Positions 1-64,000 of a stretch of 64,000 bases of DNA are shown piece after piece. Under the pieces are notes generated by a model. The model did not search any database and was not told the origin of the DNA. It worked only from the letters and a program-made list of their open reading frames with translations. The position numbers were made by a program, and so were the translations under genes. Origin of the DNA: Hydrococcus rivularis NIES-593 (GTDB lineage: Bacteria > Cyanobacteriota > Cyanobacteriia > Cyanobacteriales > Microcystaceae); contig NZ_MRCB01000013.1 in NCBI RefSeq assembly GCF_001904635.1, forward strand, positions 1 through 64,000, in the 5' to 3' direction. Each line of letters opens with the position of its first letter. Position 1 is the first letter of the stretch.

Positions 1-1
1 C

Positions 2-55
2 GGCGAAGATACTGGTCGGGTCGCTGACTGGGACAATAGTTCGATGCCAGGTTAA
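2..55 (+). CDS. C-terminal end of an unidentified gene (partial)
   Basis: The first bases are an open frame ending DWDNSSMPG and a TAA at 53-55. A strong hairpin follows at once, as expected for the 3' end of a gene that starts before the window. Only 17 residues are visible, so no family can be named. It converges on the DUF190 gene. Confidence 0.3.
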   Translation, partial: GEDTGRVADWDNSSMPG

Positions 56-60
56 ATTTT

Positions 61-104
61 AAAATTAGAGCTTTTCCTTGTTCATGGGAAAAGCTCTAAT
101 TTTT
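61..104. terminator. Bidirectional intrinsic terminator
   Basis: A 17-bp inverted repeat (AAAATTAGAGCTTTTCC and its complement) surrounds an 8-nt loop. It ends in T runs on both strands. It lies between the partial gene on + and the DUF190 gene on -, so it can serve both convergent transcripts. Confidence 0.8.
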
Positions 105-106
105 TG

Positions 107-475
107 TCACGTTTTAGTATAGTTCTCGTTATGATCGCTAGAGACAGGCGCATGGTGAGGCACGCTAACTGTTTCTTGAACGACAATTCCTCCCATAACC
201 ATTTCTTGTACTAGGGGAAGGAAGGCAGCGATCGCGTCTGCGGTATCGATAATTGTTATTACCATTGGCAAATCTGAGGAAAGTTCTAGAATTCTGGCAG
301 TATGAATACTGTGATGGTTCCGCTTTCCATAACCAACTACTCCTCTAGTGACGGTCGCTCCCGCGAGTCCTCTCTGCTGTGCTTTTTCAACTAAAGCAAG
401 ATATACGGGTTTTCCATGCCACCGATCTGACTCGCCTACATAAATTGTCAGCCGTTCTAAAGTCTTCATTGTCAC
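107..475 (-). CDS. DUF190 family protein, partner of CrcB
   Basis: This 122-aa cytoplasmic protein has the DUF190 pattern: an N-terminal LTIYVGESDRWHGKPVY segment, a G-ATVTRGVVGYG segment, then HHSIHTARILELSSDLPMVI. DUF190 proteins have a PII-like fold and often sit beside crcB. It lies 172 bp downstream of crcB on the same strand, so the pair is probably one transcript. A regulatory or accessory role in fluoride resistance is inferred from context. The catalytic or binding function of the family is unknown to me. Confidence 0.85.
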   Translation of the reverse strand: MTMKTLERLTIYVGESDRWHGKPVYLALVEKAQQRGLAGATVTRGVVGYGKRNHHSIHTARILELSSDLPMVITIIDTADAIAAFLPLVQEMVMGGIVVQETVSVPHHAPVSSDHNENYTKT

Positions 476-647
476 TTTCTCATTAAATTGCTTTTGAATT
501 CGCGTCGCACAATTTCAGATCGACAAAGTCACACAGTTTTTTGATTTTTGTCTGTAATAAAAACATCTATCTATTTCAATTATGGAGAAAAAAAACGAGA
601 AAGATTGTTGGGAATTTACAGAGATTAATTAAGTTGCTTCCAAACGC

Positions 648-1103
648 TTATGGGAGCTTTCTGGCTAAAAAGCTGCCGATTTCCAGACTCAAAAACCCTA
701 AAACAGCACTTCCTAACCAGTAAAATAGGGCTAGCCCTTTATTTCCTGACTGTAAGAGGACAGAAGTATCCAAAGCGTAGGTAGAGAATGTGGTGTAAGA
801 TCCCAAAAAGCCTACAGCAATTAACAGGCGCAGGTCTGGGGAAGTGATAGTTCGCTCTAGGGTTAGGGTGACAAAAAAGCCCATCACTAAAGCACCCGTA
901 ATGTTAATAACAAACGTGCCAAAGGGAAAACTTGTTCCTAAAGTGCGAGCCAAGAATAGGGTTAGGTAGTAGCGACTTAAAGCACCAGGAATAGAGCCAA
1001 GACTGATTGCAAAAGAAGCACGAATCACTGGATCGGATGGAAATACTAGACCCAGCGTTTTACTCAACCCACCTAGCAACGTGTGAAATAAACTAGCTAG
1101 CAT
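648..1103 (-). CDS. crcB: Fluoride ion channel/transporter CrcB
   Basis: The 151-aa membrane protein carries the Fluc/CrcB signatures in order: [11 protein letters not shown] near residue 37, [11 protein letters not shown] near 61, and [13 protein letters not shown] near 98. Four hydrophobic segments are visible. CrcB dimers export fluoride across the cytoplasmic membrane. The first 25 residues are an extension before the usual start of the fold. It is followed by DUF190 and diverges from recF. I saw no fluoride-riboswitch core between the gene and its presumed promoter (ATTATA at 1163-1168, reading TATAAT on the minus strand). Confidence 0.9.
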
Positions 1104-1162
1104 TCATAACTCCTGGAATTGAGGCAAGGTTTTGAGCCATATCTATCTAAAATAAAATCTAG

Positions 1163-1168
1163 ATTATA
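1163..1168 (-). promoter_or_regulatory. Candidate -10 box for crcB-DUF190
   Basis: The minus strand reads TATAAT here, 60 bp upstream of the crcB start. No good -35 box was recognised, so this is a sequence match only. Confidence 0.35.
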
Positions 1169-1201
1169 CGCGATCGACAAATCTTAACTTATTATTCCTT
1201 A

Positions 1202-2365
1202 ATGTATTTAAAAAGCTTACACCTGCGCGCATTCCGAAACTATGCAGACCAGCAGGTAGAATTTAACGCCCAAAAGACGATTTTGGTGGGAAATAATGCT
1301 CAGGGAAAGTCTAACCTACTCGAAGCAGTAGAATTGCTGTCAACTTTAAAAAGCCACCGAGCTAGTCGCGATCGCGATTTGATTTTAGAAGGCGCTGGGG
1401 TAGGTCAAATTCTGGCTACTCTAGAACGCAATTATGGACAGTCCGAACTAGCAATCACATTGCGTTCTTCGGGACGGCGTACCTTAGCACGCGATGGAGA
1501 ACCTTTACGCCGCCAGCTCGATTTTTTAGGCGTTCTCAACGCAGTTCGGTTTTCTAGTTTAGATTTAGAGTTGGTACGAGGCGCCCCAGAATGCCGTCGC
1601 AATTGGTTAGATGCCCTTCTTGTTCAATTAGAGCCGATTTATGCTCATATTTTGCATCAGTATTACCAAGTTCTCAGGCAGCGAAATGCGCTTTTAAAAG
1701 ACATTCGACAAAAAGAAACTGCCGCGCAAACGCAAGAGTCTCAAATAGCCAAAATCGACCGCGATTTTTCGCAATTGGATCTGTGGGATAAGCAATTGGC
1801 GGAGATAGGTTCGCGGGTGACGCGGCGACGCGCTAGAGTGCTAGAAAGACTTGCTCCTCTCGCTCAAGCTTGGCACAATAATATTAGTGGTAAAACCGAA
1901 ATTTTAGAGATTAAATACGTCCCCAATATTATTTGCATGGGTAACGATGCAGCAAGCGTGCAACAAGCTTTTCTAGAAAAGATCGAACAGCGTCGAATTG
2001 CAGAACAGCAGTTGGGGACGACAGTAGTAGGTCCCCATCGGGATGAAGTGGAGTTGATAATTAATCAAACGCCAGCGAAATCTTATGGTTCTCAAGGACA
2101 ACAACGAACTTTAGTACTTGCCTTGAAACTAGCAGAGTTAAAACTGATTGAGGAAGTAATCGGAGAATCGCCTTTGTTACTTTTGGATGACGTTTTAGCA
2201 GAACTCGATCCCAATCGTCAAAATCAATTGCTCGATGCGATTCAAGGTCGTTTCCAGACTCTGATTACTACAACTCATCTCAATTCTTTTGATGCTCAGT
2301 GGCTCAAGTCTTCTCAAATCTTTTCAGTTAAAACAGGAAAGATTATGAACTCAGTTTTTTCTTAA
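1202..2365 (+). CDS. recF: DNA replication and repair protein RecF
   Basis: This 387-aa SMC-like ATPase loads RecA onto gapped DNA with RecO and RecR. The N-terminus MYLKSLHLRAFRNY is the usual RecF start. Walker A is GNNAQGKS at residues 30-37. Near the C-terminus are the signature segment YGSQGQQRTLVLALKLAEL and Walker B LLLLDDVLAELD. Length matches the family. It is divergent from crcB. Its last 23 bases overlap, on the opposite strand, a likely 44-codon membrane-peptide gene. Confidence 0.95.
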   Translation: MYLKSLHLRAFRNYADQQVEFNAQKTILVGNNAQGKSNLLEAVELLSTLKSHRASRDRDLILEGAGVGQILATLERNYGQSELAITLRSSGRRTLARDGEPLRRQLDFLGVLNAVRFSSLDLELVRGAPECRRNWLDALLVQLEPIYAHILHQYYQVLRQRNALLKDIRQKETAAQTQESQIAKIDRDFSQLDLWDKQLAEIGSRVTRRRARVLERLAPLAQAWHNNISGKTEILEIKYVPNIICMGNDAASVQQAFLEKIEQRRIAEQQLGTTVVGPHRDEVELIINQTPAKSYGSQGQQRTLVLALKLAELKLIEEVIGESPLLLLDDVLAELDPNRQNQLLDAIQGRFQTLITTTHLNSFDAQWLKSSQIFSVKTGKIMNSVFS

Positions 2366-2477
2366 CATAAATTGGACTTAAAGATAATAAAAATGCTAGA
2401 AAGGCTAAAGCTATAAAAAAAAGAAATGCGATCGCTGCCTTATAATACTTAATTTCCACTAACCCCCAATCAACCAT
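2343..2477 (-). CDS. Small single-span membrane protein
   Basis: A 44-codon frame on the minus strand starts MVDWGLVEIKYYKAAIAF, continues with an uninterrupted hydrophobic stretch to about residue 35, and ends with a lysine-rich tail (YVKKKLSS). The residue pattern (acidic and aromatic N-terminus, one helix, positive C-terminus) looks like a real membrane peptide. Many photosynthetic membrane subunits are this size, but I do not recognise this one. The 3' end overlaps recF by 23 bp in antisense. No clear Shine-Dalgarno site is visible. Confidence 0.5.
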   Translation of the reverse strand: MVDWGLVEIKYYKAAIAFLFFIALAFLAFLLSLSPIYVKKKLSS

Positions 2478-2689
2478 AGATTAGCGTTTTTGAAATAAAA
2501 CCGATAAAGATGGCAAAAGTGTAATGGAAAATGTTGACACGATCGACTGGCTGAAATGGCAAAAATACTATACAATCACCAGAGCGAATAGCTATGTAGT
2601 TTAAAGTGGCATCAAAAGAAAAATTCGCGAACGGGAAATCATTAGACCTTTTGCATAAATCAAAAAATTTGATTCAAATGCTTCTTAAA

Positions 2690-2770
2690 AGGGAAAGGTT
2701 AAAGGGAAAATTAACCCCTTCCCCTTTTCCCTTTCCCCCTTCCCCGACTTCTGCAAGAAGTCTATTAATT
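2690..2770. repeat. Polypyrimidine repeat with GACTTCT palindrome
   Basis: The stretch alternates CCCTTTTCCC-type blocks and ends in a short palindrome (GACTTCT-GCA-AGAAGTC). A similar arrangement (GACTTCTTGC followed by G/A-rich blocks) occurs at 41788-41870. It is probably a dispersed intergenic repeat. It happens to be open in the frame of the next gene. Confidence 0.4.
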
Positions 2771-2779
2771 AAGCGTTTC

Positions 2780-4204
2780 TTGAGTACTCTGATGACAGTG
2801 CCCATTGCTAGTAGTAGCTGCTGGTTGGCTCGACCCCTTCACGCCCAAATAACCGCATACTGTCAATTTTCTGCCGACGCGATCGCTCAAAAGGAATCTC
2901 TCCTCGCCTCCTCGCTCAAAGGCAGTGCCAATGCCCAAAAAGAGTACCAAGCGATCGTGCAAAAACACGCCGATTGGTTGCGTCAGTGTCGCGCCAACAC
3001 TTGGCCCCAAGAACAGGCAATTTGGTTGCGTCTCTATCCCTGCGACGTGCGTCCCGGCGCGATCGATGCCATTTTAGACCGGATCGTCAACCGAGGCTAT
3101 AACGCCGTTTATGTAGAAACCTTTGGCGACAGTCAAGTCTTGCTGCCTCCTGCTAACAATCCGACTTCTTGGGATCCCGTAGTCAAAGCACGCGGCGCAG
3201 AAAATGTCGATTTGTTGGCACAAACGATTGAAAAAGGGCGAGCAAGGGGGCTAAAAGTTTATGCTTGGTTGTTTACAATGAATTTTGGGTATGTTTACGC
3301 CCAGCGTCGCGATCGCCAAAACGTCCTTGCCCGCAACGGTCAAGGAGAAACTAGCATCGCCGTAGTAGACGACCAATCGCAAGCCTTCATCGATCCCTAT
3401 CATCCGCAAGCACAAGAAGACTACGCGCGGGTTCTTGTCGAAATTCTCAAAAGACGACCCGATGGCGTTTTATTCGATTACGTGCGCTATCCGCGCGGAA
3501 CGGGAGAGCGATCGGCGGCTGACGATGTAAAGGACTTGTGGATTTTCGGAGAAGCTTCTCGGCAAGCCCTCTACAATCGAGCACAAAACAATAAAGGTCG
3601 CGCTTTAATCGAGCGCTATTTAGATCGGGGCAGGATCTCTGCCGCCGATGTCGCCGCTGTCAATAAAATGTATCCCGATGAAGGCGCTCCTTCATGGCAA
3701 GGGCGCACCTCGTCTTCTGAGAGCGTCCAGCAATTAAATTGGGATTTGTGGCAGCTCAGCGTCGCTCATGCCGCTCAAGGCGTACTTGATTTTGTTTCCC
3801 TTGCTGCCTACTACGTCGAACGCCAAGGGATTCCGGCTGGAGCCGTCTTTTTCCCAGAAGCCAACCAAGTCGTCGGTCGAGGAGGATATGACTCTCGCTT
3901 GCAGGCGTGGGACAAATTTCCCGCATCTATGGAGTGGCACCCCATGTCCTATGCGATTTGCGGTAATGCCAATTGTATTGTCGAGCAAGTGAAACGAGTG
4001 CGGAGTATGGCTCCTTCTCAAACTCTAGTCGCTCCGGTGCTGGCAGGTTTCTGGGGGAGAAGCTACAATAACCGTCCTTCCCTGGAGGAGCAAATGCAAG
4101 GAATCCGTGCCGCATTGCCGCAAGTAAATTCCGTCAGTCATTTTGCCTTTCCCTCGATAGAGCCTGAATTCGATCGCGAACGCCGATTCTGTAAGTTGCA
4201 GTAA
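2780..4204 (+). CDS. Secreted family-10-like glycosidase (GHL10-type TIM barrel)
   Basis: The protein resembles GHL10 glycoside hydrolases: LRLYPCDVRPGAIDAILD opens the barrel, then GYNAVYVETFGDSQVLLP, GLKVYAWLFTMNFGY, FIDPYHPQAQEDYARVLVEI and PDGVLFDYVRYPRG. Such proteins probably act on an extracellular or wall polysaccharide, but the substrate is unknown. A signal-like segment (KRFLSTLMTVPIASSSCWLARPLHAQ) precedes the mature part. The frame is open back to a GTG at 2606, but that extension translates an intergenic repeat. I therefore favour the TTG at 2780 or the ATG at 2792. It converges on the hydrolase at 4219. Confidence 0.75.
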   Translation: MSTLMTVPIASSSCWLARPLHAQITAYCQFSADAIAQKESLLASSLKGSANAQKEYQAIVQKHADWLRQCRANTWPQEQAIWLRLYPCDVRPGAIDAILDRIVNRGYNAVYVETFGDSQVLLPPANNPTSWDPVVKARGAENVDLLAQTIEKGRARGLKVYAWLFTMNFGYVYAQRRDRQNVLARNGQGETSIAVVDDQSQAFIDPYHPQAQEDYARVLVEILKRRPDGVLFDYVRYPRGTGERSAADDVKDLWIFGEASRQALYNRAQNNKGRALIERYLDRGRISAADVAAVNKMYPDEGAPSWQGRTSSSESVQQLNWDLWQLSVAHAAQGVLDFVSLAAYYVERQGIPAGAVFFPEANQVVGRGGYDSRLQAWDKFPASMEWHPMSYAICGNANCIVEQVKRVRSMAPSQTLVAPVLAGFWGRSYNNRPSLEEQMQGIRAALPQVNSVSHFAFPSIEPEFDRERRFCKLQ

Positions 4205-4218
4205 ATTTCCCACTCACC

Positions 4219-5121
4219 CTAAACAAAACTCAGGATCGCTTGAGCAACGCTGGCTGCATTTTCTTCATGAATGCCTAAAGTACCGGGGAGCCGAACCGTC
4301 CGAATCTTGGAGAGACGCGCGATCGCTTCCATGTCTCCTTTCGAGACGGGGGGCGCTTGTTCTGCCAGAATTAGCAAAATGGGAATGGATAGCGATTGGA
4401 TATCAGCTAGGAACTCCGAGCGAGTTTCAACCGGATCGATCGCCCCGGTAACAAACGCTGCCGGAGCAAATCGAGCGCCCGGTTGTTGAGTAATTTCTCG
4501 TTTCTCGGCGATGAATTCCGGGGTGAGGCGAGTGGAATCGACATAAACGTGCCGACTGTACATGAAACGGAGAAATGATGGGGTCGTGTTGAGTTGGTAG
4601 AGAATTTCTCCCAGAATTGGCGATCGCACTAATTGTCTGACCCCTCCCGCGATCGCCTTGGGGACTCCCATCGCCCGCAAAGGACCTCGCCAAGTCGGAG
4701 CTACTAAAATCAATTTGGATACGGTTTCCGGGCGTTCTTTTGCCAGTTGTAAGGCGTAGCCCGCTGCATGACCTGCCGAGACGACGATAACGGGCGTGCT
4801 GAAGACGGAGCGTACAAAATCTTGTAGCAATTTGTGGTAAAGGCTTGGTTGATAATCTAAAGGTGGACGATCCGATTGACCGAATCCCAACCAATCGAGG
4901 GCGACAACTTGAAACTGAGAAGCCAGCGATCGCGCAATTTCTCCCATTTCCGTGCGCGTGGAAACCGTGCTAAAGGCAGGAAGTAGCAGGACTGGCATTC
5001 CCTGACCGAGAGTTTCATAAACAACCGTTACTGGCTGTCCTTGCCAGTTCCACGAATATTGCTCAACCGTACCGCCGATAGCATTAGCGGATGTAGGGGA
5101 AGATTTTGATAAGGCTGTCAT
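4219..5121 (-). CDS. Alpha/beta-hydrolase-fold protein lacking the nucleophile serine
   Basis: The 300-aa sequence has the fold landmarks: VLLLPAFST (oxyanion-hole strand), VVALDWLGFGQSDRP, a nucleophile-elbow region, and LPGTLGIHEENA for the catalytic His loop. At the elbow, the usual G-x-S-x-G reads GHAAG (residues 117-121), so alanine replaces the nucleophilic serine. The acid position (LAEQAPP) is also atypical. It may be a non-catalytic member, or use unusual chemistry. An upstream GTG at 5160 is possible, but the ATG at 5121 gives the more usual N-terminus. The start of the family domain is near residue 30. Confidence 0.8.
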   Translation of the reverse strand: MTALSKSSPTSANAIGGTVEQYSWNWQGQPVTVVYETLGQGMPVLLLPAFSTVSTRTEMGEIARSLASQFQVVALDWLGFGQSDRPPLDYQPSLYHKLLQDFVRSVFSTPVIVVSAGHAAGYALQLAKERPETVSKLILVAPTWRGPLRAMGVPKAIAGGVRQLVRSPILGEILYQLNTTPSFLRFMYSRHVYVDSTRLTPEFIAEKREITQQPGARFAPAAFVTGAIDPVETRSEFLADIQSLSIPILLILAEQAPPVSKGDMEAIARLSKIRTVRLPGTLGIHEENAASVAQAILSFV

Positions 5122-5197
5122 AATTGATTCGTTGTGGATAATAGCGTCGCTAATAGTCACTCTACATCCGATTGTAGGAGACTAAATTCCCGATCCT

Positions 5198-5311
5198 ATA
5201 TCATTTTTCATTCATTAATGACAGAGCTAGTCGATCGCCCTCACCCCCAATCCCTCTCCCTATTTGGGAGAGGGGAGAAGAATGTATATCCTGACTAATG
5301 AAAATTGCTAT
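5198..5311. repeat. MITE-like repeat A, copy 1 (ATACCA-ended family)
   Basis: This 114-bp segment aligns over its whole length with 36441-36555. Shared blocks are ATTAATGACA, TAGTCGATCGCCCTCACCCCCAA, a CTCTCCC/GGGAGAG palindrome with GAGAAGAATGT, and a GAAAATTG-TATTATC end. Its ends are imperfect inverted repeats (ATATCATTTTTC and GAAAATTGCTAT). The rest of the 5161-5502 gap is AT-rich, and no gene was seen there. Confidence 0.65.
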
Positions 5312-5502
5312 TATCTATCTAAAGATATGTAACTGATTGAAACTTTTATTCTTTTTTTATCAATTTTTTTTCTTAATTCTAGTTAGTAATCTAAAAAAAA
5401 ATTAAAATTTCATTAAAGATCTTTGATTTGTCAAAATGAATTCATTTACCAAATTGAAGATTCTCTTATTCTTAAAGAAGAAGACAACATTAGGACAGAA
5501 CA

Positions 5503-5724
5503 ATGTCTAAAAAAAATGTCGTAGCCCTTCTCGAAGCAGGCGGACAAGACAAAAATATACAAGCCAAATATGATGCCATCAAAACTAAGGAGGAATTTGT
5601 AGCACAAGCAGTAGCCGATGGTTTTGTGTTTACCGTTGAAGAACTCGATGCCATTTTGAAAGAAACTGGCGATTCATTCGAGCGGACGGGAAATCCAGCC
5701 AAACGGGATATTTGGTGGAAATAA
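5503..5724 (+). CDS. Nif11 domain peptide
   Basis: The 73-aa protein starts MSKKNVVALLEAGGQDKNIQ, has the two-helix Nif11 core with FVAQAVADGFVFTVEELDAIL, and ends GNPAKRDIWWK, which is seen in stand-alone Nif11 proteins. In other genes this domain is the leader of RiPP precursors (nitrile-hydratase-like and Nif11 leader peptides). Here no double-glycine cleavage site or cysteine- or serine-rich core follows, and no modifying enzyme lies next to it. It is a single gene with a long AT-rich upstream region. Its role is unknown. Confidence 0.8.
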   Translation: MSKKNVVALLEAGGQDKNIQAKYDAIKTKEEFVAQAVADGFVFTVEELDAILKETGDSFERTGNPAKRDIWWK

Positions 5725-5749
5725 ACTTAATCTTTTATTGTATTAGAGA

Positions 5750-5820
5750 AACGTTTCGGGTTTGTAGCGGCAAAGAAGACTCTTAGAGAGTTCTAGCTCG
5801 GCTATAAACCCGATTTCGTT
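5750..5820. repeat. Inverted repeat downstream of the Nif11 gene
   Basis: The arms AACGTTTCGGGTTTGTAGC (5750-5768) and GCTATAAACCCGATTTCGTT (5801-5820) pair with few mismatches. The 32-bp spacer holds a second palindrome (ACTCT-TAG-AGAGT). It may be a terminator or a tiny MITE-like element. No flanking duplication was found. Confidence 0.5.
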
Positions 5821-5980
5821 ATTGTTAACGCGATCGCAGTTTTGTCTGATTTGTTCTATTTACCGCAAGGCAAGCAAGAGAGAGGAAGCATCGAGCATTT
5901 CCCAAATTTTGCCACGAAAGCAACGAGTGTGAGTTTAGACTAGGATAGATAAGATCTGAGCAACACTTGAGGTTGACATT

Positions 5981-6838
5981 GTGGTATCGGCAATTCCTGA
6001 AACTCAAACCCAGGCATCTACTTGGCAGTGGCAAAATTGGAACGGTTTGCCTTATCTAACCTGTAGTTTATTGCAAGACTGGCAGCATGGATTTTTTACC
6101 CAACAATTTTATCCCAATGGGCCAGAAACATTAGCAAAAATCTTAAACCCCGATGCCAAAGTATATCGAGTCAAGCAAGTTCACGGAAACCGGGTGTTAA
6201 CAGCCGGAGAAATCGAACAGGAAATTCGGCAACAAAAATTAGAAGCTCCAGAAAATAGATTTCCTCCTGCCGATGGAATCTTAAGCGATCGCCTCCAGCA
6301 AGCCATTTGGGTGGCGAGCGCAGACTGTACGCCAGTGCTTATTGGCGACGGACAGACGGGTATGGTATCGGCAATTCATGCGGGTTGGCGGGGAACGGCG
6401 CAGCGGATCGTGCCAGAAGCGATCGCTCGTTTTGTCGAATATGGAAGCGCTCTAGAAAACCTCCGCATTGCTCTCGGACCAGCGATCGCGGGTGTGGTTT
6501 ACCAAGTCTCAGAACAGGTTGGCGCTGAGGTGGGAGCGAGTTTGATTTCAAAAGAGCTTGCCGATCCCCCAGATGCAATTTTAGCGGCTCTCAAGAGCCT
6601 TCCCGATCCGCCTATCCTCGACGATCCCCATCCAGGACGAGTGCGTTTAGACGTGCGCAGAGTCAATTATCTTCAGCTAATCGAACTGGGTATTCGTCCC
6701 GAACAAATCGCGATCGCGCCTCAGTGCACTTATCAGCACCCAGAATATTTCTTTTCCTATCGTCGCACCAAAGCGAAGAAAGTTCAATGGTCGGGAATTG
6801 TCAGTAATACCAATTCTCTCAAATCCGGCAACAGATAG
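5981..6838 (+). CDS. pgeF: Peptidoglycan editing factor PgeF (YfiH/LACC1 family)
   Basis: The 285-aa protein has the three metal-ligand motifs of this family: VKQVHGNRV (His68), SADCTPVLI (Cys116) and AIHAGWRGT (His133). A GPAIAGVVYQV segment and the C-terminal CTYQHPEYFFSYRR follow. PgeF proteins are cytoplasmic purine nucleoside or UDP-MurNAc-linked enzymes. In E. coli, loss alters the peptide in peptidoglycan. The start is GTG. No partner gene is adjacent. Confidence 0.88.
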   Translation: MVSAIPETQTQASTWQWQNWNGLPYLTCSLLQDWQHGFFTQQFYPNGPETLAKILNPDAKVYRVKQVHGNRVLTAGEIEQEIRQQKLEAPENRFPPADGILSDRLQQAIWVASADCTPVLIGDGQTGMVSAIHAGWRGTAQRIVPEAIARFVEYGSALENLRIALGPAIAGVVYQVSEQVGAEVGASLISKELADPPDAILAALKSLPDPPILDDPHPGRVRLDVRRVNYLQLIELGIRPEQIAIAPQCTYQHPEYFFSYRRTKAKKVQWSGIVSNTNSLKSGNR

Positions 6839-6912
6839 GTAATGGATGGAATGATAAATTTGGTTAATTTTCTCTAGCTAGTTGGGTGGGGCATTGCCCA
6901 CCCATGCGGTTT

Positions 6913-9876
6913 TTACCCTTCCTTGTATGCCTCCATACCCTCGCAAGAACAAACTAAATTTCTGTCTCCGTAGGCATTATCGATTCGTCCTACAGGCGGC
7001 CAGAATTTGTATTCTTTTGTCCAAGGTGCGGGATAAGCAGCTTGTTCGCGGGAATAGGGACGATTCCATTCCCCTGCAATCAGCACTTCTGCCGTATGGG
7101 GCGCATTTTTGAGGGGATTATTTTCGGGATCGATCTTGCCCTGGGCAATGGCTTCGACTTCCTGATAAATAGCAATCATTGCATCGCAGAATCGGTCTAA
7201 TTCATCCTTAGACTCGCTCTCTGTCGGTTCTACCATCATCGTTCCCGGTACGGGCCAAGAAACGGTAGGCGCATGGAAGCCATAGTCCATTAGTCGCTTA
7301 GCGACATCTTCCACCTGAATGCCTGCCTGTTTCTTGAGGGGGCGCAAATCGATTACGCATTCGTGGGCGACTGTCCCCTCCTTGCCTTTAAACAGGACGG
7401 GATAGTAAGATGCGAGACGATGGGCGATATAGTTAGCATTGAGAATCGCCACTTTAGTTGCTTCTGTCAGTCCTTGCGACCCCATCATGGCGATATACAT
7501 CCAGGAAATCGTCAGAATGCTCGAACTTCCCCAAGGGGCAGCAGAAATCGCGCCAATCGATTGTTTAGGCTGGTCATTGCTGTTGTTTTCAAACAGATAA
7601 CCGTTCGTTCCGACGGATATTTCGGGTAAGAAGGGGACGAGATGAGCCTTTACGCCAATCGGACCCATGCCGGGACCGCCGCCGCCGTGGGGAATGCAGA
7701 AGGTTTTGTGCAAATTGAGGTGACAGACATCGGCACCAAAATCCGCAGGACGGCACAATCCCACTTGGGCATTCATATTTGCCCCATCCATGTACACTTG
7801 TCCGCCGTGACGGTGGACGATCTCGCAGATTTCGACAATCCCTTCCTCAAATACGCCGTGGGTAGAGGGATATGTAACCATCAAGGCAGCGAGATTATCG
7901 CGATGCTTGTCGGCTTTGGCCTTGAGGTCGTCAAGATCGATATTCCCATCGCGATCGCAGTTTACCGCTACTACCTTCATCCCGCACATCACCGCACTAG
8001 CCGGATTGGTTCCGTGGGCGGATTCGGGAATCAAGCATATATTGCGATGTCCTTCCCCTCTGGTTTGGTGATACTTGCGAATGACTTGCAGTCCCGCATA
8101 CTCTCCTTGAGATCCGGCATTCGGTTGTAGAGAAATGCCATCAAAGCCAGTAATTTCAGCTAGCCAGCTTTCCAACTGTTGGAAGAGGATCTGATAGCCT
8201 TCGGCTTGCGTTAGCGGCACAAAAGGATGCAGCTTACCAAATTCCGCCCAAGTTACGGGCATCATCTCAGCGGTCGCATTCAGCTTCATCGTACACGAAC
8301 CCAAAGGAATCATCGACGTATTGAGAGCCAAATCCTTGCTTTCTAGACGATGCAGGTAACGCAGCAATTCTGTCTCCGAATGATAGCGATTAAAAACGGG
8401 ATCGGTCAGATAGCTGCTAGTCCGGGTAAAAGTTGCCGGAAATTCAAATTCTGCCTCTTGCAGCAATTCTTCTAGCGAGAAGGGCAACGCTTCCTGGCGT
8501 GCAAAAATTTGCCATAGATCGATTAAATCTGGTACTGTCGTAGTTTCATCTAGGCTAATGCCGATTGAGTCTTCATCGAAGTAGCGTAGATTAATCTGAC
8601 GAGCTTCTGCCGCCCTAATAATTGCCCTTGCCTTACCATTGCCTACGCCAACTCGTAGGGTATCGAAGAACGGTTCTGATTCGATCTTGTAGTCAAGACG
8701 CTTTAATCCTTCTGCCAGGATGACCGCCAACCGATGGACTCGTTGGGCAATCTTTCTAATCCCTTCGGAACCGTGATAGACGGCATACATAGAAGCTATA
8801 ACTGCCAATAGGACTTGGGCAGTACAAATATTACTGGTAGCTTTATCCCGACGAATGTGCTGTTCCCGCGTTTGCAGTGCCAATCGCAAAGCTGGCTTGC
8901 CCTGCGCATCTTTGGAAACCCCAACGATACGCCCTGGAATCTGACGTTTATATTCCTCTTTGGTCGCGAAGTAAGCAGCATGAGGGCCGCCATATCCTAA
9001 CGGCACGCCAAAGCGTTGCGTGTTTCCGACGGCAATGTCTGCCCCAAATTCGCCAGGAGGAGTCAGTAGCGCTAGACTGAGAAGATCGGCAGCTACTGTG
9101 ACTAAAGCGCCAGCTTCGTGCGCCTTGTTAATAAATTCGCGATAGTTATAGATAGTGCCATCGGTAGCTGGATACTGGAGGAGTACGCCAAAGACGGGTC
9201 TCTCGAAGTTAAAAAGACGATGATCTCCGACAATAACCTCAATGCCTAGAGGGTTAGCACGAGTTTTGACGACTTCGATAGTTTGGGGATGACAGCTACT
9301 AGAGACGAAAAAGGCATTTGCCCCCTTTTTTGACAACCCATAGCTCATGCTCATCGCTTCGGCGGCGGCTGTCCCTTCATCGAGCAAAGAGGCATTAGCA
9401 ATTTCCAAACCTGTCAGTTCGATAATCATGGTTTGGAAATTCAACAGAGCTTCTAGCCGTCCCTGGGCAATTTCTGCTTGATAAGGGGTGTAAGCGGTAT
9501 ACCAACCAGGATTTTCTAAAATATTGCGCTCGATGACGGGTGGGATGATGCAATCATAATATCCCATGCCGATATACGAGCGGAAAATCTGGTTTTTGGA
9601 GGCAATGGACTTCAACTGCGCCAAAGCCGCGTATTCACTTTGTGCCTCCGGTAATTGCAGGGGTTGAGCGAGTCGAATCGCTGCCGGGACGGTTTTTTCG
9701 ATGAGCTGCTCTAGGGAGGAAAATCCCAAGACTTCAAGCATTTGCTCGATTTCATTCGAACTCGGACCAATGTGCCGTTTGACAAATGAATCGGTAGGCG
9801 CTAAGGAAGTTTCTGGTGATAAAGGGTGTTGTCGTTGATTTGTCTGTCGATCGACTGCGATCTCCAAATTAGGCAT
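6913..9876 (-). CDS. gcvP: Glycine dehydrogenase (decarboxylating), P-protein
   Basis: The 987-aa homodimeric P-protein decarboxylates glycine and passes the aminomethyl group to lipoylated GcvH. This is the main photorespiratory glycine step in cyanobacteria. The pyridoxal-phosphate lysine is K724 in HLNLHKTF, followed by the glycine-rich loop [12 protein letters not shown]. The N-terminal [17 protein letters not shown] is typical. Full length. It lies 82 bp downstream of gcvH on the same strand, so they likely form an operon. gcvT is not in the window. Confidence 0.97.
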
Positions 9877-9958
9877 ATCTAGGACGAATTGCTATAAGGG
9901 TTGTCGGGTGTTGCCAGGATCGATCCTAGCGCTACCTCTTTATTATTTTGTAACAAAA

Positions 9959-10354
9959 TTAAGATTCGCCTTCGACGTGCGATCGATACTCGTCCGCAGA
10001 TAGCGTGTGGGCAAGTGCCGTGTCGGGATCGCTTACTCGAACTTTTAATAACCATCCTTCGCCATAAGGATCGTCAGCAACGAGTTCTGGCGATTGAACC
10101 ATAGCGTCGTTTCGTTCGATTACTGTACCAGAGACGGGAGGATATAAATCCTCAACAGCTTTAACTGATTCAATCGTACCGAAGCTTTCGCCAACTTTTA
10201 GCGTCTCGCCAACTTCTGGCAATTCTAGAAGAACGATATCGCCGAGTTGATCGATGGCAAAGGCACTGATGCCAATGGTAGCGATTTCGCCTTCTAGACG
10301 AACGTATTCATGAGAGTCGAGATATCTGAGATCGTCTGGATATTCTAGTTCCAT
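9959..10354 (-). CDS. gcvH: Glycine cleavage system H protein
   Basis: The 131-aa carrier has the lipoylation site in [18 protein letters not shown], with Lys65 as the modified residue. It shuttles the aminomethyl group between the P and T proteins. The ATG start gives the standard N-terminus ([15 protein letters not shown]). gcvP follows on the same strand. The upstream region is shared with the divergent phasin-like gene. Confidence 0.96.
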
Positions 10355-10509
10355 TTTCTATCCTCTAAATCCGCAGCAAAGCTTAGTTTACAATGTCTTT
10401 GCTATCAGTTATTAGATTTTGTTTTCCTCGCTTGGGTAGTCACTTTCCTTTTTTGTCTCTTATCCTTAGAAGTATAAGGACTTATCAAGTTTATAGTTTA
10501 ATTTTATTT

Positions 10510-10890
10510 ATGGCTGGTCTTGGAGACATCGTTCAAAAAGCATTTTATCTGGGTGTAGGACTCGCTTCCTACACTGCTGAAAAAGCAGGCAGTACTTTAG
10601 CTGAGCTAAAGACTCAAGCTCAAAAGCTCGCAGACGAGATGGTGGAGCGAGGTGAGATGACCACAGAAGAGGCACGCAAATACGTTGATGACATGATTAA
10701 ACAAGCTCAACAGCAACAGTCCATCCGTGAGTCAGAAAGGTCTGAATCTAAGTCTAGAGAACCTCGTCCGATTGAAATTGTTGTCGAAGATGAGGAATCG
10801 CAACAATCTGAAACAGAAGATCTAGATGCTTTACGCCGACAGGTGCAATCCCTTCAAGAGGAACTGAGCAAGCTTAGACGCGATAGCTAA
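10510..10890 (+). CDS. Phasin-like coiled-coil protein
   Basis: The 126-aa protein begins MAGLGDIVQKAFYLGVGLAS, followed by an amphipathic helix with LAELKTQAQKLADEMVERGEM and TTEEARKYVDDMIKQAQQQ. This is the pattern of small cyanobacterial phasin/PhaF-like proteins. The C-terminal half is charged and ends in a heptad-like segment (LDALRRQVQSLQEELSKLRR), probably a coiled coil. The frame is open upstream to 10393, but that part translates as random hydrophobic sequence, so the ATG at 10510 was chosen. A granule- or membrane-associated role is only an inference. Confidence 0.65.
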   Translation: MAGLGDIVQKAFYLGVGLASYTAEKAGSTLAELKTQAQKLADEMVERGEMTTEEARKYVDDMIKQAQQQQSIRESERSESKSREPRPIEIVVEDEESQQSETEDLDALRRQVQSLQEELSKLRRDS

Positions 10891-10989
10891 GTTGCTCAAT
10901 TTTGCCCGCTTAGATTCGATAGTTTTTGAGAGAGAAAAGTTTCTCTTTCTCGCCTCTAAAATGTTTAATTTTTTATTCAGAGATTGTCC

Positions 10990-11430
10990 ATGGAAGACTG
11001 GCAAAAAGATGTTTGGAAATTGCTAGAGAGTACGGCAGATGCCATCGACCGATTTTTCCAAGATGTTAGTCAGGAAACGATCGATGTTGCCGAACAAGTC
11101 AAAAACGAGATAGAAAGCACCTTAGCGCAGTTTTTGCACAATTGTCAGGATTTTTTAGAAGTGGCAATCGATTGTGAAAATGAGTTTTTTTTCTCAGAAA
11201 GATTAGACCTACTTTTTAACGAGGATGAGGATTGGATTTTCCAAGAAAGTTTAGAAGAGTTCGGATTAACATTCAATCCCAAAATAGAACCTTCTTTAGA
11301 AACTCACCCTGCATGTATCGGGTGTCGCCACTATCATGGTCGAGTATACGGAGAAAATTTACTTGTCTGTGGAATGCATCCTTACGGTTGGGACGATCGC
11401 AATTGCCCTGATTGGGAAAATATTCAATAA
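10990..11430 (+). CDS. Conserved hypothetical protein with C-terminal Cys cluster
   Basis: The 146-aa acidic protein starts MEDWQKDVWKLLESTADAID. An alpha-helical N-terminal half is followed by a C-terminal part with CIGCRHYHG, VCGMHPYGW and NCPDWE. The four cysteines and the neighbouring histidines suggest a small metal site. I know of no function. It lies 99 bp after the phasin-like gene on the same strand. A TTG at 10984 is an alternative start. Confidence 0.7.
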   Translation: MEDWQKDVWKLLESTADAIDRFFQDVSQETIDVAEQVKNEIESTLAQFLHNCQDFLEVAIDCENEFFFSERLDLLFNEDEDWIFQESLEEFGLTFNPKIEPSLETHPACIGCRHYHGRVYGENLLVCGMHPYGWDDRNCPDWENIQ

Positions 11431-11489
11431 GATTTTTTTAATTCATATTTTGTAACTCATGGATCGAGATTTTTGAATCTGACTTAAGA

Positions 11490-11735
11490 TTGATGGTAGA
11501 AGAGCGAGTTACTTCGATAATAGGATGTAAAAGCACCGTAGGGAAGTTTTGCCGTTGTGTTCCCTTACTATACGTTGAAGGAGAGCGATGTCAAACGTGT
11601 AGGCGGTGGAGATAATAAACAAACCTTACAAAGGCGGTGTGGAGTTTTTATCGCTTCCTCCACTTTATTGCTATCGAAGGGAGACTAAACTCTCTATCAG
11701 AACGGTCGTAGATAGCAAACGTGTCAACCCCTGTT
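11490..11735. other. Structured, repeat-bearing intergenic segment (possible ncRNA)
   Basis: No credible reading frame exists here, but local complementarity is dense: AGGGAA/TTCCCT (11540-11565), GTGGAG/CTCCAC (11639-11663) and GCTATC/GATAGC (11670-11716). Direct repeats are CAAACGTGT at 11592 and 11716, and AGGCGGTGGAG / AGGCGGTGTGGAG at 11601 and 11632. A strong terminator lies at 11781-11810. It could be a structured RNA or an eroded mobile element. It does not match tmRNA, RNase P RNA or SRP RNA as I know them. Confidence 0.3.
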
Positions 11736-11780
11736 TTAGCTAGCTAAAGATAACATAATCAATAAATACTTAAAACTTAA

Positions 11781-11810
11781 AACACCTTGGATAGTATTAT
11801 CCAAGGTGTT
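11781..11810. terminator. Strong hairpin terminator
   Basis: A perfect 13-bp inverted repeat (AACACCTTGGATA and its complement) closes a GTAT loop, with A- and T-rich flanks. It can stop transcription from either side: the + strand segment above or the minus-strand small gene at 11947-12099. Confidence 0.7.
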
Positions 11811-11946
11811 TATCTAAATAGTTTTTTCAAATAGAAGCCGCGATCGCTAGACCAAAAATAATAGAATTGGTGGAGATAAATAAATTCCTCCACCTAATTT
11901 AGGTTACCCAAAAATTCCGTAAATCTGTCTTTTAGATTTTTAACTT

Positions 11947-12099
11947 TCACCACTCTGTTTCTGAAGCTTGCTCGTAAGGTTCTCCTTCAAACGGTTGTAA
12001 ACCAATGTTAGGATATTCATCGTCATTGGGACCAAAAATTCGAGCAAATGCTTCTGTAAGATATTGAACGAAGTTTTGTAAAAAATTGGTAATAGTCAT
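11947..12099 (-). CDS. Small conserved-looking acidic protein
   Basis: A 50-codon frame starts MTITNFLQNFVQYLTEAFAR, continues with IFGPNDDEYPNIGLQPFEGE and ends in TEW. A good ribosome-binding site (GGAGGG, 7 nt before the ATG) supports it. The N-terminal half is an amphipathic helix and the C-terminal half is acidic and proline-containing. I recall short cyanobacterial proteins with the same helix plus P-x-D-x-YP-x-x-G-x-QPF layout, but no function. It is too short for most gene finders. Confidence 0.7.
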   Translation of the reverse strand: MTITNFLQNFVQYLTEAFARIFGPNDDEYPNIGLQPFEGEPYEQASETEW

Positions 12100-12163
12100 A
12101 TTCTTTCCCTCCTATTTTGCTTGAGAACTTTGATTAAACTTTGGTGGATGAAGAGAAGAAATT

Positions 12164-12209
12164 AATTCAGTCTCTACTTACCCTTGAATTCAGTCTCTAC
12201 TTACCCTTG
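12164..12209. repeat. Perfect 23-bp tandem duplication
   Basis: The 23-mer beginning AATTCAGTCTCTACTTACC is present twice in direct succession (12164-12186 and 12187-12209) with no mismatch. It lies upstream of the small minus-strand gene. It looks recent and may vary between strains. Confidence 0.85.
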
Positions 12210-12454
12210 ATTATCTGATTATCTCGATCGAATTAAAGATTGACACCCAATCGAAATAATTATTGAAGGATTGTTAGATTACTTTGTTTTTTCCTGTCGC
12301 TTGTTTGTATTTTTACGAAGTTATATGTAGTTTTAAGCTTGATGGACTTCACTTAAGGAACTTAAGGATAAGCGATCGATCGCAAGTTTTACATACAAGA
12401 AACGCAATTTGTCAACCGCCATAGACATTTCGTAACAAAATCGTTACTTTTGTT

Positions 12455-12460
12455 TATAAT
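12455..12460 (+). promoter_or_regulatory. -10 box of candidate small RNA
   Basis: A consensus TATAAT lies 6 nt before the first base of a structured segment that ends in a terminator. Upstream is an inverted repeat GTAAC-AAAATC-GTTAC (12432-12447), which could bind a regulator. Its spacing does not fit the NtcA consensus. Confidence 0.5.
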
Positions 12461-12466
12461 ATGGCA

Positions 12467-12584
12467 ATAACCTTACTTGGAGCTTAAATTCCTTAAGCTT
12501 GAGCAAAGGGTTCATAGTTTGGTTATCTCCCATTGACATTGAGTTCTCCTATCCTAACCTCGGTGCAAACTGGGGTTTTTTTTT
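12467..12584 (+). ncRNA. Candidate small regulatory RNA upstream of dnaX
   Basis: Four independent signals define a transcript of about 118 nt. A TATAAT box lies at 12455. An outer stem pairs ATAACC (12467-12472) with GGTTAT (12521-12526), and encloses a hairpin GCTTAA/TTAAGC (12482-12498). An intrinsic terminator follows, AACCTC/GGGGTT at 12556-12577 with nine T. No open reading frame of note is inside. It did not match the Yfr1 core or other RNAs I know. A new promoter starts in its T run, directed at dnaX. Confidence 0.55.
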
Positions 12585-12610
12585 GAGCTTTAAGATGCCC
12601 TTGATATAAT
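12583..12610 (+). promoter_or_regulatory. Promoter for dnaX leader
   Basis: TTGAGC (12583-12588) and TATAAT (12605-12610) are separated by 16 bp. Transcription would start near 12617 and leave a 5' leader of about 175 nt. The leader holds a bulged hairpin at 12696-12721 (AACAAGTC pairing with GACT-CC-TGTT around an 8-nt loop). Confidence 0.5.
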
Positions 12611-12792
12611 ACATTTGTTCCGATCTATTGCGGGATGGTACGTAGGATAATAGAACTCCCCCGTGAGTAGATAACACCGGTTGAACGCCCACAATAACAA
12701 GTCTCGCTCGCGACTCCTGTTGGTCGCACTACATATTATGACTAATTAAATGGATTTGATATAACTGGTTAGCGATCGCTGGTCACTGATAT

Positions 12793-14862
12793 ATGGCTTA
12801 CGAACCTCTGCATCACAAATACCGCCCTCAAACCTTTGCTGACCTAGTGGGACAGGAAGCGATCGCGACTACCTTGACCAATGCCATTGTCAGCCAACGA
12901 ATTGCGCCTGCCTATCTATTTGCGGGACCGAGGGGAACGGGGAAGACATCTTCAGCAAGAATTTTGACGAAATCTCTCAATTGTCTGTCAAGCGAGCGAC
13001 CAACGCCAACGCCATGCGGAAAATGCGAGGTTTGTCGGGCGATCGCGCGAGGTTCGGCACTAGACGCGATCGAGATTGACGCAGCTAGTAATACGGGAGT
13101 CGATCACATCCGCGATCTCATCGAAAGAGCGCAATTTGCTCCGGTACAGTGTCGCTACAAGGTTTATGCGATCGATGAATGCCATATGCTCAGCACTGCC
13201 GCGTTTAATGCCTTGCTAAAAACCTTAGAAGAACCGCCAGAACGGGTAATCTTTATCCTTGCCACCACCGATCCCCAGCGAGTTTTGCCCACCATTATCT
13301 CTCGCTGCCAGCGCTTTGATTTTCGGCGGATTCCTTTAGAGTCGATGGTAGCCCATCTAAAGTACATTGCCAACCAAGAAAATATCGAGATTAATGACGA
13401 AGCGATTACCTTAGTCGCACAAATTGCCAATGGCGGATTGAGAGATGCTCAAAGTCTGTTGGATCAATTGAGTTTATTGTCGGGTAAAATTACCCCCGAT
13501 CGCGTTTGGGATTTAGTCGGTTCTGTCGCCGAAAGGGATTTACTCAAGTTGCTCGGCGCGATCGCTTCAGATAGCGCAGAAGCGGTCTTAGAACAATGCC
13601 GCCACTTAATGAACCGAGGTCGAGAACCCTTAGTTATCTTGCAAAATTTAGCCAATTTTTACCTCAATCTTCTCATTGCCAAAACTGCACCCAACCGTCC
13701 CGATATGGTTGCCGCTACCTCGTCAACTTGGCAGCAATTGTGCCAGGAAGCGCAACGCTGGGAATTGGACGCAATTTTGCGAGGACAACAGCACCTCAAA
13801 GACAGCGAGGCACAACTAAAAAACACCACTCAACCGCGCCTGTGGCTGGAAGTTACCTTACTGGGACTATTGCCTTCTGCTTATCGTCGGGAGATATCCG
13901 TCGGAGGGCAAGCACCTATTATTAATTCAGAAGTCGCGTTCTCTCGTCGAGCAACGCAGTTACAGCCTTCTGCTAGCAATTCTATGGCAACGACTCCATC
14001 CAAGCCACCACAGGAAAAACCGCGATCGCAATTACCCACTTCCGCACCTCAAGCAATAGACTCCCCTGCTGCGCCAGTTCCCGTTGCCGACTCAATTTCT
14101 CAAACGCAAATTTGGCAAGCGTTATTAGAGCGCCTGCAAATATTTACCCAAGCTTTGCTCCGTTCCCATTGTCATCTAATAAGTTTAGACGAAAACGTCG
14201 CTTGGATTGGAGTTAAAAACGAGCGTTTACTCGGACTGGCGAGAGATAAACTGACCGAGATTGAAGCAGCTTTTCAGGCTGTTTGTCACTATCGAATTAA
14301 GGTTCATTTTCAAGTCGCAGCACCAATGGCTCCTGAGTCCCATTCAGAAGCGTTATCTAATCCTGACGCGGGGATGGGAAGAAAGGAAAATGGGGAAAAT
14401 CGCCATTCCTCAAGTTCGACTGCCAATGAGTCCTCAAAAATTATAGAATCGCAACCGATAAGCCAACCAACAGCAGCCCAACCCAAAAAAATATCGCAGC
14501 AACAGTCTCTTTCTCCTGTCAGATCCGAGCAGAGCATCAATAATAATGGCAGGAAGGAAACTCAACCTGGTTCTCTTGGTATTTCCCAATCTCTTGCAAT
14601 AGAGAATGGTTCGACTTTAGAGTTTTCTGGCGAAGATGCGCTTCAGAAAGCGGCTGAAAGCTTAGCTAAGTGTTTTGAGGGAGAAATCGTCCGCTTGGAT
14701 CGCCCTATCAATGACGAATTTCCCACAACTAATGAGAAAGCAGCAAATCTTCGGGTTTCCCAACCCCCTCAAGAAACCAAGCCGAATTTAGAAGAATCCT
14801 CCCCGAACCCACAGCGACTGGATTTAAGCCATTTCACCGAGGAAGATGACATTCCCTTTTGA
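12793..14862 (+). CDS. dnaX: DNA polymerase III subunits gamma/tau
   Basis: The 689-aa clamp-loader ATPase has Walker A GPRGTGKT (residues 45-52), the zinc module Cys64/75/78/81, the DEAD-like AIDECHML Walker B and the SRC sensor motif (ISRCQRFDF). The C-terminal third (from about 380) is low-complexity linker plus a region rich in Q, S and P, ending DLSHFTEEDDIPF. No intein is present, although some cyanobacterial dnaX genes carry one. A GCGATCGC site lies just upstream of the ATG. Confidence 0.96.
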   Translation: MAYEPLHHKYRPQTFADLVGQEAIATTLTNAIVSQRIAPAYLFAGPRGTGKTSSARILTKSLNCLSSERPTPTPCGKCEVCRAIARGSALDAIEIDAASNTGVDHIRDLIERAQFAPVQCRYKVYAIDECHMLSTAAFNALLKTLEEPPERVIFILATTDPQRVLPTIISRCQRFDFRRIPLESMVAHLKYIANQENIEINDEAITLVAQIANGGLRDAQSLLDQLSLLSGKITPDRVWDLVGSVAERDLLKLLGAIASDSAEAVLEQCRHLMNRGREPLVILQNLANFYLNLLIAKTAPNRPDMVAATSSTWQQLCQEAQRWELDAILRGQQHLKDSEAQLKNTTQPRLWLEVTLLGLLPSAYRREISVGGQAPIINSEVAFSRRATQLQPSASNSMATTPSKPPQEKPRSQLPTSAPQAIDSPAAPVPVADSISQTQIWQALLERLQIFTQALLRSHCHLISLDENVAWIGVKNERLLGLARDKLTEIEAAFQAVCHYRIKVHFQVAAPMAPESHSEALSNPDAGMGRKENGENRHSSSSTANESSKIIESQPISQPTAAQPKKISQQQSLSPVRSEQSINNNGRKETQPGSLGISQSLAIENGSTLEFSGEDALQKAAESLAKCFEGEIVRLDRPINDEFPTTNEKAANLRVSQPPQETKPNLEESSPNPQRLDLSHFTEEDDIPF

Positions 14863-14929
14863 GCTGAATTCTTCTCCCAGAAAAGTTGACACTCACGACC
14901 TCAGCTAGAGATAATTGTAGTTTGTGTGA

Positions 14930-16294
<1,365 letters not shown>

Positions 16295-16299
16295 TCAGC

Positions 16300-16358
16300 G
16301 ATTGGTTACTAGCTAACTACCAACTAACTACTAACTACTAACTACTACTAACTATTGA
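16300..16358. repeat. Short tandem repeats (ACTAACT type)
   Basis: The purA-rplY gap is filled with imperfect tandem copies of TAACTAC/ACTAACT. Similar blocks occur at 49660-49740, 63110-63150 and 28066-28092. Short tandemly repeated sequences of this kind are typical of cyanobacterial intergenic DNA. Confidence 0.7.
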
Positions 16359-16363
16359 ATCCT

Positions 16364-16969
16364 ATGTCAGTTACAGTTGAATGTCGCAAAAGACCAGAAG
16401 GCAGTAAACCAAACGCACTTCGCCGTCAAGGATTGATTCCTGCTGCTTTATACGGACACAAAGGTGCCGAATCTGTCTCTTTAACTATCAACGAGAAAGA
16501 CGCATATTTTTTACTTCGACGAGCTTCTGTCAACAATACCTTAGTTGACCTTCAAATTCCCGATCTCCCTTGGAATGGAAAAGTCTTGATCAGAGAGGTT
16601 CAAGCTCATCCTTGGAAAAAAACGCTTTACCATCTCAGCTTTTTCTCGGTTGCTGCTCACGCCAGCATTGAGGTGACGGTGCCTCTCAACCCAGTTGGAG
16701 ATGCACCCGGAGTCAAACAGGGAGGAGTTCTCGAGCAAATCCTGACCGAATTAACGGTAAAATGCGCTCCCGATCGCATCCCAGCATCTATCGAGATCGA
16801 TATTTCCAAGCTCAATATTGGAGACAACTTGCAAGTGAGCGATCTAGCCTTGCCAGAAGGAGTAGTCGCAACAGACGATCCCAATGCAACGGTTCTCTCC
16901 ATTCTTGCTCCCGCTGTCATGGCAGAGGAAGTACCAGTCGCAGCTGAAGAAGCAACTAAGGAATCCTAA
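16364..16969 (+). CDS. rplY: 50S ribosomal protein L25 (CTC family)
   Basis: The 201-aa protein has the L25 5S-rRNA-binding domain at the N-terminus (SVTVECRKRPEGSKPNALRR, then GLIPAALYGH) and the second, CTC-type beta domain from about residue 95 (VPLNPVGDAPGVKQGGVL, GDNLQVSDLALPEGV). It ends in an alanine/glutamate-rich tail. The ATG at 16364 is preferred over the TTG at 16355. It has its own terminator. Confidence 0.93.
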   Translation: MSVTVECRKRPEGSKPNALRRQGLIPAALYGHKGAESVSLTINEKDAYFLLRRASVNNTLVDLQIPDLPWNGKVLIREVQAHPWKKTLYHLSFFSVAAHASIEVTVPLNPVGDAPGVKQGGVLEQILTELTVKCAPDRIPASIEIDISKLNIGDNLQVSDLALPEGVVATDDPNATVLSILAPAVMAEEVPVAAEEATKES

Positions 16970-16993
16970 CGTTTCTCGTTATTTCTTTCTCAA

Positions 16994-17024
16994 ACCAGGG
17001 CACATCCGTCTCCCTGGTTTTTTT
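16994..17024 (+). terminator. rplY terminator
   Basis: ACCAGGG and CCCTGGT form a 7-bp stem around an 11-nt loop, followed by a run of T. It lies 25 bp after the rplY stop. Confidence 0.85.
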
Positions 17025-17075
17025 GCACTTTATTCCTTAATATCTAGAAAAATTCCTCTCAAACGATAGAAGTCT

Positions 17076-18068
17076 ATGGGTAAATATCACGTATACGGAA
17101 TTGGTAATGCTTTAGTCGATATGGAATTTGAAGTCACCCCCGAATTCCTGCAACAGTTGAAGATCGATAAAGGGGTCATGACGTTGGTGGACGAAGCGCG
17201 CCAAACAGAAATTATGGCGCAAGTAGACGGTTTGCGCTGTAAAAAAAGCAGTGGCGGTTCGGCAGCGAACACGATGGTCGCGATCGCTCAGTTAGGGGGT
17301 AAAGGCTTTTATTCTTGTAAAGTTGCCAAGGACGAGAGCGGTTATTTTTATCTGGAAGATTTACGCCGCTGCGGATTGGATACCAATTCCCACAATGGCG
17401 ATGAAGAAAGCGGGATTACGGGAAAATGTCTGGTCTTGGTTACTCCAGATGCCGATCGCACCATGAATACGTTTTTAGGCATCACGGCAAACCTATCCGA
17501 AGTGGAAATCGTTCCAGAAGCGCTAGTCGAGTCGGAATATCTATATGTGGAAGGCTATCTCGTTTCTTCGCCTACTGCAAAAGCCGCAGCCATTAAAGCC
17601 CGCGAAATCGCTCAACAGGCTGGGGTGAAAACGGCTTTGTCTTTATCCGATCCCAATATGGTGGAATTTTTTCAAGAGGGACTTCTGAAAGTTATCGGTT
17701 CGGGATTGGATTTGGTTTTTGCCAATGAAGCTGAAGCGCTCAAGATGGCTAAAACTAATGCGCTTGCTCAAGCGCTAGAATACTTCAAAACCTTAGCCAA
17801 AAGCTTTGCTATTACCCGTGGCGCGAAAGGTTCTCTTATTTATGACGGTCAAAAGCTTATCGAGATCGATGCAGTTAAAGTGCAGGCGATCGATACCGTT
17901 GGCGCTGGCGATATGTATGCGGGGGCTTTTCTATACGGGATTACTCACGGCATGAGCTATTCCGAAGCAGGCAAGTTAGCTTCTCTGGCTGCCTCTCGAA
18001 TTGTGACTCGTTTTGGTCCGAGATTAGAGGCACAAGAAATGCAATCTCTAATTGCCAGTCTGCGCTGA
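17076..18068 (+). CDS. PfkB-family carbohydrate/adenosine kinase
   Basis: The 330-aa sugar or nucleoside kinase shows the N-terminal [14 protein letters not shown], the substrate segment [17 protein letters not shown], and the C-terminal catalytic motif [16 protein letters not shown] with the general-base aspartate. Cyanobacterial homologues are commonly called adenosine kinase. Sequence alone does not separate adenosine, ribose or other substrates. A hairpin at 18096-18120 separates it from the convergent malQ. Confidence 0.88.
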
Positions 18069-18095
18069 TATTTTTTATTGATTAGTAATTAGTAT

Positions 18096-18120
18096 GGTGC
18101 GTTACAGTTTGTAGCGCACC
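18096..18120. terminator. Hairpin between convergent genes
   Basis: GGTGCGTTAC pairs with GTAGCGCACC around a short loop, between the PfkB kinase stop (18068) and the malQ stop (18155). The T run is weak, so termination is likely but not certain. Confidence 0.5.
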
Positions 18121-18154
18121 ACTTTGTAAGATTAACAAGGACGACTAATTAGTA

Positions 18155-19660
18155 TTAGTATGGCGCGCGACCATAGAGATAGGTCAAATATTTGAGATGC
18201 TCGCCGACTTCCGAGTTTACCGCTTCGGCACGATAGCGCCAGCCCCAATTCCCATCGGGGACGCTTGGCGTATTCATGCGAGCATCGTTTCCCAAACCCA
18301 GCAGATCCTGGAAAGGAAAAATGGCTTGATTGGCAACCGAACCGAGGGCAAGGCGGATCAAACTCCAGTGAATGCCATCGGGACAAAGGCAGCCCAAATA
18401 ATCTACCACGCGCGCCTGTTCTTCAGGCGATCGCGCATTAAACCATCCCACCGTCGTATCGTTATCGTGAGTGCCCGTATAAACGATGCAATTGCGATTG
18501 ACATAATTGAAAGGTAAAAAGGGATTGGCGCGATCCGAATCGAAAGCAAATTGTAGAATTTTCATGCCTGGAAAGCCAAACTTATCGCGCAAAGCTTCGA
18601 CTTCTGGCGTAATTACGCCCAAATCTTCGGCTACGATTGGCAGTTTGCCTAATTTTTGCTTGAGCAGGTTAAAGAAAGCTTCTCCAGGGGCTTCTATCCA
18701 TTCTCCATTCATCGCGGTTTCTTCGCCTTGAGGGACGGCCCAGAAAGCCTCAAAGCCGCGAAAATGATCGATGCGGATGATATCTACATACTCCAATATT
18801 CCCTCAACTCGGCGCATCCACCAGGCAAAATTGGTTTGTTGGTGTTTTTCCCAGTCGTAAACGGGGTTGCCCCACAACTGTCCCGTTTCGCTGAAATAAT
18901 CTGGCGGAACGCCTGCCATCAAAGCCGCTTCCCCAGTTTCTTCATCTAAACAAAAGAGTTCGGGATTTGCCCAAACGTCTACACTGTCGTGGGCGACGTA
19001 AATGGGAATATCGCCAAAGATACTAATGCCTTTTTCATTGGCGTATTGTTTGAGGGCAGACCATTGGCGGAAAAACTGAAATTGCAGGAATTTCTGAAAG
19101 AAAATTGACTCGCCGAGACGATCTTTCCATTGGGCGATCGCGTCGGGTTTTCGTTTGGCAATGTCTTTATCCCACCTGTTCCAACTCTCTCCCTCGAACA
19201 CTTGTTTGAGAGACATGAATAAGGCGTAATCCTCTAACCAATCGCTATGGCGATCGCAAAATTTCTCGAATTCTTCTTGTAGTTCTTCAGATGCTCCCTG
19301 CTTAAAAGTCTGGCTTGCTTTTTGAAGGAGTGGCATCTTGGTTTGAGTCACCAATTCAAAATCTACTCTATCTAACGGAAAATCCGGCAAATTGGCAAAA
19401 TCTTCCTCGTCGAGTAACTCATCTTCTACCAGTTTTTCGGGGCTGATAAGCAGAGGATTGCCAGCTAGCGCCGAATAAGATAGATAAGGAGAATTCCCGT
19501 AGCCCGTCGGTCCCAGGGGCAGAATTTGCCATACTTGCTGGTAGCTATCTGCCAAAAAATCAATAAATCGATCAGCTTCCTCTCCTAGATCGCCAATCCC
19601 AAAACGGCTGGGAAAACAGGTAGGATGCAATAAAATACCGCTCGCTCTTTTATCAAACAT
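18155..19660 (-). CDS. malQ: 4-alpha-glucanotransferase (amylomaltase, GH77)
   Basis: The 501-aa disproportionating enzyme acts on maltodextrins from glycogen turnover. GH77 motifs are present: LPLGPTGYGNSPY, the nucleophile segment VDIIRIDHFRGFEAFW, the acid/base segment IVAEDLG, and YTGTHDNDTTVGWF. The frame is open to 19735, but that extension is a hydrophobic stretch unlike the family, so MFDKRASGILLHPT at 19660 is chosen. Confidence 0.94.
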   Translation of the reverse strand: MFDKRASGILLHPTCFPSRFGIGDLGEEADRFIDFLADSYQQVWQILPLGPTGYGNSPYLSYSALAGNPLLISPEKLVEDELLDEEDFANLPDFPLDRVDFELVTQTKMPLLQKASQTFKQGASEELQEEFEKFCDRHSDWLEDYALFMSLKQVFEGESWNRWDKDIAKRKPDAIAQWKDRLGESIFFQKFLQFQFFRQWSALKQYANEKGISIFGDIPIYVAHDSVDVWANPELFCLDEETGEAALMAGVPPDYFSETGQLWGNPVYDWEKHQQTNFAWWMRRVEGILEYVDIIRIDHFRGFEAFWAVPQGEETAMNGEWIEAPGEAFFNLLKQKLGKLPIVAEDLGVITPEVEALRDKFGFPGMKILQFAFDSDRANPFLPFNYVNRNCIVYTGTHDNDTTVGWFNARSPEEQARVVDYLGCLCPDGIHWSLIRLALGSVANQAIFPFQDLLGLGNDARMNTPSVPDGNWGWRYRAEAVNSEVGEHLKYLTYLYGRAPY

Positions 19661-19753
19661 TAATGGTTGCAGCCCCTTATCCGATTGATGTTGCTTGAGG
19701 ATTTTTAACACAAAAACCAGGATAAGATAAAGCAAAATTATACCCGACCAGAG

Positions 19754-20971
19754 TTAAGAATTTCTCAAGGCAGCGATTGGGTCGAGTTTAGCGGCTCTTT
19801 TTGCAGGCAATACGCCGAAAAATAGACCGACGGTGCCGGAAGTGCCTACCGCCGCGATAATAGCAATGGGCGACAGACTGGTGTAAAGCGAAGAAACGGC
19901 GCTGGTAATGGTAACTCCCCCAACTCCTAGAAGAACGCCGATAACCCCTCCCGTGGTGCCCAGAATGACAGCTTCTAGCAAAAACTGAAAGAGAATATCT
20001 CGCTCTTTTGCTCCGATCGCTTTGCGCAGCCCGATTTCCTGCGTTCGTTCCGTCACCGAAACCAGCATGATATTCATCACCCCAATTCCGCCGACGAATA
20101 GAGAAATCGCCGCGATCGCAGCTAGCATCATTGTCAATCCGCGATCGGTCTTTTGCGCCGTTTCCATCAAAGCCTTTTGGGGATAGATATTGACGGCATC
20201 CTCTTGTCGATTTTTATCTCGCACTCGCAGCAAATTCGTTACCTGAAACTGAGCGGCACTGATGCTATTTTTATCTCTAGCCGAAATCGCAATAACGCTG
20301 AGGGGAATTCCGTAAGGAGAAGTCCTTCCTAGGAGTTGATAGGCCATCGTTGTTAGAGGAACGATCGCTTTATCGTCCTGATTGGTTCCAAATAGCATTC
20401 CCTTGGGAGCAAGCACGCCGACGACTTGAAAACTTGTTTGTTTGATACGAATCGATTTTCCCACCGGGTTTTGTTTGCCGAACAATCGCTCGGCAATTTC
20501 GGCACCGAGTACCGCGACGCGATGGTTGCGCTTGAAATCGACGGCGCTGAGAAATCTTCCCCGCGCCATTTTAAAGTTGCGAACGTTAAGATAGCTTGCC
20601 GTCGTTCCCACAATTTGACTGTCGATCGATTGCTGGCGATAGGTTAATAGTTGTTTTGAATGAATTTCAGGGGCTACCCCAGCTACGGTTGGCACTTGCG
20701 TCGCGATCGCTTCTGCATCTGCTAGAACTAGCGGTTTGGTCGTCTCTGAAAGAACTCTTCTAATTTTTGGGGCAGTGAGACTGACGTAAAGAACTTTCGG
20801 TCCGAGAGACTCGAATTGTTTGGCTGTCATTTTTTGCGCGCCTTCTCCTATGGCAACCATGGCGATAACGGAAGCGTTACCAACAGCGATGCCTACCATC
20901 GTCAAGCTGCTGCGGAGTTTATGAGCTAGCAGCGCTGAGAAAGCCATTTTGGTGTTTTCAATTAGTGCCAT
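19754..20971 (-). CDS. MacB/FtsX-type ABC permease
   Basis: The 405-aa protein has an N-terminal membrane anchor (ALLAHKLRSSLTMVGIAVGNASV), a periplasmic MacB-core domain of about 220 residues, and a C-terminal FtsX module with three helices (GVMNIMLVSVTERTQEIGLR, KAIGAKERDIL, then FGVLPAKRAAKLDPIAALR). Such permeases need a MacB-like ATPase and usually a fusion protein. Neither is adjacent here. Substrate unknown. Confidence 0.88.
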   Translation of the reverse strand: MALIENTKMAFSALLAHKLRSSLTMVGIAVGNASVIAMVAIGEGAQKMTAKQFESLGPKVLYVSLTAPKIRRVLSETTKPLVLADAEAIATQVPTVAGVAPEIHSKQLLTYRQQSIDSQIVGTTASYLNVRNFKMARGRFLSAVDFKRNHRVAVLGAEIAERLFGKQNPVGKSIRIKQTSFQVVGVLAPKGMLFGTNQDDKAIVPLTTMAYQLLGRTSPYGIPLSVIAISARDKNSISAAQFQVTNLLRVRDKNRQEDAVNIYPQKALMETAQKTDRGLTMMLAAIAAISLFVGGIGVMNIMLVSVTERTQEIGLRKAIGAKERDILFQFLLEAVILGTTGGVIGVLLGVGGVTITSAVSSLYTSLSPIAIIAAVGTSGTVGLFFGVLPAKRAAKLDPIAALRNS

Positions 20972-21096
20972 GATTGAAAATCAATCGATTTTGGATTATT
21001 GATTGTGGATCGATCTTACGGATGAATCCGGAACTTGCGGCTAAATTTTGACTTCACTCAAGAAAGATCGAGACAACAAAAGTTACCGAACTGGGC

Positions 21097-21207
21097 TAAT
21101 CCATTTGTGAGGCAAACCACAAAGCCCAAATTATAAATGCGATAAACAAAAGCGTCCCTAAAATATTTGTCAAAGTATGAAAACTATGAGTATCGATTAG
21201 GGTCATG
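21097..21207 (-). CDS. Very small single-span membrane protein
   Basis: A 36-codon frame starts MTLIDTHSFHTLTNILGTLL and runs through a hydrophobic helix (FIAFIIWALWFA) to SQMD. The composition fits a thylakoid- or plasma-membrane peptide. I do not recognise it, and no clear ribosome-binding site is seen. It fills most of the gap between the permease and the alkyltransferase-like gene. Confidence 0.45.
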
Positions 21208-21289
21208 GTTAGCGATTTTGTTTACTCCCATCGTGGCATAGAAAAATGCTGAGTAGACATTCTGTAGTTTTTGTTTAACTTGCTAACGA

Positions 21290-21613
21290 CTAAATGTGAT
21301 TTTCGGGTTGCCATTGATAGCGGCGCAAGTCAATCTTACCGTCTTGACTGAATTCGATCCCCTCGTCTTCTAGGAGCGATCGCTGTAGATAATCGTCCCC
21401 GCGTCGCAAACTCGAATAGGAAATTTCTCCTTTGGCATTAATCACTCGATGCCAAGGAATTTCGGATGCGCTTGTGTTAATTTGATAGAGTGCATATCCA
21501 ACCAAACGCGCTTGTCCGTAGAGACCGGCTAATTCCGCTACTTGTCCGTAAGTTGCTACGCGACCATAAGAAATTTGCTGCACGATCGCATAGATCTTGT
21601 CGTAGGCACTCAT
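21290..21613 (-). CDS. Alkyltransferase-like protein (ATL)
   Basis: The 107-aa protein is an O6-alkylguanine DNA methyltransferase fold: YAIVQQISYGRVATYGQVAELAG, the recognition helix region ARLVGYALYQ, and the active-site segment IPWHRVIN. Tryptophan (residue 54) replaces the alkyl-accepting cysteine of PCHRV. That change defines ATL proteins, which bind O6-alkylguanine and pass it to nucleotide-excision repair instead of repairing it. The ATG at 21613 matches the usual start. The longer frame to 21661 does not. Confidence 0.9.
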   Translation of the reverse strand: MSAYDKIYAIVQQISYGRVATYGQVAELAGLYGQARLVGYALYQINTSASEIPWHRVINAKGEISYSSLRRGDDYLQRSLLEDEGIEFSQDGKIDLRRYQWQPENHI

Positions 21614-21758
21614 AGGCAAGGCAAAAATAAAGCAGTTTTCAGTTTTCTGAGAGACAGGCATTGGTCGATTGGGGGAAAGGAGAAAAAATCTTGTCTTCTA
21701 TTCACTTCGGTCACAGGAGGCTCTGCTGTAAAAGGGCGGAGGATCTCTGACTTAAAAA

Positions 21759-22310
21759 TTACTTTTTCCTTTTTACTTTTTCCTTTTTACTTTTGAAAGA
21801 GCGTTTCTTTTGCCAGCGCTTGCAGGTAGAACCGATCCAATCGCTAAGCGAATGACTCATCGCGCCTAGTTCTAAACCGATGACTAGCGCGATCGCTTCT
21901 TGGCGATAATTCTGAGAAATCGATTGAATCGCAGTGCGAGCGACTTGTTGCCAATTCCAGTCAAATCCCCAAATTAATTGCGCGATCGCGACTCCCGGTG
22001 TTGCGATCGCGATCGCACAAATCAGCAAATAGATTATCCGTAAGGTCGTACCGATAATCAACCCGTGGGAGAGTTGGGAACGGTGAGTGACGAGCATTTG
22101 GTAAGGTTTCCAAATCCAACGCAACTTTCCCCAACGCTTATACTGAAGCGAGTAAATATCCAAATCGGGACCAAACATCAATCCGCCGAATAAAAAAGCG
22201 CCTGCGACGATGAATGTCAATTCGCCCTCGCGAGTTAGCAGATAAGAAAGTCCTGCGATCGGTGGCAGACTCCATAAGGTAATGCGATCGTGAGTTCGAC
22301 CAGAAGGCAT
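21759..22310 (-). CDS. DUF2227 membrane-associated protein
   Basis: The 183-aa protein has the DUF2227 start MPSGRTHDRITLWSLPP, then FLFGGLMFGPDLDI and THRSQLSHGLIIG, with histidines and aspartates arranged as a putative metal site. The first two hydrophobic segments lie near residues 17-52 and 90-115. The tail (KRWQKKRSFKSKKEKVKRKK) is lysine-rich because the gene end runs into an AC/T-rich repeat (TTACTTTTTCC units at about 21759-21795). The original stop may have been lost. Confidence 0.8.
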   Translation of the reverse strand: MPSGRTHDRITLWSLPPIAGLSYLLTREGELTFIVAGAFLFGGLMFGPDLDIYSLQYKRWGKLRWIWKPYQMLVTHRSQLSHGLIIGTTLRIIYLLICAIAIATPGVAIAQLIWGFDWNWQQVARTAIQSISQNYRQEAIALVIGLELGAMSHSLSDWIGSTCKRWQKKRSFKSKKEKVKRKK

Positions 22311-22379
22311 AGATAAAATCTAAAACTAAGCCAGCGATCGATCTAGACACGACTTTTCTGGCTCAAGTTGCTCGAAGTG

Positions 22380-22407
22380 TTGTTTTCAAATAAAATCGTG
22401 TTATACT
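22380..22407 (+). promoter_or_regulatory. tRNA-Val promoter
   Basis: TTGTTT (22380-22385) and TATACT (22402-22407) are separated by 16 bp, with 16 bp from the -10 box to the tRNA 5' end. Confidence 0.5.
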
Positions 22408-22423
22408 CAGTAAGCATGGTTGC

Positions 22424-22495
22424 GGGCGGTTAACTCAGCGGTAGAGTATCTGCCTTACAAGCAGAGAGTCATTGGTTCAAATCCAATACCGCCCA
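22424..22495 (+). tRNA. tRNA-Val (anticodon TAC)
   Basis: A complete 72-nt cloverleaf is visible: acceptor GGGCGGT/ACCGCCC, D arm with AGCGGTA loop, anticodon arm TCTGC-CTTACAA-GCAGA with anticodon TAC, and T arm ATTGG-TTCAAAT-CCAAT. CCA is not encoded. Confidence 0.95.
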
Positions 22496-22645
22496 TGTTA
22501 AAGAATAGCAGCGTTTGGCAATTGAACGGGGTAAATCCGGGCAAGGCATTCATTAAATCGGCAATCATCGATCTTGCATTTTTTGGGCTAAAGCCCTTGA
22601 AAAACCCGGTTTTCCTTTCGCGACTTACATTGCCGGGTTAATATA

Positions 22646-22745
22646 ACCTGAGTTCGGGATAAGCAGAAACCCTAATTCGGTCGTTGTCTGAAAGAGTTAT
22701 TCTTTCGTAGAAACACTGGCTAAATTGTCTTATACCGAACTGACG
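22646..22745. mobile_element. 100-bp MITE-like element with 8-bp target duplication
   Basis: The ends ACCTGAGTTCGGGATAAG (left) and CTTATACCGAACTGACG (right) are inverted repeats sharing AGTTCGG-ATAAG. TTAATATA flanks the element exactly on both sides (22638-22645 and 22746-22753). There is no coding capacity. The rest of the 22496-23005 gap holds no gene. At 22761-22860 it has a repeat of the GTCATCCTGAACGATAG type, with an echo at 51497-51540. Confidence 0.7.
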
Positions 22746-23005
22746 TTAATATATTCAAAAATGTCATCCTGAACGATAGCAAAGGATCGAGGCGATTCTT
22801 TCCCCTCGCTGTCGCTGGAGGCTACGCTGCGCTTCAGATCGCACGCTCTCCAATGACAGGTAATATTTTTGAGTGCAACTTGATATTAATTCCCAAATCC
22901 GTGCGCATGCCAGGATAGAAGAAAAAATCTTTTGCCTATCATACATAACATAAATGGATAAAGCGATCGCTTTACCCATTTAAGCAGATTGTTATGACCA
23001 ACTAA

Positions 23006-23323
23006 TTAGTTGCCCGTACCAGATGGTTCTGTCGGAGCTTCTTGGGGAGCTGTCATACTTCCAGCATCGCTGGGTTCTTCTTTGGTTTCAGACTTAGTGG
23101 GATCGCTGGCAGGATCGGTTGTTCCAGGAGCGGTACTTTCGGGCGAAGTGCTATCTGGAGCAGCAGGAGATTCAGTGCCTGTGGGAGCTGTCGGATCGCT
23201 ACCAGGCGCAGTCTGTTCCGTACCTGAAGGCGCGGTAGTATCTGAAGGAGACTCCTGCGAAGCGCATGCGCCTAGAAAAGATGTCAAACCAAGAATAACC
23301 GATAAAGCGATTAACTTCTTCAT
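23006..23323 (-). CDS. Low-complexity Thr/Pro/Ser lipoprotein
   Basis: The 105-aa protein has a lipoprotein signal (MKKLIALSVILGLTSFLGAC, Cys at the lipobox). The mature chain is almost entirely Thr, Pro, Ser, Gly, Asp and Glu, in loose repeats such as SPAAPDSTSPESTAPGT. A strong ribosome-binding site (AGGAGGTTTTACA-ATG) fixes the start at 23323. It follows the DUF4168 gene by 55 bp on the same strand, probably as an operon. Function unknown. Such chains often act as flexible surface spacers. Confidence 0.75.
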   Translation of the reverse strand: MKKLIALSVILGLTSFLGACASQESPSDTTAPSGTEQTAPGSDPTAPTGTESPAAPDSTSPESTAPGTTDPASDPTKSETKEEPSDAGSMTAPQEAPTEPSGTGN

Positions 23324-23378
23324 TGTAAAACCTCCTATAGTTAACTTGTTTTTCGATGCTTTTGCCACTTCAGACAAG

Positions 23379-23957
23379 CTATTGTTGAATCATTTGCTGA
23401 ACTTGCTGTTGCAGGGATGGATCTTGTTGAATCGCTGCAAAAATTTCATTAAAACGCTGTATATCTAATCCCTGAGCTTGAACGGCTTCTTTCATCTTTG
23501 ACTCAGCCTCTTGCTGAAGTTGCGATACTTTAGCATTGGCTTGCTCAAAACTTTGCTTCTCTTCGTTAGAAATTTGGGTACTCGGCTGAGCGGAAGGATT
23601 GCTTTGAGATTGTTGGATCTCCATGAATCGCTCTTGGCTAAGTCCTTCGCCCTCAACAGCTTGAACCATCCGACCTTGATAATCTTTCTGAATAGTTTGT
23701 ATTTGCTTGATGGCGTTAGCGAATTTCTGAAGGTCTTCTTGAGAAACCTGCGATGATTGGGGTGCTTCTTGCCCTTGAGTTGCAGGCGCTTGTTGCGAAT
23801 CTTGAGTTGCAGGCGCTTGTTGCGAATCCCGCGTTGCAGGGGCTTGCTCTGTTTCCTGAGTTGCAGGAGATCTTTCCGTCGTCTGGGCGCGAATGGGCAA
23901 ACCCGCCGCCATCAATAGGGTAAGCGCAAAACTCCCTAATAATATCCGTTTGTACAT
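23379..23957 (-). CDS. Secreted DUF4168 protein
   Basis: The 192-aa protein has a signal peptide (MYKRILLGSFALTLLMAAGL, then PIRA-Q). Next is a degenerate repeat region (QAPATRDSQQ, QAPATQDSQQ), then two related helical repeats, DLQKFANAIKQIQTIQKDYQ with GLSQERFMEI, and FEQANAKVSQLQQEAESKM with GLDIQRFNEI. Duplicated units of this kind are the DUF4168 pattern in cyanobacteria. It is probably periplasmic. It is transcribed ahead of the lipoprotein gene. Confidence 0.8.
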   Translation of the reverse strand: MYKRILLGSFALTLLMAAGLPIRAQTTERSPATQETEQAPATRDSQQAPATQDSQQAPATQGQEAPQSSQVSQEDLQKFANAIKQIQTIQKDYQGRMVQAVEGEGLSQERFMEIQQSQSNPSAQPSTQISNEEKQSFEQANAKVSQLQQEAESKMKEAVQAQGLDIQRFNEIFAAIQQDPSLQQQVQQMIQQ

Positions 23958-24215
23958 GACCTTTTTTTCCTTTACGACTGCCAGCACTGCTACAAGCCGC
24001 AACCAATAGCGAGACTAGGCTTCTTCGGGTTGAATCCCTGAATTTTCTCTACCTAAATCTAAAAGCAAAAAGTAAAGATTTCGATAGTCTTTCGATTTTG
24101 AATTGTGGATTTTAAACTTTAGATTGGAATGCGATTTGTAGATCGAAGGCTCAATTGCGCTTGCAAGCGCGATCGCATCTACCAAAAGTGCAAATTTAAA
24201 ATTCTATCTTTGGTG

Positions 24216-25559
24216 TTATAAAATCTTGCGTCCCGTTAGCACTTGTCTGACTTCGAGCATGGCAGAATATGTTGGAAGAATATGAAGAGTTTCGCTAGCG
24301 GGAGTGAATTCTAAGGCAGTAGCGATCGCTTGTTCTAAATTTTCTCTGATAATTAACCGCACATCGTCGTTTCCATTGGTTTGCTCTCGACTGTATTGTA
24401 AGCGCAACGCCAGATCGTAAACGCGATCGCCGCTGACAATTAGCGTTCCTCCGCCGTCTACCAGCTTTTCTGTATCCACGTCCCAAATCCAAGAAACGTC
24501 CGTGCCGTCGGGGATGCGATCGTTCAAAACCAGCAACACGACAGAAGCTTTCCCCGTTTTTTTAATCTCATTAACCGTCCGAATTGTCTCGTTCATGCCG
24601 ACGGGATTTTTTGAGAGTAAAATTCTCACGTGCCTGCCATTAACGGTTAATTCTTCAGCCCTGCCAAAAGCGGCTTTGAAGTTTTTGACGATCTCAAAAA
24701 TAGCATTCCTCTCGATGCCGATTTCTTGGGCAACTAAGCCAGCCGCTAGGGTATTGTATTTGTTATAAACGCCGATGAGAATTTGCGGCCACTCCTGACT
24801 GTCTAAGGCAGGTTGACTTTTGCTAAAACCGCAATTTAGACACTGAAAATCTCCCAAATGAGACAGGTAAACGCCTCGATAGTCTAAAGGATGTCCGCAG
24901 CTAGGGCAGTAAATCGAGTCTACGGCATGGGGAATTTTGTCGAGATAGAGGGAAGGTTCGCTTAAGCCAAAAAATCGCACCCGTTGGGGTAACTGTTGCC
25001 CTAGATGAGAAAGGGTGGGATCGTCTGCATTGAGAACGACGATGGTGTCTTGGGGTAAGGGAGAAATCGCTTCTTGCCAGCGTCGGCTAATGGTATCGAC
25101 TTCGCCGTAGCGATCGAGCTGATCGCGAAATAAATTCAAGGCTAGGATAATGCGTGGCTGGCATTCTCGCAACACCAGAGGCAAAACATTCTCATCGACC
25201 TCTAAAATGGCGTAATCTGCCCTTAATTGACCGACTAGATTGGTATTGCCCAGAAGTGCGGTAATCAATCCATTCAGCAAATTGGCGCCCGTTGCATTGT
25301 GCGCGACTTTCCATCCCTGACTTGACAAAATCGTTCGCAGCAGCAGGGATGTGGTGGTTTTGCCATTGGTGCCGACAACGAGAATTACGCCGCGATTTAC
25401 TTGTTCGCACAGCAGCGATAGCAACCGAGGATGAAGGCGACGGGCAATTTCTCCCGGCAGGACGCTTGCTGCCCCAAGCTTCAAGCCGCGAACGATCGCG
25501 GTAACGGTTTTAGCGACTCCAACGGCTAAGGCTAAACGAATTCTGTCTGGCAGTTTCAT
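24216..25559 (-). CDS. murT: MurT-like Mur ligase (lipid II isoglutaminyl synthase subunit)
   Basis: The 448-aa protein has a Mur-ligase ATP site (VVGTNGKTTT, residues 62-70), the central domain (ALNLFRDQLDRYGEVDTI) and the MurT zinc ribbon (Cys218, 221, 240, 243), then the DUF1727 C-terminal domain. In Gram-positive bacteria, MurT with the amidotransferase GatD amidates glutamate in lipid II. gatD is usually adjacent, but it is not found in either flank here. The start at 25559 (MKLPDRIRLALAVG) fits the family. Confidence 0.85.
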   Translation of the reverse strand: MKLPDRIRLALAVGVAKTVTAIVRGLKLGAASVLPGEIARRLHPRLLSLLCEQVNRGVILVVGTNGKTTTSLLLRTILSSQGWKVAHNATGANLLNGLITALLGNTNLVGQLRADYAILEVDENVLPLVLRECQPRIILALNLFRDQLDRYGEVDTISRRWQEAISPLPQDTIVVLNADDPTLSHLGQQLPQRVRFFGLSEPSLYLDKIPHAVDSIYCPSCGHPLDYRGVYLSHLGDFQCLNCGFSKSQPALDSQEWPQILIGVYNKYNTLAAGLVAQEIGIERNAIFEIVKNFKAAFGRAEELTVNGRHVRILLSKNPVGMNETIRTVNEIKKTGKASVVLLVLNDRIPDGTDVSWIWDVDTEKLVDGGGTLIVSGDRVYDLALRLQYSREQTNGNDDVRLIIRENLEQAIATALEFTPASETLHILPTYSAMLEVRQVLTGRKIL

Positions 25560-25619
25560 ACAATTAACGGCTACCCCTGGAATTAACATAAATTTACAAT
25601 ATGGAAAGTAATTTTAGTG

Positions 25620-27098
25620 ATGGTTGAAACTCATTTGATATTCCTATCTCTAGACTCCATTGATGCAGTCTTTTCGCGAATGGTTGCCGCAGCCGAAAAA
25701 GTTCTTTTCGTATCTCTTGGCGGCATCCCTCTGATTATCCTCTGGTTGCTGGGAGGAGGCATCTTCTTCACCTGGCGCATGGGGTTTATTAATGTCCAAG
25801 GATTCAATCATGCCCTAAAAGTAGCCAGCGGAAAATACGATCGCGATCGCACTCACAGCAAAGGAGAATTATCTTCTTTTGGGGCGCTAGCGACGGCTTT
25901 ATCGGGAAGCGTGGGGTTGGGAAATATTGCTGGAGTTGCAATCGCAATTCAAGTGGGCGGTCCCGGTGCCGTTTTTTGGATGACGGTTGCAGCACTTTTG
26001 GGGATGTCCAGCAAGTTTGTCGAATGTACGTTAGGGCTGAAATATCGTGCCGTCAGACTCGATGGTACTCTGACTGGAGGACCGATGTACTATCTGTCTG
26101 GGGGATTGTCAGAACTCGGACTGCCAAAACTGGGTAAGGTTTTGGCGCTTTCCTTTGCCTTTTTTGGCATCGGGGCAGCTTTGGGCGGCGGCAATATGTT
26201 CCAGGCGAATCAAGCTTTTGCCGCTTTTGTGAAAGTTACGCCGATGGCGGCAAATTATAACTGGTTATTTGGCATTATCGCGGCTATTTTGGTCGGACTG
26301 GTCATTCTCGGCGGCATTAGCCGCATCAGCGTCGTTGCCAGTCGCTTAATCCCGACGATGGTGACAGTGTATATCGTTGCTTGTCTGTGGGTGTTGGGAA
26401 TTAAGTTTACTGAGATTCCTAATGCCGCGATGTTAATCGTCGGGCAAGGCATGTCCCCAGAGGCGTTGGCAGGAGGCTTAGCTGGCGCATTAGTGCAGGG
26501 GGTTCGCCGCAGTGCCTTTTCTAACAATGCCGGATTGGGATTTGCCGCGATCGCCCATGCAGCTGCTAAGATGAAAGAACCCGTCAGGGAAGGAGTTGTG
26601 GCAATTTTGGAACCGTTTATCGATACGGTTATCATCTGCAACCTGACTGCCTTGGTGGTGATTATCACTGGCACGTATGGTAGCCAGATAGCAGAAATTG
26701 GTTCCGGTTCCGAGATCGTTGCAGTGGCATTTGAGACGGTTATCGATTGGTTTCCTTTGCTGTTAACCGTCATTATTTTTCTGTTTGCCTTTTCGACGAC
26801 GATCGCTTGGAGTTACTATGGAGAGCGATGCTGGGCATATTTATTGGGCGAATCCAGCGTTGGGATTTTTAAGATACTTTTTCTGGCGTGTATCTTTGTG
26901 GGTTCGATTGTTAATTTAGGCGCGATCGTCGATTTCAGTGATATGATGCTCCTAGCAACAGCGATTCCCAATTTAATCGGTTGTATGCTTTTGTCTGGGA
27001 AAGTTGCTAGAGATTTAAAAGATTACTGGACACGCTTAAATCGTCAGAAATCTAGCCTTAAAAGCCATCTAAATTCCGAGCGATCGCTTATCAATTAA
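25620..27098 (+). CDS. Alanine/glycine:cation symporter (AGCS family)
   Basis: The 492-aa polytopic membrane protein has the AGCS signature ALSGSVGLGNIAGVAIAIQVGGPGA, GGPMYYLSGG, and AFSNNAGLGFAAIAHAAAK. About 10 hydrophobic segments are present. It imports alanine or glycine with Na+. It diverges from murT with 60 bp between, so the two promoters overlap. Start: ATG at 25620, the second codon of a GTG-ATG pair. Confidence 0.9.
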   Translation: MVETHLIFLSLDSIDAVFSRMVAAAEKVLFVSLGGIPLIILWLLGGGIFFTWRMGFINVQGFNHALKVASGKYDRDRTHSKGELSSFGALATALSGSVGLGNIAGVAIAIQVGGPGAVFWMTVAALLGMSSKFVECTLGLKYRAVRLDGTLTGGPMYYLSGGLSELGLPKLGKVLALSFAFFGIGAALGGGNMFQANQAFAAFVKVTPMAANYNWLFGIIAAILVGLVILGGISRISVVASRLIPTMVTVYIVACLWVLGIKFTEIPNAAMLIVGQGMSPEALAGGLAGALVQGVRRSAFSNNAGLGFAAIAHAAAKMKEPVREGVVAILEPFIDTVIICNLTALVVIITGTYGSQIAEIGSGSEIVAVAFETVIDWFPLLLTVIIFLFAFSTTIAWSYYGERCWAYLLGESSVGIFKILFLACIFVGSIVNLGAIVDFSDMMLLATAIPNLIGCMLLSGKVARDLKDYWTRLNRQKSSLKSHLNSERSLIN

Positions 27099-27195
27099 AC
27101 ATGAATTTTATTGCGATCGCAGACTGAATTAAAACTCTATCATCAATTCGATTCAACTATGTTTGATAAATGTTGAAATTAATTATTTATTTGCC

Positions 27196-28059
27196 ATGAA
27201 AATAGGATTTTTGGGAACTGGATTGATGGGACAAGCAATGGTAAAACGATTGTTATCTGCCCAAGTTTCTGCGATCGCATACAATCGCACCCAATCAAAA
27301 TTAGAACCTCTCAAAGAAGCAGGTGCAGAAATTGCCAATTCTCCAATTGAAGCGATTCAAGCATCGGATTGTTTGATTTTAATGCTCGCTAATGCTGATG
27401 CGATTAAAGAAGTTATCTTATCTGAAAATGTTGCATCATCCTTAACCAATCGCACTGTTATTCAAATGGGGACGATCTCTCCATCTCAAAGTCGAGAAAT
27501 TCAGAAAGCAGTCACAGAAAAAGGCGGAGATTATTTAGAAGCGCCTGTTTTAGGTAGCATTCCAGAAGCGAAAGCAGGTCAATTATTAGTCATGGTAGGA
27601 GGAACTAAGGCACAGTTTAAAAAATGGTCTGGACTCCTACAAAATTTTGGTTCCGAACCGATGCTAATTGGCGAAGTTGGCACTGCTGCGGCAATGAAAT
27701 TGGCATTGAATCAATTAATTGCTTCTCTGACAAGTGCATTTGCCCTCAGTCTCAGTTTTGTGCAGCGTCAGGGGGTTGATGTCGAAAAATTTATGCAGAT
27801 TTTGCGCCAAAGTGCCTTGTATGCACCAACCTTTGATAAGAAATTACAGCGAATGCGCGATCGCAATTACGATAATCCCAATTTTCCTACTAAGCATTTA
27901 CTCAAAGATGTTGACTTATTTCTCGCCCAGGGGCAAGAAATCGGTATCAATCTAGCTAGTTTAGAAGGCGTGCGTCAAATTGTTCGAAAAGCTGTAGAAT
28001 TAAGTTTTTCTGACGAAGATTATTCAGCAATTTTTTCTGCGATCGATTCTCAAGATTGA
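27196..28059 (+). CDS. 3-hydroxyisobutyrate dehydrogenase-like NAD(P) oxidoreductase
   Basis: The 287-aa beta-hydroxyacid dehydrogenase has MKIGFLGTGLMGQAMVKRLL (dinucleotide motif GxGxxG), the substrate-site GGDYLEAPVLGS, and the catalytic-Lys segment GTAAAMKLALNQLIASLTSA. The family includes glyoxylate/succinic semialdehyde reductases. In a cyanobacterium, a GLYR-like role is plausible but not proven. An earlier in-frame start at 27163 gives an unrelated N-terminus. Confidence 0.88.
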   Translation: MKIGFLGTGLMGQAMVKRLLSAQVSAIAYNRTQSKLEPLKEAGAEIANSPIEAIQASDCLILMLANADAIKEVILSENVASSLTNRTVIQMGTISPSQSREIQKAVTEKGGDYLEAPVLGSIPEAKAGQLLVMVGGTKAQFKKWSGLLQNFGSEPMLIGEVGTAAAMKLALNQLIASLTSAFALSLSFVQRQGVDVEKFMQILRQSALYAPTFDKKLQRMRDRNYDNPNFPTKHLLKDVDLFLAQGQEIGINLASLEGVRQIVRKAVELSFSDEDYSAIFSAIDSQD

Positions 28060-28381
28060 ATTTTGTTAGTGGTTATTGGTTAGTTGTTAGCAGAAAAGCT
28101 CCACTAAAAGGCTATGCATAAAGTAAATCTTAAGACAAGCTTGAGAGTTTTTGCGATCGCGCCTCGATCGTCACCCAGTGCCATAAAAATTACCAACACG
28201 GTTATTCAGGGAATAAACAATGCTATTCGTTAGATTCTGTAGAACCAAAACTTTGAGACACTTTAGTTAGTAAGATAACTTAATTCGTGTAAAAATCAAT
28301 GTGCCGCGTGCCGTATCCCCCCACTTAAAAGATAGGGGTTTGCAGCTTCCTGCGCTTTTTCTGTCAATACGTCTAAATACC
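28060..28381. other. Gene-free interval
   Basis: Between the convergent dehydrogenase and SLH-lipoprotein genes there is a TTAGTTGTTAGC-type short tandem block (28066-28092) and otherwise ordinary AT-rich sequence. No frame, RNA or clear terminator was recognised. Confidence 0.6.
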
Positions 28382-29620
28382 TCACTGATTTTGATTCTGG
28401 TTAGCAGTCTGTTGCGTTTGTATCTGCAAGGCATCTCTGGCAGAGATCCCATCTCCTTGGAATCCAAAATACCAGAGTGCGGCGGCAGCTTCGGCGCGAG
28501 TTACATTTTTTTTCGGTTGAAAAAGGGTAGTCGAACCAAAGACGCGACTGATGTTTGCTTGTCCGCTATTTTGGTAGTCGGCATAGAGCGATCGCAGTGC
28601 TTTAGGATCGATTTTGGTAGCATCTTGGAAGCCCCAAGTCTGTTTGATTTGATCGATCGAAGCTGAGGGTAAGGCTTTGCGACGATCCAGCGCAACTTTC
28701 CAGGCAATGAGATCTTCTCGCGTCAAAGGGGCATCGGGACGAAACAGCATAGCAGAATTATCCCCAGTCAACGTCGAAGCAATAAACCCTGCCTCTGCAA
28801 GTCCCTGAATAGCAGCAAAATCGGGATCGTTTTTCGGTACGTCTTGAAAAACGGGTTGCGAGTTATTAGCAGCGAGACGAAGTTGTTTGCCTGGTTGGTT
28901 GGCAAATAATTTATTATTCGCCGCGACTAGCCAACGGGCATATTCTCGGCGCGTAATAATGGCATCGGGATTAAACCGATCGCCTTGGTTTTGATTCGAG
29001 ATTAAAACTCCTAAAGCAGCTAGATCTTGGACGTATCCGCGCCAAGGTTCGGCAATGCGATCGAGATCGGAAAATTCTAAGGGAGTATCTGAGGCGAGTT
29101 GAGTGGGTGTAGGGTTATCTGTTGGCGAGTTGGCAGCGTTATTATTTCGCTGGTAGGCGATCGCAAATTCGGTTGGAGAGGATGAAGCGATCGATATTTT
29201 TACTTCTAAGTCGTTCTGACGCGCTACCAAGACATTTTCTGCATTACCTCCCTCTGTCGGGAAAGGCGTAACAATCTGCCAACCTCCAGACTGAAATTGC
29301 TGTTGATAAAAAGTGGCGATCGCATTGCTGGGATCGTTAGATTGCCAGCGCGTGATGCCTTGTGCGGCGGTCAATCCGGGTTCTGCCGCCAAAAATTGTG
29401 CGGTTGGATAGCGAGGAATATCCGCAGGAAAAGCATCCGGTAATTGACCTTGGGTTTGAGGAGGCTGAGTCTCTGAAGAGGAAGCGGTAGGCGTAGAAGA
29501 GTTATTTTTCAGTTTCGGATCGGGCGCGAACGCGCTTTCCATACCGCTACAGGCTGTTAATGTAGTCAGCAGAAGGGCTAATAGACCGATGCGAATCGTA
29601 GCGTATTTTTTAGGCAACAC
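28382..29620 (-). CDS. SLH-domain lipoprotein
   Basis: A lipoprotein signal (LPKKYATIRIGLLALLLTTL then TAC) supports starting at the GTG 29620 or TTG 29617. The frame continues to 29698, but that extension has no signal features. After a Thr/Gln linker and a domain with FPADIPRYPTAQ, there are SLH-like repeats: YVQDLAALGVL with ITRREYARWLVAANN, FAAIQGLAEAGFI with LTREDLIAWK, and a last one with VTRAEAAAALWYFG. SLH modules bind cell-wall polymers, so it is likely an outer-layer structural or anchoring protein. Confidence 0.82.
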   Translation of the reverse strand: MLPKKYATIRIGLLALLLTTLTACSGMESAFAPDPKLKNNSSTPTASSSETQPPQTQGQLPDAFPADIPRYPTAQFLAAEPGLTAAQGITRWQSNDPSNAIATFYQQQFQSGGWQIVTPFPTEGGNAENVLVARQNDLEVKISIASSSPTEFAIAYQRNNNAANSPTDNPTPTQLASDTPLEFSDLDRIAEPWRGYVQDLAALGVLISNQNQGDRFNPDAIITRREYARWLVAANNKLFANQPGKQLRLAANNSQPVFQDVPKNDPDFAAIQGLAEAGFIASTLTGDNSAMLFRPDAPLTREDLIAWKVALDRRKALPSASIDQIKQTWGFQDATKIDPKALRSLYADYQNSGQANISRVFGSTTLFQPKKNVTRAEAAAALWYFGFQGDGISARDALQIQTQQTANQNQNQ

Positions 29621-29860
29621 AGTTGAATCAATCGAGGATGCGGAAGGGTGACTATCTAGTACTAGGCTAGCGCAGAGGTAATGCCTTTTGGATGACAACT
29701 TGCCACATAGGAAACTTAACTAGAATTGTGTCAAATTGCGATCGCTCACAAAATCTCTGCTAAATCCAACACGAATCCTGGCAATCATTCAATTAGTTAT
29801 CTCAACTGGCTTCTACAATAGTATATGGAACCTGCTAGCGAACTAAGATTCGTCTAATCC

Positions 29861-31495
29861 GTGACTGTATTTGACTGCGAACGCCTTCTATTTACTCCTG
29901 CTTCCCCCAACCCCGATGCCATTCCGGTGATTTTTGCCTTTCCCAATGAATATAGTGTGGGAATTACCAGCTTAGGCTATCAGGTTGTTTGGGCAACTTT
30001 GGCAATGCGTCCCGATCTCCGCGTCAGTCGCCTTTTTACCGACGTTTGTGAAACCCTGCCGCGATCGCCAGAACTGTTGGGTTTTTCTTTTTCCTGGGAA
30101 CTGGATTATATTAATATTCTCAATCTTCTCGAATCCTTAGAAATTCTTATTCGTGCTGCCGAACGCGACGATACCCATCCCCTCGTTTTTGGTGGCGGTC
30201 CTGTATTGACGGCTAACCCGGAACCGTTTGCAGATTTCTTCGACCTCATTTTGTTAGGAGATGGGGAAAATTTACTCGATAATTTTATTGATGCTTATCA
30301 GGAAGTTAGAAGCGCAGATCGTCAAACTAAATTGCGCTATCTCGCGCAAGTTCCAGGTATTTACGTTCCCAGTTTATATGAAGTTACTTATGACCGTCAA
30401 AAGGGAAAAATTCAATCGATCGCAGCGATAGATTCTGAAATTCCCACCCGAATACAAAAACAAACTTACCGAGGAAATATTCTGTCTGCTTCAGCTGTCG
30501 TGACCGAAAAAGCAGCTTGGGAAAATATTTATATGGTGGAAGTGGTACGCAGTTGCCCGGAAATGTGCCGCTTCTGTTTGGCAAGTTATCTCACCTTGCC
30601 GTTTCGGACAGCAAGTTTAGAAGAATCTTTAATTCCTGCGATCGAACGGGGATTAAAAGTTACCGATAGAATCGGTTTATTAGGCGCATCCGTTACTCAA
30701 CATCCAGAGTTTGAAAAATTATTAGATTATTTGTCTCAACCGCAATACAAAAACGTGCGACTGAGTATTGCTTCGGTACGCACCAATACCGTGACCGAAA
30801 AATTAGCTAGAACGCTAGCAGAACGCGGTACTCGTTCGATTACGATCGCGGTTGAAAGTGGTTCGGAAAAAATTAGACGAATTATTAATAAGAAACTGAC
30901 CAATGAAGAGATAATTCAAGCTGCTATCAATGCCAAAGCTGGCGGTTTGGGGGCGATTAAATTTTATGGCATGGTGGGAATTCCAGGGGAAGAAGAAGCG
31001 GATGTCGAAGCAACGGTGGAAATGCTGCAAGCAGTGAAAAAAGCAGCTCCCGGTTTGCGATTGACGCTGGGATGCAGCACTTTCGTACCGAAATCTCATA
31101 CCCCATTTCAGTGGTTCGGGGTGAATCGCGACGCGCAAAAAAGATTGAAGTGGTTAGAAAAACAACTGCGATCGCGCGGCATCGATTTTCGTCCCGAAAG
31201 CTATAACTGGTCGGTCATTCAAGCGTTAATTTCGAGGGGCGATCGTCGTCTTTCTCAAGTCTTAGAACTCACCCGACAGTATGGCGATTCCCTTGGGAGT
31301 TATAAACGTGCTTTTAAACAACTCAAAGAACAGTTACCCAACCTCGATTACTACGTTCATACCGACTGGGGAACCGACCAAATTTTACCTTGGCATCATC
31401 TAGAAGGACCCCTTCCTCAGTCAACATTAATTAAGCATTTGCACGAAGCGATCGGTCATTTTAACGCCAGTCGATTAGTCGAACCCGTCGGGTAG
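29861..31495 (+). CDS. Radical SAM protein with B12-binding-like N-terminal domain
   Basis: The 544-aa protein has an N-terminal Rossmann-like region (PVIFAFPNEYSVGITSLGYQ, LVFGGGPVLTANPEPFADFF, LLGDGE) and a radical SAM core whose cluster motif is CPEMCRFC (Cys232, 236, 239). TIAVESGSEKIRRIINK and GFYGMVGIPGEEE-like segments follow. Such B12-rSAM proteins are widespread in cyanobacteria, but the substrate is not known. The start is GTG, and no other gene lies close enough to share its transcript. Confidence 0.85.
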   Translation: MTVFDCERLLFTPASPNPDAIPVIFAFPNEYSVGITSLGYQVVWATLAMRPDLRVSRLFTDVCETLPRSPELLGFSFSWELDYINILNLLESLEILIRAAERDDTHPLVFGGGPVLTANPEPFADFFDLILLGDGENLLDNFIDAYQEVRSADRQTKLRYLAQVPGIYVPSLYEVTYDRQKGKIQSIAAIDSEIPTRIQKQTYRGNILSASAVVTEKAAWENIYMVEVVRSCPEMCRFCLASYLTLPFRTASLEESLIPAIERGLKVTDRIGLLGASVTQHPEFEKLLDYLSQPQYKNVRLSIASVRTNTVTEKLARTLAERGTRSITIAVESGSEKIRRIINKKLTNEEIIQAAINAKAGGLGAIKFYGMVGIPGEEEADVEATVEMLQAVKKAAPGLRLTLGCSTFVPKSHTPFQWFGVNRDAQKRLKWLEKQLRSRGIDFRPESYNWSVIQALISRGDRRLSQVLELTRQYGDSLGSYKRAFKQLKEQLPNLDYYVHTDWGTDQILPWHHLEGPLPQSTLIKHLHEAIGHFNASRLVEPVG

Positions 31496-31519
31496 GGTTT
31501 ACCAATAGAGCGATCGCTT

Positions 31520-31593
31520 ATACCAATTTTCAGGTTTTCGCGATCGACATTCTTCTCCCCTCTCCCAAATAGGGAGAGGGGTTGGGGGTGAGG
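31520..31593. repeat. MITE-like repeat A, copy 2 (truncated, inverted)
   Basis: This reverse-orientation copy starts with ATACCAATTTTCAGG and runs through CTTCTCCCCTCTCCC and the GGGAGAGG palindrome to GGGGGTGAGG. It then stops; the distal 40 bp of the full element are missing. Its last bases (GTGAGG) fall 8 bp before the ATG of the next gene and form part of its AGGAG ribosome-binding site. Confidence 0.65.
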
Positions 31594-31600
31594 AGCAACA

Positions 31601-32113
31601 ATGAGTAAAAGATTAGCTTTGCTTTTTGTAGTTTCTGGAATTTTATTCGACTCTGTAGTTAATTTTCCGACTTTAGCTCAGTCTCCTCAACTATCCCAAC
31701 CGTCTAATGCCAACAATCCCTTCATTCGAGTAGAAAACGATTTCAAAATTGAGCTTAAAGGTTGTCAGAGGGAAGATATCAACGTTACTTGCTCCTTGCT
31801 GATAACCAATCAAGGAATTAAAGAGCGAGGTTTTGGAATCAATGGCGATTCTATGCTGCGAGCGATCGATAAGAGTGGCAATATTTATACCGGCAAAGGA
31901 AGGGAAGTTGGATCGTCTGTCTATGTTGTCATCCCGCAAGGTATTCCCGTCAAAGGCAGCGTATCTTTTGAAATTCCGCCAAATGTCGCCCGGTTTGCTG
32001 TTCTCGATCTCCCTTATTATGGGGATTCGTCCGGCAAAGTTCAATTTCGCGATATTAATATTGCAGGCGCAGTATCAACGGATGCTTGTAATTGTCAGTG
32101 TCCTAACCAGTAG
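31601..32113 (+). CDS. Exported protein of unknown function
   Basis: The 170-aa protein has a signal peptide (MSKRLALLFVVSGILFDSVV...TLA-Q). The mature part resembles a small beta-sandwich: FIRVENDFKIELKGCQRED, VTCSLLITNQG, a V-IPQGIPVKGSVSFEIP segment and FAVLDLPYYG. It ends with a short Cys cluster (DACNCQC). No family is recognised. Its ribosome-binding site overlaps the end of a repeat element. Confidence 0.65.
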   Translation: MSKRLALLFVVSGILFDSVVNFPTLAQSPQLSQPSNANNPFIRVENDFKIELKGCQREDINVTCSLLITNQGIKERGFGINGDSMLRAIDKSGNIYTGKGREVGSSVYVVIPQGIPVKGSVSFEIPPNVARFAVLDLPYYGDSSGKVQFRDINIAGAVSTDACNCQCPNQ

Positions 32114-32164
32114 GATATTGCATTCGGCACAATCTGAGAGATAAGTCTATTGCAAAAGTCTTTT

Positions 32165-32200
32165 GAAATCTCACGCCAAGGCGCAAAGACGCAAAGAAGT
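32165..32200. repeat. Short dispersed repeat (CGCCAAGGCGCAAAGACGC)
   Basis: The sequence TCACGCCAAGGCGCAAAGACG followed by CAAAGAA is a common intergenic repeat in many bacteria. One copy was seen here. Confidence 0.45.
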
Positions 32201-32281
32201 TGGCCGAGATAGGATCGATTTGTTTAATTAGTAGTGCTAGTGTCTCGCTTGCTTGCCTTTACCTGGGAGCATCTTGCTCGT

Positions 32282-32515
32282 CTATGGCATAGTTTTCCAC
32301 GCTTGAGCTACGATGTCGCTTAACCAGCGTCGTTGAACGCGATCGAGAATGGGATCGTCCTGTAATACCTCGGCTGTTAAATCATCCAGAGACTGTCCCT
32401 GAGAACGCGCCATCTTAACGAGACCCGCGATCGCCACAGCAATCATTTCTTCGTCAACGGGGCGCTGACGGAGCGCCATAATTTCTTCAGGATTAACTGG
32501 AATAGAGTAATTCAT
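32282..32515 (-). CDS. Small conserved hypothetical protein
   Basis: The 77-aa acidic, helical protein starts MNYSIPVNPEEIMALRQRPV and has an amphipathic AVAIAGLVKMARSQGQSLDDL segment and a C-terminal LDRVQRRWLSDIVAQAWKTMP. The composition and codon use match real cyanobacterial genes. I do not recognise a function. It is divergent from the cruA-like gene and has a separate promoter region. Confidence 0.65.
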   Translation of the reverse strand: MNYSIPVNPEEIMALRQRPVDEEMIAVAIAGLVKMARSQGQSLDDLTAEVLQDDPILDRVQRRWLSDIVAQAWKTMP

Positions 32516-32673
32516 AACGGTTTCGCGATAGCATCAGATAATCTTACTAAAGGGGTCAAAATGTAAACTTTTTTTAAGTGCTTTTAAGGATTTAGTATAA
32601 AAAAGTTTAGCCTACTTTCACCGTCATTAGTTCCGTATTTTCTTTTAACTATTAGATCAAGCCTTTGCTCGAT

Positions 32674-34695
32674 ATGCAAGAAATCCTCTATATAGAAGTT
32701 CCAACAGCGGATACAGTTGGCGTACGTATCTGGCTACAGCAGAAATGGAAACCAGATCTGGGGCAAATAATCAATACCCCTGATGGCATTCGCCTGCAAT
32801 TTTCCCAAGATACTTCAAAACACCCTCAAGAAATTTCGGAAAGCGAACTCTCGATTTTTGTTTGGTCGGTTCAGCGTACCACTTATCTAAAAGTATTTCG
32901 CTGGGGATCGAAAAGAGTTCCATCCGAAGAAAGAATTTTACAGCAATTGGTTACCAACATAAGAAATCGATTTCCTCAGCAATATCCAGAACTTCCAGAG
33001 ATTGATTTATCCAAACAATCTATTTTTGAGGCTTTAGACCCCTACTATCCCAAAACGGTTCATTTTTTTCAAAAAATGCCTCAAGGGGAATACGATCTCA
33101 AACGGGTTTACTGGTGGGAAAAACGTTGGCGCGAAAGCGTTCGCCATCCTCAACAACCAAAGCAGGTGGTGTTTAAGGCACAAGAAAATGTAGAAACGCA
33201 ACATGGCGCGTCTCCCGATTACGACCTAATCTATATTGGTGGGGCGTTAGGGGTGATTCATGCAGCAGTGATGGCGAAGTTAGGGTATCGAGTCTTGCTA
33301 GTGGAACGATTGCCCTTTGGACGGATGAATCGCGAGTGGAATATTTCGCGATCCGAGTTACAGAGTTTACTCGATTTGGGGTTATTAACCCCCGACGAAT
33401 GCGAAAGCATCATCGCCAGAGAATATGTCGATGGGTTCAATAAATTTTTTGATGGCAATCTGCCTCCACATCTCAAAGCCGAGATTTTACATACGCCGAC
33501 GGTGTTGAATGTAGCCCTTGCCTCCGACAGATGGCTGAGTTTGTGCGGCGAAAAATTACGTCAAGCAGGCGGAGAAATTTGGGATGAAACTGAATTTATT
33601 CGTGCAGATATCGACTCGGAGAAAGTAACGGTTCAATTGGTACATTTGCCGACGGGAGAACCCAAACAGGCAAGCGGACGGTTACTGATCGATGCGATGG
33701 GGACGGCATCGCCGATCGCTTGGCAACTTAATGGCAAGCGGACTTTTGATAGTGTTTGTCCTACGGTAGGCGCTGTCTTAGAGGGCATTGAACCACAGGT
33801 ATGGGATTCTAACTATGGGGACGTTCTCAACTCCCACGGCGATATTTCTCGCGGACGACAACTGATTTGGGAGTTGTTTCCAGCACAAGGAAAGGAACTG
33901 ACCATTTATCTGTTTCACTATCATCAGGTGCATCCCGACAATCCCGGCTCTTTATTAGAAATGTATGAAGATTTCTTTACAATTCTGCCGGAGTATCGAC
34001 GCTGCGATTTGGAGAAGTTGACTTGGAAAAAACCGACTTTTGGGTATATTCCCGGTCACTTTAGCGTGGGAAGCCGCGATCGCGCGGTGGCATTCGATCG
34101 CTTATTAGCCATTGGAGATGCCGCTTCGCTTCAATCTCCTTTAATTTTTACGGGTTTTGGCTCTTTGGTACGCAATCTCGATCGCCTCACAACTTTACTA
34201 GATATTGCTTTAAAACATAACTTATTAAACGCAGAAAATCTGAATCAGATTCGCGCCTATCAAAGTAACGTTGCCGTCACTTGGCTGTTTTCTAAGGGAA
34301 TGATGGTGCCGACGGGGATGACTTTACCGCCCCAACGCATCAATGCTATGCTCAACAATTTTTTTGGATTGCTTGCTGACGCACCCCCAGATGTTGCTGA
34401 GACATTTATCAAAGATCGAACCAGTTGGTCGATGTTTAACCAACTCGCCCTTAAAGCTGCCTGGAAAAATCCTGCTTTACTTCTATGGATCTGGGAGATG
34501 GCGGGAAGTCGAGATATGGTGCGCTGGCTGGGATCTTACTGGGATTTTACCCTCGATGCGCTCAAAAACTGGTTGTTAAGTGGATGGTTCCCCAAATGGT
34601 TGCAACACTCACAACCTTGGCTAGAAAAGAACTATCCAGCCTTATGGCTGCGATTGTTGAGTTTGAGATACAGTCTTAATCCAAAATCAATCTAG
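32674..34695 (+). CDS. cruA: FAD-dependent lycopene cyclase, CruA/CruP type
   Basis: The 673-aa flavoprotein has an N-terminal domain of about 180 residues, then a FAD-binding region (DLIYIGGALGVIHAAVMAK, GYRVLLVERLPFGRMNREWNIS), a central LIDAMGTASPIAW segment, and RAVAFDRLLAIGDAASLQSPLIFTGFG near the C-terminus. The REWNISR and GDAAS-P-TGFG motifs belong to the CruA/CruP family, which cyclises lycopene ends in cyanobacteria lacking CrtL. The length favours CruA over the shorter CruP, but this is not certain. It precedes the C69 gene by 3 bp, so they are co-transcribed. Confidence 0.75.
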   Translation: MQEILYIEVPTADTVGVRIWLQQKWKPDLGQIINTPDGIRLQFSQDTSKHPQEISESELSIFVWSVQRTTYLKVFRWGSKRVPSEERILQQLVTNIRNRFPQQYPELPEIDLSKQSIFEALDPYYPKTVHFFQKMPQGEYDLKRVYWWEKRWRESVRHPQQPKQVVFKAQENVETQHGASPDYDLIYIGGALGVIHAAVMAKLGYRVLLVERLPFGRMNREWNISRSELQSLLDLGLLTPDECESIIAREYVDGFNKFFDGNLPPHLKAEILHTPTVLNVALASDRWLSLCGEKLRQAGGEIWDETEFIRADIDSEKVTVQLVHLPTGEPKQASGRLLIDAMGTASPIAWQLNGKRTFDSVCPTVGAVLEGIEPQVWDSNYGDVLNSHGDISRGRQLIWELFPAQGKELTIYLFHYHQVHPDNPGSLLEMYEDFFTILPEYRRCDLEKLTWKKPTFGYIPGHFSVGSRDRAVAFDRLLAIGDAASLQSPLIFTGFGSLVRNLDRLTTLLDIALKHNLLNAENLNQIRAYQSNVAVTWLFSKGMMVPTGMTLPPQRINAMLNNFFGLLADAPPDVAETFIKDRTSWSMFNQLALKAAWKNPALLLWIWEMAGSRDMVRWLGSYWDFTLDALKNWLLSGWFPKWLQHSQPWLEKNYPALWLRLLSLRYSLNPKSI

Positions 34696-34698
34696 ACT

Positions 34699-35616
34699 AT
34701 GTGCGATACCTTTGTTGCCCTATCAGATGCTACCTGTAATAGTGACGTAATTTTTGGGAAAAATAGCGATCGCCCTGCCGGAGAAATTCAAGAAGTCATC
34801 GTTCTCCCGACGATAACTCATTCTCCAGGCGAGTTGGTGGAATGTACTTATATTAGAATTCCCCAGGTTGAGAAAACCTTTGCCGTCATTCTCTCCCAAC
34901 CTAAGTGGATGTGGGGTGCGGAAATGGGTGCCAATGAATGTGGGGTAGTTATTGGCAACGAGGCGGTTTGGACAATCGAACCTTATCACCAGAAGGGTTT
35001 GCTGGGAATGGATTTAGTTAGGTTGGGATTAGAACGGGGCAAGACAGCTTATCGTGCCCTACAGATTATTATCGATCTGCTGGAGCAACACGGGCAAGGC
35101 GGCAATTGTGCCGAACACTTTTCGATGAACTATCATAACTCTTTTCTGATAGCCGATCGCAATGAAGCTTGGGTACTAGAAACTGCTGGCAAATACTGGG
35201 TTGCCGAGAGAGTCACTAGCGGCACGCGATCGATTTCCAATCAACTCAGTATCAGAGGTAAAGGAGATTTGCGCCACAAAGACGCGATCGCCTACGCTAT
35301 AGACATGGGACTATGTAAAAGTGAAGGCGATTTTGACTTTGCCAAAATCTTCTCTGAAGGCAGCGTTGAAGACTCCCTATCGCCCTATTCGAGGGAAGGT
35401 AGAGTTAGGCAATTATGCCAGTTACATAGCGGCAATTTTTCTCTAGAAACGGCTAAATCGATCTTGCGCGACCATATTAGCAATGTCTGCATGCATGGGG
35501 ATTTTGAAACGAGGGGCAGTCAAATTTCTTCGCTTTCAAAAAATGAATGCGAACATTGGTTTATCGAAAAGCCTTTTCCTTGCCAGCAAGACTACATTTC
35601 AAAAAGATTACAATAA
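34699..35616 (+). CDS. C69-family (secernin-like) Ntn hydrolase
   Basis: The 305-aa protein starts MCDTFVALSDATCNSDVIFG. After removal of Met, Cys2 would be the N-terminal nucleophile, as in C69 dipeptidases and secernins. Other family segments are FGKNSDRP, WGAEMGANECGVVIGNEAV, and NSFLIADRNEAWVLETAGKYW. It probably acts as a peptidase or amidohydrolase, substrate unknown. The start codon is 3 bp after the cruA-like stop, which suggests translational coupling, and the cyt b6-like gene follows 37 bp later. Confidence 0.88.
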   Translation: MCDTFVALSDATCNSDVIFGKNSDRPAGEIQEVIVLPTITHSPGELVECTYIRIPQVEKTFAVILSQPKWMWGAEMGANECGVVIGNEAVWTIEPYHQKGLLGMDLVRLGLERGKTAYRALQIIIDLLEQHGQGGNCAEHFSMNYHNSFLIADRNEAWVLETAGKYWVAERVTSGTRSISNQLSIRGKGDLRHKDAIAYAIDMGLCKSEGDFDFAKIFSEGSVEDSLSPYSREGRVRQLCQLHSGNFSLETAKSILRDHISNVCMHGDFETRGSQISSLSKNECEHWFIEKPFPCQQDYISKRLQ

Positions 35617-35653
35617 ACGTAATAAAACTTAACAAAAGCTAAAGGTAACGTCT

Positions 35654-36367
35654 ATGGAAAGCCTAAGCTACACTTTTATCGTCCGGCGACTAGCAACCTT
35701 TCTGGCAATTGCAACGCTAACTTTATGCTTGCTCGCAGCATCCACGGGAGTTCTTCTAGCATTTTACTATTCACCTTCTGCGGGCGAAGCCTTTGCATCG
35801 ATCGAGCGCATCGCCACCGAAATTCCCAACGGTTGGCTAATTCGCAGCTTGCACGACATTGCAGGTAACGGACTGATTGTGGTCGCGCTAGTGCAAATTG
35901 TCGTGATGTTTTTAGGACGGCAATTTCGCTTCGGTTGGCTGACTGCCTGGATTTCAGGAATCGCGTTAACCTTAAGCGCGATCGCGTTGAGCTGGACGGC
36001 AATGAATCTCGAATGGACTCAAACAGGGTATTGGCGTTTGACTCTCGAACTTGGCATTATTGAAAGTATACCGTTTATCGGTCAACCCCTGAGAGAGTTT
36101 CTGACGGGTGGCGAAGCAATTGGAACGGTTACGCTTCAACACTTGTTTGCCCTGCACAGCTACATACTCTCAAGCGTAGCAGTCCTTCTCTCGATAATTC
36201 ATTTAGTCGGACTACTTTTCCAAGAACGTCAAGATAAACAGCGTCAATCCCTGTCTATAAAAACTGAAACCCCAAAAGATATCGAACAGTCTCAATCCGA
36301 TCTAACTCCTCCTGCTGAGGAGGTTCGAGTTAATACACAACTAAAACCTGGGGAAGGATTAGCATAA
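35654..36367 (+). CDS. Cytochrome b6-like membrane protein with a replaced heme ligand
   Basis: The 237-aa protein aligns with the four-helix cytochrome b6 core. Helix B has RSLHDIAGNGLIV (His67), but position +14, the second ligand, is Gln81. Helix D has LFALHSY (His168) and His183, with the normal 15-residue spacing. The loop LEWTQTGYWRLT and IPFIGQPLREFLTGGE mirror the b6 loop DQVGYW...PLVELLRG. Of the four b6 ligands, three remain. The tail from 190 is charged and soluble. It may hold one b heme. It ends the cruA-C69 transcript and has a terminator. Confidence 0.85.
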   Translation: MESLSYTFIVRRLATFLAIATLTLCLLAASTGVLLAFYYSPSAGEAFASIERIATEIPNGWLIRSLHDIAGNGLIVVALVQIVVMFLGRQFRFGWLTAWISGIALTLSAIALSWTAMNLEWTQTGYWRLTLELGIIESIPFIGQPLREFLTGGEAIGTVTLQHLFALHSYILSSVAVLLSIIHLVGLLFQERQDKQRQSLSIKTETPKDIEQSQSDLTPPAEEVRVNTQLKPGEGLA

Positions 36368-36396
36368 TTTTTAGCCAATAGCGAATCGCTGAAAGA

Positions 36397-36424
36397 AAAC
36401 TGACCGCAGCTAGCGGTCAGTTTT
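36397..36424 (+). terminator. Terminator after the cyt b6-like gene
   Basis: A perfect 8-bp stem CTGACCGC/GCGGTCAG with a 5-nt loop is extended by AAAA/TTTT. It lies 30 bp after the stop at 36367. Confidence 0.9.
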
Positions 36425-36440
36425 AGTGTTACGGCTTGTT

Positions 36441-36555
36441 ATACCATTTCTCATGCATTAATGACACAGGTAGTCGATCGCCCTCACCCCCAACCCCTCT
36501 CCCAAATAGGGAGAGGGGAGAAGAATGTCGCTCACGAAAACCTGAAAATTGGTAT
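36441..36555. repeat. MITE-like repeat A, copy 3 (complete)
   Basis: The 115-bp element runs from ATACCATTTCTCAT to CTGAAAATTGGTAT, ends that are imperfect inverted repeats of each other. The interior has TAGTCGATCGCCCTCACCCCCAA and a central palindrome (CTCTCCC-AAATA-GGGAGAG). It sits between the cyt b6-like terminator and the ABC exporter. No target duplication was identified. Confidence 0.7.
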
Positions 36556-36617
36556 TATCTCCGTACTCAGAGTCTCAATCGACAGTCAGATAGTTCTTAT
36601 AACAGTTAAAAACAGCG

Positions 36618-38441
36618 ATGAAACATTCTCTTTCTGACTCCGAACAGTTACTCCGTTTAACGATCCAAAACTATCGAGGAAAACATCCTTTCAGAACTTT
36701 GCTCTTGCTTTATCGCCGAGATCTGAGAAATATTGGGCTGTCAATGCTGTTTTATGTCATCAAGCACAGTCCTGAATGGCTTAGACCCCTCATCCTGGCT
36801 AATATTATCGATATTGTCTCGGCTCCGAGCCAACATGCTTTCTGGGAACTCTGGTTGAATGGCGCTATCTTTGCGGTTTCTGTAGTACAGAATATTCCCA
36901 CTCACTATCTATACGTCCGATTTATGAGTTTAGCGACTCGAAGAATGGAGTCCAGACTGCGCGCTGCACTGATTCGACGACTGCAAGAACTCTCCCTAGA
37001 ATTTTATTGGCAAAACAGTACGGGACTCCTGCAATCCAAGCTTCTCAGAGATGTGGAATCGATTCAACTGCTGAGCAGTCAGTTATTTGAATTTTTGCCC
37101 TCTGCGCTGCTAACCATTCTCATCGCACTGATTGTAACAGGCATTCGCGTTCCTGGTTTCTTACTGTTTTTCCTGGCAACCGTACCGCTAACCGTTATTT
37201 TAATGCGAGTACTGACAAAACCGCTCAGCGATCGCAATCAGAAGTTACGGCAACAGTATGAAACCATGTCGGCGTATCTGGTTGAAATGGTCAAGCTAAT
37301 TCCCATAACTCGCGCTCATGGGGCAGAAAGCACTGAAATCGATCGCACTCACAACAAGCTTATTTTATTTCAGGAGGCGGCAATGCGCGTCGATCGCATT
37401 AATGCGATCGCAGGTGCCGCCTCCTGGGTGACGTTACGGCTGTTTGGTTGTCTGTGTCTGATTGTCTCAGCTGTTTTTGCCTATAAAGGTCAATTTGGAG
37501 TCACTGCGGGTAGCGTCGTCTTACTGACTGGCTATTTTGACTCGCTGACGACTTCGGTGTTACAGATTCTTGCCGTCCTACCGCAAATCGGGAGAGGATT
37601 CGATGCCATTCGCTCGGTTGGAGAAATTCTCGAATGCCCGCAAATAGAACCCAATCATGGCAAAATTCTCGTTACTGAAGTTCGAGGGGCTTTTACTTTC
37701 GAGTCGGTCGATTTTACCTATCCCTATGCCGAAAAACCCGCCCTTGTCGATTTTTCCCTCACCGTCAGTCCAGGAGAAACTATCGCGATCGTCGGTGCTT
37801 CGGGCGCGGGCAAATCCACCCTTCTCAATCTAATTATCGGCTTTTTGCGTCCGAGCGCCGGACGAATTTTCCTCGACGGACGCGATCTCAATACCTTAGA
37901 TCTGAGAACCTATCGGCGTTTTCTTTCCGTAGTCTCTCAGGAGACAATTTTATTTGAGGGAACGGTTGAGGAAAATATTCTCTACGGAACCGCTGGGGCA
38001 GGCGAGGCACAATTGAAGCAAGCGATCGAGGATGCTAACGCCCTCGAATTTATCGATGAACTACCTCAAGGACTCAATACCCCGATTGGGGAAAATGGGG
38101 TGAGACTCTCTGGCGGACAGCGTCAGCGAATCGCGATCGCCCGCGCGCTCATCCGCAATCCTCGCGTGTTGCTGCTAGATGAGGCAACGGCTTCCCTAGA
38201 TTCTGCCTCAGAATCTTTGATTCAGGAAGTCTTAGAGCGCTTGATGGGCGGTCGCACCACCTTTGTCGTTGCCCATCGCCTCTCCACCATCCGCAAAGCC
38301 GATCGCATCGTCGTTTTGGAGACAGGACGCATCGTCGAGAGCGGCAGTCTCCAGCAACTGCTAGATAATCAAGGTCTGTTTGCTCGACTTTATGCTTTGC
38401 AAATGCGTAAACTTCCTTTGGTTCGATCGTCGGGCGAGTGA
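36618..38441 (+). CDS. ABC exporter, fused permease and ATPase
   Basis: The 607-aa half-transporter has about six transmembrane segments (residues 40-330). The ATPase domain has Walker A GASGAGKST (393-401), the Q-loop VSQETILFEGTV, the signature LSGGQRQR and Walker B LLLDEATAS, followed by HRLSTIRKAD. It would work as a homodimer exporting a lipid, peptide or drug. The substrate cannot be deduced. The ATG follows MITE-like repeat A by 62 bp. A second repeat element begins 12 bp after its stop. Confidence 0.92.
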   Translation: MKHSLSDSEQLLRLTIQNYRGKHPFRTLLLLYRRDLRNIGLSMLFYVIKHSPEWLRPLILANIIDIVSAPSQHAFWELWLNGAIFAVSVVQNIPTHYLYVRFMSLATRRMESRLRAALIRRLQELSLEFYWQNSTGLLQSKLLRDVESIQLLSSQLFEFLPSALLTILIALIVTGIRVPGFLLFFLATVPLTVILMRVLTKPLSDRNQKLRQQYETMSAYLVEMVKLIPITRAHGAESTEIDRTHNKLILFQEAAMRVDRINAIAGAASWVTLRLFGCLCLIVSAVFAYKGQFGVTAGSVVLLTGYFDSLTTSVLQILAVLPQIGRGFDAIRSVGEILECPQIEPNHGKILVTEVRGAFTFESVDFTYPYAEKPALVDFSLTVSPGETIAIVGASGAGKSTLLNLIIGFLRPSAGRIFLDGRDLNTLDLRTYRRFLSVVSQETILFEGTVEENILYGTAGAGEAQLKQAIEDANALEFIDELPQGLNTPIGENGVRLSGGQRQRIAIARALIRNPRVLLLDEATASLDSASESLIQEVLERLMGGRTTFVVAHRLSTIRKADRIVVLETGRIVESGSLQQLLDNQGLFARLYALQMRKLPLVRSSGE

Positions 38442-38453
38442 CTGTTTCTTTGT

Positions 38454-38608
38454 CTGGTTGACTGGCAAAACTCAAATCGCCCTCACCCCAACCCCTCTCC
38501 CGCTCTGAGAGAGGGGCTTTCCACTTAAGACTTTAGTCTAAAGTCCCTTCGCCCCTTGTGGGAGAAGGGATTTAGGGATGAGGGGACAAAGATTGGTCAG
38601 TCAACCAG
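38454..38608. mobile_element. 155-bp MITE-like element B, copy 1
   Basis: The termini CTGGTTGACTG (38454-38464) and CAGTCAACCAG (38598-38608) are perfect 11-bp inverted repeats. Flanks GTTTCTTTGT (38444-38453) and GTTTCTTTAT (38609-38618) are a 10-bp duplication with one difference. The interior contains two palindromic blocks. The second copy (44975-45129) is in reverse orientation. It is non-coding and lies directly after the ABC exporter stop. The rest of the 38442-38878 gap is very AT-rich. Confidence 0.82.
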
Positions 38609-38831
38609 GTTTCTTTATCTAATTTGCATGCTTAACATAATCATAAATCTTGCTGGAAATTTAATTTAGATTTTTTATTTTTCTGGTTTAAATTTTTAAT
38701 TGGCATGATTTTTTTCGATTATTTTTAGTTAAAAAGTTAGCAAAAATTCTTAATGAAATTTTCGATTGCTTAAAAAGATAAATGATAGGATAATAATTAA
38801 ATCATTTTTTGAAGCCCTATGTTTATTTGTT

Positions 38832-38860
38832 AGCGGTTTTAAAAGTTTTTCTAAACCGCT
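38832..38860 (+). promoter_or_regulatory. Hairpin just upstream of the receiver gene
   Basis: AGCGGTTT (38832-38839) pairs with AAACCGCT (38853-38860), followed by TTTT and the ATG 18 bp later. It may be an attenuator or the end of an upstream RNA. Being this close to the start, it could also control translation. Confidence 0.5.
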
Positions 38861-38878
38861 TTTGCTTAAATTAGTTAT

Positions 38879-39580
38879 ATGATTCGTATTCTCGTAGTTG
38901 ACGACCAAAAAACCGTCCATCAAGCATTGAAAGGCTATTTAGATACCGAACCAGATCTAGAGATAATTGGATTCGCTACTAACGGTCATGAGGCTGTAGC
39001 ACAAGTAGAAAAACTCAACCCAGATCTAGTGTTAATGGATATTGAGATGCCAGGAACCAATGGCTTAGAAGCTACTAGGATCATCTCGGAACGCTTTCTC
39101 TCAAGCAAAGTTTTAATGCTTACTAGCTACGACGACGAGCAATATCTAAATTGTGCTTTACAAATGGGAGCAAAAGGATATCTTCTCAAGACTACTCCCG
39201 CACGAGAATTAGCAATGGCAATTCGCTATGCTTATAAAGGTTATTTTCAGCTTAGCCCCGATCTGATCGAAAAATATGTTAGTAAAATTCCAAGATTACA
39301 GGCGGATTCAAAAGAAAACAATCGCTTGAAGGAAGCGCTTAAACTGCAAATTCAAACGCCAGAGAAAATCAAGAAAGAAATTAAAAAAATCTTAGATCGA
39401 GAAAATAGAGTTTCTGTCGCCCAGTATACAAATTTACAAATCAAAGTCGATAACCTTTCGCATTTAAGCCGTAGGCTGGAGAAACAAATAGCTTCTTTAT
39501 ATAAATTTTTCTTCGTTAATGTTTTTTTGATTATCTTGATTATGCTAGGAACTCTATATGTTTTTACTCAGACTTTGTAG
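38879..39580 (+). CDS. Receiver-domain protein with C-terminal membrane anchor
   Basis: The 233-aa protein has a complete CheY-like receiver at residues 1-120: acidic pair Asp8/Asp9, phosphoacceptor Asp54 (LVLMDIEMPG), Thr82 and Lys104 (GYLLKT). A charged helical region of about 80 residues follows (KEALKLQIQTPEKIKKEIKK, then KVDNLSHLSRRLEKQIASLY), and a single transmembrane helix at 210-230 ends the protein. The DNA-binding helix-turn-helix expected after such a NarL-like receiver is absent. The output is therefore probably membrane-localised protein contact. No sensor kinase is adjacent. Confidence 0.85.
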   Translation: MIRILVVDDQKTVHQALKGYLDTEPDLEIIGFATNGHEAVAQVEKLNPDLVLMDIEMPGTNGLEATRIISERFLSSKVLMLTSYDDEQYLNCALQMGAKGYLLKTTPARELAMAIRYAYKGYFQLSPDLIEKYVSKIPRLQADSKENNRLKEALKLQIQTPEKIKKEIKKILDRENRVSVAQYTNLQIKVDNLSHLSRRLEKQIASLYKFFFVNVFLIILIMLGTLYVFTQTL

Positions 39581-39682
39581 CAAGAGAAATAAGCTGTCTG
39601 TGCTTTCTTTGTCCTCGTTGTAAATTCTAGGAGTTCCAATCGCTCATATTATTTTATTATTCGCTTAATTTTATAACAAATG

Positions 39683-39704
39683 TTCGATATAATAAAATCG
39701 ATAT
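39683..39704 (+). promoter_or_regulatory. Promoter with candidate TetR operator
   Basis: TATAAT at 39688-39693 is embedded in two CGATAT half-sites (TTCGATAT and ATCGATATC). The overlap of -10 box and repeat is the usual arrangement for autorepression. This is inferred from sequence only. Confidence 0.4.
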
Positions 39705-39726
39705 CAAACTCCCGAAAACATCCCCT

Positions 39727-40302
39727 ATGCCCAAAATTGTAGACCATGACTTATACCGAAAAGAATTGCTCGCCAAGAGCTTTGACTTGTTTGCCGAAAA
39801 AGGCTATGGAACAATTACCATGCGCCAGATTGCGGAAGGACTGGGAGTTTCTACTGGAACGCTCTATCACTACTTTTCTAGCAAACAGGCTTTGTTCGAG
39901 CAGTTGGTTGAGGAATTAGTCGAAAGAGACATCCTGCGGGTAACGGCAGAATTAAAAGAGTCTCGAACTCTGGAGGAACGAATTGAAAAATCATTTGACT
40001 TCATTAGTCGCAATCAGGATTATTTTTTTAAGCAAACACTTATCTTTGCAGATTTTTACAAGCAGCAGCAACAGGAAGGACGAGAGTTAAGCGATGCACT
40101 CAGACAATCGTGCATGCGAGTGGAAAAGTCAATGTCAAAACTTTTGGGGATTGAGGATCCCGAATTGATTACCTTCTTACTCAGCTTAGTAGATGGTCTG
40201 ATCTGGCAGCAGATATATGGTTATGGATGCGTTGATTACTCAGCTCAAGCCAAAGTCCTGACAAAGATGTTAATCGCCTATCTCAATAACAATAATAAAT
40301 AG
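39727..40302 (+). CDS. TetR-family transcriptional repressor
   Basis: The 191-aa protein has an N-terminal TetR helix-turn-helix (AEKGYGTITMRQIAEGLGVS, then TGTLYHYFSSKQALFEQLV) and a helical ligand-binding domain. It is 12 bp before the devB-like gene, so it probably controls that operon and itself. A TATAAT lies at 39688-39693 within GATATAATAAAATCGATATC, an imperfect inverted repeat that may be the operator. Confidence 0.92.
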   Translation: MPKIVDHDLYRKELLAKSFDLFAEKGYGTITMRQIAEGLGVSTGTLYHYFSSKQALFEQLVEELVERDILRVTAELKESRTLEERIEKSFDFISRNQDYFFKQTLIFADFYKQQQQEGRELSDALRQSCMRVEKSMSKLLGIEDPELITFLLSLVDGLIWQQIYGYGCVDYSAQAKVLTKMLIAYLNNNNK

Positions 40303-40314
40303 AGGAAGTCAATC

Positions 40315-41598
40315 ATGGGTCTGCAAGGTTTGCCGAAAAAGTCTACTCGCTGGATAATTGGTTCGGTAGCGATGGGAATCGCTTTTACAGGAGCGATCGC
40401 GCTCTATAGCATTTCACACTTACAATCGGCAAAAGAAACTACATCTGAGTCGGCACGAGTTCCTCAACTCAAAAAAGTAACGGCATTAGGACGCTTGGAA
40501 CCAGAAGCAGAAGTCGTTCCCGTCGCCGCGCCCATAGCGCTAGATGGAGACAGAGTTGCCCAACTGTTCGTCAAAGAGGGCGATCGCGTTAAAGCGGGAC
40601 AAGTGATTGCCATCCTCGATTCGCGCGATCGCTTGCAAGATGAGGTTGCGCAAGCTAGAGAGCGGGTCAAAATGGCGCAAGCCAAACTCGCCCAAGTTAA
40701 AGCAGGGGCGAAAACTGGGGAAATTCAGGCGCAGCAAGCCGCGATCGCGCGCCTAGAAGCCGAACAAAGCACGGAAATTGAAGCCCAAAAAGCGACGATC
40801 GCGCGAATCGAAGCCGAACGACATACAGAAATCGAAGCTCAAAAAGCCGCGATCGAGCAGATAAAAGTCCAGCTTGCCAATGCTGAAGTAGAATACAAAC
40901 GCTACCAAACCCTCTTTAAAGAGGGAGCCACTGCTGCCTCGTTACTCGATAACAAGCGCTTAGCCTTCCAAACGGCACAGCAGCAACTCAACGAAGCGCA
41001 AGCTAACCTCAAACGCATTCAAACCTCCAGAGGGCAGGAACTAAACGAGGCGCGAGCTACTCTCAGGCGCATTCAGACCTCGCGATCGCAACAACTCAAG
41101 CAAGCTAAAGCCACTTTAGACCAAATTGCCGAAGTTCGTTCTGTAGACGTGCGATCGGCGCAAGCAGAGGTCGATAACGCCATAGCAGCACTCAAACAAA
41201 CTCAGACCAATCTAAATCAAGTATATATTCGTGCGCCGATGGCGGGACGAATTCTCAAAATTCATACGCGACCGGGCGCAAAAATTAGCGATTCTGGAAT
41301 TGTGGAAATTGCTCAAACCGACCAAATGCTGGTGGTAGCAGAAGTTTATCAAACCGATATCGGCAAAGTGCGACTCGGACAGCAAGCTGTCATTACCAGC
41401 AATACATTTCCAGGCGAATTGCGGGGAACGGTATCGGAAATTGGCTGGCAGGTTAGCCGCCAAAACGTCTTTAGCAACCAACCCGGAGAAAACCTCGATC
41501 GCCGCGTGGTAGAAGTCAAAATTCGCCTCGATCCCGAAGATAGCAAGCGCGTGGAAAGGTTAACTAATTTACAAGTTCAAACGGCGATCGCGTTATAA
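40315..41598 (+). CDS. DevB-type ABC exporter membrane-fusion protein
   Basis: The 427-aa periplasmic adaptor has an N-terminal membrane anchor (WIIGSVAMGIAFTGAIALYSI). A biotinyl-lipoyl-like strand VPVAAPIALDGDRVAQLFVK precedes GDRVKAGQVIAILDSRDRLQ. A long helical hairpin contains repeated E-x-E-A-Q-K-A-x-I-x-x-I units, then a beta-barrel (VYIRAPMAGRILKIHTRPGA). DevB normally works with DevC permease and DevA ATPase, encoded next to it. Here no such genes follow; a tRNA comes next. It may pair with a transporter elsewhere. Confidence 0.85.
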   Translation: MGLQGLPKKSTRWIIGSVAMGIAFTGAIALYSISHLQSAKETTSESARVPQLKKVTALGRLEPEAEVVPVAAPIALDGDRVAQLFVKEGDRVKAGQVIAILDSRDRLQDEVAQARERVKMAQAKLAQVKAGAKTGEIQAQQAAIARLEAEQSTEIEAQKATIARIEAERHTEIEAQKAAIEQIKVQLANAEVEYKRYQTLFKEGATAASLLDNKRLAFQTAQQQLNEAQANLKRIQTSRGQELNEARATLRRIQTSRSQQLKQAKATLDQIAEVRSVDVRSAQAEVDNAIAALKQTQTNLNQVYIRAPMAGRILKIHTRPGAKISDSGIVEIAQTDQMLVVAEVYQTDIGKVRLGQQAVITSNTFPGELRGTVSEIGWQVSRQNVFSNQPGENLDRRVVEVKIRLDPEDSKRVERLTNLQVQTAIAL

Positions 41599-41699
41599 AT
41601 TCCGGAGTTGGACTGAGAGAATTGCGAGTTAGATTGACTTTGTTAGAGGGGTGGGTCGATCGCGCATTTTTGTTGTATGATTAATAAGGTGTAAAACAC

Positions 41700-41771
41700 G
41701 GCTCAGTAGCTCAGCGGTAGAGCAGCGGACTCATAAGCCGTCGGTCGTTGGTTCAAATCCGACCTGAGCCA
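41700..41771 (+). tRNA. tRNA-Met (anticodon CAT)
   Basis: The cloverleaf has acceptor GGCTCAG/CTGAGCC with discriminator A, D arm GCTC/GAGC, anticodon loop CTCATAA (CAT) and T arm GTTGG-TTCAAAT-CCGAC. The pair next to the loop (A31 with G39) is a mismatch. CCA is not encoded. It is most likely the elongator methionine tRNA. A tRNA-Ile with lysidine is less likely but not excluded. Confidence 0.9.
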
Positions 41772-41885
41772 TTTCGAGACTGGCACATTAGACTTCTTGC
41801 TTTAGAACGGGGAATGGGTAAGGGGCAAAGGAATATGAGAATTGGCATGTATCCCTTTCCCCTGCCTCCTTGGCTCTCTCGCTTG

Positions 41886-43400
41886 CTAGCCTCCAATGCC
41901 CAAGCGCCCTGCTAAACCCGGACTGAGGGGAATCAAGGTTGCCAACATCAAAAATAGGGCTAATAGACCCCAAGCAGCGCGAGTATCGTCGGGTTCGGTT
42001 AGTTCGTTGAGGCTAGGACGCTCTAAATCTCGTTGTAAAAATAGAATTAAAACTGCCCAATATAGAGGAATGGGGTTGGCTGGGTTAATTAAAGCAACGA
42101 GTCCTAAGATAACTAAAGTAGCAATAGAAGTGCGTCTGGCTATCTTCCGTCCGTAGATGGCTTGGACGATTCTTCCCCCGTCCAATTGTCCGACGGGTAG
42201 CAAATTTAAAGCGGTAATTACTAGCCCCAACCAGCCGAGTATCGTCAGCGGATGAACGTCAACGATCGCTTTTTGCAACTGCTCCCCCAAAACTACTCTG
42301 GCGAGACTTCCCACCAAAATCGAGCCTTGGAAAAATTGGCTGGGAACTTGAAACAAACTGCCCGGACGGGAGAGGATTAACCCAGCAACTAGCATCGCTA
42401 AAGAGACGATGCCGCCAAAGGCTGGGCCGGCAAGCGCCACGTCAAACAAAGCAGTTCGGTTAGGAAGCAAAGACTCAAAGCGAGTAATTGCCCCGAAGGA
42501 ACCAATTTGCCAGGTTGGAAGGAAAAAGGGAACGCTCAGGCGGATATTATATCGTTTGGCTGCGATGCGATGACCGATTTCGTGAGCGACTAGGATTGCC
42601 CAAAGTCCGAGACTCAGGGGAATAGCTTCCCGGTAACGACCCAAATTGCTGAATAAATCAAACCCTAGCAAAAGTCCAGCCGATTCTAAACTCGTGGCGA
42701 TAGTGGCAATAAGTAGGACTAACGCTAAGTTTTTCTGAGCAAGCGTTGTCGGTTGCGGGTCGTTTGTGCTGGGAAGGACGATAACAACGGGTTTTCCTTC
42801 CGTCCCTTCTACCATAAACAACCGATATTTTTCGCCAAAATTTTCTTTAAGTTTTTCTGAAAGGCGAGCATGTACGGTTTCGGGTTCCCCTCGCAGATTT
42901 CCTTTAAAAATTGCGCCTTCTTGATAGGAAATCGTTTCTGTAGCGAAAAAAGTGTCTATGCCAAAAATCCCTTTGATGAGTTTTAGATCGTCTTCTGGGA
43001 TCGGCAAGATCTCTGGAACGATAGCTTCTGGCTGTTCTCCAGTTTTTGGTGCCGTTTCGGAAGTTGGGGGAAGATTTGTCTCTCGTTCGTCTTTGAGCTT
43101 TTGGGCGGCTCTCTCGCGTAAAATAGCGTCTTGTCCTTCTGCTCTGAGGCGATTTCCTAAATAAATATAGACGACGACTGAAGCGACGAGTAGGAAGAGA
43201 ATGCCCACCAAATTCAAATAGATTCCCGCCGCGAATAAGCCAAAGAAAATTAACCAGGGAGCCATGAGAATAACCGATTGCAACCAGGCTAAGATCCCCA
43301 ATTTGCCATAGGTTCTTGCCCGATTGTACCCCCAAGCTAAAATTCCTAGTGCGACTAGAACAATAGCGGCAATGGCAGTAGTTTCTGATGCGTTAATCAT
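41886..43400 (-). CDS. Site-2 protease family membrane metalloprotease (EGY-like)
   Basis: The 504-aa intramembrane protease has zinc motif HEIGH (His273, Glu274, His277) and the third ligand in LLPVGQLDGGR (Asp407). The N-terminal domain contains the GNLRG motif (167-171), which is typical of the EGY proteases of cyanobacteria and chloroplasts. Several transmembrane helices surround the catalytic core. The gene begins 14 bp after murQ, so the DUF3110-murQ-S2P genes form one operon. Confidence 0.9.
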   Translation of the reverse strand: MINASETTAIAAIVLVALGILAWGYNRARTYGKLGILAWLQSVILMAPWLIFFGLFAAGIYLNLVGILFLLVASVVVYIYLGNRLRAEGQDAILRERAAQKLKDERETNLPPTSETAPKTGEQPEAIVPEILPIPEDDLKLIKGIFGIDTFFATETISYQEGAIFKGNLRGEPETVHARLSEKLKENFGEKYRLFMVEGTEGKPVVIVLPSTNDPQPTTLAQKNLALVLLIATIATSLESAGLLLGFDLFSNLGRYREAIPLSLGLWAILVAHEIGHRIAAKRYNIRLSVPFFLPTWQIGSFGAITRFESLLPNRTALFDVALAGPAFGGIVSLAMLVAGLILSRPGSLFQVPSQFFQGSILVGSLARVVLGEQLQKAIVDVHPLTILGWLGLVITALNLLPVGQLDGGRIVQAIYGRKIARRTSIATLVILGLVALINPANPIPLYWAVLILFLQRDLERPSLNELTEPDDTRAAWGLLALFLMLATLIPLSPGLAGRLGIGG

Positions 43401-43414
43401 TTTGGCTCCGAGCG

Positions 43415-44332
43415 TTACAGTTGAGTGCGATCTTGGAGAGCAGCGCGAAGATTGCCTTGGTGTCGTTCTAGGAGGCGATCGCCCGCTTCAGCATCCAATC
43501 CGCTCCAGTGCATTAACAGAGCGAGTTTAACCCGCTTGCCACTGCGCTCTAAGAGTCGATCGGCTTCTTGGCGACTGAGTTGGGTGAGGTCTTGTAGGAT
43601 GCGCAGAGCGCGATCGCGTAGTTTGCGATTGGTAACGGCTACATCGACCATGCGATTGCCGTAGACTTTTCCCTGGCGTACCATCACCCCCGTGGAGAGG
43701 ATGTTTAATGCCATTTTAGTTGCTGTTCCAGCTTTTAGTCGCGTCGATCCTGCTAAAATCTCCGGTCCGGTGAGCAAGCGAATGTCCACATCGGCGTGAA
43801 TGGCGACCTGCTCGGCAGGAACGCAGCTAATGGCAATGGTCGTCGCGCCTCGTTGCTTGGCGGCTTCGATTGCCCCATGGACGAAGGGAGTAGTTCCCCC
43901 CGCCGTAATGCCGACTACGACATCTAATTCATTGATTCGTCGCTCGGCGATCGCGGCTGCTCCATCCTCTTTTCTATCTTCTAAATCTTCCGAGCTGCGA
44001 ACTAGGGCGGTTGCCCCTCCGGCAATGATTCCCTGTACCATTTCCGGCGGCGTACAGAAAGTCGGAGGACATTCCGCCGCATCTAACACGCCCAAACGTC
44101 CGCTCGTTCCCGCACCGACATAAAAAAGCCTTCCTCCCCGACGCAGCGACTCGGCGGCGAGGTCGATCGCCTCTGCTAATTCTGTCCGCGCTTTGGCAAT
44201 TGCCGCTAGGGTTTGAGCGTCTTCTTGGTTGAAAAGATCGACGAGTTCTAGCGATGTCAGTCCATCTAGATTGCGGCTGTTGGGATTAATCTGCTCTGTT
44301 AGCAGGTGCCCTCTTTCTTCTAGTTTTTCCAT
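43415..44332 (-). CDS. murQ: N-acetylmuramic acid 6-phosphate etherase
   Basis: The 305-aa SIS-domain enzyme cleaves the lactyl ether of MurNAc-6-P during peptidoglycan recycling. Motifs: LFYVGAGTSGRLGVLDAAECPPTF, the SIS core VVGITAGGTTPFVHGA, and ILAGSTRLKAGTATKMALNILST. A C-terminal UBA-like helix bundle follows. The other recycling genes (amgK, murU, nagZ) are not nearby. Confidence 0.95.
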   Translation of the reverse strand: MEKLEERGHLLTEQINPNSRNLDGLTSLELVDLFNQEDAQTLAAIAKARTELAEAIDLAAESLRRGGRLFYVGAGTSGRLGVLDAAECPPTFCTPPEMVQGIIAGGATALVRSSEDLEDRKEDGAAAIAERRINELDVVVGITAGGTTPFVHGAIEAAKQRGATTIAISCVPAEQVAIHADVDIRLLTGPEILAGSTRLKAGTATKMALNILSTGVMVRQGKVYGNRMVDVAVTNRKLRDRALRILQDLTQLSRQEADRLLERSGKRVKLALLMHWSGLDAEAGDRLLERHQGNLRAALQDRTQL

Positions 44333-44371
44333 TCTTTGATAGCACCTTTTCTCTTTTACCTTTTTCCTTTT

Positions 44372-44779
44372 TTAAAGTAACCCTTCGAGCCGACGACGAA
44401 TGCTCTCTAACTCAGACGGGGACATTTCTGAGTCGGTTTCCGTTCCGGTTTCCGTTTCAGTTGCCGTCTCCGGTTCTGAATAATTCCCGTCCGGTTTCCA
44501 ATCGGTGTTTTCGACATTTTTGTCAGGGGGAATAGCTAGCATGCCATCCTTGACAATTTCCCAATCATAGTCTGCGCTGCGGCAAAATTCCTCGATTTCC
44601 TCGGAATCGATCGCTTCTACGGTTGGGGCTGGAAAGTCTTGAGCTTCTAGCAGGAGAGCGTAGCGAGTCGCGTCATCTTCTGACTCAAACATCAAGACTT
44701 TATTGCGATCGCCTATTTGAATCGTGTGGATGCCTTCATTTTCAGTTCGGGCATTAAACAACAGCACGAATACGCGCAT
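44372..44779 (-). CDS. DUF3110 protein
   Basis: The 135-aa protein starts MRVFVLLFNARTENEGIHTI and has the DUF3110 core: VLMFESEDDATRYALLLEAQ, DFPAPTVEAID and the YDWEIV segment. The last 35 residues are an acidic Glu/Thr tail ending SIRRRLEGLL. The family is restricted to cyanobacteria and plastids, and its function is unknown. It is the first gene of the DUF3110-murQ-S2P operon. Confidence 0.88.
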   Translation of the reverse strand: MRVFVLLFNARTENEGIHTIQIGDRNKVLMFESEDDATRYALLLEAQDFPAPTVEAIDSEEIEEFCRSADYDWEIVKDGMLAIPPDKNVENTDWKPDGNYSEPETATETETGTETDSEMSPSELESIRRRLEGLL

Positions 44780-44917
44780 AGTTAAGTCCTCCTACAGGAA
44801 CCGATCCTAACTACAGGAGCGTTAAGAATGAATCTTTATTTACATAAGAATATCCAACAATGAAGACAATTGAACATCCCACCTTCTGGAGAAATTAAAT
44901 CAGAGACGACAAAATCA

Positions 44918-44938
44918 GGGCAGGTTGTACGCCTGCCC
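44918..44938 (-). terminator. Hairpin terminator for the ketosynthase/START operon
   Basis: GGGCAGG and CCTGCCC form a 7-bp stem. On the minus strand a TGATTTTG stretch follows. It lies between the START gene stop (45140) and the DUF3110 gene, with the element B copy in between. The T run is short. Confidence 0.4.
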
Positions 44939-44974
44939 GCCAAAAAACGAATTCAATAAATTTCAGAGCGCTTG

Positions 44975-45129
44975 CTGATTGACTGACAAATCTTTGTCCC
45001 CTCATCCCTAAATCCCTTCTCCCACAAGGGGCGAAGGGACTTCAGGTCAAAGTCTTAAGTTGAGATCCCCTCTCTCGCTCTGGGAGAGGGGTTGGGGCGA
45101 GGGCGATTTGAGTTTTGTCACTCAACCAG
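44975..45129. mobile_element. 155-bp MITE-like element B, copy 2
   Basis: This reverse-complement copy of 38454-38608 has exactly the same length. Ends are CTGATTGACTG and CACTCAACCAG. The flanks GAGCGCTTG (44966-44974) and GAGCGCCTA (45130-45138) are a 9-bp target duplication with two differences. It sits 10 bp after the START gene stop. The rest of the 44780-45139 gap has only the hairpin at 44918. Confidence 0.82.
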
Positions 45130-45139
45130 GAGCGCCTAA

Positions 45140-45814
45140 TTATCTAACAGCATATTGCTCGACTTGCTGCTTGACAGATCTGAGCAAGTTTTCCAAGGTA
45201 TCTTCGTAAATCCCATAAAATAAGGCGCGATCCTTGTCTTTCGGGACGACGGAGACTTGATGGGTAATCAGAACTCGATCAGACGCAACGGGATCGATTC
45301 GCCAAGCGCCTTTGAGGGAGTTTAAATCTCCTTGAACCAGGCTAAAATCAATTTGCTTGGGATAGGTTTCTGTTGCGGCAATGCGAACGCGCTCCTCCTT
45401 AGTAAAAATTAGAGCATTGATGACGTAAACCTGTTCAAAAACTTTCCGATTGCCTTTATTTTCTACAATTTGGCTAGAGACGACGTTGGGATAAAAGTTC
45501 TCGAAATTATCGTAGTCGGTTAACACCTTCCAAACCGTGGCAACGGGTGCATTGACTAACACTCGACAAGTATATTGTCCTTCGCGACCCGTCAGAACGG
45601 CTGCCCCCGATTCTAGGGCGGCTTGTTCTTGGGCTGGAAGACTCGCGATCGGGTTGTTAGCCGCCCCTGCCAAGGCTAAAGGACTTAATACTAGAGTTGC
45701 GCCGAGAGCGATGGCGGGAAGGGAACCTGCCAGCGATCGACGGTGCTTTTGGAGATGAGGAGTTACGAACACTGCTAAACCTGATGACACTAAATTTCGC
45801 CTATTGTATATCAT
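45140..45814 (-). CDS. Exported START/SRPBCC-fold protein coupled to the ketosynthase gene
   Basis: The 224-aa protein has an N-terminal membrane or signal segment at about residues 28-51 (LAGSLPAIALGATLVLSPLA). A START/polyketide-cyclase-like fold follows: VLVNAPVATVWKVLTDYDNFENFYP, KVFEQVYVINALIF, and VLITHQVSVVPKDKDRALFY, with a C-terminal helix LENLLRSVKQQVEQY. Such folds bind hydrophobic ligands or act as aromatase/cyclases. The ATG overlaps the ketosynthase stop (ATGA), which points to translational coupling. The frame extends to 45904, but that part overlaps the upstream gene. Confidence 0.85.
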   Translation of the reverse strand: MIYNRRNLVSSGLAVFVTPHLQKHRRSLAGSLPAIALGATLVLSPLALAGAANNPIASLPAQEQAALESGAAVLTGREGQYTCRVLVNAPVATVWKVLTDYDNFENFYPNVVSSQIVENKGNRKVFEQVYVINALIFTKEERVRIAATETYPKQIDFSLVQGDLNSLKGAWRIDPVASDRVLITHQVSVVPKDKDRALFYGIYEDTLENLLRSVKQQVEQYAVR

Positions 45815-48282
45815 GTTGTTTCTATCCAATAACGTTGTCTCTGAAACGGATAGGTAGGTAATATTACCTTGCGACGCAGATAGTCTCGGTCGAAACCCAA
45901 CCAATCTATAGATGCTCCCCGCAAGTATAACTGGAGTAGGCTCAATAAGATTTGTTGCCAGTCTTCTCGCTCTGGTGACAAACTAGACAGCCAGAGTCCG
46001 CTGGCTTCGGTTTTTAGGAAAGTGGGCTGGGGACTAATTTCTATCAAGATCTCACAACCTAACTGGTGTAAAGTTTTGATTCCCTCTGTTAACTTCATCG
46101 ATGATTTTTCGCGATCGCGCCAATAATCAGGAGTTATTAGAGCAGCATTGGCAACTTTTCCGGTTTTCGGAGAAATTATCGGAATTTGGGGATCGCAATA
46201 GCGGACTGCCCCAGTCGTTGCCTCCGCAGAAGTGGCAATTAATTGCAAGCAGTCTTCTAAGCTCAATACTCCTGCCACGCAAGCAGCCACGAATTCTCCT
46301 ACTCCATAGCCCATAACAACAGAGGGTTCTATTCCCCAGGATTTCCACAATTGCCATAAGGCATATTCGAGAGCAAAGGTTCTGAATTTTGAATTATCAA
46401 CTTTGAATTCTGAAGAAAAGATTTCAGTACATGTATCGATAGCAGTGCGGAAAGTGGGTTGGGTTTCGTAGAGTTTTTGTCCCAAGGTAAAATATTGTGA
46501 ATCTTCTTGTGCAAACAGAAATGCTATCTTAGGGCGATTGGGATTGGGAACTCGTCCTTGCAGGATTCCTTGAGCGTTTTGCGCGATTGTAAAATTAGCC
46601 AACTTCTCCCGCAGTTGAGCGACACAAGAGGCAATAATGCCCAATCGATAGTCAAAATGCGATCGCCCTGTATTCGCAGTAAAACAAATATCTCCTATTT
46701 CTAAAAACGGATGAGATTCTAAAAAGATTGCATATCGTTGGGCTAACTCTCTCAAAGCTTTCTCATTTTTGGCTGAGAGAGTCAATAAATGTAGCGGGCG
46801 TTCGATGATTTCCGACTTCTGTAGGGGCGGATTTTTGAGATTAACGGTTGCTAATTTTCCGGAGTTTTCAAATAAACCCGCCCCTACAACTCCTGACTCC
46901 CGAACGACGACATGAGCGTTAGTACCGTTAAAGCCAAAGGAACTAACTCCTGCTAGGCGCGGTTTTTCTCCTCTCAACCAGGAAATTCTTTGTGTCGGCA
47001 CTTTTATCGGCAGTTCCTTCCAATTAATATGGGGATTGGGAACCTGGAAATGCAAATTGGGTGGAATCTCTTCGTTTTGAAGCGCAAGAACCACTTTAAT
47101 TAGGCTAGCAAGGCCAGCAGCGGCTTCTAGGTGACCGATATTGGTTTTTACCGAACCGATTATTAACCGTCGATCGCCAGAACGTTTCTTGCCAAATACT
47201 TCGCCTATCGCTCCTATTTCAATGGGATCTCCGAGAGCTGTACCAGTGCCGTGAGTTTCTATATAATCGATCTGGTGTGGTTCGATGCGACTGTTTTTTA
47301 ATGCCTGTTCGATCGCCGCCTGTTGCGAGGGTCCATTGGGCACGGTCAGTCCGCTAGTGCGACCGTCTTGATTGACAGCCGAACCGCAAATGAGTGCGAA
47401 TATATTATCTCCTGCTGCAACTGCATCGCTCAGGCGCTTGAGAACGATCGCCCCGCACCCTTCCGCACGAACAAATCCATCGGCAGAAGCATCAAAGGTT
47501 TTGCAACGACCGTCGCTCGAAAGCATTCTCGCTTTGGAAAAATTAATACTCACTTCTGGCGCAAGAATTCGGTTAACTCCTCCCGCCAAAGCCAAATTAC
47601 ATTCTTGGTTGCGCAGGCTTTGGCAAGCTAAATGAACGGCAACTAGCGATGAAGAACATGCCGTATCTATTGATAGGCTGGGTCCGTTGAAACCAAAAAT
47701 GTAAGACAAGCGACCCGATGCCATACTGTGAGTATTGCCCGTTGTTAGGTAAGCATCGATTTCAGTTGGTTTTCTTGAGAGCAAGCGATGCCAGTAATCG
47801 GTACTGCAAATACCGATGAATACTCCTGTCTGACTGCCCATGAGCCGATCGGGTGCTAGTCCTGCATTTTCCAAGGCTTCCCAGCTTACTTCCAAAAGCA
47901 GGCGTTGTTGGGGATCGAGACTAAGGGCTTCTCGCGGCGCAATGCGAAAGAACTGCGCGTCGAACTCTTGTAGGTTAGGAACAAACCCCCCGTAACGATT
48001 ACACATTTTCCCAGGCGTATCTGGGTTTGAGTCGTAGTAAGTATTAAGATTCCATCGATCGGAGGGAACTTCTGTAACGGCATCTACTCCATCCCGCAAC
48101 AATTGCCAGAAAGCCTCTGGATTATCGGCACCGCCAGGAAATCGGCATCCCATGCCAATAATGGCTATTGGCTCGTTTTGAGCGCGTTCCAGGGCTTCTA
48201 GCTTGGCTTGCATTTGCTTGAGTGCCAGTAGGGCACGCTTGGTTGAGGATAGATTTTTAGGTTGTTCGGAGGCAGTTTTCAT
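45811..48282 (-). CDS. Ketosynthase with degenerate acyltransferase domain (PKS-like)
   Basis: The 823-aa protein starts with a helical docking-like segment (about 10-35), then a complete type I ketosynthase (36-460): active Cys209 in DTACSSS, His344 in ETHGTGT, His384 in NIGHLEAA, and GFNGTNAHVV. Residues 580-815 are an acyltransferase remnant. GQGSQ reads QEDSQ, and the catalytic GHSxGE reads GYGVGE, so Ser is Gly660. The middle of the domain is about 90 residues short. The post-AT linker (ILPTYPFQRQRYWIE) ends the protein. No ACP, KR, DH or TE is present. The START-fold gene follows with an ATGA overlap. Confidence 0.92.
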   Translation of the reverse strand: MKTASEQPKNLSSTKRALLALKQMQAKLEALERAQNEPIAIIGMGCRFPGGADNPEAFWQLLRDGVDAVTEVPSDRWNLNTYYDSNPDTPGKMCNRYGGFVPNLQEFDAQFFRIAPREALSLDPQQRLLLEVSWEALENAGLAPDRLMGSQTGVFIGICSTDYWHRLLSRKPTEIDAYLTTGNTHSMASGRLSYIFGFNGPSLSIDTACSSSLVAVHLACQSLRNQECNLALAGGVNRILAPEVSINFSKARMLSSDGRCKTFDASADGFVRAEGCGAIVLKRLSDAVAAGDNIFALICGSAVNQDGRTSGLTVPNGPSQQAAIEQALKNSRIEPHQIDYIETHGTGTALGDPIEIGAIGEVFGKKRSGDRRLIIGSVKTNIGHLEAAAGLASLIKVVLALQNEEIPPNLHFQVPNPHINWKELPIKVPTQRISWLRGEKPRLAGVSSFGFNGTNAHVVVRESGVVGAGLFENSGKLATVNLKNPPLQKSEIIERPLHLLTLSAKNEKALRELAQRYAIFLESHPFLEIGDICFTANTGRSHFDYRLGIIASCVAQLREKLANFTIAQNAQGILQGRVPNPNRPKIAFLFAQEDSQYFTLGQKLYETQPTFRTAIDTCTEIFSSEFKVDNSKFRTFALEYALWQLWKSWGIEPSVVMGYGVGEFVAACVAGVLSLEDCLQLIATSAEATTGAVRYCDPQIPIISPKTGKVANAALITPDYWRDREKSSMKLTEGIKTLHQLGCEILIEISPQPTFLKTEASGLWLSSLSPEREDWQQILLSLLQLYLRGASIDWLGFDRDYLRRKVILPTYPFQRQRYWIETT

Positions 48283-48457
48283 TAGATAATTACTGTGCCT
48301 GTCTTCTATATGCCATATAGATTACAACTGAGATCTTGCACGATTCCCAACAGTCAGTGCAAGCTCTCAGTTAAAATTCTGCTTTGTTATTCCTTATGTA
48401 AGATGACTCGCTCAATCAGAGAGGTAGACTGAAAATGTATGCTCTAGGGAATCAAAA

Positions 48458-49360
48458 ATGCTCGAACCTATTGGCGTAGAAAGACAATCCGTCGTCACTT
48501 CTCTCGGCACTATGGTGTACTATACGCCAACCAAACCCCCTTGGCGAGAGGCAGAAAAACCTGACAGCGAAAATCTCCCGACTCTGATTTTCTTACATGG
48601 CTTCGGTGGAGGATCTTCTGCCTATGAATGGTCAAAAGTTTATCCAGCTTTTGCCTGGGATAATCGCGTATTAGCACCAGATTTAATTGGCTGGGGTCGT
48701 TCCGAACATCCCGAACGCAATTATCTACCCGAAGACTATATTCGCACGATTATCGAGTTTATCGAGAAGACTTGCGATAGTCCTACACCAGTTATAGCCT
48801 CATCTCTGACGGCAGCGTTTACCATTCGCGCCGCGATCGATCGCCCCGACTTATTCAAGTCCTTGATTCTGACTACTCCAGCAGGGTTATCCGACTTCGG
48901 AGAAGATTATACTCGCAGTATCTTTGCTCAGATAATTAAAGTTCCTTTTCTAGATAAATTCCTCTACAGTGCTGGTGTAGCGACAGAAGGCGGGATAGAG
49001 AGCTTTCTTAAAAATAATCAATTCGCCAAGCGCGATCGCGTCTATCCAGAAATTGTAAAGGCTTATCTCAAATCTGCCCAACAACCTAACGCAGAATATG
49101 CTGCTCTCTCTTTTGTCCGGGGCGATTTGTGTTTCGATCTCTCAAAATACATCGCTCAGCTAAAGACTCCCACTGCCATAATTTGGGGTCGAAAATCTCA
49201 ATTTACGGGTCCCGAAATCGGTAAGCGTCTAGCTGCTCTCAATCCAGACGCTGTTAAGATCTTTTTGGAATTGGATGATGTAGGATTGACACCCCAGCTT
49301 GAATTACCTGGGGTGACAATTGGTTTAATCCGCAAATTTCTCAAATTGCTGGAGGAGTAA
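48458..49360 (+). CDS. Alpha/beta-hydrolase-fold protein with degenerate triad
   Basis: The 300-aa protein has the fold's oxyanion segment FLHGFGGGSSAYEW and APDLIGWGRSEHPERNYLPEDY. The nucleophile region reads IASSLTAAF, keeping a serine (Ser116) but not the flanking glycines. The acid position WGRKSQFT has Ser247 instead of Asp, and the catalytic His position in DDVGLTPQLELP is Leu277. A normal Ser-Asp-His triad is therefore unlikely. It diverges from the ketosynthase gene with 175 bp between, sharing the regulatory region. Confidence 0.85.
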   Translation: MLEPIGVERQSVVTSLGTMVYYTPTKPPWREAEKPDSENLPTLIFLHGFGGGSSAYEWSKVYPAFAWDNRVLAPDLIGWGRSEHPERNYLPEDYIRTIIEFIEKTCDSPTPVIASSLTAAFTIRAAIDRPDLFKSLILTTPAGLSDFGEDYTRSIFAQIIKVPFLDKFLYSAGVATEGGIESFLKNNQFAKRDRVYPEIVKAYLKSAQQPNAEYAALSFVRGDLCFDLSKYIAQLKTPTAIIWGRKSQFTGPEIGKRLAALNPDAVKIFLELDDVGLTPQLELPGVTIGLIRKFLKLLEE

Positions 49361-49370
49361 TTGATTGGCT

Positions 49371-49646
49371 CTAACCACCAGCAACGGCAGGAACGATACT
49401 CACCTCATCTCCATCTTTGAGCGGAGTTTCGGCTCCATTTAAAAAGCGAATATCTTCGCTGTTGACGTAGAAGTTCAAGAAGCGACGAAGCTTGCCGTCT
49501 TCATCGCACAAACGCGCTTTGATACCGGGACAGCTTTGCTCTAGCGAGTCAATTAATTCGCTCACGGTAGTTCCGGTACATTCAATTGTCGCGCGATCGC
49601 TAGTGAATTTTTGCAGTGGGGTAGGAATTAAAACTTTTACAGCCAT
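49371..49646 (-). CDS. MoaD/ThiS-like ubiquitin-fold carrier
   Basis: The 91-aa protein has the beta-grasp pattern: [20 protein letters not shown], a helix with [31 protein letters not shown] and [16 protein letters not shown]. The C-terminal Gly-Gly is where a thiocarboxylate is formed in MoaD, ThiS and CysO. The gene lies 90 bp after thrC on the same strand. In Mycobacterium a similar carrier (CysO) works with a PLP enzyme (CysM). A sulfur-transfer role here is inferred. Confidence 0.85.
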
Positions 49647-49659
49647 AAATTCAGTTATT

Positions 49660-49740
49660 AGTTATCAGAGATTAGTAGTTAATCGTTAATAGTTAGTAGT
49701 TAGTAGAAAAACTATCCACTAACTACTAACCAATAACTAA
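49660..49740. repeat. Short tandem repeats (TTAGTAGTTAG type)
   Basis: The thrC-MoaD spacer is composed of imperfect TTAGTAG/TAGTTAG units and their complement (CTAACTACTAACC), so the transcript can fold back. Related blocks lie at 16300-16358 and 63110-63150. Confidence 0.6.
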
Positions 49741-51053
49741 ACTAAAACTTGTTGCCATTCAAGGCGTTCTAGCGTGCGAGAACGTTCTAAAGCACGCTCG
49801 AAACTGTCTAATTTTGGCTCAATGACTAGAGGTTCGCCAATGTAACCCTGCACGGCTTCCTGAGTCTTGAGTCCGTTACCCGTAATATAAACTACCGTAG
49901 TTTCATCGGGGTCGATTTTTCCGGCTTCTACCAATTTCTTTAATACTGCGACAGTCGTACCGCCTGCGGTTTCGGTGAAGATTCCTTCGGTTTCGGCAAG
50001 TAGCTTGATTCCTTCGACAATTTCGGCATCGGTAACCGATTCAATATTCCCGCCTGTCTTTCTCGCAATTTCTAGAGCATAAATCCCGTCAGCCGGATTG
50101 CCAATAGCGATCGACTTGGCAATTGTATTAGGTTTGACAGGCGTAACAAAGTCTCGTTCTTCCCTGAAAGCTTGCGCGATGGGAGAACATCCTTCTGCTT
50201 GTGCGCCGCTGAAGCGAACATTTTTATCTTCTACTAAGCCAACTTTAACGAACTCTTGGAATCCCTTGTAAATCTTGGTGTATAGAGAACCAGATGCGAG
50301 AGGAGCAACGATATGATCTGGAAGTTTCCATCCCAACTGTTCGGCAACTTCAAATCCTAATGTCTTTGAACCTTCGGAATAGTAGGGGCGCAAATTGATA
50401 TTGACAAATCCCCATCCATAGGTGTTACCGACTTCCGAACACAAGCGGTTTACTTGGTCGTAGTTGCCTTTAACCGCCATGACGGTTGGATTGTAAATCA
50501 AAGTGCCCAGGATTTTTCCAGCTTCGAGATCCGCAGGGATGAAAACGCAGCAATCTAATCCTGCATGAGCTGCGATCGCGGCGGTAGAATTAGCTAAATT
50601 GCCCGTACTGGCACAGGAAACTGTTGTAAAACCAAGTTCGCGGGCGCGAGTCAGCGCAACGGATACTACCCTATCTTTGAAGCTGAGGGTAGGCATATTG
50701 ACGGCATCATTTTTGATATAAAGATTCTTTAAACCCAGGCGACGCGCCAAGCGATGGGATTTTACTAGGGGAGTCATCCCAGTTCCCACATCGATAGGAT
50801 TTTCGGTAGCGACGGGGAGAAAAGCCCGATAGCGCCAAATCGAGTTTGGTCCCGCTTGGATGCTTTCGCGACTGACTTGGCGGCGAATGAGGTCGTAGTC
50901 GTAAGCCACTTCTAGAGGAGCAAACGTCTCCTCGCAAATGTGAAGCGCTTTAAGCGGGTACTCGGTTCCTCCTTCTTTAGAAACTAGCTTGGTGAAGGTG
51001 GGAGTAAAAGGAGTAAAAGTAGATAGGGTTTGAGTTTGGGTTGCCTGGGTCAT
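49737..51053 (-). CDS. thrC: Threonine synthase
   Basis: The 438-aa PLP enzyme converts O-phosphohomoserine to threonine. The Schiff-base lysine is Lys126 in PTLSFKDRVV, followed by ASTGNLANSTAAIAAHAG and the phosphate/PLP loop region. The start is ATG 51053, not the in-frame GTG/ATG upstream at 51080. The N-terminal part (EYPLKALHICEETFAPLEV) is the usual cyanobacterial type. It is followed by the MoaD-like gene. Confidence 0.95.
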   Translation of the reverse strand: MTQATQTQTLSTFTPFTPTFTKLVSKEGGTEYPLKALHICEETFAPLEVAYDYDLIRRQVSRESIQAGPNSIWRYRAFLPVATENPIDVGTGMTPLVKSHRLARRLGLKNLYIKNDAVNMPTLSFKDRVVSVALTRARELGFTTVSCASTGNLANSTAAIAAHAGLDCCVFIPADLEAGKILGTLIYNPTVMAVKGNYDQVNRLCSEVGNTYGWGFVNINLRPYYSEGSKTLGFEVAEQLGWKLPDHIVAPLASGSLYTKIYKGFQEFVKVGLVEDKNVRFSGAQAEGCSPIAQAFREERDFVTPVKPNTIAKSIAIGNPADGIYALEIARKTGGNIESVTDAEIVEGIKLLAETEGIFTETAGGTTVAVLKKLVEAGKIDPDETTVVYITGNGLKTQEAVQGYIGEPLVIEPKLDSFERALERSRTLERLEWQQVLV

Positions 51054-51197
51054 GGTCGGTGTCTCTCTATCATCCGTCAACTTCGCTCGATAGTATCACA
51101 GTCAAAAATCCCCGTCAAACATACCCGACTTATTTTATCGGGTATAGGAAAAATATCGTGTGACGGAGAGACTGGGAGTAGGGAAAGAGAAATCAAG

Positions 51198-51259
51198 CAT
51201 CAACCGCCGGGGAATAAATTCCCCGTCTCATATACCAAGAAGTCCATTGAAATGGACTC
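51198..51259. repeat. Palindrome-rich repeat C, copy 1
   Basis: CATCAACCGCCGGGGAATAA continues to TTCCCCGTCTCATATACC and then to GTCCATT-GA-AATGGAC. It aligns with 63859-63915. Both have a GGGGAATAAATTCCCC-like or similar hairpin and a GTC-ATT-AAAA-GAC palindrome. This resembles the ends of palindrome-associated, non-autonomous IS200/IS605-type elements. The rest of 51054-51563 has an ATTCGCCG/CGGCGAAT hairpin (51351-51371) and no gene. Confidence 0.5.
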
Positions 51260-51563
51260 AAATACCGATCCAATCGTCTTTAGAGGATATCTGAAAAGTT
51301 TTTTAATACTGGGTTTGGCCCCCCTAGCCCCCCAATTCTGGAGGATGCGGATTCGCCGTCGCACGGCGAATCATTCGATCTAAAAACACGCCCTCACTTC
51401 CCTACAGTTACTGTCAAAAACCCGCCACACACAGAACGGCTGACTAATTGCGAACTGATAATTGCAAATTGTGAATTGTGAATTGCGAATTGGTAGAAGA
51501 TGTTTCGCTTCGCGATCGCTACGCTCAACATGACATTCTCTACTTTTGGAACAACCTGTCAGA

Positions 51564-52130
51564 TTAATAGCAATATCTGCCCTTATCATCGGGGGTAGGT
51601 TGCTCTTGCGCCGATCGCAATGCGCCTAACAGGGTAGAAACAATAACGCAGCGTTTTGTTCCATTACCATTTTTTAGGGATAAAGTCAAGCGTCCTTTAG
51701 TGCGAATGGTTGTATTAGTACAGGTGTCTTGCGGATTGTAAACGGGGCAACCTTTGTAATTGAAGCGAACGCGAAATATCTCCCCTGCACTCGGTAAGTT
51801 AGATTCAGAGTCGAGCTGAATTGAATTAGAAAAATCCTGCCAAGAAATTTGCGCAGTAGGAAGACTAGCTCTATGTACCGCCCAGCGAACGACTTTGCCC
51901 TGTTCTTGAAAACTTGCTTGCCAAGTTTCTTTCTCTTGTTGCGCTTTGTTTTGTGCTTGCCGCATTGCTTGGTAGACTTGATTATTGGCGGCATTGAGTT
52001 GCTGGCGATTGAAAAAAGCGACCCAACTAGGAGCCGCGATCGCGCTTAGAATACCAACTATAATAACTACTACTAAAATCTCCAGTAAAGTGAATCCTTG
52101 AATAGAGTTATTGTTATCCTGGTAGTCCAT
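51564..52130 (-). CDS. FimT/GspH-like pseudopilin, second copy
   Basis: The 188-aa prepilin-like protein has a cleavage site Q-G-FTLLEILVVVIIVG near residue 13 and a hydrophobic helix. Its C-terminal domain contains FNYKGCPVYNPQDTC, with two cysteines that may pair. It is a paralog of the gene directly upstream (52213-52815): both share IAAPSWVAF-type, RQ-LNAANNQ-YQAMRQAQN and FNYKGCPV segments. It is the last gene of the hps-like transcript. Confidence 0.85.
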   Translation of the reverse strand: MDYQDNNNSIQGFTLLEILVVVIIVGILSAIAAPSWVAFFNRQQLNAANNQVYQAMRQAQNKAQQEKETWQASFQEQGKVVRWAVHRASLPTAQISWQDFSNSIQLDSESNLPSAGEIFRVRFNYKGCPVYNPQDTCTNTTIRTKGRLTLSLKNGNGTKRCVIVSTLLGALRSAQEQPTPDDKGRYCY

Positions 52131-52212
52131 CAAAAATAACGACAAGAGTGAATTAAAAATAATTTAATCTTATCAAGTTAGGTTTCTCTCGTGCCGCTAA
52201 AAAATTTATTAA

Positions 52213-52815
52213 TTAACAATCTTCATCCTGAGCGCTTACCATCGATCCCAAAGGAGTAAGGATTTTTATACAGCGTTTTGCAGGACTGCCATTTTTGTTA
52301 GATAAGATGATTCGCGGCTTTTTTGAAGTTGCTGTTTCCGGTGAAGGAAAACTGAGACCGGAATTTGTACAAGTATAGCCGGAAGCAGATACGGGACAGC
52401 CTTTATAGTTAAATAAAAGTCGAAAAAATCCGCTGCTAGGACTAGGTAGATTAGTTCCATTCGTTCCTGTATTTATCTGAATCGATTCGCTGATGCGATC
52501 GCCAGGAAAATCTTGCCAAAGGATTTTATCTGGGTCAGACTCGTCTCTATTAACAGCCCACTGAACTTTTCCGTCTTTTTGCCGAAAACTAGCCTGCCAA
52601 GCTTCTTTTCTCAATTTTGCTTGGTTTTGAGCTTGTCGCAAGGCTTGATAGATTTGATTGTTAGCTGCGTTGAGACGCTGGCGTTCGTTAAAAGCCACCC
52701 AACTAGGAGTTGCGATCGCGGCTAGCACTCCCACCATGACAATAACAGCTAAAACTTCGACTAAAGTAAAACCAGTGGTGCTTTGTCCCAGTCCCGACCA
52801 ATCCATTCGCTTCAT
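52213..52815 (-). CDS. FimT/GspH-like pseudopilin, first copy
   Basis: The 200-aa protein has TTGFTLVEVLAVIVMVGVLA as prepilin-peptidase site plus helix, then a domain similar to the following gene, ending in a Cys-containing tail (RCIKILTPLG, DEDC). A processed pseudopilin would enter a type IV pilus-like fibre. The ATG at 52815 places the leader at a reasonable 12 residues. It is separated from hpsC by 44 bp. Confidence 0.85.
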   Translation of the reverse strand: MKRMDWSGLGQSTTGFTLVEVLAVIVMVGVLAAIATPSWVAFNERQRLNAANNQIYQALRQAQNQAKLRKEAWQASFRQKDGKVQWAVNRDESDPDKILWQDFPGDRISESIQINTGTNGTNLPSPSSGFFRLLFNYKGCPVSASGYTCTNSGLSFPSPETATSKKPRIILSNKNGSPAKRCIKILTPLGSMVSAQDEDC

Positions 52816-52859
52816 TATTTTGTATAGTTTAATGTTAAAAAAATTCAACATAGTTTTTT

Positions 52860-53882
52860 CTAAGTTCCATTGGGCGTAAACTTGTCGATAACACCACGTA
52901 GAGTCACGCTAGTTTGCTGAGTTGGTAGATAATTTTTATCTATTGTTCCTCCCTTACCTTCAGCATTCCCGCGAAGATACAAAATAATATCTTGGTTTCG
53001 TCCTAAAGCATTGCCAATGGTTCTGACGCAAGTAAAGAAACTATTACTGCTAGTGGCATTACTGGGAAGTCGGGAATAGTTTGTTGAAGGACAATCTGGT
53101 ACGCTGGCGGCAGTACTGTTAGGAGCATCAACAAAATCAACTAAAACTTCTGGTGGCGATTGAGCAAGCGTCGGTAGCGTCCCCCCTTGTAAATCATTCC
53201 CGTTAGAGTCAAAGGGCCAAGTAGGAAAATTATTATTTTCACCAGGATCGACAAATCCGGTTGAATGTGTCAAAGATGCAAATCCTGAAGTAGTAGATAC
53301 ATACTTAGGAAGTTCGTAGCGCAGTATTCTAGATTTGCCTTTCCACTGGGGATCGGAAACTGTCGATTGTAGATAAACAACTAAACTATACGCGCGGCGC
53401 TTTAATTTAAGGTTTTCACACTCTGCCTTTTTATCGACTGGCGTAGTCGCAAAAGAATTACAATTCATCGATTGAAGCGTACTTAGTTGAGTAGCGCTAA
53501 GCTGTTCTGCTTTCCAGAAGACAATAATTGAAGTTACACCAGTCCCAAAATTTGGGAGTTTACTCAAAACATTGTGAGAAACTTGAGTGTTATCTGTAGG
53601 ACTTGTATTTCTTGTTTGAGTACCATCGTATACATAGACAGACTCTCTCAAATCTTCTGCGATAAAGCTAAGCGCTGCTTGCATTTCTTGCTGAGTTTCT
53701 TCGCGCGCTGCTTCTTGTTGGTCAGTACGCAATAACTCAACCATTGCTGCTAGCAATCCACTGATAGCAATACCACCAATAACAATCGTTACCAACAGTT
53801 CGGTTAAACTAATCCCCAAATTGTTTTTAAATCGATTGGTATGCCAAAATTTATATAAAAAAGAATATTTTTGATTAACCAT
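52860..53882 (-). CDS. hpsC: HpsC-type pseudopilin (PilW-like)
   Basis: The 340-aa protein has a prepilin segment NNLGISLTELLVTIVIGG, then helical LLRTDQQEAAREETQQEMQA and a large C-terminal domain. In filamentous cyanobacteria the hps locus encodes hpsA, hpsB and hpsC in this order, for secretion of hormogonium polysaccharide. The order and sizes match here. The ATG at 53882 is preferred to the TTG at 53888. Confidence 0.8.
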   Translation of the reverse strand: MVNQKYSFLYKFWHTNRFKNNLGISLTELLVTIVIGGIAISGLLAAMVELLRTDQQEAAREETQQEMQAALSFIAEDLRESVYVYDGTQTRNTSPTDNTQVSHNVLSKLPNFGTGVTSIIVFWKAEQLSATQLSTLQSMNCNSFATTPVDKKAECENLKLKRRAYSLVVYLQSTVSDPQWKGKSRILRYELPKYVSTTSGFASLTHSTGFVDPGENNNFPTWPFDSNGNDLQGGTLPTLAQSPPEVLVDFVDAPNSTAASVPDCPSTNYSRLPSNATSSNSFFTCVRTIGNALGRNQDIILYLRGNAEGKGGTIDKNYLPTQQTSVTLRGVIDKFTPNGT

Positions 53883-53922
53883 AAACAATGTTTCTTAATT
53901 TGGTAAGCTAGCCCAAAGATTG

Positions 53923-54645
53923 TTATTTATTTAAAAACTTCTTATATCCCTCAAGCGAAAGCGTCAAATCTCCTCGTGCAAAATCAGCATACAAAACAGC
54001 AAGGGGTCGATTGGTTTGTTGTCCCGGTCCGCCAGTCATCTGCAAAGAAGCGGCTTCTTTTTCTAAAGTGCCACCACTTGTCAATGTGTTGATAGCAGCA
54101 AGAGAATAAACTCTCACTCCCATCCGAAAGGCAATAACTTGATCTTCGGTATTCGGGGTTGGGTCGGGACTTCTGATATCTGTCTCTTTTACGCCTGGTT
54201 CGCGGAAGACTTGTATCAAGAAATCCCCTTCTTGTCTGGCTTGGGTAACGGTACAAGAAGTCGTGCAAATTGCTGTGGGAGCACCGACATTTTTAAGATT
54301 ATTCGGGTTAGTAATGCTGGTATCGACTGGAGGTAAGTCATCATTTACTGTATCTTCTCGCTCTACTATCAACCGTACTCGGTCGATTTCTCTTTGAGCA
54401 ATTTGCATTGCTTGTTCTGCTCGCTGGTTTTGGATGCGAGTAGCAGCGGCAAGAAGAATAGGAGGCGCACTGGCTGCTAGAACTAGGGAAATTACTAAAA
54501 TGCCTACTAATGTTTCCAGCAAAGTTAGTCCTTGTTCCGAACGTTTCTGAGTTACTCCGGATTTTCTCCAACGAGAGCATACTAGAGATCCTGTAGGCAA
54601 ACGCAGCACAGTTCCTCGAAAAGTATTCATGACTTCTGTTTTCAT
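53923..54645 (-). CDS. hpsB: HpsB-type pseudopilin (PilV-like)
   Basis: The 240-aa protein has an N-terminal basic leader ending EQG, followed by LTLLETLVGILVISLVLAAS (Glu at position 5) and a soluble domain with RAEQAMQIAQREIDRVRL. Gene order, length and the pilin type match hpsB. Only 18 bp separate it from hpsA and 40 bp from hpsC, so the genes are co-transcribed. Confidence 0.8.
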   Translation of the reverse strand: MKTEVMNTFRGTVLRLPTGSLVCSRWRKSGVTQKRSEQGLTLLETLVGILVISLVLAASAPPILLAAATRIQNQRAEQAMQIAQREIDRVRLIVEREDTVNDDLPPVDTSITNPNNLKNVGAPTAICTTSCTVTQARQEGDFLIQVFREPGVKETDIRSPDPTPNTEDQVIAFRMGVRVYSLAAINTLTSGGTLEKEAASLQMTGGPGQQTNRPLAVLYADFARGDLTLSLEGYKKFLNK

Positions 54646-54663
54646 AACCAGTTACCTCCGGGA

Positions 54664-57600
54664 TTACGAGCAGGATGAGGGAGCTTGCGGATCGATTCCC
54701 GCACTAGACCAGCTACTCGTACCTGTTTGTTTTCTGGCACGGCGTAGTCTACAGATGTAGGGGTCATCTAAGGGAAGCTCTCGGTAAAACTCGCTACGAG
54801 TATTACTAGGAGTCACAAAACGGCTGGCGATGGGTCCGGCTGGAGCATATTGCAAGCCGACATCGTAACCCCAACGGCGATTCGGCGCACCATAATAATT
54901 AATCGGTTCGCTGTTAGCATTGGCATTAGCGCCTGGCTCCCAACTATCTTGGTCGAAAGGACCAGTTGCTGAAGTACTAAAGTTTAATTGAATAAATGCA
55001 CCAGAAATATTGAGGTTGCGTCCGCTCCAGTTTTCCAGGAAGCGGGGGAAGTTATGCATTCCTCCGTAAGACTGTCCAGCACGAGAAGGGATTAGAGCGC
55101 TGACAAGGGTTGCATTAACCCGCGCATCATTGGCAACACCAATTGTGAGTTTTCCATTGGTAAACGCCAAGTAGGTTCGGTTATTACCGCCATTAGCATT
55201 TGTTCCAACTTCTCTGCCATAAGGTTGTTCTCGATTAACATCCGTACAAGCGTTGGGATTAGTATTATTGCTAGTAACGTCTGCCCCTGTACTGTTGACA
55301 ACGCAGTAGAGAGGAAAACCATCGCGAGAAATTTTGATGGGGACGGCAGCATTTTTATCATCAGAATACGATCCATCCTCTCGTACCCAACGGCGGGTTC
55401 CGGTATCATTATTATCAGGATTGCCGTCATTAGGAGCATTAAGAGTGCGGTAAGAAGAGCGACTACCTACATCCCGTCGTCTGATTCCCTCTGCAAGGCT
55501 GCCATCAACAAAACTATCCGATAAAATGCTAATCCCATCAGCAATAATTTCTGCGGGTCGCCAAGTATCGCTATCACGAGCAAACGTACTGCTAGGCAGT
55601 TCGCTTGGCTCATTAGGCTCATCGCCCCGCGTGTAAAAATTGTCCCAGTTATCGTTTAGTGGCGTAGAAAACTCTTCAAGACGATTGTTGTCAATGTTGT
55701 TACAGGCGAGACTAGAATTTTCTGAGCTAGAGTGCAAGTTGAAAGCACATCTATCTGCCTGGATGTAAACGGGGTTATCGGAAATAAATGCCAAACCTTT
55801 CGGAAGAAATGGTCCGGTATTACCCGCAGGACGGCGCAGATAAGCTCCGTTTCTCAAGCGGAAACCATAAGGACGGCGATCTGGATCGGCATAAAAATCA
55901 ACGGGTTTGGGGCTAATCCCAGTGTCTGGATTGACGGGAGGATCGACAGGACTAGCAGCAACAGCATTCATGCGGCAACTGCTGCCAGTAATTTCGGCGG
56001 CGGTATCGCAGCTAGCCCAGGTGGTGGTAGCGGCTGGTCTAGCAATACCGTCTTCTCGTATTGCATCTTCGCGGAAGGCATAGACAATGCCAGTATTAGG
56101 TAGCCAGTATTCTCCGGTAGTAATGGTATTGCGTCTGAGCAAGTCTAAGTCGAAGTCCAAGACTCGTACAGACATCATTTCCCGTCCGTTAAAAATTCCC
56201 TTATCTAGAAAGGTAACGGCAACGGCGGTAGTACCATCTCTAATAATATTGACTCGGTTTGTTGTTGTCGTTGTATTGGGGAGTTGCCAGTTAGCTCTTG
56301 TCCTCGGCTGAATCGCGATCTCGCCAATACTATCTTCTGCTGGGTCTTCTATGCCATTACTATTACTATCTTTGATGACGCGGTAGGTATAGTTGCCATT
56401 AACATCATCAGTAGCAGCCGTATTGAAGATGTAGCGATCGTCAACATAGGGTTCGGCGCTAGGCTGAATGACGTTAGCCGTGGCAGTACTTTTAATTGCT
56501 TTAATCGTCGCTTCTGCCGTAGCCGTAGCCGTGCCGTTGTGATCGTGTGAGGTTAGGGGAAACAGGTAAAATAGAGAAGGATACTTAACGGTTTCAGAAC
56601 TAGAACAAAAGGCTAGCGAAAGTCCGAGTTTGGCTCTTTCCGCATTTCCCCCCGAAGTGCTGAATTGGTTGGGATCGCAAGCTATTTTAAATGTTTGGCC
56701 AGGTGCAATAGAGCCAGAATTAACACCTTGAACGATATATTCTCCCAAGATTGGATCGTATCCCGTACCGTTGCCAAACAACACATTATCGGCTCTAAAA
56801 CCAGAGGCGCGATCGCGCTGTATTTGTTGCCTTAACTGGATTTTTTGTGCGGTATCAATCAACCCTGCTTTATTACCGCCCAAGCTATTATCGTTCAACA
56901 GCGCATTGATCCACTCTCTGGCTGTGAACTGGCTATAGTAGTTCTTAGCGTTAAGAGCATAATCAGCAGCGTTATTGGTTACGCTAGTTACAGGAGGATC
57001 GGTACAGGTACTTTTATTAGCATTGGTACACAAATTACTGCCATCGCTAGGTCTGCCAATTTCTCCATTAGCAAGATTTCCATCCATATACTGGGATAAC
57101 TGTACGCCTAAAGCGTTCATCCCATTTGTTCCATTGACCTCTTTGTAAGCCTCTTCCACCGTTTGGAGATTGTATGCCAGCATTCCCAAAGTACAAGAAG
57201 CCGTTTGCAGAGTCGTTTTGTCTGCTAGGCTAAGGTTGGCGTAGGTAGTACCGCTATTAAGTAACTGGATGACTCGACGCAGATTAGAAAAGTCTCCCCA
57301 CATGGCTAGGTTGGAATAGGGATGAACTTGTTGTCCCACCGAAGGAACGGCTTGACTAGATGAAGTATCCTGTCTTGGAGGAAACGCACCAAAGTGAGGA
57401 CTGGGATTGTTCACCGTAAAATCACTGCCATCAGGAGCGCCATCGCCTGCAAAATGGGCGAGGTTTTCTAAAGCAATGCGAAGAGGTTGTCCAGAAGCAA
57501 GAGCGCTTGTAAAGTCAGTTTCATTGGCTTTTGGCGGGTTGAACTCCCAGCCATTAGTCCCCAAACCAGGACGATCTAATACGCCATTACCATTAATGTC

Positions 57601-59772
57601 TTCTCCTGAATCTAAAGTTCCGTTATTGTTGAGATCCTCATTAGGAAGCATTCCCAGAAAGTCGGCAATCACCCTTGAACTGCCGTTAATACTAAGAGTA
57701 TTAAAAATTGTACTATTGCGAATCGTTGTCTGAGTTCCTGGATGTGCTGTAGTTGCTAGACAAGCAATAGGAAAATTGCGATTAGCGCCTGCACTGTGAT
57801 AGACAGCCGTTGCTTGAACTGCGGCTAAGTTATCTCGTAAGGTTTTCCACTGCCGCTGTTCGTGAGCGCGAGTCGTTGCCGCAACATTCGGAGGATAGAG
57901 AGGATCGTTATTACCTTTCCAACCATAGGCATTACCGAGTTCCAATCGCTGTCCGACAATCACTCGTAACCCTTCTGCCCATGCGCGGCGTTCCCAATAG
58001 CCATCCAAGCCTATCCCTTCTGGGTTAGTCGTGCTTAGGTTGGTGAGAGTATCATAGTTTGGATCGGATGAAGATGAAAGAATTGGATTGCCAGCTTTGG
58101 TTCCAGTAGGCGTTCCATCATCCTTGATGAAGGGTTTGATGCGGTCATTATATTCTGGTTTGGGACCATAACGATTATCTGCTCGATAGGTATCGTCTAC
58201 ATAGGGCGCTCTCGCTGGCTTATTGAGAAGTCTTCCTTCGGTAACAACGCTATTGGATGCCCAGTTTGTTGCCCTAACTCCCTCATTCTTTTGTTGGCTG
58301 GGATTGGTTCGTCGGTTTTTATTCTGATTCGTTGTCAATAAAACAACAGGGTCAAGGGACAAATCTGAGGGGGTAATCCCAGTAGTATTGACAGAGTGGT
58401 TAGTCGTATTAATTTGTATATTTTGCGTTACCCCACCTGGTTTGTATAGGTCAAAGCGCGTGTCTCCGTAGAATTGATTCCATTTCATCGAGCCAACAAA
58501 CATCTGACCCTGATAAGGGGGAATCTTATTGGGTTCGCCAGACATAGTAATTTCCGAAGCATCCCGCGTGTAGAGGCAAGAATTGGGTGCACTGATGAGA
58601 TAAAATCTAACGAGATTGCTACCATTGGTTGCTCCTCTACTAAGCATCAGGTTGCCTTCAGTATGAATAGCTCCGTTCCATCTAAAGTCTGGACCAGGGA
58701 AAAGTTCTAAGTCATTGCGGAACCAAGCTCCCCATTTGTTGCCTCGGTCAGCTTGACGGTCTTGTTGCATCTCTAAAGTTGCAACTGTTCGGCTTGCTGT
58801 ATTGTCACCATCAATGACTACCGCCGTTACCTGAAATGCCCGACGTACCGTTGCACTGGTAACCGCATCCCAGCCTTGATTGGGATCTTGACCTGAAACA
58901 AGGGGGCTAGAAAATACCCCCTGACAACCAGAGAGAGAATTGTTGGGGCTAGAATTAATCGGTGCGTTGCGGACAACAAGTTTAGAAGCTTTGTCGCTAT
59001 CGCTATTTGTCCGGTTAGTCAGTCCGTCCGTACTGATTGTCCTGACCAGAATTGAGTAGGCTACTGTTTCTAATTTGCCATCTCCGTTAGTGTCGAGTTG
59101 AAATGACCAAGCATTATCTGCAATGTTGTCTTCGTTAAGGTCTAGACGAGTCTCATTTGGAAGATTGTAAGGATTTTGAATTCCATTTGTACTATTATTA
59201 TCTTCGTCTAGCTGGGAAACTCCATTAAGACCGTCATTACGCAGCATACTCTCTAACATTGCATCCGAAGGAAGCCCCCCTGGCATACGCGGATCTTGCC
59301 GAAAAAGATACTCTAGCTTCGCCTTCGCCCGGTCGATCGCAGGAGTCGCAGCGTTATAGATGACTTGTTGATTTCGTTCTCCTATTACCTCTGTCGTTCG
59401 CGTCACAGATCGAAATAACAGAGAACTAATCACCAACGACATAATCAGGAGCAGGATTGCAATTGTTGGCAAAACAAATCCTGCGCTAGACAAAGCATGT
59501 TTTCTATCAAAAAGAGGAAGAGAACGCCAAAGTCTAGATAGTTTTAGCGAGAAACGAAATTGTCCAGGGGCAAAAAAATTACTTGACGACTGCTTACCTC
59601 TTCCTGTGATTGCCTGTAATAACGACACTGGCGTTACTAACAAAGCCATTAGAGAACGGAAAAACCGCATTAGCAAATTTTGTAAAAGCTGCTTTATACT
59701 TTCTCCCGTCTCTCTAAATAAGTTTTGGAGCGATCGCTTTTGTAATGGTTTCCCTCGTTTTTGCCCTGACAT
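54664..59772 (-). CDS. hpsA: HpsA-like giant pseudopilin
   Basis: The 1702-aa protein starts with a basic, hydrophobic region and a prepilin-like helix (SSAGFVLPTIAILLLIMSLV, residues 95-114). The usual Glu5 after the cleavage glycine is replaced. The rest is extracellular and repeat-poor. Calcium-loop-like stretches occur (DTNGDGKLE at 227-235, EDLNNNGTLDSGEDINGNG near 720). HpsA is known as an unusually large pseudopilin needed for hormogonium polysaccharide secretion. The organisation fits, but the whole cluster of glycosyltransferases (hpsE-G) is not adjacent. Confidence 0.85.
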   Translation of the reverse strand: MSGQKRGKPLQKRSLQNLFRETGESIKQLLQNLLMRFFRSLMALLVTPVSLLQAITGRGKQSSSNFFAPGQFRFSLKLSRLWRSLPLFDRKHALSSAGFVLPTIAILLLIMSLVISSLLFRSVTRTTEVIGERNQQVIYNAATPAIDRAKAKLEYLFRQDPRMPGGLPSDAMLESMLRNDGLNGVSQLDEDNNSTNGIQNPYNLPNETRLDLNEDNIADNAWSFQLDTNGDGKLETVAYSILVRTISTDGLTNRTNSDSDKASKLVVRNAPINSSPNNSLSGCQGVFSSPLVSGQDPNQGWDAVTSATVRRAFQVTAVVIDGDNTASRTVATLEMQQDRQADRGNKWGAWFRNDLELFPGPDFRWNGAIHTEGNLMLSRGATNGSNLVRFYLISAPNSCLYTRDASEITMSGEPNKIPPYQGQMFVGSMKWNQFYGDTRFDLYKPGGVTQNIQINTTNHSVNTTGITPSDLSLDPVVLLTTNQNKNRRTNPSQQKNEGVRATNWASNSVVTEGRLLNKPARAPYVDDTYRADNRYGPKPEYNDRIKPFIKDDGTPTGTKAGNPILSSSSDPNYDTLTNLSTTNPEGIGLDGYWERRAWAEGLRVIVGQRLELGNAYGWKGNNDPLYPPNVAATTRAHEQRQWKTLRDNLAAVQATAVYHSAGANRNFPIACLATTAHPGTQTTIRNSTIFNTLSINGSSRVIADFLGMLPNEDLNNNGTLDSGEDINGNGVLDRPGLGTNGWEFNPPKANETDFTSALASGQPLRIALENLAHFAGDGAPDGSDFTVNNPSPHFGAFPPRQDTSSSQAVPSVGQQVHPYSNLAMWGDFSNLRRVIQLLNSGTTYANLSLADKTTLQTASCTLGMLAYNLQTVEEAYKEVNGTNGMNALGVQLSQYMDGNLANGEIGRPSDGSNLCTNANKSTCTDPPVTSVTNNAADYALNAKNYYSQFTAREWINALLNDNSLGGNKAGLIDTAQKIQLRQQIQRDRASGFRADNVLFGNGTGYDPILGEYIVQGVNSGSIAPGQTFKIACDPNQFSTSGGNAERAKLGLSLAFCSSSETVKYPSLFYLFPLTSHDHNGTATATAEATIKAIKSTATANVIQPSAEPYVDDRYIFNTAATDDVNGNYTYRVIKDSNSNGIEDPAEDSIGEIAIQPRTRANWQLPNTTTTTNRVNIIRDGTTAVAVTFLDKGIFNGREMMSVRVLDFDLDLLRRNTITTGEYWLPNTGIVYAFREDAIREDGIARPAATTTWASCDTAAEITGSSCRMNAVAASPVDPPVNPDTGISPKPVDFYADPDRRPYGFRLRNGAYLRRPAGNTGPFLPKGLAFISDNPVYIQADRCAFNLHSSSENSSLACNNIDNNRLEEFSTPLNDNWDNFYTRGDEPNEPSELPSSTFARDSDTWRPAEIIADGISILSDSFVDGSLAEGIRRRDVGSRSSYRTLNAPNDGNPDNNDTGTRRWVREDGSYSDDKNAAVPIKISRDGFPLYCVVNSTGADVTSNNTNPNACTDVNREQPYGREVGTNANGGNNRTYLAFTNGKLTIGVANDARVNATLVSALIPSRAGQSYGGMHNFPRFLENWSGRNLNISGAFIQLNFSTSATGPFDQDSWEPGANANANSEPINYYGAPNRRWGYDVGLQYAPAGPIASRFVTPSNTRSEFYRELPLDDPYICRLRRARKQTGTSSWSSAGIDPQAPSSCS

Positions 59773-60052
59773 ATTGCTTGTCTCGCTAAAGATTTAGAAA
59801 TGTTGATGTTATCGATAGAAAGGAAATAATATTGAGGATTTTATTGATTCCTAAAACAGGAAGAGTCGATTTATAACTAATTAAACGGATTTGATATTAG
59901 TAGTTACATTTAACTTACCCATCTGGCGAGGAAAACTTAACACGTCTCGATAAGATATTTTTGATGAGTCAGAGTACTTTCTTGCTTCTGTTATAATTTA
60001 AAAGAATATGCTGTATTGCATTGTAATAAGTTGTTTCTATTTTCCTTGACTC

Positions 60053-60295
60053 ATGAGCAAAGAGACGATTACTTTTCGGGTTGACTCTGACAAGCGAAAG
60101 GCACTCGATGAGATCGCATCGATCTTAGACCGCGATCGCACTTATATATTGAACGAAGCGATCGACTATTACTTAGAAATTTACAGATGGCAGATCGAGG
60201 AGATTCAGAAAGGTATTACTGAAGCGGATGCAGGAGACTTTGCTAGCGATGAAGAAGTGGATGCAGCCTTGGCTAAGTTAATCCATGAGAGTTAG
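60053..60295 (+). CDS. Ribbon-helix-helix antitoxin
   Basis: The 80-aa protein starts ETITFRVDSDKRKALDEIA, the RHH DNA-binding motif, followed by RTYILNEAIDYYLEIYRWQ and a C-terminal acidic tail. It is typical of RelB/ParD/CopG antitoxins, which bind their own promoter and neutralise the toxin encoded next. The toxin start overlaps this gene by 11 bp. Confidence 0.92.
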   Translation: MSKETITFRVDSDKRKALDEIASILDRDRTYILNEAIDYYLEIYRWQIEEIQKGITEADAGDFASDEEVDAALAKLIHES

Positions 60296-60566
60296 ATGGT
60301 TGCGCAGAGCGCTTCGGAATTTAGAGAGCATCTACGAATATATGGAGAAGGATAATCCAGAAGCAGCACAGAAAGTAATCATGAAAATTCGCGTTGGCGT
60401 TAATAAACTCGCGGATTTTCCGCTGATGGGAAGACTAGGGCGAGTGGAAAGTACAAGGGAGCTTGTAATTGGCAATACTCCGTATATTGTTATTTATCGA
60501 GTTAAGAGCAACGCGGTAGAGATTTTGCGAGTACTGCACTCTGCTAGACAATTTCCAGAATCATAA
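60285..60566 (+). CDS. RelE/ParE-family toxin
   Basis: The 93-aa protein has the fold pattern: MRVRWLRRALRNLESIYEYM, LADFPLMGRLGRVESTREL, NTPYIVIYRVKSNAVEILRV, ending LHSARQFP. Such toxins target gyrase (ParE) or mRNA on the ribosome (RelE). The sequence suggests ParE-type but does not settle it. Overlap with the antitoxin implies translational coupling. Confidence 0.92.
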   Translation: MRVRWLRRALRNLESIYEYMEKDNPEAAQKVIMKIRVGVNKLADFPLMGRLGRVESTRELVIGNTPYIVIYRVKSNAVEILRVLHSARQFPES

Positions 60567-60848
60567 TGAACATACGTTAAGTTATTGTAGATTCAGTTGA
60601 ATCTATTGTTTAACATCTAAGAATATAGAAACAGCAATCGCGTTTAAAGTCCGTAACAGTTGTGTAACTTTCTTTGGACTAACGTGTTGCTGTCTTGATA
60701 TATCTAACGTTCTTTTAAAAAGCCGACGCGATCGCGCCCCGGATTCGCTCTAATGCAAGTAAAGCTTCCTGATGGAATTCCCATCAGGATTGTTGTTTAT
60801 CTTAGGTCAACGAAGCAGATGTGCGATCGCCCGGAACCGGATTCACTC

Positions 60849-61070
60849 ATGACTGAATTTGTGCGCGAACGCTCGATTCGCCGTACCGTAAAGGTACTAG
60901 AAACCAAGCGCAAACGCATTCGAGAAGAGTTAGAACAACTCATTCAGCATCTCGATCTTTTAGTCCCATCCTCAGCGGCTTCTTCAGATTTGCTGCAAGA
61001 AGCCATTGGGCGGATAGGAGATGATGCCTTCGGTCAGTTGTTGCTGCAACTCATGCAAGAGGTGAAGTAG
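60849..61070 (+). CDS. Small basic helical protein
   Basis: From the ATG at 60849 the 73-aa protein is MTEFVRERSIRRTVKVLETK, then a charged helix with KRIREELEQLIQHLDLLV and a C-terminal LLQEAIGRIGDDAFGQLLLQ. The frame opens earlier at 60753, but that part looks non-coding. No function is recognised. The stop (TAG) directly abuts the ccmO stop on the other strand, with no spacer. Confidence 0.5.
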   Translation: MTEFVRERSIRRTVKVLETKRKRIREELEQLIQHLDLLVPSSAASSDLLQEAIGRIGDDAFGQLLLQLMQEVK

Positions 61071-61880
61071 CTACGATTGAGTATCTTCTTTCTCTTTAAG
61101 CTTTTTTTGGATAGAGATAGGGGTTTTCTGGAGTTCTGGAAGCGCAACCAACTCCCTTTGTTTCTCTGTAACCTTTCTCGGCATGAGCATCGGTAAGGGT
61201 TCGGGTTGCTCCAACCAGTAACTAGCAACGGGTAGCGTATGTTCTAAGTCTTCTAGGAGTCTGGGAATGACCATCACGGCGTGTAGTTCGCCGATGCGTT
61301 CGGCTTCGTGCATTCCCGCTTCGACTGCTACGGCTACATTTGCCACAGAACCCCGTATAATTGCCGTACACAACCCGGCACCAATGGTTTCGTAGGAGGC
61401 GAGTTGTACGTCAGCTGACTTCAACATCGCATCAGCCGCACCTACCATTGCCGGGAACCCTCGCGTTTCTACCAAACCGATGGATTGATTGCTCAGGCGA
61501 CTGTAACCCCGCTGTTGCTGAGCGATTTGTACCAGATGGCTGCCGATGGGAAAGATAGCTTCTAGGTTGGGCATCGGACGGGGAATGACCAATTTGGAGA
61601 CTAACTGACCGATTTTTTCTGCCATGTTCGCTCCCTCTTCTACTGCTAAGCGAACGTCGGCAATGTTGCCTCGAACGATAGCCGTGCAATGACCGCTACC
61701 AATTTTTTCATACCCGACCAAGGTTACTTCTGCTGATTTGAGCATCATATCAGCCGTTCCGACGATGGCAGGGAAGCTTTGCGTGGATACTAAACCAAGT
61801 GCGCTGTCGCTAGCTCTGTGCGCTTTTTTCATTCGTTGCCTAGAAGCGGATATTCTAGTATGGACTTCTAATTTAGACAT
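61071..61880 (-). CDS. ccmO: Carboxysome shell protein CcmO (tandem BMC domains)
   Basis: The 269-aa protein has two BMC domains. The first (about 24-110) contains ALGLVSTQSFPAIVGTADMM and VRGNIADVRLAVEEGAN; the second (about 125-212) contains SIGLVETRGFPAMVGAADAM and IRGSVANVAVAVEAGM. Tandem BMC proteins form pseudohexamers in the beta-carboxysome shell. The C-terminal 50 residues are charged. It is located away from a ccmKLMN cluster within this window, and diverges from raf1. Confidence 0.93.
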   Translation of the reverse strand: MSKLEVHTRISASRQRMKKAHRASDSALGLVSTQSFPAIVGTADMMLKSAEVTLVGYEKIGSGHCTAIVRGNIADVRLAVEEGANMAEKIGQLVSKLVIPRPMPNLEAIFPIGSHLVQIAQQQRGYSRLSNQSIGLVETRGFPAMVGAADAMLKSADVQLASYETIGAGLCTAIIRGSVANVAVAVEAGMHEAERIGELHAVMVIPRLLEDLEHTLPVASYWLEQPEPLPMLMPRKVTEKQRELVALPELQKTPISIQKKLKEKEDTQS

Positions 61881-62030
61881 TCAGTATAATATTACCCCTG
61901 GAAATAGCCTAATACCTTAAGATAGACCGCTTGAATAATTCTAGTTTATCGCGTAATTGTTAATTATTATTTAATATTTTCATTGATTTCAATAACTTTC
62001 AATAATACTAAGGAATCTGTCGGTAGGGCT

Positions 62031-63110
62031 ATGGAAGAAAAACCTCAAGATAATTCATCGCAATTGTCACCAGAAGTGGCGGAAGAATTACTGCGATCGC
62101 TAATTTATAAAGAAGGGACTTGGGTAGACTGGGGCAAAGCCTGTCTGCAATTACAAAAAGCTGGTTACAACTCTCAAACCATTTTTGAAAAGACGGGCTT
62201 TCAGGCAAGTCAGCAAAACCTGATTATCGTCGCGGCTCAAGTTTACGACAGTCTCGTCAAAGCTGGCGTATCGGAAGAGACACTTTCCTATTATCGGGGA
62301 CCCAAAAGCGACGTTCTCTACGAATTGCGCATCCTTAACCAAGAACAACGAGCGGCAGCGGCTCAATTAGCCCAAGAGAAAAAATTAGAATTCGATAGCG
62401 CCAAAGAAGTCGCCAAAGCGATTCAGGAATTTTCCAGATTTTCTCAAATCCCCGCCGGATTTACCACCGATCCGGGCGATGCCGTCGCCTATCAATACTG
62501 GAAACGCGCCAGACAAAAAAAGGATCTTCAGGAGCGAGCGCGTCTGATTGCTCAGGGATTGAAGTTTGCTCGCTCCGAGTCAGCCAGAGAAGCCATTGAA
62601 AAACTGCTGAGCGACTTTACAGTTGCCCCTAGTCGAACTGCGCCTTTGATTCCCATCTATCGACTAGAAGCCGAAGAAGAAATTGCCCGTATTATTCCAG
62701 TTGTAGGTACTTTACCTTTGACAAGACAAGACTTGGAAACTATTTCTCCGGTACAGTTAGAAGAACCTTTCCGGATCGCGCATCTTGCTAAGGGCGGATC
62801 GGTGGTGCCGCTGCCGGGGTGGCAAGCCGTCCTAAAAGCAGAAGATCCGGTGGCAATTTTATGCAATAGCGATCGCCTGCCAACTCCCCTTCCTGGGAAG
62901 GCTGAAGACGTGTTGGTTGTCGTCGATCGCCAAGGGACCCAATGGGATGTTAATAGTTATTTTCTCATAGAACGAGAAGGGCAATTAACGTTTCAATGGT
63001 TTGAAGAAGCGCCCGATCTCTTGCTACTAGGACAACTCGTTCTCGTCCTACGACCTAAAAAGATTCTCGATGAAAATAATATTATTGAGCCGTGGCAGAT
63101 GGATGATTAA
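62031..63110 (+). CDS. raf1: RuBisCO accumulation factor 1
   Basis: The 359-aa assembly chaperone for RbcL has an N-terminal alpha domain (LLRSLIYKEGTWVDWGKACL, QKAGYNSQTIFEKTGF), a linker, and a C-terminal beta domain (IPVVGTLPLTRQDLETI, and PGKAEDVLVVVDRQGTQWD). It holds RbcL dimers during Form I Rubisco assembly. The ATG at 62031 is favoured over an upstream ATG that adds 16 unlike residues. It is next to ccmO, placing carboxysome shell and Rubisco assembly genes together. Confidence 0.92.
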   Translation: MEEKPQDNSSQLSPEVAEELLRSLIYKEGTWVDWGKACLQLQKAGYNSQTIFEKTGFQASQQNLIIVAAQVYDSLVKAGVSEETLSYYRGPKSDVLYELRILNQEQRAAAAQLAQEKKLEFDSAKEVAKAIQEFSRFSQIPAGFTTDPGDAVAYQYWKRARQKKDLQERARLIAQGLKFARSESAREAIEKLLSDFTVAPSRTAPLIPIYRLEAEEEIARIIPVVGTLPLTRQDLETISPVQLEEPFRIAHLAKGGSVVPLPGWQAVLKAEDPVAILCNSDRLPTPLPGKAEDVLVVVDRQGTQWDVNSYFLIEREGQLTFQWFEEAPDLLLLGQLVLVLRPKKILDENNIIEPWQMDD

Positions 63111-63150
63111 TTTAGTTAGTGGTCATTTGTTAGTAGTTAATTAGTAGTTG
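63110..63150. repeat. Short tandem repeats (TTAGTAG type)
   Basis: A TTAGTTAGTGG / TTAGTAGTTAATTAGTAG block lies between raf1 and cobO. It is of the same type as at 16300 and 49660. Confidence 0.5.
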
Positions 63151-63217
63151 GTCTTCTTCCTCTTCTTCGGAGTCCCCCTTGTTCCCCCGTCTCCCTCTCC
63201 TCATCCCATCTTCAACT

Positions 63218-63826
63218 ATGACCTCTCTCACGCCCGAACAATATAAAGAAAAAATGCAGCGACGCAAGGAAATTCAGGAAAAGCGTCTAGCAGAGCGATC
63301 GCAAGAAAAAGGATTAATTATCGTTCATACTGGCAATGGAAAAGGCAAAACGACGGCGGCTTTGGGAATGGTAATGCGATCGCTCGGTCATGGATTTAAA
63401 GTTGCGATCGTACAATTTATTAAAGGTGCTTGGGAACCTGCAGAAAAAGCGATTTTGAGCCGTTGGGAAGGGCAACTCGAATTTTATGCGATGGGAGAAG
63501 GTTTTACCTGGGAAACGCAAGATCGCGATCGCGATATTCAGAAGGCAGAAGAAGCTTGGCAACAAGGGCTAGAATTTATCTGCAACCCAGATTATAAACT
63601 CGTTCTTTTGGATGAAATTAATGTAGCGCTCAAGCTAGGTTATCTCGATATTGGCAAGATTTTAGCTGGACTGGAGCAAAAACCCGAAGATTCTCACGTT
63701 ATTTTGACAGGCAGAGGCGCACCGCCAGAATTGATAGAAAAAGCTGATTTAGTCACTGAAATGACTTTAATCAAACATCCTTTTAAAGAGCAGGGAGTCA
63801 AAGCGCAGCCAGGGATTGAGTTTTAA
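63218..63826 (+). CDS. cobO: Cob(I)yrinic acid a,c-diamide adenosyltransferase
   Basis: The 202-aa enzyme adenosylates cobalamin precursors or salvaged corrinoids. Walker A is GNGKGKTTAAL near residue 40, then VAIVQFIKGAWEPAE, and LVLLDEINVALKLGYL as Walker B. The C-terminal HPFKEQGVKAQPGIEF is typical. The ATG at 63218 is preferred to the upstream TTG at 63179, which lies in a repeat. A radical SAM protein with a B12-like domain is encoded in the same window. Confidence 0.93.
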   Translation: MTSLTPEQYKEKMQRRKEIQEKRLAERSQEKGLIIVHTGNGKGKTTAALGMVMRSLGHGFKVAIVQFIKGAWEPAEKAILSRWEGQLEFYAMGEGFTWETQDRDRDIQKAEEAWQQGLEFICNPDYKLVLLDEINVALKLGYLDIGKILAGLEQKPEDSHVILTGRGAPPELIEKADLVTEMTLIKHPFKEQGVKAQPGIEF

Positions 63827-63858
63827 GATCGGACAAATTACAGATCTTGCAGCAGTTA

Positions 63859-63915
63859 CATCAACTTCCGGAGAATAAATTAAGAAGCGTCTCCTATACT
63901 AAGTCTATTAAAACT
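63859..63915. repeat. Palindrome-rich repeat C, copy 2
   Basis: CATCAACTTCCGGAGAATAA continues to GTCTCCTATAC and GTCTATTAAAACT. It is homologous to 51198-51259. A large palindrome follows directly. Confidence 0.45.
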
Positions 63916-63919
63916 CTTC

Positions 63920-63959
63920 GGCATCAACGCCTAGAACTCAAGTTCTAGGCGTTGATGCC
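63920..63959. repeat. Perfect 19-bp palindrome
   Basis: GGCATCAACGCCTAGAACT and its exact complement flank a CA loop. The 40 bp can fold into a very stable hairpin. A GATTAAAATCGACT block lies to the right and GTCTATTAAAACT to the left. It is probably the hairpin of a repeat C element that continues beyond the window, or a terminator for cobO. Confidence 0.75.
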
Positions 63960-64000
63960 AACTCGATTAAAATCGACTGAAATTCCTATCGAGTCTTCTT

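Follow-up and report, generated by a model that had tools for sequence, protein, structure and literature searches.

The window analysed here, a 64,000-nucleotide stretch of the Hydrococcus rivularis NIES-593 genome, carries a ketosynthase (KS) that stands alone: its acyltransferase (AT) is dead and truncated, it has no acyl carrier protein (ACP), and its gene overlaps that of a START/SRPBCC-fold protein. This raises the question of which system would supply such an enzyme with an acyl chain, and what the enzyme would do with it. The KS gene (45811..48282, (-), 823 aa) begins with a class-2-like docking helix at about residues 10-35 (48178..48255, (-)). The ketosynthase domain follows (47047..48174, (-)), then an AT remnant (46003..46521, (-), from Pfam and motif reading) and a post-AT tail with the terminus LPTYPFQRQRYW (45814..46002, (-)), which is retained even in members of the family without an AT. 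By Pfam, the ketoacyl-synthase N and C domains are both complete, the Acyl_transf_1 match spans just positions 2-116 of the 319 in the profile, and no PP-binding domain was found in this protein.

The first-pass annotation had described the KS as intact, and its motifs DTACSSSL (Cys209, 47656-47658), ETHGTGT (His344, 47251-47253) and NIGH (His384, 47131-47133) are indeed all in place. The same account had the AT without its serine, with an altered GQGSQ motif, about 90 residues short and lacking an ACP beside it, all of which agrees with what we found: the remnant reads GYGVGE in place of GHSxG and QEDSQ in place of GQGSQ. The distance from the KS match to the post-AT motif is 338 residues in the ortholog of genome G002; where relatives have GHSxG, it is mostly 430-450 residues (range 420-487), which leaves the AT short by roughly 100 residues. 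A structure model of the KS (pLDDT 77) was built from an alignment that held intact ATs, which biases the folded look of the remnant.

The window gene has relatives in many species. A single clade (100/98; careful tree, 71 rows) unites twenty stand-alone KSs, drawn from five families of the order, and the AT is dead or deleted in all 19 aligned members with an unbroken gene, the frameshifted copy in G285 having been left out of this alignment. Cys209, His344, Lys379 and His384 are invariant across the 19, and low KS dN/dS values (0.066-0.125, four species pairs) give no sign of relaxed selection in the KS. In the window-G002 pair, the only one to have a remnant, dN/dS is 0.29 for the AT remnant and 0.11 for the KS. 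Of the 19 aligned orthologs, 13 lack the AT site region, which leaves the earlier idea of the remnant as a scaffold unsupported; four of six AT remnants carry the Ser to Gly change (by eye). A former PKS module in ongoing decay, retained by chance, would account for the stepwise AT loss, for the frameshifted copy in G285, for the copy broken by stops in G289 and for the 134-aa remnant in G226. Set against invariant catalytic residues, low dN/dS and a clade that spans five families, such decay is highly improbable. By these comparisons the lone KS is a member of a conserved family of single origin, neither decaying nor unique, and the proposal of a functional KS that receives its acyl chain from another system gains support from the AT-less orthologs and the low dN/dS.

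Two known kinds of AT-deficient module invite comparison. Like trans-AT PKS modules, the lone KSs lack an AT of their own (19/19 aligned), but the ACP that those modules keep is missing from the window protein, and the rows nearest to the lone-KS clade in the 71-row tree, which held no reference trans-AT KS, are KSs with an intact GHSxG. The KS0-AT0-ACP terminal modules of cyanobacterial PKSs (G000:C30, Nostocales) share a dead AT with GYGVG or a similar motif. These modules have lost the HGTGT histidine and kept the ACP, whereas the lone KSs keep His344 in 20/20, against a loss in 7 of the 51 other rows. As parents of the lone KS they were considered (G000:C30 has GYGVG and 58-62% identity) and rejected, the tree placing them in another clade. 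Because the two KS clades are separate, the shared AT motif would be convergent or recombined.

These counts have a defined scope. Searches with the KS as query covered the family of 50 genomes, a further 39 relatives and 20 genomes that were chosen. A junction query over the 388 genomes of the order did not detect lone KSs in which more of the AT remains. The sets of 20 genomes (lone-KS search) and 26 genomes (FAAL-PKS search) were picked for having a part of the system or as sisters, and are thus non-random. Three junction-spanning matches are excluded from the family, namely G316 (L173, a KS-deltaAT-ACP protein of KS0 type, with its copy L052 in the KS0 clade), G037 (row L084, apart in a quick tree) and G247 (a 1293-aa PKS ORF), and a fourth, the 964-aa ORF of G057, is not counted. 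Short KS ORFs of G041:C150, G000:C16, G003:C199 and G001:C490 fall outside the lone-KS clade in trees, and among the matches listed, those of G041:C5, G043:C137, G019:C239, G003:C163 and G040:C30 are not counted.

Downstream, the KS stop overlaps the START gene (45140..45814, (-), 224 aa) by ATGA, as had been reported, given that this gene probably starts at ATG 45814; the TTG at 45904 is a mechanical ORF start only. The START/Polyketide_cyc domain (45242..45556, (-); PF03364, E 3.8e-16) is preceded by a predicted signal peptide (45662..45814, (-)), a hydrophobic stretch followed by ALAGA that was recognized by hydropathy and by eye rather than by a dedicated predictor. START, ZhuI and PYL proteins are the best fold matches of the START model (pLDDT 58, TM about 0.3), which is too weak for a description of the cavity.

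The first-pass annotation had coupled the KS to the START protein, and this stands in part. The two genes are adjacent in 10 of the 21 genomes with a lone KS, distant genera among them, with gaps of -10 to +35, and are not directly side by side in the other 11. START homologs, however, occur in 156 of 388 genomes (E <= 1e-15), a far wider spread than that of the lone KS, and outside the adjacent pairs they are unlinked to the KS or lie beside a FAAL-PKS; in six other genomes, a paralog of START and the FAAL-PKS are convergent genes. The adjacency in ten genomes, by overlap or short gaps, and the Polyketide_cyc match could suggest a cyclase or carrier that works with the KS and directly shapes or holds its product. 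A PKS aromatase/cyclase would be a cytosolic partner, but all 15 START proteins inspected, the window's included, have hydrophobic, signal-peptide-like N-termini by hydropathy (weakest in G098 and G229), which would place START outside the cytoplasm. START also persists in G147, G092 and G226, which have no intact KS. With this and the wide spread of its homologs, such a partnership appears very unlikely, and the predicted signal peptide makes direct contact between KS and START unlikely.

An association was found with two large synthases, both outside the window and unseen in the earlier annotation, which carry the ACPs of the candidate pathway. Homologs of a FAAL-PKS are present in 21 of 21 lone-KS genomes (best segments at least 43% identity), although in G001, G003, G275, G285 and G289 the ORFs are split or incomplete. 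A PKS with an oxoamine synthase of serine-palmitoyltransferase type at its end (PKS-SPT) is clear in 18 of 21. Within the 50-genome family, six genomes have a lone KS among the matches listed, and the same six have a PKS-fused oxoamine synthase; the corresponding figure of 1/C(50,6) = 6e-8 ignores kinship, as the six represent two lineages only. Sister genomes within genera provide further contrasts (G131 vs G147, G243/G275 vs G092, G308 vs G226), in which the members without an intact KS (G147, G092 and G226) are also without FAAL-PKS (best match 32%) and without PKS-SPT. In G308 (76% complete), where KS and FAAL-PKS are present, a PKS-fused oxoamine synthase was not found. G299 (82% complete) holds an oxoamine-synthase fragment, and neither lone KS nor FAAL-PKS was found there. 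Oxoamine-synthase ORFs of 1085-1693 aa and lower identity in G339, G239, G264, G186, G031 and G336, together with a second such ORF in G271, do not enter the PKS-SPT count. The lone-KS search covered G339 and G271 among these genomes; in G339 it returned no lone KS, yet there is a FAAL match at 54%.

The oxoamine synthases have serine palmitoyltransferases as best PDB matches, while NCBIfam ranks its BioF model higher than SPT, with all scores below cut-off. All seven that were read carry a GTLSKSFASCGG-type motif, which we take to be SPT-like (PLP lysine). An SDR lies beside START in G013, G020 and G098; that of G013 has TSC10 as best PDB match, and that of G020 matches NCBIfam KdsR far below cut-off, other SDR models scoring higher with no cut-off reached.

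Gene neighbourhoods bear on whether these parts belong together. The lone KS lies beside the FAAL-PKS in G013, G020 and G229, and in G229 a single 16-kb stretch holds FAAL-PKS, KS and START together with a GT4-like protein, a membrane protein of PMT_2 type and the end portion of a PKS-SPT. In G000 and G002, the parts lie on separate contigs or 0.2-1.2 Mb apart. This dispersal would suit a lone KS that acts as a long-chain KAS on the ordinary fatty acid synthase, for which malonyl-ACP made by FabD would suffice, as all condensation residues are present; its co-occurrence with the PKSs would then reflect shared ecology or co-transfer. We regard this as improbable in view of the shared neighbourhoods, the co-loss in three sister contrasts and the retention of the docking helix.

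The termini suggest which synthase the KS would dock to. An N-terminal helix ahead of the KS, as in class-2 docking subunits, was recognized in 20/20 lone KSs by eye and in 19/20 by pattern, and the KS model places a helix at 13-35. The best PDB sequence relative of the window protein is the curacin KS-AT CurL (4mz0, 957 bits), aligned from residue 2 with the docking region included. CurL is the KS-AT of an ordinary module, whereas the lone KS has neither a working AT nor an ACP. Searched by itself to E 10, the window N-terminus matches only CurL and the curacin docking fusions CurK/CurL and CurG/CurH (4myz, 4myy), and these matches are weak (E 0.09-1.3). A matching C-terminal tail was found by pattern on the FAAL-PKS in 14 of 15 cases, and the pattern found no docking helix on the PKS-SPT (16/16), from which we infer the FAAL-PKS as docking partner. 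In control PKS pairs, the same tail and helix occur in 6/8, the six matching pairs coming from related clusters. The lone KS may simply have kept its helix from a KS-AT protein of the ordinary kind. Other KSs with such docking helices are carried by the same genomes.

Together, these sequence data lead us to propose, as a reading that is on balance just probable, that the lone KS acts in trans, docked on the FAAL-PKS, in a dispersed cyanobacterial pathway to a sphingoid-type lipid, most likely in chain elongation. More specifically, the FAAL-ACP-KS-AT-DH-ER-KR-ACP synthase would load a fatty acid and add two carbons. The N-terminal helix of the lone KS would dock onto the C-terminal tail of this synthase, and Cys209 of the KS would receive the acyl chain carried by the last ACP of the synthase. 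The AT of the FAAL synthase would then reload malonyl on the same ACP, and the lone KS would condense the two for an extra elongation. The second PKS would extend the chain, and its SPT-type oxoamine synthase would release a long-chain amino ketone. Finally, the SDR, putatively related to 3-ketosphinganine reductases, membrane proteins that resemble glycosyltransferases and the START protein, predicted to be exported, could finish the lipid and carry it outside the plasma membrane. Since G013, G020 and G098 have the genes for FAAL-PKS and PKS-SPT one after the other, the chain can probably also pass without the lone KS.

A different chemistry is suggested by CalA3 of calcimycin biosynthesis, an ACP-less chain-release PKS module (7WVZ, 8I4Y, 8I4Z) that is reported to form an amide bond (PMC10006239). 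It combines a docking domain and a KS with a dead AT (catalytic Ser to Gly), lacks an ACP, and requires its Cys, two His and Lys for amidation; large DH and KR regions are suggested to be necessary. The window KS resembles it in docking domain, Cys-His-Lys-His set, Ser to Gly change (as in 4/6 AT remnants) and missing ACP. With the PKS-SPT predicted to yield an amine, the lone KS might thus move the FAAL-PKS acyl chain onto a long-chain base by C-N bond formation, as a ceramide synthase, and would need neither AT nor ACP for this. However, CalA3 reads C436-L437-T438-L439 where the lone KS keeps the canonical SFGF loop of elongating KSs (lone-KS numbering +12, by reading; F449 in 19/20, G450 and F451 in 20/20). 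The lone KS also has no counterpart of the large DH and KR part, and most members of its family are without an AT. Amide formation is a rival reading, though an unlikely one. A complete polyketide-built sphingolipid pathway, with the AT-less KS as ceramide synthase and an exported START protein that brings the lipid to the outer membrane, seems to us rather doubtful.

With these results, an odd gene becomes a defined family for which a partner, a docking site and a pathway are predicted, and whether and how cyanobacteria build sphingolipid-like lipids becomes testable. Concrete candidates are the PKS-SPT, the lone KS and an ACP-SPT didomain, to be set beside Belton et al. 2022 (PMC8895605). 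If our proposal is true, CalA3 would be joined by a second KS that functions with neither AT nor ACP of its own, the AT having been lost repeatedly within one family. In the open-access literature searched, mostly at listing level, we found no published account of this combination; what is new here is the co-occurrence of the lone KS with the FAAL-PKS and the PKS-SPT.

The FAAL-PKS beside the lone KS in G013 and G020 also raised the possibility of an olefin synthase, whose carriers include former Pleurocapsales (PMC3903477), and which shares the FAAL-ACP-PKS start. The FAAL synthase here has DH and ER besides. An olefin synthase was rejected: at the end of the second PKS stands an oxoamine synthase of aminotransferase fold instead of a sulfotransferase-thioesterase, and Pfam found neither of these two domains among the proteins scanned. 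A partial parallel is offered by the Caulobacter AcpR/AasR/SPT system, where a special ACP and an acyl-ACP synthetase feed serine palmitoyltransferase with acyl-ACP (PMC9386255). Here multidomain PKSs would make the acyl-ACP, and a PKS carries the SPT-like domain as a fusion.

The window carries a stand-alone ketosynthase (lone KS) of 823 aa at 48282-45811 on the minus strand, followed on the same strand by a START-fold protein of 224 aa (START, 45814-45140), and the two genes overlap by ATGA. The first-pass annotation had described an intact KS, an inactivated acyltransferase (AT), no ACP and an overlapping START gene, all of which ORF reading, Pfam and motif inspection confirmed. More specifically, the Pfam matches cover the ketosynthase domains completely, the KS-AT linker and no more than the first third of the AT, and no carrier protein is matched within the 823 residues. 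The KS keeps Cys209, His344 and His384, and the AT remnant reads GYGVG in place of GHSxG and QEDSQ in place of GQGSQ.

The gene is not unique to this strain, and its AT is dead or deleted in relatives as well. Among the genomes of the order compared (G numbers; the window's is G000), the lone KS occurs in 21, including damaged copies in G285 (frameshifted) and G289 (with stops). KS and START lie side by side in all four genomes of the genus. The KS of G002 is 95% identical to the window's and has the same AT remnant; those of G001 and G003 are 76% identical, have lost the AT, leaving KS, linker and a LPTYPFQRQRYW tail, and sit with START in a different neighbourhood. Further members are G013 and G020 from the same family, and G131, G308, G163, G229, G243, G275, G093, G114, G177, G271, G215, G098 and G317 from other families. 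In a careful tree of 71 KSs, from which the broken G289 KS was omitted, 20 lone KSs form one clade (support 100/98; 100% of 200 bootstrap trees) spanning five family codes (f1, f2, f17, f19 and f25). The AT serine is lost in all six lone KSs whose remnant still has the AT site (GYGVG in the window and G002, GDEVG in G243 and G275, AHGVG in G098, SHGIG in G317). Cys209, His344, Lys379 and His384 are invariant in 19/19 aligned lone KSs (G285 left out), and 19 of 20 carry the clade signature Trp164-His165, vs 0 and 1 of 51 other rows. Separately, a contig titled Candidatus Gracilibacteria (loci L043, L079) encodes the proteins of G003:C64, which look cyanobacterial, and this record is therefore likely mislabelled or contaminated. 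Two TnpB-like ORFs were also recognized by eye within a KS-AT gene of Microseira wollei (L061, 6594-7514 and 8810-10021).

Purifying selection acts on the KS. By the Nei-Gojobori method, KS-domain dN/dS is 0.111 for window-G002, 0.125 for G003-G001 and 0.121 for G013-G020; the window-G003 value of 0.066 comes with a saturated dS of 1.8. The comparison of KS and AT proposed in the first-pass annotation bore this out, the AT remnant being less constrained than the KS yet still below 1 (0.29 vs 0.111, window-G002). START gave 0.236, 0.118 and 0.195, and six neighbour genes ranged from 0.009 to 0.159 (window-G002).

The lone KS of G013 and G020 lies divergent from a synthase predicted to load a fatty acid (FAAL-PKS; FAAL-ACP-KS-AT-DH-ER-KR-ACP). 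The next gene encodes a PKS of the order KS-AT-DH-ER-KR-ACP that ends in an oxoamine-synthase domain (PKS-SPT); in G013 this gene is split into two ORFs. The window's genome has a PKS with oxoamine synthase on contig C57 and, on C67, a FAAL-PKS relative 95% identical to that of G002. Within the family, a PKS-fused oxoamine synthase occurs in 6/50 genomes, and these coincide with the six in which the lone KS occurs among the matches listed. Across the order, a clear fusion of oxoamine synthase to PKS is found in 18/388 genomes (16 as ORFs of 2142-3149 aa, plus the split G013 and G229 genes; assigned by full-length or Pfam match in 16 and by ORF length alone in G003 and G317), each of which also has the lone KS. 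The remaining lone-KS genomes are G275 and G289, with oxoamine-synthase fragments, and G308 (76% complete), with only an ACP-fused oxoamine synthase, judged by length. FAAL-PKS was found in 21/21 lone-KS genomes, several partial; that of G317 (39-53% identity) is in pieces on a single contig. In G285, FAAL-PKS and lone KS are each split into several ORFs and the PKS-SPT ORF is whole (L323, L271), reflecting real decay or assembly error. In G229, FAAL-PKS, KS and START share a 16-kb stretch of a 99-kb contig with the end of PKS-SPT, the remainder of which lies at the opposite end of that contig; the stretch also encodes a GT4-like protein, a membrane protein of the PMT_2 type and a protein of 580 aa that matches no Pfam family. 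In G098, KS and START are clustered with genes for an SDR, a PMT_2-type protein and two hydrolases.

The termini suggest how these proteins might meet. A docking helix is found in 20/20 lone KSs, in 19 of them by pattern and in G020 by eye, and the first 38 residues match in the PDB only CurK/CurL and CurG/CurH docking fusions and CurL, weakly (E 0.09-1.3). An EAEALL-type C-terminal tail is present by pattern in 14/15 FAAL-PKSs, that of G098 being similar; the one tail searched in the PDB matched no docking structure. The N-terminal helix is absent from 16/16 PKS-SPTs, which have 5-9 residues before the KS motif in 13 (by pattern), 24 in G163 and about 5 in G177 and G229 (by eye). In a control of eight consecutive PKS pairs, the same tail was followed by the same helix in six, all from related clusters of terminal KS0-AT0-ACP modules (KS0), and the other two differ. 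A passage of PMC9113145 proposes class-2 docking domains mainly for cyanobacteria, myxobacteria and other Gram-negatives. Judged by sequence, the lone KS would be a natural docking partner of FAAL-PKS, though the same genomes encode further KSs with such helices.

Lone KSs retain every residue for decarboxylative condensation, whereas the HGTGT His has been lost from the KS0 clade. Elongation is favoured because the lone KSs keep all these residues: the lone KS would elongate in trans, drawing on the AT and ACP of the synthase to which it docks, a role we lean towards with little more than even confidence. Retained residues alone cannot decide the matter, since the calcimycin module CalA3, which forms an amide, likewise has a docking domain, a dead AT with Ser to Gly and no ACP, and needs Cys, His, His and Lys for amidation. 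Its SFGF loop, however, is replaced and that of the lone KSs is kept, and we regard amide formation as unlikely here. A role in ordinary fatty acid synthesis seems more doubtful still. As for the KS0 modules (L077 7069-10059 on G000:C30, L040, L041, L048, L050, L117, L059 and L052), they form a clade separate from the lone KSs. They have an ACP and an AT that is dead or deleted, and where the motif was read (all but L052) HGTGT has become QGTGT or NGTGT. Each is followed by a protein of ~620 aa, with TubC_N as sole Pfam domain in L077 and the others alike by N-terminus.

The partner enzymes make a sphingoid-type product plausible because of their PDB likeness, tempered by NCBIfam scores below cut-off. 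The oxoamine-synthase domain best matches serine palmitoyltransferases in the PDB (E about 1e-71), and GTLSKSFASCGG or a near-identical motif occurs in 7/7 oxoamine synthases read; in NCBIfam, BioF ranks top (353 bits vs 323 for SPT), neither reaching its cut-off. In G013, the SDR next to START has TSC10 as its best PDB match (118 bits; next match 97), and the KdsR model is listed for the G020 SDR only, far below cut-off and below other SDR models. Oxoamine synthases of either kind occur in 97/388 order genomes at E <= 1e-90. A stand-alone ACP-oxoamine-synthase didomain was seen by Pfam in L322 (1785-3407), and ORFs resembling it, some 530-580 aa long, occur at other loci. A passage of PMC8895605 describes a second AOS of 571 aa in Moorea producens, which may be of this didomain kind.

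The coupling of KS and START put forward in the first-pass annotation stood as gene linkage: in ten genomes the two are direct neighbours on the same strand, at a spacing of -10 to +35 bases (G000, G001, G002, G003, G131, G308, G229, G243, G275 and G098). A hydrophobic N-terminal segment opens 15/15 STARTs inspected, the window's included (weakest in G098 and G229), mostly followed by an AxA-like site (by eye), so START should be exported. START is unlinked to KS in G013, G020 and G163, and none was seen within the short KS flanks of G317 or G289. In six more genomes (G093, G114, G177, G215, G271 and G285), a START paralog, 39-49% identical to the reference STARTs, is convergent with the 3' end of FAAL-PKS. 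Homologs occur in 156/388 order genomes at E <= 1e-15, far wider than the KS. The pair is thus real, yet START leads an independent life and, being predicted to be exported, should not contact a cytosolic KS. Three sister contrasts agree in that, where the KS is not intact, FAAL-PKS and PKS-SPT are absent and START is kept. G092, a congener of G243 and G275, has START but neither synthase. G226, which shares its genus with G308, likewise lacks both synthases and retains START together with a KS remnant of 134 aa. G147 also has neither synthase, its START being 93% identical to that of its sister G131. In G147, a transposase-like ORF (by eye; L253, 5648-8132) lies upstream of START, at the site of the lone KS of G131.
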